From NCBI GenBank assembly GCA_022925895.1, contig JAKSYS010000793.1, positions 1 to 24,954 on the forward strand: 24,954 bases of DNA, in the 5' to 3' direction. Each line of letters starts with the position of its first letter. Position 1 is the stretch's first letter. Positions 1 to 24,954 of this stretch are shown here, one piece after another. Made by a program: the position numbers and the translations under genes. Below the pieces are notes generated by a model. It did no database searches. It was not told the DNA's origin and worked only from the letters and a program-made list of their open reading frames with translations. The DNA is from Fragilaria crotonensis. Lineage: Eukaryota > Bacillariophyta > Fragilariophyceae > Fragilariales > Fragilariaceae.

Positions 1-213
1 GGAATTTCCACTTCATTTCGTTTTGGACTACTTTTTACCGTTATTTCTCAAATTATATTTTTAAGCACTACCATCATACATGTGCCAAGTTACTGATTTG
101 TACTGGCACGCTCTCAGGGTGCTAGTCTTGCTGTTTCTGACACCTTCTCTGGGAGAAGTTGTTTCACAAAATCATCTCAACAAAAGATCGTTGACTTATT
201 TCCTTCTCATTCG

Positions 214-265
214 TAAGGAAAATAAGGAGATTTAAGCAGTTTCTGAATCTCCTTATATTTCCTTA
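214..265. repeat. Imperfect inverted repeat (hairpin), copy 1
   Basis: The left arm 214-232 and right arm 246-265 are complementary over about 19 bp with one bulged base; the loop is 233-245. The inner part holds a 16-mer, AAGGAGATTTAAGCAG, at 224-239 that recurs exactly in the hairpin at 403-418. Two related hairpins 170 bp apart suggest a small dispersed repeat or MITE-like element. No flanking target duplication is obvious. Confidence 0.7.
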
Positions 266-394
266 CATCGCAAAACGACAAAGCACTTATTTGTCATAGT
301 AAAATAAGAGGTGTCAAGAAGATTTATATGTACCGCCGTTCACAACAGAGTAGAACGGTATTTTCATGCTCCCATATTACAGTACGGTATTAAC

Positions 395-453
395 GAGGAA
401 AAAAGGAGATTTAAGCAGATTCTCAAATCTCCTTTATTTACTTATTATTCCTC
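395..453. repeat. Imperfect inverted repeat (hairpin), copy 2
   Basis: The inner arms AAAGGAGATTT (402-412) and AAATCTCCTTT (425-435) pair perfectly. The outer arms GAGGAA (395-400) and TTCCTC (448-453) also pair. The 16-mer at 403-418 is identical to 224-239 in the first hairpin. A third, partial core AAGGAGATTTA lies at 514-524. Confidence 0.65.
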
Positions 454-697
454 ATCCTTCCTTATGTCAACGTCTCAACAATAAGTTTTACGAAGTCCCG
501 GAGTCGGAACAAGAAGGAGATTTATGTCACCTTCTCCATATCAATTTTTCCTCCAGTGGCGGGCAGGCTCGCAAAGTTTCCATACTTTTGGCAAACTTGA
601 AAAAATGAACAAATCGTCAAAATAAGTGCCAGAGCTAGACCTCATAACCCAATAAACAACCTCACGTTAGGGATAAGGAGTTATTCCGGATGTCCCT

Positions 698-719
698 GTA
701 CTCGGAGTACTGGAGTACC
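698..719. promoter_or_regulatory. GTAC-rich motif upstream of proteasome beta-2
   Basis: It holds GTACTCGGAGTAC (698-710), whose reverse complement recurs exactly at 7684-7696. It also holds TACTCCAGTAC on the minus strand (719-709), shared with 4238-4248, 7608-7618 and 20626-20636. It lies about 235 bp before the ATG at 953. A regulatory role is inferred only from recurrence and position. Confidence 0.4.
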
Positions 720-952
720 AATTTAATCGAAGAAGTCGATTCAGAATCGCAAAGAAGCACAGCGACGGATGGATCCTCGCGGAGCTGTCGATAGGGAGCC
801 AACACAGTACTAGTAATACTTGTATTTCATAGCAGTCTCCCAAGGTAATCCGAGCACCAATATAAACTACGAATTGGGCAACACAAATCCGATTGTCGCA
901 CTCCATCTAGCATTGACTTGTCATCGCATTGATTGCATTCCATCATCACAAC

Positions 953-1783
953 ATGACTGCTACGTCTGGATTCTCGTTTGAGAATGTGCATCGCAACAAG
1001 ATGCTTGAAACAACATCAGCTGCTTCTGCTGGCACCAATTCCCATCTCCCTCAGGCAACAAAAACCGGAACGACCATTGTTGGGATGGTGTACAGGGATG
1101 GCGTTGTCTTAGGTGCGGACACTCGTGCTACTGGCGGGACTGAAGTTGCCGAGAAGAACTGCGAAAAGATCCATTATCTGGCACCCAACATGTACTGTTG
1201 CGGCGCCGGTACAGCTGCCGACACGGAAAAGACGACCGACATGATCGCCTCTCGTTTGGAACTTTTGCGTTTGGAGACACACAAGTCCTCCCGGGTTGTG
1301 ACAGCCTGCACCATGCTTAAGCGCATGTTGTACCGCTATCAGGGGCACATTAGTGCCGCCCTCGTGTTGGGCGGATGCGATATTTCCGGACCTCACGTGT
1401 ATCAAATTTACCCCCACGGGTCGACTGGGAAATTGCCCTATACGACCATGGGATCCGGATCTCTCGCGGCCATGGCCGTCTTCGAACAGGGGTGGCGCGA
1501 AAACATGACGGAGGATGAAGCGGTAGAATTGGTCAAGCGAGCCATCTTGGCAGGAGTCTTTAATGATTTGGGATCTGGTAGCAACTGCGATACTTGCGTT
1601 ATTCGAATGGATCAAACCGTCACCTACACGCGAGGCGCTGTGAAGCCCAATGACACGCAACCTCTGCGGGATGCCATTCGGCATTCGAGCAAGCTTACAA
1701 TTCAAAAGGGGACGACGCCCGTCTTGAATACTATGTATACGGAGTTTCCGACGTTGGCGGATGTTGAAATCACGGAGGCCTAA
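953..1783 (+). CDS. PSMB7: 20S proteasome subunit beta-2 (beta type-7), trypsin-like catalytic subunit
   Basis: This is one of the three proteolytically active subunits of the 20S core particle, cutting after basic residues; it acts in cytosol and nucleus. The 276-residue protein begins with a propeptide containing [10 protein letters not shown], typical of beta-2. Autocatalytic cleavage at Gly39|Thr40 would expose the catalytic Thr1 (TTIVG). The other catalytic residues fall in register: Asp17 is D56 in LGADTRAT and Lys33 is K72. Gly45 of the S1 pocket is G84 in [10 protein letters not shown]. Further signatures are [40 protein letters not shown] and [11 protein letters not shown]. The frame is open upstream to a TTG at 929, but the first ATG at 953 gives the usual family N-terminus. 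There is no intron. It is convergent with the transporter downstream. Confidence 0.97.
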
Positions 1784-2042
1784 ATTGTAGACCACGAGGG
1801 GAGAGTGCTGACCGGTACTGTATCCTAGCTGGCTCAATTCTATAAAGAAGATATTATTGTTTTACGCTTGGTGCGACGTCTTGTCGTCTTGTTTGATTTC
1901 AGAAAGGCTTCTCATTCTCAGCGATTCTGTCGAAGAATCCTGATGGTTGTAGAGGAATCAAGGGAGCATAGATAAAACTTCCAGATTCACCTGACGACCC
2001 ACCCCAGTCGCATTCGGCGTGTGGCGTGTACGATGCCAACAT

Positions 2043-3966
2043 TTAGCGTTCTTCTGGACTCAACGCCATGGGCGGAATGAGTCGTGCTCCACTCGGAATG
2101 GCATTGTAGTGTGCGCTAGATGATATGATCAAGGGTCGACCCTCTTCAGAATCGCAGCTTTCCTCCTGTTGTCGCAGTGTCGAATGGTGGATTCCGTATA
2201 GCAGATATATAGTGAGGCCCACGAACAACCATGACATGCTCAATATCCACGACATATTGGGCAAGGCACCAGCCATGAACAAATTCGCGCCCATTCCCAA
2301 CAAGGGCACCAAGGGGACCAAGGGGCATTTGAAAGTTTCAGGTGGATCCGAGTGGGGAAGGAGTGATAGTATGATGCAGCAAGTTACAGACAGAATGCCA
2401 AAGAAGACAATCACGAATCTGGGCCACGAATCGCGGACCCCGACTGAAAGCAACACCGTGGCGAAGGCGAAGCAAATAACGAGCACTATGGGTTTTGAAC
2501 CATTGTCACGAACCGATTTGCTATGAAACAAGCGCGCCCAGCTGGTCCCAGAGAAGAGCGGTGCCACGGGTGGAGTGGACAAGGTGGTGCTTGAATTATG
2601 TCGCGACACTTCCGGCGTATGGAGTACGAACGCTCGTTCCGATAGCTGCATGTGTTCATGCCATGGCCGTAATCGAAGAATAATGACGGCCGCGTCCACA
2701 AAGCTAAAGACAAGGAGGGTACCGAGTGAAATGACTGTCGCCAAGACCTGGAGATCCACGAAGCACGCCAAGGTGGCGCACATAACTCCTGTAATGAGAA
2801 TTCCTGCGGTGGGGACGTGAGTTTCAGGGTCGACTTCGCCGAAGATTGAAAACAGTAAACCGTCTTTCGCCATACTGTAGAAGATGCGAGGCTGACCCAT
2901 CAGGCCCACAAAGGTGGCAGAGGTCAAAGCGAAAATTGCACCTGCGCCAACAATGCGACTTGAGAGGAGCTGCAGTGGGTGAATTGCCGCACAGGTATTG
3001 TGCAAGCAGACTGCAGCAGCATCGAGGGCTAATTGTTGTTCATGACTGCAGCATCCATTTGCCAGAAGTGCGTTCGTTATGGGGACTTCACCACCCAACA
3101 ATGCTATTGGTGCCATTCCGACCACCACGAGCGAAATCGAAACGTAAATTGCACCCGAAACAAGGAGCGACCCAACGATTCCAATCGGCATGTTCCGTCC
3201 CGGATCGATTACCTCTTCACTCATACATGCCACCATATCGAAGCCGATGAATGCAAAGAATACAAGCCCCGCCCCAGCTGCAACCCCTGAAACACCCGTC
3301 GGGAAAAAGGGCGTCAGATTGTCAATCGATACCACTGGAATTCCCGAAAGCAGCACAATGAGAAGAACACCAATGTTGAAGCATGTCATTGCGTTGTTGA
3401 AATTGGATGATTCCTTGGCACCGCTTTTCAAAATCCAAGTCAGAAAGAGCAACAATCACCACACTCAATGGCGAACAAGAGTATGTCCCGGCAACCGGAA
3501 ACTTGGTGAGGTATCCAAGGCTCGCCTCTAAACTGGACCACGCGAATCGTTGTGCCATGGACGTTAACCACACTGCCATGTATTCGGCCCAGCTCCGAGC
3601 AACCACCGAAGCCGCAAATCCATATCCTAATGTAAGGTTCCAACCCACCAGCCAACCCCACACTTCGCCAAACGTCGTGTACGCATAGACGTAGGCGGAT
3701 CCCGTGACTGGGATCCGGGCAGCAAACTCGGCGTAAGCGAGAGAGGTAAAGACACATGCCAAGCCGCAACATGCGAATGAAATTGTTATTCCCGGGCCGG
3801 CCATTTTCGCACCAATGCCAACCAAGCAGTAGATTCCCGCCCCAACAGATGATCCAACACCGTAAAGAACAAGGTCGACGGCGTTCAAGGTTCGCTTGAG
3901 TTGCGACTCGGACGGCGGCTCGAGGGGCTTGCGCCGTAGCATTTGTTGCCAGATGGATGACGGCAT
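2043..3966 (-). CDS. Cationic amino acid transporter (CAT/SLC7A, APC superfamily), frame-broken
   Basis: A multi-pass transporter of basic amino acids at plasma or vacuolar membrane, by family. The start at 3966 is firm: QQMLRRK near the N-terminus, then GVGSSVGAGIYCLVG (TM1), EFAARIPVTGSAYVY and GWNLTLGYG match animal and plant CATs. Further on are GAKESSNFNN, FFAFIGFDMVACMSEEV with DPGRNMPIGI, and PRIFYSMAKDGLLF. The reading frame breaks around 3440-3470 (TM5). The first part ends its homology near residue 168, and the second resumes at 3455 or slightly upstream in the next frame. Skipping one base joins them into about 640 residues, the normal family size. No GT-AG intron of reasonable length fits. 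This is an indel error or a recent frameshift; family identity is certain, intactness is not. Confidence 0.9.
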
Positions 3967-4472
3967 GAGGTGAGTGGTACTGTACCTGATTACTTGAAGG
4001 AGTGGAGATGGCTCCGCTGAGCCGCAAAATATGGTTAGAAAGGTGACGAAAGAGAACTTGTCACTTAAATTTGTGAAGGAGCGTTTGATGACTGCTTCTG
4101 ATGGTGCTGTAGATTTAGGTACAGTATCAATACTGGCGCAAGATATTGGCTGACGGATTGACGATCTTCATGAAATTGAAAATTCAGTCTGGACGGTGGA
4201 CTGTGTTTTGGTCGAGTACTACCAGTACTACTACGATGTACTGGAGTACTATGTACTGTCGGCTTGTTTGCGCCAAGTCCCGCAGTCTCTGATGGATCGA
4301 CAGAGTCTATCTTGTATCTTCGGATGTCGCCCGCCTGCACCCAGAAATGAACAACGGAACACACAGAACAGGCGCACAACAAAGTTCTGTTTTGGTAGGA
4401 TTAGTCGTTTCGCCAACGTTAAGGTCCAATAGGATCATCTTTCGTCCATCTCTCCACTCTCCACACACAAGC
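3967..4472. other. Divergent intergenic region (transporter / 4473 gene)
   Basis: About 500 bp separate two divergent starts, so both promoters should lie here. The only marked structure is a GTAC-rich cluster at 4211-4259. I see no convincing gene. Confidence 0.6.
4211..4259. promoter_or_regulatory. GTAC-rich cluster in a divergent promoter
   Basis: It holds five AGTAC/GTACT units in 49 bp. TACTCCAGTACA reads on the minus strand at 4248-4237, the same core as at 7608 and 20626. It is about 225 bp before the 4473 start and 245 bp before the transporter start. Function is inferred. Confidence 0.4.
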
Positions 4473-5608
4473 ATGCTGGCTTCCATCTTCGTGACTTCCC
4501 CATTCATCTTGTTATGCCTAAACCTAATGAAGGTTTCGGAAGCCTTTGTTTTAAATTCTGCTGCCTCGCGGGTCACGGTGGGACATTCATCCTCGACTCC
4601 AGTAACGACAAGGACGAAGTAAATGATACACCAGAATGGACCATGTCTCAGGAATGGGCTCTTCTTGATTTGGTGCCCAAGTTTACAGTCGGTGAAGATG
4701 TTCACGCGAGAACATTTTGGGCACAGCTCGCGGCCTCCACACCTATTCTGAGTCACTTCACCGATTCTGACCTTCAGCAACGATACGACGCAATCCGCTC
4801 GAACAGAGATGGTCCTGGCACAGTAATCCACTCAAATTCAACAGCTATTGATGCAGGCACTTCAGCACCATTGTCCTTTCTTCGACCACCGCAAGTCCTT
4901 CAGGATTGGAAAGTTATTTCCACGGAGGGTCAACCAATGAGGATGAGCGGCATTTTGAGTGATGGGCGTACCATTTGGTTTCCGATTCAAACAGTGGGAA
5001 AATTCGAGTCTGATCCTGCAGCACTCGACTTGGAACCAAGTTCGATGACTGCTGCGACTGCTGGCGGATTTGTGGAGTCTGTGGGAGGTCGCATCTATGA
5101 ATTGGGCCAACCGGCGACGACCATATTCATGAGCGAGAAAGAAACCGGTCAGCACAAAACAAGTGTTGTGCTATCACCGCAGCGAGAAGATGATGAAAAA
5201 TCCTTCAAGATGTCAGACGCATTTCGACGATTTCCGTGGGTGTCGGCTACTACGGCAACAATGTCGGCTCTTGTTGCCTCGTCGATTCTATCCGCAGCGA
5301 TCGGATACGGCTCAGGTCTCGGTATAGCGTCGATAGAATCCAGAGAATTATCACTTCAATCAGCTTCTTCTTTACCCCCCTCAACTGTTATGATGCGGCA
5401 CCACAACAGGGCCTCTGGATCTGTTGTTGTCTTTCAATCGAGTGTGACAGGAATGCTGCCCATAAGCGAACAACGCGAACGAGCTGAAGTACGAGTGCAA
5501 CAGGAACAGCGACTCATGGAGAGGCTTTTGGAACGACTAGAGCAAGATCAAGTCGTTTTGCAGCTGCTTAAAATGGAAGAGGGTTTTGCTGGATCTCTAG
5601 CACCGTGA
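4473..5608 (+). CDS. Unknown protein, probably plastid-targeted, frame-broken near the N-terminus
   Basis: I do not recognise the family. The ATG at 4473 opens a hydrophobic signal peptide that ends in KVSEA|FVLNS. A Phe right after the signal-peptide cleavage site is the diatom plastid-import pattern. This frame stops at 4622, while the main body is open in another frame (4514-5608). The first residues of that second frame look like an out-of-frame shadow, so the switch probably lies between 4540 and 4622. One missing base there would give about 378 residues. The body has an acidic, Trp-containing segment (TPEWTMSQEWALLD), a beta-rich middle with GGRIYELGQP, one likely membrane helix (about 5240-5330, Ala/Ser/Gly-rich), and a charged C-terminal coiled-coil-like helix from EQRERAEVRVQQEQ. 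An 80-nt intron at 4533-4612 would also fit the frame, but it has a poor donor and deletes the targeting motif. Confidence 0.6.
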
Positions 5609-5993
5609 TTTTTTATAGATACTCATCCATGACAGACCTACAAATTGCCACGGAATGTTCGCCTGCAATTTATATGCAATGGCAGCAATGTCTCTGTATT
5701 AGTGGTCCGGATTACACTTCTGCACTATAGGCTGCTAACGTACATATGTACAAGTAACGAATCACAGTGGTGGTTCCGGTATTGGAAGTGGCATATTAGC
5801 CTACCGGTAGCTAGAGTCTGGCTAAGGTCAACGAAAAACATGCTCACCAACGATAAACCTGTACTACCAGTAATGTGGCTCTCCTGTGGAATATAGGCTG
5901 TATGGGAGATAGGTCAACAAAACGGCGTAGATATAGTTAAGGACAAATTCACAAAAGAGAAACACTCTTTCAGATCCCACAGCGAAAAAAGTC
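5609..5993. other. Intergenic stretch before the tRNA locus
   Basis: I see no gene. An 83-codon open frame at 5645-5896 (+) shows no domain and is probably chance. The end of the stretch, 5985-5997, holds the T-runs (minus strand) that terminate the tRNA transcript. Confidence 0.5.
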
Positions 5994-5997
5994 AAAA
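5985..5997 (-). terminator. RNA polymerase III terminator of the permuted tRNA
   Basis: On the minus strand TTTT (5997-5994) directly follows the trailer arm GTTCCTC (6004-5998). TTTTTT (5990-5985) follows as a backup. T-runs of four or more end Pol III transcripts. Confidence 0.6.
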
Positions 5998-6104
5998 GAG
6001 GAACACCGTAGTCAGGCGCCTTGCCGTTGGGCCAACAGGTCGAGATGCAGCGCTTAAACCTGCCCGGGATTCGAACCCGGAATCTCCTGATGGCTGAGTT
6101 CCTC
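5994..6104 (-). tRNA. Circularly permuted tRNA-Arg(ACG) gene
   Basis: On the minus strand the 3' half precedes the 5' half. The 3' half is 6091-6056: A38, anticodon-stem 3' strand TCAGG, variable loop AGATT, T arm CCGGG/TTCGAAT/CCCGG, acceptor GCAGGTT, base 73. A 14-nt spacer (6055-6042) follows. The 5' half is 6041-6006: acceptor GACCTGT, T8, G9, D arm with A14, G18 and G19, stem CCTGA, loop CTACGG to position 37. Joined, the halves give exactly 72 nt. All stems pair: acceptor 7 bp with G-U at 1:72 and 7:66, anticodon 5 bp, T 5 bp, D 3 bp. The loop is C-T-A-C-G-G-A, anticodon ACG, which reads CGN Arg codons as inosine. The flanks GAGGAAC (6104-6098) and GTTCCTC (6004-5998) are complementary and would close an intron-like structure at the 37/38 junction. 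Odd points: U73 and the G1:U72 wobble. Confidence 0.82.
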
Positions 6105-6225
6105 ATTGCCCATTTAGGGAAAATTAAGGTATTTAACGTCTCTCCTAAGAGGCACCGATACACTTATTGATTTCAGCTCCCGTTTGCTGGGCTGCACTCG
6201 AAATTCGCTTGAGGCTGTATGTCAT

Positions 6226-6282
6226 ATGTACTCAGGTACATTGTACTGATGTCATACGAGCAGATACGAGTACCAGTCGTAC
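6226..6282. promoter_or_regulatory. GTAC-rich cluster upstream of the 6410 gene
   Basis: It contains GTACTCAGGTAC, GTACTGATG and CGAGTACCAGTCGTAC-like units, 130-185 bp before the ATG at 6410. It resembles the clusters at 698, 4211, 7584 and 20615. Function is inferred. Confidence 0.35.
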
Positions 6283-6409
6283 ACGAAAAAAAATAACAAT
6301 TTGTCGACACCGTGCCCTGACCCTGTAATGATATCGTCACCAGCCTTTGTCTCTGTCACATCGCATCTACATTTGACGTTTGGCTCATGCGCATCCATCT
6401 GACGACATT

Positions 6410-7471
6410 ATGGCGAAGGGAAAAGGTCGGCAAAGCGGCGGCTTTGCAAGTAAGGCTCAGCGTGCTCAATTTCACGCTGAATGGAAAGAGCGCCTTGCCG
6501 AAGATGCCGCTGATCGCTGGCGGGGAAAGTCAAAATCAGTAACTAGCGTGAGGGAGCGTCCGAAGCTTCGACTTCAGTCCCTTCAAATTATTCTCCAGGA
6601 ACGCCAGTATGACGACCAAGTGGAGCACAAATCCATCCGACAGAAGCATTCGTCAGTGGCGAAGCGCTGGCACGTTAGTCAACCTGGTGAACTGCTGTAC
6701 GACCGTGACAATGATTACGGCAAGGAATATCGCAGGACTTGCCAAAGCCTTCAGTCACTCTGCTTGCAAGCGTTAGCCCCATCATTGCCAAACTACCTAG
6801 ACCAAATGGGTGAAACGATGCTACATCACTACTTGTCACTACTTCCTGGGCCAGCTCTGGCGGCACTCTCTGTCTACATATCCGCTTCAATTGGTATGTC
6901 TAATTCACTGGTGCGTCTCCTCAATCAGACCCAAGTCACGCGATTATCAATCGTTGCTTCGAAGAACGATGATGAGACGGATAGCCACTGGAAGGCACTT
7001 ACGAAGCAAGGGTTGGAGGCCCTTATTCCAACATGGGGACACGTTTCAGATACAGTGGTGCGTGAATCATGGGAAGATATCAGCGCAGACGAAGAGGAAC
7101 TATGGCAGTGGCGGGGTTGTCGACGCCTAGAGCGCCTCGAATTGGGTAATCTTCCACATTTCTCACTTGAAAGCTTGGAAAAGTTGCTCGAGTCGTGCTC
7201 TGCTTTGACACACTTGGGACTTAGTGGAACATGCGCCTATGAGTCGGGACCCGATGTCCTCTGGCGGCTCCCAGACTGGCTCCCACAGCTGCAGTACTTG
7301 GATGTGTCAGGCAATCCCTGGGTCACCGAGATCCTCCTTCGAAAACTGTTCGAAGAGTACAGTCTGCGATACCCTCAAATTCTCCGGATCAAAGGAGTCG
7401 GGTGTTTGGCTCCCTCCAGTCGAGTTAGTTTGGAGCTTGACTTCGGGGATCAGTTCATTTCTACTGTGTAG
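6410..7471 (+). CDS. Leucine-rich-repeat-like protein of unknown function
   Basis: A 353-residue intronless protein. The frame is open to a TTG at 6380, but the first ATG is at 6410. The N-terminus is basic and polar (MAKGKGRQSGGFASKAQRAQ), with no signal peptide or transmembrane helix. Residues about 60-160 are helical and charged. The C-terminal third (about 239-330) has degenerate LRRs of the RNI/F-box-associated kind: RLERLELGNLPHFSLESLEK, LTHLGLSGTCAYESG and LQYLDVSGNPWVTEILLRK. The likely role is a soluble protein-interaction scaffold; nothing identifies a partner. The gene is convincing, the function open. Confidence 0.8.
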   Translation: MAKGKGRQSGGFASKAQRAQFHAEWKERLAEDAADRWRGKSKSVTSVRERPKLRLQSLQIILQERQYDDQVEHKSIRQKHSSVAKRWHVSQPGELLYDRDNDYGKEYRRTCQSLQSLCLQALAPSLPNYLDQMGETMLHHYLSLLPGPALAALSVYISASIGMSNSLVRLLNQTQVTRLSIVASKNDDETDSHWKALTKQGLEALIPTWGHVSDTVVRESWEDISADEEELWQWRGCRRLERLELGNLPHFSLESLEKLLESCSALTHLGLSGTCAYESGPDVLWRLPDWLPQLQYLDVSGNPWVTEILLRKLFEEYSLRYPQILRIKGVGCLAPSSRVSLELDFGDQFISTV

Positions 7472-7900
7472 TCGGTAATGGATCCGAAAGTATTCAACCA
7501 TGGCCATGCTTAGTCACATTGTTCGCGTACAACGGTGCCATGGTATGATGTATTGGAAGGCAACTCAAGTGATGGTTCGGTGCACTCGGAGTAATCTACA
7601 GTAGTAGTACTCCAGTACAGTAGCTGCTGGTGTTGCCAACGGTAGGAGCGCTAAGAACAAATGGGGTAGTGAGTACTGTATATGTACTCCGAGTACATAA
7701 TACTGAGTACTGAGTATCAAGTACTGACCTCCGAATACACTGTATACCGCCTCGTGTTGCACATCATTGGCGGGATGGATTGACGAGGAGGAGGATAGCA
7801 TGTCGGTTTTCCCTGTACCTGGTACTCGTACACAACTACTATCCCATGTGACACACTGACGGTTGCCTCCATTCATCATTTTGTACTGTCCTTACACCCC
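7472..7900. other. GTAC-rich intergenic region before PUS1
   Basis: No gene is visible. The stretch is dominated by GTAC-type motifs at 7584-7620, 7670-7731 and 7815-7830, and presumably holds the PUS1 promoter. Confidence 0.6.
7584..7731. promoter_or_regulatory. Densest GTAC-motif cluster
   Basis: It holds TACTCCAGTACAG (7608-7620), identical to 20626-20638, and GTACTCCGAGTAC (7684-7696), the reverse complement of 698-710. Several AGTACTGAGTA units follow. It is about 170-315 bp before the PUS1 ATG at 7901. A role as promoter element or as a dispersed repeat is inferred. Confidence 0.4.
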
Positions 7901-9386
7901 ATGTCGATTTGGCGTAACCTCGTTCGCCTATCATCTCGTCAACCTTGTTATCTAAGTGCCCACTTGAAAAGTCCTTGCTGCTTCATGAGTGCTCCCACCA
8001 ATAGTGATGGCATCGGTGTTGAGGCCGTGGTCAAAAATGACGACAACCAGATCTCAAACTCTCTGGATGCTCCCAACTCAAACAATAAGCGAACGAAGAA
8101 AAATCCGTACGAGAACTTTAAAAAGAAAAAGAAAGGAGAAGCGATTGACGGCGTCAACGGAAATCTGAGAAAGGAATTTCGTAATGAGAAAAAACACTAT
8201 ACCCCACGAAGGATCGTATGCATGCCCTGCGTTGCGGGAGCAATTTAACATATCCTTGGCCGAGCAGGCACCATCCGACCTTAAGGTATCCAAGAAAAGG
8301 CTTGCGATCCTCATGTCCTACGTTGGATCCAAGTTTGCTGGTTTCCAAATTAACAAGGAACAAAGGACTATCCAAGCTGAGTTGGAATTGGCATTGTACA
8401 AGGCTGGGTTCCTTCAAGAGAGCAACTTTGGCTTTCCACACAAGTATGGGTGGTCAGTGTCGGGAAGAACGGACAAGGGTGTTCATGCATGTGCGCAAGT
8501 ATGTTCGGCCAAGCTGGAGGTGGGTGACATGACGGAAGATGAGGTTCGGGAACGCATAAATGAGCATTTGCATCCTGATATCCTCGTCCTGGATGTCAAG
8601 CGAACTCTTCGCAGTTTTTGCGCTAAAACACAACGAAGTCGAGTAAGATATCAATACATGATCCCCAGCTATCTTTTCTATTCGGACGCGAAACGACTGT
8701 TTAGTGAGTTCGGAATCGGTGAGAGGCAACCTGGTGCGGCTCCTCTTACGCCGGAAGAAGTTAAATCGTTGAGGGCAAAAATCAAAGATTATCGCATAAC
8801 CCCTCAACAACTGACAACTCTCAAGTCAGCTCTGGGACGTTATGTCGGTACTCATGCGTTTCATAATTTTACAAAAGGCATGAACCTAGGTGACTCTTCG
8901 GCGAAGCGATACATTGTGGAATTCAATGCCGATGACCCAATCATTCGCGAGGATGGAACAGAGTGGATCTCAACAGAAGTTGTTGGCCAGTCCTTCTTGT
9001 TGAATCAAATCCGAAAGATGATTGCCCTGGCCTGCGATGTGGTTTGCGAACGAGCCACCTTGGAAACGATGGAGATGGCTCTTGATTCAAAGACACGAAT
9101 GATTCTTCCAATCGCGCCCGCACAGGGTTTGTTTCTGGACATGAGTGTCTATGACTATTATAATGAACGGAAAGGCAAGAGTCCGAATGATGCGGATGAC
9201 CTAGATTGGATTAACAATCCAGGAAGTCCTGCTATGCTGCGATGGAAAAAGTTCAAGGATGAGATGGTTCTCAAAACGATTTTTGACGAAGAAAAGAACG
9301 ACGGTAATTTTGTCACCTATCTCTACATGCAAACGAACATCTTTGAATGGGAGGACAACTATCGTCTTGATAGAGCATCAGAATGA
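7901..9386 (+). CDS. PUS1: tRNA pseudouridine synthase (Pus1/TruA family), frame-broken near the N-terminus
   Basis: It isomerises uridine to pseudouridine in tRNA and other RNAs; the nucleus and/or mitochondria are likely sites. The catalytic motif SGRTDKGVHA is present, with the nucleophile Asp encoded at 8472-8474. Other Pus1 signatures are LAILMSYVGSKFAGFQ, the IQAELELAL helix, YQYMIPSYLF, THAFHNFTKG and VVGQSFLLNQIRKMIALACD. The core is open from 8169 to 9386. The start at 7901 lies in another frame, with a basic, Arg-containing leader and a Lys-rich stretch, and runs to 8248. The best join is a single extra C in the CCCC run near 8202-8205, giving about 494 residues and keeping HEGSYACPALREQF. 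An intron at 8153-8267 also restores frame but has a weak GTCAAC donor. Family call certain; N-terminus uncertain. Confidence 0.9.
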
Positions 9387-9706
9387 TTCCTGGAATAGCT
9401 TATTCGCAGTGTCTCGATGGATTCACACATTTCGTTCAATGCTGGCTGAAGTACTACGAGTGGCCAACATGCGCCTTGAGATGGGTGATGTCTTTGCTAC
9501 ACTTGAGATAGGAGGTGTCGCAGCCTACGCCGACCACTCCAGACGTGTAGTTCTTCTTTTATCGTATAAAGGCTATGATAAATGGTGTTTTATGCTGTCA
9601 GGCATGATAATTTAATGTTATGCATACGACTAGTAACGTAGTTCAATCATCAATGTGCACGTCACCCAGAGTTTAACATGCCCTACGCACTGATGTTTGG
9701 AGTGAT
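9387..9706. other. Convergent intergenic region (PUS1 / CHRD gene)
   Basis: About 320 bp between two 3' ends. The open frame that continues to 9615 overlaps PUS1 out of frame and has no domain. I see nothing else. Confidence 0.6.
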
Positions 9707-10636
9707 TTAGTCGAATTGACCGCGAATAGCCGTGTTAAACTTTCTGGAGCCTTGCTTGCCTAGATGGAACTGGATATAGAAATCAGCCGGTTGGTCAAGA
9801 ACTTTACTTGCCAAATCAGAGTCATCGATGCCCAAACCTGACAACGTGTTGCATCCGAGGAATCGACCCGGTGCAACCCTGAACTTGGAAAAGTCCGCAA
9901 CAAGATCGCCGTTTGCACCAGCTGGGCCGTTGTGAAAGTGAGAAACAACGGGGTCAAAACCGGTGATGCTGGCGTCCATGCAAATCGTTGTTCCACCATC
10001 TTCAAAGGAGATTGTCGCGGTTCCAGATGCATCGAGATCTTGCTCATATTGGCCCACTTCTTCATCAGCGCTGACATCCGTAGTTAATCGCTGAATAAAC
10101 TGACCGCGAATACCACGTAAGCGGAGAGACTCTGGAGACTCGGCGACTTGGGCGTTCACATAAAAGTACTCCTGCGAAGCGATATAAAATGTCAGCAATG
10201 TCCAAGTCATGAGAGCAAGAGCAAGATAGTCGACGACACAGCGCGGCGCGGTCTTACCGAGTTACCTTTCATGTCATTGTAGACTGCTTGATCCACATTC
10301 TTACAACCCTTGAAGGTTGGTTCGCCACGTAGCATTTTGCTGTTCGACCTTGTCTATTAACCCGTTCAATGATATCTGGGCCTTGCGAATATGGAGTTGG
10401 TCTGGGATGAAACCGATCACATTAGTCTCGATGCAAACTTTCCACTTGCCGGTTGTACGCGCAGAATTGTAGTCGAGTTTGACATCAGCGACACCATAAG
10501 CATAGGGTACGCCAGTGAATGGGGACCTTTCATTCTTTGGAGTTAGCTTGATTTGAGAGAATGCAATGTTCTGCGTCGTGGCAGTTGCAGCCGCCAAGAA
10601 TGTGACAAGGACTTTGATGGTTGAGATGGCTTTCAT
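9707..10636 (-). CDS. Secreted protein with two CHRD domains, one intron, frame-broken
   Basis: CHRD domains, first known from chordin, occur in secreted proteins; their role in algae is unknown. The ATG at 10636 starts a signal peptide (MKAISTIKVLVTFLAAATA). An upstream in-frame TTG at 10681 is not needed. The first CHRD unit spans exon 1 (ADVKLDYNSARTTGKWKVCI to the intron and beyond). The second lies in exon 2, with ATISFEDGGTTICMDASITG, HFHNGPAGANGDLVADF, and a closing IRGQF. The intron is 10257-10172 (86 nt, GTAAGA...CGCAG). Exon 1 changes frame between about 10345 and 10310: one frame stops in TTG TAA, while the next reads PTFKGCKNVDQAVYNDM straight into the donor and joins to EYFYVNAQVAE. 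One extra base explains this; corrected length is about 280 residues. Confidence 0.8.
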
Positions 10637-11152
10637 TTTTGATTTCGAGTTTTGATTTCCTTCCTTTGTGAGAACAAACAAAACTTAAAATGTATTTGGA
10701 GTCAAGGCAAATTGCGAATCCTCACCAACCAGGATTCTCATCTTCATTCGAAACAAGACAAACGAGGAAGGTAGGTGCGTGCATACACTGGTCCTCCTAG
10801 GACGCCGCGGGGCAGATTGGCAAGCCTTGATTGGTAAAAGGTTGTCGAATTTTGCGTTCGCTTTCCAGTTCGCTTCGCGCTCGGTTGCTCTTATGGCATC
10901 CGCGAAGTAGTTACAAGGGGATGGACTGCCATGTCAAATGTGCATTTTTGACACGACTTCTCGTTGGCAGCATGAACATGCTCTGAGCTTCTGCGAAGCT
11001 TGAATTGGATGAGCCTCAATGAACATTTGCGTCACAGAGACTGGGAATGTTAGAGTACCAGGTATCCTACAACCCGGTTTCGAATGATTGCATGGAATGC
11101 AATGTGACAAGTGACAACCGCGGTGAGCATTGGTCGGAACTCCGAGCGAGAG

Positions 11153-11209
11153 AGTAGAATTGAGCTCCCGCTTCACATCACGTGATGACAAAAGAACAAC
11201 AATTCTACT
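11153..11209. repeat. Inverted repeat enclosing a CACGTG palindrome
   Basis: AGTAGAATTG (11153-11162) and CAATTCTACT (11200-11209) are perfect inverted copies. Between them CATCACGTGATG (11176-11187) is a 12-bp perfect palindrome with a G-box/E-box core, a type bound by bZIP and bHLH factors. It is about 540 bp upstream of the CHRD gene start. Function is inferred. Confidence 0.4.
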
Positions 11210-11499
11210 TCGCAATCAAGGTGACTCACAAACCGAAGACAGGTATCACTTCAAATAGCAGTGTGACGTACAGTGTGGTACCTGGAGTCGCGATGAGAGT
11301 CAAGGTGTCAAAGCCAGGCGTTTGTTATCATACTCGCCGGCACACAGTAATAATGGGGAACAAAAACAAGAACCCCTTCATCGATCATCGACGCCGAAAG
11401 GTCGAAGTGATCGTCCCTCTTAAATACATAATCCGCCCATCCTATTATGCCTCCCATTTCCCATCACAAATCCCGAATCCCCGCGCTCTTAGTAGAGTA

Positions 11500-11571
11500 T
11501 AGAGAGAGTCTACTACTACTAGAGAGCACAGTACCTGGTACCGGTACGGAATACTCCAGTAGCTAGCACTC
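11500..11571. promoter_or_regulatory. GTAC-rich cluster in the gene-poor region
   Basis: It has GTACCTGGTACCGGTAC and TACTCCAGTA (11552-11561), plus repeated TACTACTA. It shares the 10-bp core of the promoter-proximal clusters but has no clear gene next to it, which argues that the motif may be a dispersed repeat. Confidence 0.35.
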
Positions 11572-12600
11572 CGTTTGCCATTCTCCAATGATGACTGTGC
11601 AGTTTTAAGCTGCTTGACGGTTCTTGACAACTCCAAAGAACCAGACCTGAGGGTTGTGTCCGCATATCTTTGAATTGACTCCAACAAGCTGCTGAAGTCC
11701 CTACCGTCATTCAAAAGAATTGCAGCATTTCTTGCCTCTTCTGCATTCTTTGTGCTTGCGTCAACTTGGATCAATGATGTCGCTGGGACTCAGCATGCTT
11801 CTCATCCTCAGGTTGCATTTTTCACTTCAACAATGAACCAGCAATGGGGTGTCTTGGACTTGATGTTGTCTGGTCCTCTTTTTGATTCCCTGAAGAAACT
11901 CGCGGCGTAACTGGGAAGGTACATTGATCTCTCCACGGCTCATTCATTGTCCCCTTCTTCATGCAGAACTCAAATCCTGTTGTCATCTTGTCGATTGTGT
12001 CCACTTGGAAAATTAGTACCATATTTCTGATGTCCTATGCCTCTTGCTGCACGCAGCCTTTGCATTTGTGCTCTGTCTTTCTTGTCCACTTTTGTTGCTC
12101 CAAACAGTGCTGGGTATTCCGTCATTCCTCCTCTTGTTGCGCTTGCTTGGTGTTGTTCCTATTGAAGAGCAGGGCTGTGGGGCAGGAACACAGAGCAACC
12201 AGGGGTGGGTGGGTCAAGGGTCATCCCCTCCACATTTGCCACCTGGATAGCATCAGGTATCTCAGTCCTCCCTAGTAGTATAGTCATGAGTTTACCAATC
12301 TGATGATTTGTGGCTGATCACGGTATCTCATGCTCATCCTCGCTCCGCAATCAACGATCTTGAGGTCTACAACATCTCTTGATAGAGAAAGGTACGCCTA
12401 GGCTCAATTTGCCACAATCAAATTTAAGTCAGGCATGTGGGTGAAGGACAGAACAAAATCAACAGCAACTGCTGCAGTCCTGCCTGTGAACAACCTTTAT
12501 TTTCATCATGTTGGTGCCGCTGCTGTTGGGGTTGTAACAACAACTAGTAGTGACAGAGGTAACATGGAGCATTCTCTCATCCACCTTCGCTGGCTGAAGC
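11570..12600. pseudogene. Decayed coding fragments, origin unknown
   Basis: Several stretches read like protein but are interrupted. On the minus strand near 11775-11580 a frame contains DASTKNAEEARNAAILLNDG and LELSRTVKQLKTAQSS. Another, at about 12020-11825, contains VDTIDKMTTGFEFCMKKG. A third, near 12270-12170, contains EIPDAIQVANVEGMTLD before a stop. On the plus strand at about 12420-12605 a frame has FKSGMWVKDRTKSTATAA, then LYFHHVGAAAVGVV, ending in a stop. They do not assemble into one frame, and I recognise no transposase, integrase or polymerase motif. A relic of a mobile element or a dead gene is possible. Confidence 0.25.
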
Positions 12601-13076
12601 AATAAATTGGGCACCATTCCCACTCCTCAGTCAATCAGTTGGGTTGATCTCACTGAGCGGTGAACAAGCAATGCCATGCTGGTCAAGAAGTGGTGTGCAG
12701 CTCCACAATTTTGTAGTAAGTCAATTACAAACAATATTTCAACAATACCCTATTTGAATGAACCAACCTTTCACTGGTGTTCCCAGGAGCATTAGCCAAA
12801 TTTCAATCCTATACAGACGTTGTGCAAGATGAGGGGAGAAACATTTCCTACTACATGGGTTGGCACATGTTCAGTATACATGTGAAGGGAGGATAAACAT
12901 TCTATTGGTAGATGTGTCTGACGGACAGGCTGACGGTGACGTGTTCGGCGTTTCAATATTCGACGATTTGACATTTGACACGGAGACAAGAAGTCAGTTT
13001 CAGTGGACGCAGTCTCTACTCTCCACATGATGCCCATAGATTTGGCGTTGTTCACTTCATCGCCCTTGCCGTTACC

Positions 13077-14414
13077 ATGGTTCTTGCATTGAAAAGGCTT
13101 GTTTTCTTGGTGTTAATCGTGGACAACGTTGTGGCTTTCGTGCCTGTAAGAAAACCGCAGACTAGGATTAATGCGATAGCTGCTGAAAGTGCGAAGAAGG
13201 ACGCGTTCGTCGAAGCAAGAAATGCCGCCACGACTGCTGTATCGGTTCTCTTTGTTTCAGCCGTACTAGCATTGAATACTCCTCCAGCCTCTGCAGAGAA
13301 TTTCGGATCGTTATCGAGCGAACAAATGGCGGTTGCTGAGGCTTGGCGTCTGGTAGATAAGTCCTTCATTGACCGTACGTTCAATGGGCAAGATTGGTTC
13401 AAGTTGAGACAAGATAACGTGGGGCGAAAATACAAGAACATGGAGGAAGCTCGGACTGCGATCACCAGCATGATTGGAAATCTGGGGGACAAGTACACTC
13501 GCTACCTATCCCCTTCCAAATACCAGTCACTGGTGAATTCAGCCACTGGGACGTTGGCCGGCGTCGGAGTTGAAATTTCGACCAACAAAGACGGTCAAGT
13601 GATTGCTTCAGATGTGGAACCCTCGAGTCCTGCTGAGTTAGCTGGAATTCGTCCGAAAGATATTTTTGTCGAGGTAGACGGCACAAAGTTTGACACAACG
13701 TCTACCCCCGACGACGTAGCCCTCAAGCTGCGTGGACCGGAAGGATCAAAAGTGGGTGTCGTTATGGAACGCGACGGAAAGACTTTAGACTACATCGTGA
13801 CTCGAAAGGCAATCAAGATTACATCTGTGCGGTCTTATTTAACCAATATTGGAGGCGTCGGAAAATGTGGAGTCATTAGAGTCAAGTCGTTTTCTGGAAC
13901 GACGGCAGACACCGTCAAAAGTGAGCTCGAAAGTTTGAAGAAGAATGGTGCTAAGGCAATTGCTATCGATTTGAGAGGCGATCCAGGTGGGCTCTTGCCT
14001 GGCGGGGTTGATACAGCTTCTCTCTTTTTGGAAGCAAACAAGCCAGTTGTTTTCGTTGCGAATAAGAATGGAGTTGTGGATGCGCAAACCACTTATGCCA
14101 ATGGAGTTGACTTGGAAATTCCGCTGGTTCTACTTGTCGACAGCGGCACTGCCTCGGCTGCAGAAGTCTTTACGGCTGCCTTGCAGGAGAATGGACGAGC
14201 AACTGTAGTTGGAGAGCAAACATTTGGCAAGGGAATTGTGCAAACCATTCTCCCGTTGCAAAATGCGAATGGCGGGATCGCTGTGACTGTTGCGAGATAC
14301 GAGACTCCACAGCACCACAATATCAATAAGCAGGGTATTCCTGTTGATATCAAGGCATCGGTGGATTGTCCCAAGGACGACGCCAGTGCATGCTTGCCAT
14401 CTAGCGCGTTTTAG
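13077..14414 (+). CDS. CTPA: Carboxyl-terminal processing protease CtpA, thylakoid lumen (S41 family)
   Basis: In plants and algae CtpA removes the C-terminal extension of photosystem II protein D1 in the thylakoid lumen. The ATG at 13077 (accATGG) is the first in frame; the frame is open to a TTG at 12975. Targeting is layered. An ER signal peptide ends at NVVA|FVPV (residues 20/21) with the diatom Phe. A basic transit segment follows, then a hydrophobic lumen signal ending PPASA|ENFG (after residue 73). The PDZ domain is about residues 160-247 (GVGVEISTN, SSPAELAGIRPKDI). The S41 core follows, with DLRGDPGG, catalytic Ser360 in DSGTASAAE and catalytic Lys385 in GEQTFGKGIVQ. The Ser-Lys spacing of 25 equals that of algal D1 protease. 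The protein has 445 residues, with no intron and no frame break. Confidence 0.95.
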   Translation: MVLALKRLVFLVLIVDNVVAFVPVRKPQTRINAIAAESAKKDAFVEARNAATTAVSVLFVSAVLALNTPPASAENFGSLSSEQMAVAEAWRLVDKSFIDRTFNGQDWFKLRQDNVGRKYKNMEEARTAITSMIGNLGDKYTRYLSPSKYQSLVNSATGTLAGVGVEISTNKDGQVIASDVEPSSPAELAGIRPKDIFVEVDGTKFDTTSTPDDVALKLRGPEGSKVGVVMERDGKTLDYIVTRKAIKITSVRSYLTNIGGVGKCGVIRVKSFSGTTADTVKSELESLKKNGAKAIAIDLRGDPGGLLPGGVDTASLFLEANKPVVFVANKNGVVDAQTTYANGVDLEIPLVLLVDSGTASAAEVFTAALQENGRATVVGEQTFGKGIVQTILPLQNANGGIAVTVARYETPQHHNINKQGIPVDIKASVDCPKDDASACLPSSAF

Positions 14415-14673
14415 ATCCAATAGAGTTGTCTTGAATAAAATCCACAATTCATGTGGTTTGCCCTGCCTCCAGTCTTTGGTCAAGACTATAGATTATCCCG
14501 TTTACGGCTGTCTACAAAACCATCGTCCGCTCAAAAATCGTTCCATACCAGGCTCTCGTAATGGCAGCTTCTTAAATAATAAAAGTTAGTGGGAACGCAA
14601 ATTTCATGTACTTGCCTCCTGTCGTCGTTGCTTCAAATCTCGACAACGATTTGACCAGGTGAGTTTTCAAAAT

Positions 14674-16770
14674 CTACGCTGCCACCTGAAGGGACCTGCA
14701 GCCAACTTCGAAATCTTCGCAGCAATCGCATTTGACATTCTTGTCTACGTAGATGCCTCCAGCGATACCGAGGTCGCACATGCCGGATGGAAGAGACCCA
14801 GAAAGGGTGGAAACTCCGAAAAAGTCGAACTTGTACAACACGTTAAGATGTACGAGCTCATGAGGCAACGTGCCACTAAAAAAGTTGTCTCCGCCGTCGA
14901 ATATTGTCAGAGCTGTAAGCATTCCCAATTCAGACGGCAAGGTGCCGCGAAAACCACTGAGGGATAGAAAAAGTTGCTCTAACATGAAAATCAACAATGT
15001 TCGAAGTTAGCACGTGCATTGGGCAAAGGCATTAATTTGGCAACGGTTTGACCTACCAAGTGATGTACACCTTCCAAGCTCACTTGGGATGCTGGTTCCA
15101 TCCATTACGCACCCGCGGAGCTCCAATATTTTAAGTGACGACCCCAAGCTTCCAATCTCCGTGGGAAGAGGCCCTTCGATTGGTGACAGATCGGCGTTGA
15201 AGGTTGCCAGATTTGTCAGGAGCCCAATTTCGGTTGGGATTGTTCCCCAGGTCTGCGTGACGGAGCAGTCGATATTCGCGAGACGCCGTAGCAGGCCTAT
15301 TTCATTGGGGATGGTGCCATCAATGGTATTCACGCTAATTGCAAAAGTTTCTAAATCATTCATTCAGTCTGAGTACGGCGGGCGAGCATATTGTTACATT
15401 CTTTGGGCCTCAGTATCGACTCACCTATGTCCTGCCAAGATGAAATCAGACTCCATGCGTCGCCTACGAACACGTTTGTCGAAACGTCGAATGTCTCTGG
15501 TGAGAACTGCCGTAAGAGTGCGTGCGCAAAATCACAATGTTGACACAATCCGAGTTTACTCACTAAGCTTTTTTAGCGACCTCAACCCGTCTGGAAATGA
15601 TCCAGATAGGAAGTTTAGTTCGAGCTTGAGTATCTCTGCGCCAAAGCGTGCGGTGAGCGTTAGACAGGTCGCGTAGCAAATCAGCAGGCAACAAGGTTGT
15701 TCATACATACCGAGATTGGTGAGCTTTCCAACATCAGCGTCAAGCTCTCCAGCAAATTCATTATTCGCGAGGTCTAATGACACCAGATTTGTTAGGGAAT
15801 ACAGTCCCTTTGGAATGGTACCTTCGATTCGATTTCGTGGCAAAGCGAGCAATGCTGTCGAGAGGCACCGGTATTGTAAGTGTTGGTGTTGATGTCTATC
15901 GCCACGACCTACCATCGCGGTGCGAATGTTAACACAGAACAGACTTACTAAGCGACGAGAGGAACCGAATTTCGTCCACGAGCGACCCGGTCAACAGCAC
16001 ATCAACCCCCAGGTGGAGCTCCTGAACCTGATCCCTGTCGTTACAAACAACTCGATCCCAGTCGCACTCATGCATACCCGGGTCATCGGCCCACCCAACG
16101 AAGTGCCATCCAGTCCCACCCATCGCGAAGTACAGGACCAAAAGTGCATACCGTTGTTCCAGACGAATTGTGTTGTTTAGAGAAATTCGAAGAGTGTCAG
16201 TGTATGTCATCCAATCGGTTGCGACGAGTTGAGCTGCTTCGGTTCAAGACGAAACGTATCGATGCCCAGAATGTTGACTCGAAGCTCTTGGAGATAAGTG
16301 TTCCCTTCGTCCGTTTTTGTCGACCCTTCTTTTGGAGAAGGTTCAACGCTTGTGACGGTATCATGGCCACGACTTGTGCAGTATAGAATGATTGCTGGTA
16401 TGCCGAGCGAGAGCACGACGGTGCCCGCCAACGCGACATATTTCCACGCGGGACAGCGATTGCATTGACGACACGTCGCACGATTACTTCGACCATCAGC
16501 AACTACCGGAGACGTCTCGTGTGGCTGGTGATTGGCTACACTTGTTTCCTGGTGATGGTGTTCGAGGTCTCCCATGTCGTTTGGCTGAGGCGCTAGCACA
16601 GCAACATGGCCATTGCCCTCATTCAAATGGACTACAGTAGGGATGGGAGCATGTGGTTCTTCGGAAGAGAGACAATAATCGTCAACAGAGTCACGCGTAT
16701 TCTCCACACGGACTGTAACTTCATCGCCTTCCCTTGGATAGCGAGCAATCGCAACATCAGGACTCATCAT
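14674..16770 (-). CDS. LRR membrane protein A (type II topology), six exons, frame-broken in exon 1
   Basis: Family: diatom LRR receptor-like proteins, ligands unknown. Exons are 16770-15949, 15854-15711, 15635-15564, 15496-15425, 15350-15057 and 14978-14674. All introns are GT-AG, 67-94 nt, phase 1. The N-terminal part is polar and His-rich with CRQCNRCP, followed by one TM helix (KYVALAGTVVLSLGIPAIIL, residues about 110-131). Next come an LRR cap segment (RLEQRYALLVLYFAMGG, HECDWDRVVC) and about nine LRRs of the xGTIPxEIG plant type. The end is Cys-rich (KCDCC). The LRRs face outside if the N-terminus is cytosolic. Exon 1 breaks frame at about 16210: the first frame stops in QPIG, and the second begins at MTYTDT. 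The paralog B shows an unbroken EWMAVEDN here, so 1 or 4 bases seem lost. It is either a pseudogene or an assembly error. Confidence 0.75.
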
Positions 16771-17880
16771 CGAGATAACAATTCGTCGTTCAGAAAAAGG
16801 CACGCTCGGACAATGTTGGACCACACATCCAAAAAGTAAATCACAGACATTTTCCTTGGGTCTAGTGTGTGATCAAAGTGGGACTCTTTGCTTTAAGAAC
16901 GTGGGCCAATCGGCGTCCGATAATGCTTGGTGGTAGCTGAGTCTTTCCCATTTGTTCAGTATAGATCGTACAGTCGTCACAACCTGGTGGCGCGTGACTA
17001 GAAACTTGGCCCACAAATTGTGTCCTGCTATATCCACTAAAATGGTATGTGCCGATGTGTGACTCTCACCCGACACGTCTTGCGAAGACCCAAGACTCGA
17101 CGAGTCGCAAGTCATGGGATGGGACGACCTACCAACCCGACTCCAGGATAGGAGCTTCTCGGCAACAGCACCTCCGTCGATTTTAACTCCTCACAAATAG
17201 AGCCGCATCCCATGAAAACAATATCAGTGGTACATGGCTGCGATGGGAGTTCACTGCCATCAAGAATGCGCACCACCATCCAACTGTTGAAACACAGCGG
17301 TAGTTAGGTGGTTGATGAGAGTGAAGGGGGATAAGGGATGATTGGCACTCGTGAGTCGTCACTGATGTGCAGGTTACAGGAAACCACTTCGAAAGGCCAA
17401 ATCAAGGGTTGGTTCTCCAGGCAGTTCCTTGTATACTTCTCTAGGATAACGTACAGGTAAGCAGAGATGAAGGTCATCCTGATATGACGGCTAGTATGTG
17501 TACATGTGACTTTGATGCCCTGCATGGAGCATACCGGAAACAAAGGGCAATCATTTTCGATGGTCATCTCCCGATGCTTTATGTAGCAAGCTATGCCTGA
17601 CAAGTCGAGCACAGGCTCTGCATTCCTGTCCGGTTGAGATTTTGAGGGACTGCTCCGAACTCCGAGCATCATGCAACTATTCCCAATATGGTTCACAACA
17701 TGTTTCAATCCTTACTTTTCCAAATTAACTATGGGACGAGATGAAACTAGAAAACAGACGCAGCAGCTGGTGTATCTTACATCTCCATGGGGGCCGTTGG
17801 AAAGTGTCAATGCCGTGCAGGTTTACAAAAGCGCCTTTCTCAAAACTTTTGAAACCTGCTTCGCGGCGATGCGAAGTATG
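16771..17880. other. Intergenic region between the two LRR genes
   Basis: About 1.1 kb from the 3' end of LRR gene B to the start of gene A. It should hold the promoter of A. Two minus-strand open frames, 16873-17115 (80 codons, ATG start) and 17304-17708 (134 codons), have no recognisable domain. The first has a somewhat protein-like composition (HNLWAKFLVTRHQVVTTVRS), but nothing more supports it. Confidence 0.45.
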
Positions 17881-20021
17881 TTAAGAACAGCAAGCACAAT
17901 CTTGAAGGGTAACCCACTTGTCAGCAACCGCACATAGACCTTCAGGCACCGTCCCACTCATTCGTTCATTTCTGCCGAAATTGAATGACGTCACTTGACT
18001 CAACATCCCCATTTCAGAGGGTAGAGTCCCAGTGAAGGCGTTCTGGGCGGCATCGATTACATGCAATGAAGTCAGACTGCCAAGTTCGGATGGTACGGTA
18101 CCAGAGAAAGCATTTCCAGCGATTCCGAGATCAGCTGTGATCGTGATGGACGCAACAAAGAAATTTGAGTACACAGGAGATCACAGGCAAACAGCGAGCG
18201 ACCTTGACCGCAGCTGTTCACACCACTTACTGAGCATCGTACACAAGCCAATCTCTGTTGGAATAGTTCCACTCAGGACACAGTCGCTCAGCCGCAATTC
18301 CACTGGAATGTTGTGAGGAAAAACACATATTGAGTGATTATGTATGTCGTCGCATTGGATAGCACATCACATCCACAAGGCTTGCGCAACAGCAAAACAT
18401 ACCAAGAAACCTCAGATGTCCGATTTCGCTTGGAACTTTGCCCCGCACTGATGTCACGCGTCCATCGAGCACTGTTAAGGAGGTAAGCAGCCCAATTTCG
18501 GACGGAATCGTGCCCGCGATTAGTGTGCTTCCAAACGAGAGAAACTCTAAATGTTTGAGGACGCCGATTTCGGTGGGGATTGTGCCTGTTACATCGGAGG
18601 AGACGAGTGACAGAAAAACTGCGTCAATCGAGTAAGAAGGAACCACACCATCTGTTAGCTCAACGGTACAAAACGATACCCTCTGGGTGACGAACCAGCA
18701 CTGTCATCCTTACCCATATTTGGCAGTTTGCATATGATACGCATCATGTTTCCCCCAAGTGAAGTGGAATCCAGTATGAGTTTCGCTGCCAAAACATGTT
18801 AGGTGAAAGAACCCAAGGAGCTATTCACAAATGATGTCTTATACACTCACTAAGTTTCGTGAGCGACGAAAACGAGTCTGGTAAAGTACCGGTCAATGGG
18901 TTTGCCATAAGGTTCACAGATTCTTCACGATCCAGGAGGTGATTAGCAAATGCAAGAGGTTTTCGAGACCAATCACGTTCAGATTGCCACCATGACGTAC
19001 CAAGGTTCGACAACCTTTCGAATTCGGATGACACGCCCCCCTGGAGGTTATTTCCACCCAACTCTAGGCGAACTACACCGAGACAATGGTGTCAGAAGGG
19101 CAGAAAACAATCCATGACAAGTATGCTGCAGAAAGGAAGCCGTACATACCAAGATTAGACAGCGAAAACAGGACACCAGGTATTGTGCCATCTACAGAGC
19201 TTTCGTGTGTACTCAATGAAGCTGTGAGGAAGGGCAGATAATCGTGAGCGCATGCCTGTAACAATCGGAATCACTTGACGAGGCGCATCAAAGCAGTCGC
19301 ACTTACTCAGCGACGAGAGGAGAGCTATTTCTTCAACAAGAGTGCCCGTTGCCCTAATGAGGTCAATTTCAGTGACTTGCTTGGCCGAATCGCATCCAAC
19401 GTTCTCCCAGTCGCATTCGTGAGTTCCAGGAACTAACAAACTGGAGCTAGCAGGATTCAAGTTCATTCCAAAGTAGATGGCCAAGAGCGCGTACCGCTGT
19501 TCCAAGCGCGTTACATTGAGCTCAGCCTCGCACGCATTATCCTCCACTGCCATCCATTCCGTTGCCATGGACTGCGGCGCGTCGGCGCTGAGACGGAAGG
19601 CTTCAATCCCCAAAAAGGCACGACGTAGTTCATGTTGACATCTCTTCGCAGCGTCGGTTTTCGTAATGTTGACGGGGTCGGAGTTTTGTTCTAGAGATTC
19701 TTTGTTGTCCGGAGCGGTGAGCAATAACGCCGATGTTGTGATGATTGCCACAGTTATGGTGAAGATGACAAGCGGTAGGAACTTTCTCACCGTATTCGGA
19801 GGGTACACTTTCTTTCCGGGTGTGCCGCAGAGCAAAGATTTGCGCGGGCTTAGAAGTTCATAGGTTTCTGGGTGCTTTTCTTGCGGGGCTTCAGCAGTTG
19901 CATCCTCACGTGGTTCCACTGTTGGATTACCCTCAACAAAATCAGACGAACCTTCAGGATTTTCGTTATCGAAGTCATTGATGTCCCCAGGATGCGATAA
20001 TGCAGACAAGGAAGCAGTCAT
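17881..20021 (-). CDS. LRR membrane protein B (type II topology), eight exons
   Basis: Tandem paralog of LRR gene A, intact. Exons: 20021-19307, 19221-19150, 19072-19001, 18922-18851, 18785-18714, 18618-18403, 18302-18231, 18134-17881. Exons 2-7 measure 72, 72, 72, 72, 216 and 72 nt, one LRR per 72 nt, and every intron (65-100 nt) is phase 1. The product has about 514 residues: an acidic cytosolic N-terminus, a TM helix (FLPLVIFTITVAIITTSALL, residues about 82-102), and a cap (RLEQRYALLAIYFGMN, HECDWENVGC). Ten or so LRRs follow (GTIPTEIGVLKHLEFLSFGS, GTIPSEIGLLTSL, GTVPSELGSLTSL), with a C-terminal DCACC. The frame is open to a TTG at 20225; the ATG at 20021 is the first in frame, but an upstream exon cannot be excluded. 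The likely role is surface recognition or adhesion, inferred from the architecture. Confidence 0.85.
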
Positions 20022-20947
20022 CGTTTGTCGAATACGTGGATTCGCGCTTCTCGCGCTATCTCCACCACGATGGATTTTGTCGATGTGGCCTGAGCGCGAA
20101 GCCAAGTTGTGGTGAGATCCAAATAAATCACGAGAGGAACGAACTGCTTGGTAAACTTGCTCAATTATAGACGTATTGACAGAACGAGGGGGCGCACAAG
20201 GAGATTCAGTTATTATGTCAAACAAATTGAATTCTCAGGAAATCAATTGTCCAGCCGTAAGGAGGATGTGAAAGGCGATGACGATGGCACCTGGTGGCGG
20301 AGGAAATGGGTTGGTGCCAATACGCATGAAATGAATTGGCATCGTTTCGACAAGCTCACCTAACTCCTCTCCTCCGATGGAAAGCGGAACTCTAACACTG
20401 CCGTCTCGGGCATATGCTAGTACGCTCAAGGATGTGAAAGCGGATTGTTGGGTGTGATCGTTTCCTGTGAACCTGAAATTCGAGGAATAAATGTGTACAG
20501 ATCTGTCGAGCTCGTATCTCGTACTTCAGACTTTTACACTATAACACGCCCGACATTACGAGGTCGAATGTGATGAAAATCTGCTTTACGAAGAGCGAAT
20601 AAAGCATTCTTGCGAGTACATGTCCTACTCCAGTACAGTGTGACTGGTGTACCTCTGCACTCCTATTAGTGCATAGTGCATAGTCTCACTGGCATATGGG
20701 GATTGGTATCATATCTTTATTATGCACTGCGGTAATTGTTGCAGAATCTTCGAACAACATTCTCCATTTCGCTTTTTTGTGATCACATAACACGTCATGG
20801 ATTTCGATTATTCTCGCGAACTTTGCATTGAAACGACACCGCCGGACGTTTCTTTCGGTATTTGTTGGGAGTGGATGGTTCAATACTCATGTACTTGTAA
20901 CCTGTGACGCAAAGGCTAGCTGATGTTCAACCTGGGGTTTGTCCACC
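20022..20947. other. Divergent intergenic region (LRR B / two-pore channel)
   Basis: Promoters of both flanking genes should lie here. The minus frame 20225-20022 continues the LRR B frame without an ATG and may be 5' UTR or part of a longer N-terminus. A GTAC-rich cluster lies at 20615-20655. I see no other gene. Confidence 0.5.
20615..20655. promoter_or_regulatory. GTAC-rich cluster upstream of the two-pore channel
   Basis: It holds CGAGTACATGTCC, then TACTCCAGTACAG at 20626-20638 (identical to 7608-7620), then GGTGTACC. It is about 295-330 bp before the ATG at 20948. Function is inferred. Confidence 0.4.
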
Positions 20948-23927
20948 ATGTCAACGAATTCAAGGCATGGTGCTGCATGTCCAGATACCGTACACATCCA
21001 AGAACAGGCTTTCGCCATTGAGTATCCCCCGCTTTCTGACGATGGCGTTGCGGAAGATACACCACTTTTCATCAATCTGCCATCATATCAAGGCCCTTCC
21101 CACAAACACAAAACCTCAGCCCGTTCCAGCGCCATTCCTTCTGCCAACTTCAAATCACTCCCTTCTGAAGTAGATTCAATCCGAGACGATGAATCTCAAA
21201 TTATATCCAACTCTGGCTTGGAACCTGACTCGTTGCATTCCATTTCATCGCGGATTGGCAGGAATAAGAAGCAACCAGCGGAATGGAAGACTCTGAAGGA
21301 AGATGGTGGAGGAAATAATGCCGAATACATTCCTTTTTCAATTGCGGAGTCGACGTTCGGGATCGATGATGGCAAAATTTCCAGCGATGCGTCATTCATG
21401 GAGAAGCGCAGGTCGGCTGAGGAATGGGAACAAGCCATATTTATCACATCCATCTTTTTGAGTGACTATGAGCAAGCTCGGTCACCAACGCTCCGGTCGG
21501 CGTCGAACGTCTCCCGCGCAACCTTGTTTATCCACTGTTGTAGATATTCGTTTCTTTGGAAGATAGCGAAAGCGTTGGCTGTATGTTCTCTATTCTTTGC
21601 ATCTTGCTTTGAAGGAAACGAAAGCATTGTGCTACCTTTTTCGCTAAACCTATTCTTCATCATTATCCTTTCTGCTGACCTTCTAATGCAGAGAAAATTA
21701 TCAGTTTCTAACGGAAACTGGACTCTACCGACTCTTGTGATGGTTACTGCCCTGTCTATGGAGATGCTCTTTGTCATACGTTTCCCCTGGCTTCGAGGGA
21801 GATTCATCATCAGTAGCATCGCGAAGCCGATCGTTCTTTTTTACTGTTCAGCCAAGGCTCGCAATGCAATCGAAGCTGTTGTGAGAATCCTCCCGATTGT
21901 TTCCAGGGTGTTGGCGTTGGAACTGTTGCTCATTCTGTCTTTTGCTGCGGTGGCATGTCGACTTTTTGCCAACTTTGAATCCTTCCGGGACCTTCCTACA
22001 GCGTGGGTGAGCTTATTTCAATGTAAGTGCACCCAGCGGTTGTGTTGCCATTCCTGTTGTAGAGTCTTACTTATTTGAATTAATAGTGTCGACAACGGTC
22101 GTGAACCCAAGCTTGTGGATGCCGATGTACAATGAGTCGAAGCAGTCAGCATTCTTTTTCGTTCTTTTTCTTCTCACCATAACCGTTTATTTGCACTCTC
22201 TGGTTCTCGCCGTCGTTTTCCACGCTTACATTCACGCATCAACGACCATCTACCAGCGTTCGCTTGCAGACCGTGAGGAAACGTTGCGACTGGCATTCAC
22301 GTCTTTGCAAGAGCTGGATTGCGCAGACAGTACAGTTCGGGTGGTCCAAAGAAGAAACATTTGGAAGACGCTGAAGATCCTCCGACCTCATTATAGTGCC
22401 AACAAATTGGACACACTGATCGGGATCGTGGCCCCAGCAAGCTGCGATGTAATTGACTACCACACGTTTCGAACCAAAATACCGCAGGCTTTAAGCGCAA
22501 CAGTTCGGTCAGCTCCTTCTCGGCCGAATTTCTTTTCCCACATCGTCGAGATCACCGGAGCAGTCGTCGCCATAAGTAATTTCATCTACGTCATTCTTGT
22601 GACGTCGCAACGTCAAGTACATTGGTTCGACAGGATCACGCTTCCTGCCGGTTTCTCGATCACCTTACTGGGTTTGCTCGAGCTAGTGGCACGCACAACT
22701 CCGTGCTTTCGCTTTCGTTACACTCCGACCACCAAACTCAGCTTCGTTTTTGATGGTTTGGCAGCGTTGGCGGCGGTGGTGTCTTGTTGGGGCATCCTAC
22801 GGCGGAAAATTGGCTTGGACCTCATGCTGACAGGGCGAGCAATCGATATGATTCGCATTACGAGGTTCCATCGCATCTTTCGAGATGTAATTCGCCGAAG
22901 CGGTGAGCTCATGCCAGCACTCGTAGGTCCATTGGCATTGGTTGTTACAACTCATCATATCTTTGTTTATATTGGAATGTCGATGTCGGGAGGCGGAATC
23001 GATGTGGGCAAGTATGGGGACCTTATCTCACCACTCTACGATCTCAACAATTTCAATTCTTATTCCGACGTAAGTGCTAATTCTGGAAGGTGCATTTGTG
23101 CACGGAAATTCCATTTTTTCCCCTCATCCCAACTATCTCCATGTCAGGGGCTGGTAACAATGTTCCAAATTCTCATTGTCAACGATTGGCATGCAATCGC
23201 TGCTGTGTTCCTCCATGCCACCAGTTTTCATCACCCTATTTTCGTGTATTCCTACTTCATTCTCGCAAATTTGGCAAGCGTTAGTGTCGTGCTCAACTGT
23301 CTGGTGGCGTTCTTTGTGGGAGCTTTTGTGGCCAAAATTGACGGCAAGAGTACGGGCGACAAGGGAACACCAGTATTTGCTCCACAGAAAAGAGTGTCAT
23401 TCCTCAGCGAGACATCTTGCAAGTCGTGGAGACCTCCTGTCGCGGCGTTGAAAGACACCGCATTCTCGCGTGCTTTCGGGCATTCCAACGATGCTTCAAG
23501 TGCAGATGTACCTGAATTCCATGTGTTTGAAAGGGAAGGGTTTGGTAACATCATGAGAGCCGCGGGCGGTGGGGCCGATACCGATGATGTTGATGCGTAT
23601 GCCAAGGAAGTCTACGATATGCTTGACCTTGCCGACAAACTGTCACCGGGACAGTTTAAACGTGGGTACTTAGTTTACTGTCAACAAGCAAAGGGCACGT
23701 ACAGTAACCATCATCGTTTCCGAGCACTTGCTGAAGATTTCTTGGAAGGGCATCAGCTGCATATCATTCTGAATGACATGCATGAACAATTGCTTCATCA
23801 TCAGAATGAGGAAGGAACAGTTCATCGCGTGTTCACCCGGGATGGGCATCTACTGCAGTTGGCGGCATCCCTGCTGCGGCGTCAACCGTCGATTTCGTTG
23901 TTTGTGTCAGTGATTGCCACACGATGA
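20948..23927 (+). CDS. Two-pore (TPC-type) voltage-gated cation channel
   Basis: Two six-helix domains in one chain; TPCs conduct Ca2+ and/or Na+ across vacuolar or endolysosomal membranes. Exons: 20948-22022, 22087-23069, 23148-23927. Introns are 22023-22086 (64 nt, phase 1) and 23070-23147 (78 nt, phase 0), both GTAAGTG donors; total 945 residues. The ATG at 20948 (ccaccATGTC) is the first in frame. Residues 1-190 are polar and Ser-rich. Domain I (about 195-435) has an S4-S5 region with RNAIEAVVRILPIVSRVLAL and a pore FRDLPTAWVSLFQ joined to LSTTVVNPSLWMPMYN. The linker holds a poor EF-hand-like segment (DVIDYHTFRTKI). Domain II has an S4, RAIDMIRITRFHRIFRDVIR (about 609-628), a pore LNNFNSYSD-GLVTMFQILIVNDWHA, and S6 SVVLNCLVAFFVGAF. 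The long C-terminus is soluble. The family call is strong; ion selectivity cannot be read. Confidence 0.88.
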
Positions 23928-24149
23928 ACTCGCTGCGTGTTCTTACTGAAATCTTTCGATGCTCTGTCAGCTGTTGCCCCTGCGTCGAAAGGTCTGCTTT
24001 TCCGGTAACTCAGGCAACGCACCCCGGCTTGTTATCAATGTTTTATGTTGAGGCTAGAGAGTTGTCTACGACTTATGATAGGTCTGCTACTTGTAGGTCT
24101 ACGTCGAACCTTGCACCGGGAAATTACCGGAGTTCGAAACGACTTTGAT

Positions 24150-24180
24150 ACTCGAAAACGAGTAGTACTGGTACCAGTAT
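24150..24180. promoter_or_regulatory. GTAC palindrome cluster
   Basis: ACTCG AAAA CGAGT-type hairpin followed by the perfect palindrome ACTGGTACCAGT (24167-24178). It resembles the GTAC-rich clusters elsewhere in the window, but lies 220 bp after the channel stop and nearly 600 bp before the next start. Confidence 0.3.
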
Positions 24181-24330
24181 GACATTTGCTTTTTTTGTCG
24201 CATCGACGGAACCTCACTGTAACGAGAATCGAACCGAAACTTGAACTTGGAAGTAAAAATTCTCTGTGGACACTGACTACAATTATTTGATTGGGTAAGG
24301 AGAATTTGCTGCATTTGTTTCGCATCATGA

Positions 24331-24361
24331 TGTATATATGATATGATATATATATATATGA
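24331..24361. repeat. AT-dinucleotide microsatellite
   Basis: An imperfect TA/TGATA run ending in an uninterrupted stretch of AT dinucleotides. Confidence 0.7.
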
Positions 24362-24762
24362 ATAAAAGATAGGCCTGCTATCAGAGTTCGCGTTTTGAAA
24401 GTGCGTTTCTGTGGAGGCGTTGTCATACATCTATCCAAGGCGCTGTGAGGGTGCAGGTCGCATAACTTTCAGAAGGGTTTCGTTGCGATCGACACCCTCG
24501 TTCCTCTAACGTTGCTTTTGCCTCATATACCAAGGTAAGCTGAGCGCTTCGTTCAGGTTGTCACGCTATCTCTCGGCCTGCCGTTGCTTGCTGGATTCAG
24601 AAGCGGTAGGAAGCCCGGTAGGAAGATTCTGCTACTTCCTGGGTGCTTGAGAACATCATTCCTTGCACTCTCACCTGTCTGCCCCTTGAATGCCGTTTTT
24701 GGACATGCGGTTCAGCTGCTCAATACTAACGATCTGTTATCTCTTTCGACCTTCAAAAGACG

Positions 24763-24954
24763 ATGATCATGATGACCCTTCGCCGTGTCTCGTCATTGGG
24801 TTCCTCGGCCCATACGACGACATCGACTCTTTCCGGGCTCCAGCTTACACATTTGCTCCTCATCGTTCCAATCCTCGTATCGATAATGACGCAAAATGTG
24901 CGTGCCGTATGCCACGGTGAGCCGGATTTCGATTACATGATCGGTTGCGACACA
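24763..24954 (+). CDS. Partial CDS: start of a putative secreted or membrane protein
   Basis: An open frame of 64 codons from the ATG at 24763 to the window end without a stop; an in-frame TAA lies upstream at 24727. The start reads MIMMTLRRVSSLGSSAH, a polar basic segment, then a hydrophobic stretch LLLIVPILVSIM, then QNVRAVCHGEPDFDYMIGCD. This suits a signal peptide or signal anchor, with possible cleavage after VRA and a Cys-containing mature part. I do not recognise the family, and the rest lies outside the window. Confidence 0.45.
   Translation, partial: MIMMTLRRVSSLGSSAHTTTSTLSGLQLTHLLLIVPILVSIMTQNVRAVCHGEPDFDYMIGCDT

Follow-up and report, generated by a model that had tools for sequence, protein, structure and literature searches.

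On the minus strand of the window (the whole stretch of 24,954 nt analysed here), the 3′ half of a tRNA-Arg(ACG) lies upstream of its 5′ half, and the question raised by this locus is whether the reversed order marks a functional circularly permuted tRNA gene or the scrambled remains of an ordinary one. The reading held here with high confidence, in the absence of RNA data, is that of a functional, nuclear, type II (37/38) circularly permuted tRNA-Arg(ACG) gene with two dispersed copies, one on the window contig (C772) and one on contig C48.

Anatomy and detection of the permuted gene

Read along the minus strand, the locus consists of a leader, the 3′ half, a 14-nt spacer, the 5′ half, a trailer and TTTT (Table 1), and the span 5994–6104 corresponds to the predicted precursor core, which runs from the leader helix strand (6104–6098) through the TTTT, whose last base is 5994. 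The minus-strand positions that the original prediction gave for the two halves and the 14-nt spacer are exact to the base, and joining the sequence bears out its length of exactly 72 nt. The arrangement that defines a permuted gene, with the 3′ half upstream of the 5′ half on one strand and a spacer joining the acceptor ends, is met in both copies, while the locus lacks the order of an ordinary tRNA gene, with or without an intron, in which the 5′ half comes first. CCA is not encoded, the 3′ half being followed by AAG in the window copy and by CAG on C48, as the criterion for a eukaryotic gene requires.

Table 1 Features of the permuted tRNA-Arg(ACG) locus (window positions)
Feature	Position	Strand	Basis and remarks
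Possible Pol III promoter element, the TATA-like TTAAATAC at −45 relative to the 3′ half	6129–6136	-	AT-rich, no background comparison; weak evidence
Leader strand of the outer junction helix, GAGGAAC	6098–6104	-	7/7 Watson–Crick with 5998–6004
Leader part of the bulge–helix–bulge loop, TCAGCC	6092–6097	-	Loop geometry; CAGCC kept in C48
Predicted 3′ splice site	between 6092 and 6091	-	Loop geometry
3′ half of tRNA-Arg(ACG), positions 38–73, no encoded CCA	6091–6056 (36 nt)	-	Covariance model; identical in C48; reads ATCAGG...GGTTT
Spacer (intervening, acceptor-loop), 14 nt, no T-run of four	6055–6042	-	Sequence; 16 nt with two substitutions in C48
5′ half of tRNA-Arg(ACG), positions 1–37, anticodon ACG	6041–6006 (36 nt)	-	Covariance model; identical in C48; reads GACCTG...CTACGG
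Predicted 5′ splice site	between 6006 and 6005	-	Loop geometry
Trailer strand of the outer junction helix, GTTCCTC	5998–6004	-	Pairing with leader strand
TTTT, Pol III-type terminator directly after the helix	5994–5997	-	Sequence

The rejoined halves form a canonical tRNA with eukaryotic invariant bases, a D-stem mismatch apart, and the anticodon A34C35G36 identifies it as tRNA-Arg(ACG). All of the diagnostic bases listed at the outset could be read from the joined sequence (numbering by hand), namely T8, A14, G18G19, T33, G37 (as the purine R37) and T54T55C56G57A58, together with A15–T48 as the R15–Y48 pair. The accompanying claim that every stem pairs was worded slightly too strongly: it holds for the acceptor stem (7 bp, two of them G–T), the anticodon stem (5 bp) and the T stem (5 bp), but the D stem has three Watson–Crick pairs and C13–A22, which is no standard pair and is presumably also present in plant and human Arg(ACG) sequences. 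The minimum-energy fold of the rejoined tRNA alone (−26.0 kcal/mol) contains the acceptor, anticodon and T stems, with an alternative pairing of the D arm. Mean column identity was 82% in a four-row alignment with human, plant and yeast tRNA-Arg(ACG). C20 and T73 are shared with the ordinary Arg(TCG) of the same genome (read by hand), which makes T73 less odd than it would otherwise be.

The permuted tRNA match at the locus is not due to chance. To avoid circularity, covariance model R1 was trained solely on ordinary tRNAs of this genome, with Arg(ACG) left out. The 14 sequences, which included three other Arg isoacceptors, were each given a random spacer and permuted in silico at 37/38. Across 34,855 bases (the window plus 9.9 kb of contig C48), R1 scored 57.4 bits (E = 4.8e-18) at the window locus and 52.6 bits (E = 2.5e-16) at the C48 paralog, and the next-best match reached 7.8 bits; the E-values are rough, as calibration was short. 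It had been anticipated that standard tRNA finders would miss the gene, and neither ARAGORN (bacterial setting) nor Rfam at gathering thresholds reported any tRNA in the window.

At a relaxed threshold the only Rfam match over the locus is RF02553 (5993–6106; 22.5 bits, E = 0.013), which admits the reading that the locus encodes a Y RNA-like mimic of the YrlA type, carrying tRNA-like arms in the same permuted order but never becoming a tRNA. This score is far below the gathering score of 69, so that membership of the family is not met, and a shared topology would explain the match. Moreover, conservation between the copies is complete (72/72) and takes in the anticodon loop, the acceptor stem and the letters of Arg(ACG), for which a mimic would have no use, and this reading is given hardly any credence here. 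The absence of a YrlA match at the C48 locus at E 0.1 is uninformative, because 22.5 bits there would correspond to an E-value of about 0.46.

The locus is situated between open frames at 4433–5608 and 6377–7471, both without a Pfam match. A tRNA pseudouridine synthase gene (PF01416; 8169–9386, plus strand) lies ~2 kb from the permuted gene, probably by coincidence. Elsewhere in the window, a PHROGs scan of 9707–10261 returned 0 families, and several adjacent minus-strand frames at 15556–20234 appeared leucine-rich-repeat-like by eye, that at 19158–20234 having no Pfam match; for one frame of this stretch, contig C10 carries a relative with 58% identity that is riddled with stops.

A second copy and the geometry of the predicted splice junction

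Used as a DNA query against the 62.1-Mb assembly, the rejoined tRNA gave four half-matches at only two places, the window locus and C48:50181–50268, where the 3′ half likewise comes first and the spacer is 16 nt long. When the window was compared by blastn with the 9.9 kb around the C48 copy, only 5995–6102 aligned (~110 shared bases), and the flanking 100 nt on each side showed 24% and 23% ungapped identity, approximately that expected by chance. Because the flanks are unrelated and similarity extends over only ~110 bases, the copies are considered dispersed paralogs rather than alleles. Similarity between them (5994–6104 of the window; 4870–4982 of the 9.9-kb C48 piece) is confined to the predicted transcript despite spacers that are identical at 12/14 positions (two substitutions), as though nothing beyond a unit of transcript length had been duplicated.

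Within this unit, the tRNA halves show 0/72 differences between the copies, compared with 9/35 differences and a 2-nt indel in the leader, spacer and trailer (Fisher P = 2e-5). This divergence pattern fits selection on exactly the letters of the mature tRNA, within the limits of two copies and ascertainment bias: the halves themselves were the query that led to C48, so copies with decayed halves could have escaped notice, and the 0/72 figure is biased accordingly. The same contrast bears on the possibility of a scrambled pseudogene, in which the halves of an ordinary tRNA-Arg(ACG) gene changed places (a tandem duplication that then lost its two outer halves would be one route) and the non-functional product was later dispersed. 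Tandem duplication with outer loss is a published model for the origin of permuted genes, as far as the accessible part of PMC3978253 sets it out, but a functionless pair does not account for halves that stayed unchanged while the precursor stretches diverged, nor for the compensatory changes in the junction helix.

The outer helix pairs at 7/7 Watson–Crick positions in the window copy (GAGGAAC with GTTCCTC) and at 6/7 positions in the C48 copy (ATGGAGC with GCTCCTT). Among 200,000 random heptamer pairs drawn from the window, 7/7 pairing occurred at a frequency of 1.05e-4 and six or more pairs at 1.5e-3. Three helix pairs differ between the copies, of which two are compensatory (G–C to A–T and A–T to G–C) and one becomes T–T; with three leader and two trailer changes placed at random, both trailer changes match and pair with a probability of ~0.016. 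Drawn from two sequences, the compensatory changes are suggestive only, and offer a hint of selection on a predicted splice fold.

A 7:7 loop separates the outer helix from the anticodon stem, with TCAG-CC^A facing CTAC-GG^T in the window copy and ACAG-CC^A facing CTAC-GG^C on C48. In bulge–helix–bulge motifs, cleavage falls after the second base of each 3-nt bulge. Applied to both 3-nt bulges, CC^A and GG^T (GG^C on C48), this rule places the cuts at 37/38 in both copies and predicts a joint at exactly 37/38. The central helix of the motif has only 2/4 pairs, and the presence of a bulge–helix–bulge-like junction for 37/38 cleavage is met in relaxed form, as a prediction without cleavage data. 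C32 is able to pair with G(−3) of the leader in both copies, positions 32 and −3 being those of the anticodon–intron (A–I) pair. The yeast endonuclease uses anticodon–intron pairing, according to the accessible part of PMC3978253.

The sequence downstream of the window copy is TTTT (5997–5994), placed right after the helix, while the C48 copy has TTTTT, the first two T lying inside the trailer helix strand. Neither spacer contains TTTT, and the expected arrangement of a T-run after the 5′ half with none in the spacer is met; in 33/34 ordinary tRNA genes examined in this genome, TTTT occurs within 25 nt downstream. The C48 copy has a TATA-like stretch, TATATATT, at about −41, the counterpart of that at −45 in the window copy (both AT-rich, without background statistics), and similar AT-rich stretches lie upstream of some ordinary tRNA genes of this genome, again without statistics.

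The search for an ordinary tRNA-Arg(ACG) gene

A check for an ordinary tRNA-Arg(ACG) elsewhere in the genome had been called for from the start, and three directed searches of the assembly (rejoined DNA, 3′-half pattern and uninterrupted junction pattern) found no ordinary nuclear Arg(ACG) gene, although the general tRNA inventory is incomplete. The DNA search with the rejoined tRNA gave no ordinary copy, only the two permuted loci, and both places matching the 3′-half pattern AGATTCYRGGTTCRA (2/2) are the permuted copies. The uninterrupted junction pattern matched 18 places with up to two mismatches, compared with two for the reversed-pattern control. These places were rejected as ordinary Arg(ACG) genes: ARAGORN recognised 0/18, and the best score from model R2, which scores the three ordinary Arg tRNAs at 55–69 bits, was 7.8 bits. 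No permuted tRNA was present among them either (0/18). By eye, 13/18 fall into four groups of near-identical repeats. A repeated sequence, read in five copies, carries CTACGTATCAGGAGATTC or a one-base variant of it, bears a chance likeness to the Arg(ACG) anticodon arm and is possibly part of a mobile element.

These searches bear most directly on the possibility that the permuted gene is real but redundant, with an ordinary, diverged or intron-bearing nuclear tRNA-Arg(ACG) supplying most of the tRNA. A diverged or intron-split gene is not excluded because the general tRNA search was incomplete: the Rfam tRNA search scored 63 of 2,258 candidates and omits genes that Rfam itself scores at 59–60 bits, and of the 687 places matching two T-arm patterns (447 and 240, compared with 178 and 196 for the reversed-pattern controls) only 80 regions were read. 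The DNA search is also of low sensitivity, as a human tRNA-Arg(ACG) query had no match in the assembly, a null that shows little because even the permuted copies were missed. Set against this are the 3′-half pattern, which led only to the permuted copies, and the 18 uninterrupted-junction places, none of which is a tRNA by ARAGORN or R2. Redundancy is thus considered unlikely, though it keeps some weight.

The scan for further permuted tRNAs covered the same 80 regions, which were chosen among the matches listed (~100 per T-arm pattern) and come from early contigs only. ARAGORN identified 14 ordinary tRNA genes in 13 of these regions. R1 returned 20 matches with E no higher than 0.1 (a single one at 38.6 bits, the other 19 at 10.8–20.9 bits), and no plausible permuted cloverleaf was evident in the alignments of the best 10 of the 20. 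The 38.6-bit match, on contig C168, was rejected as a permuted tRNA, being a tandem pair of ordinary tRNA-Glu genes. On the minus strand at 131–287 of the region read there, two ordinary tRNA-Glu(CTC) genes lie 6–8 nt apart, an arrangement that mimics permuted order and resembles the one proposed to give rise to permuted genes. Searching a viral and a genome contig collection, neither of them meant to hold diatoms, with a gapped permuted-Arg(ACG) pattern gave 0 matches in each. On contig C880, one tRNA recurs six times at ~1.0–1.4 kb spacing (69508–75687), perhaps as a repeat array of a mitochondrial genome, and the contig may overlap itself, given the equally scoring tRNAs at ~3.8 kb and 85.5 kb.

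For the scrambled pseudogene, the closely spaced tRNA-Glu pair indicates that tandem tRNA genes do exist in this genome. However, the ordinary parent was not found in the three directed searches, and no ordinary tRNA lies beside the window locus (ARAGORN) or in the 9.9 kb around the C48 copy (Rfam, E 0.1), leaving this reading only a slim chance. The original prediction of a real permuted tRNA-Arg(ACG) gene, rather than a scrambled pseudogene, thus gains support from the second copy, the compensatory changes, the splice geometry, the T-runs and the lack of any ordinary gene found, without RNA data.

An assembly artefact, or a contaminating contig from a red or green alga, could also place a permuted gene here, as the assembly comprises 881 contigs and there is no direct taxonomic identity for C772 and C48. 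Such an error is very improbable, since the gene occurs on two contigs with different spacers and unrelated flanks, the window protein that has a 58% identical relative on C10 has weaker ones on 13 further contigs, and C20 and T73 match the ordinary Arg(TCG). The description of the genome as diatom-like has indirect support only: the CP47 encoded on plastid contig C881 has its best PDB matches in 6j3y and 8iwh, which we take to be the photosystem II structures of the diatoms Chaetoceros and Thalassiosira, and there is no species identification.

The other Arg isoacceptors found, TCT, TCG and CCT, are ordinary genes, with Arg(TCG) lying on the 726-kb contig C218. Six reading frames of the window, four of which have a Pfam match, comprise 2,404 triplets, among them 18 CGT, 26 CGC and 37 CGA, and a tRNA for these codons is therefore needed. 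In eukaryotes, CGU and CGC are decoded by a tRNA in which A34 is converted to inosine. The two permuted copies may be the only cytosolic source of tRNA-Arg(ACG).

Proposed processing, relatives and significance

As the gene halves stand in reverse order, the cell probably circularises the RNA and then recuts it before use. Whereas the anatomy, junction geometry, second copy, constraint pattern and endonuclease loci were read directly, every transcription and processing step is inferred from the pathway of Cyanidioschyzon merolae and green algae, as given in the accessible part of PMC3978253, and from general knowledge. Pol III would transcribe the leader, 3′ half, spacer, 5′ half and trailer and stop at the T-run, and the leader/trailer helix and anticodon stem would bring the 37/38 junction into a relaxed bulge–helix–bulge fold. 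The tRNA-splicing endonuclease would then cut both strands at this junction and a ligase would join positions 37 and 38 into a circular RNA, from which RNase P and tRNase Z would excise the spacer before CCA is added. Deamination of A34 to inosine would finally allow the tRNA to read CGU, CGC and CGA.

The tRNA-splicing-endonuclease domain (PF01974) occurs at two loci in the assembly, and an ordinary tRNA-Tyr of 85 nt (ARAGORN) has an apparent 12-nt intron after position 37. An RtcB ligase had no match in the genome in a search that detected 9/14 controls; PF09511, also used in the ligase search, had none, but this profile matched nowhere at all and is hence uninformative. Weighing against a functional gene are the absence of any ligase match, the central helix with 2/4 pairs, the T–T outer pair on C48, conservation judged from two copies only, and the absence of RNA evidence. 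A more far-reaching reading, which we regard as doubtful, is that a diatom with a 62-Mb assembly obtains its nuclear-encoded tRNA-Arg(ACG) from these two copies alone, that CGU/CGC decoding depends wholly on circularisation, and that the gene spread as a transcript-sized unit, perhaps via reverse transcription of the permuted precursor. Such spread is proposed because the two copies resemble each other only from the leader helix to the T-run, beyond which their flanks are unrelated.

Permuted tRNA genes are known from one red alga, a few green algae, chlorarachniophyte nucleomorphs and one archaeon (PMC3978253, PMC4494063, PMC12636532, PMC3218864, as far as their accessible text extends), and of the 34 tabulated in the available part of PMC3978253, none is Arg(ACG) and none is from a diatom. 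No report of such genes in diatoms or other stramenopiles was found in the literature searched, coverage of which was partial, and priority is not proven. The closest likeness is to the type II genes of Ostreococcus, Micromonas and the Bigelowiella natans nucleomorph, which, in the portion of PMC3978253 available, likewise have the 3′ half first, a 37/38 joint, mostly no intron and a relaxed motif (hBH), with spacers of 5–64 nt compared with 14 and 16 nt here. In contrast, those genes encode Ser, Leu, Cys, iMet, Arg(TCT) and Asn tRNAs in green-lineage DNA, whereas the present gene is for Arg(ACG), belongs to a diatom-like nucleus and has two dispersed copies, whose outer helices pair at 7/7 or 6/7 positions. 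C. merolae shares the gene order, downstream T-run, lack of encoded CCA and, as inferred here, the circular-intermediate pathway, and its upstream TATA-like stretch has a possible counterpart here, but it has 11 genes with joints at several positions, compared with 37/38 only and one isoacceptor from the partial search here (PMC3978253, accessible part). The green alga Auxenochlorella has nuclear permuted tRNA genes that were noticed because the tRNAscan-SE set was incomplete (PMC12636532, from the part available), and the archaeon Thermofilum pendens has a permutation with a bulge–helix–bulge at the joint, as here, but with the joint at 59/60 and CCA encoded (PMC3218864, likewise in part).

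The locus is very probably a functional permuted gene in a new lineage and for a new isoacceptor, RNA evidence being lacking. It extends permuted tRNA genes to a lineage with a secondary red plastid, apparently as the first stramenopile case within the literature searched, and the paralog pair offers compensatory change in a junction helix, no description of which was met in the partially covered permuted-tRNA literature. The pathway would be essential because the isoacceptor reads common arginine codons, and would be testable in a culturable alga. The finding also suggests that some ‘missing’ tRNAs of eukaryotic genomes may be permuted genes skipped by standard finders.
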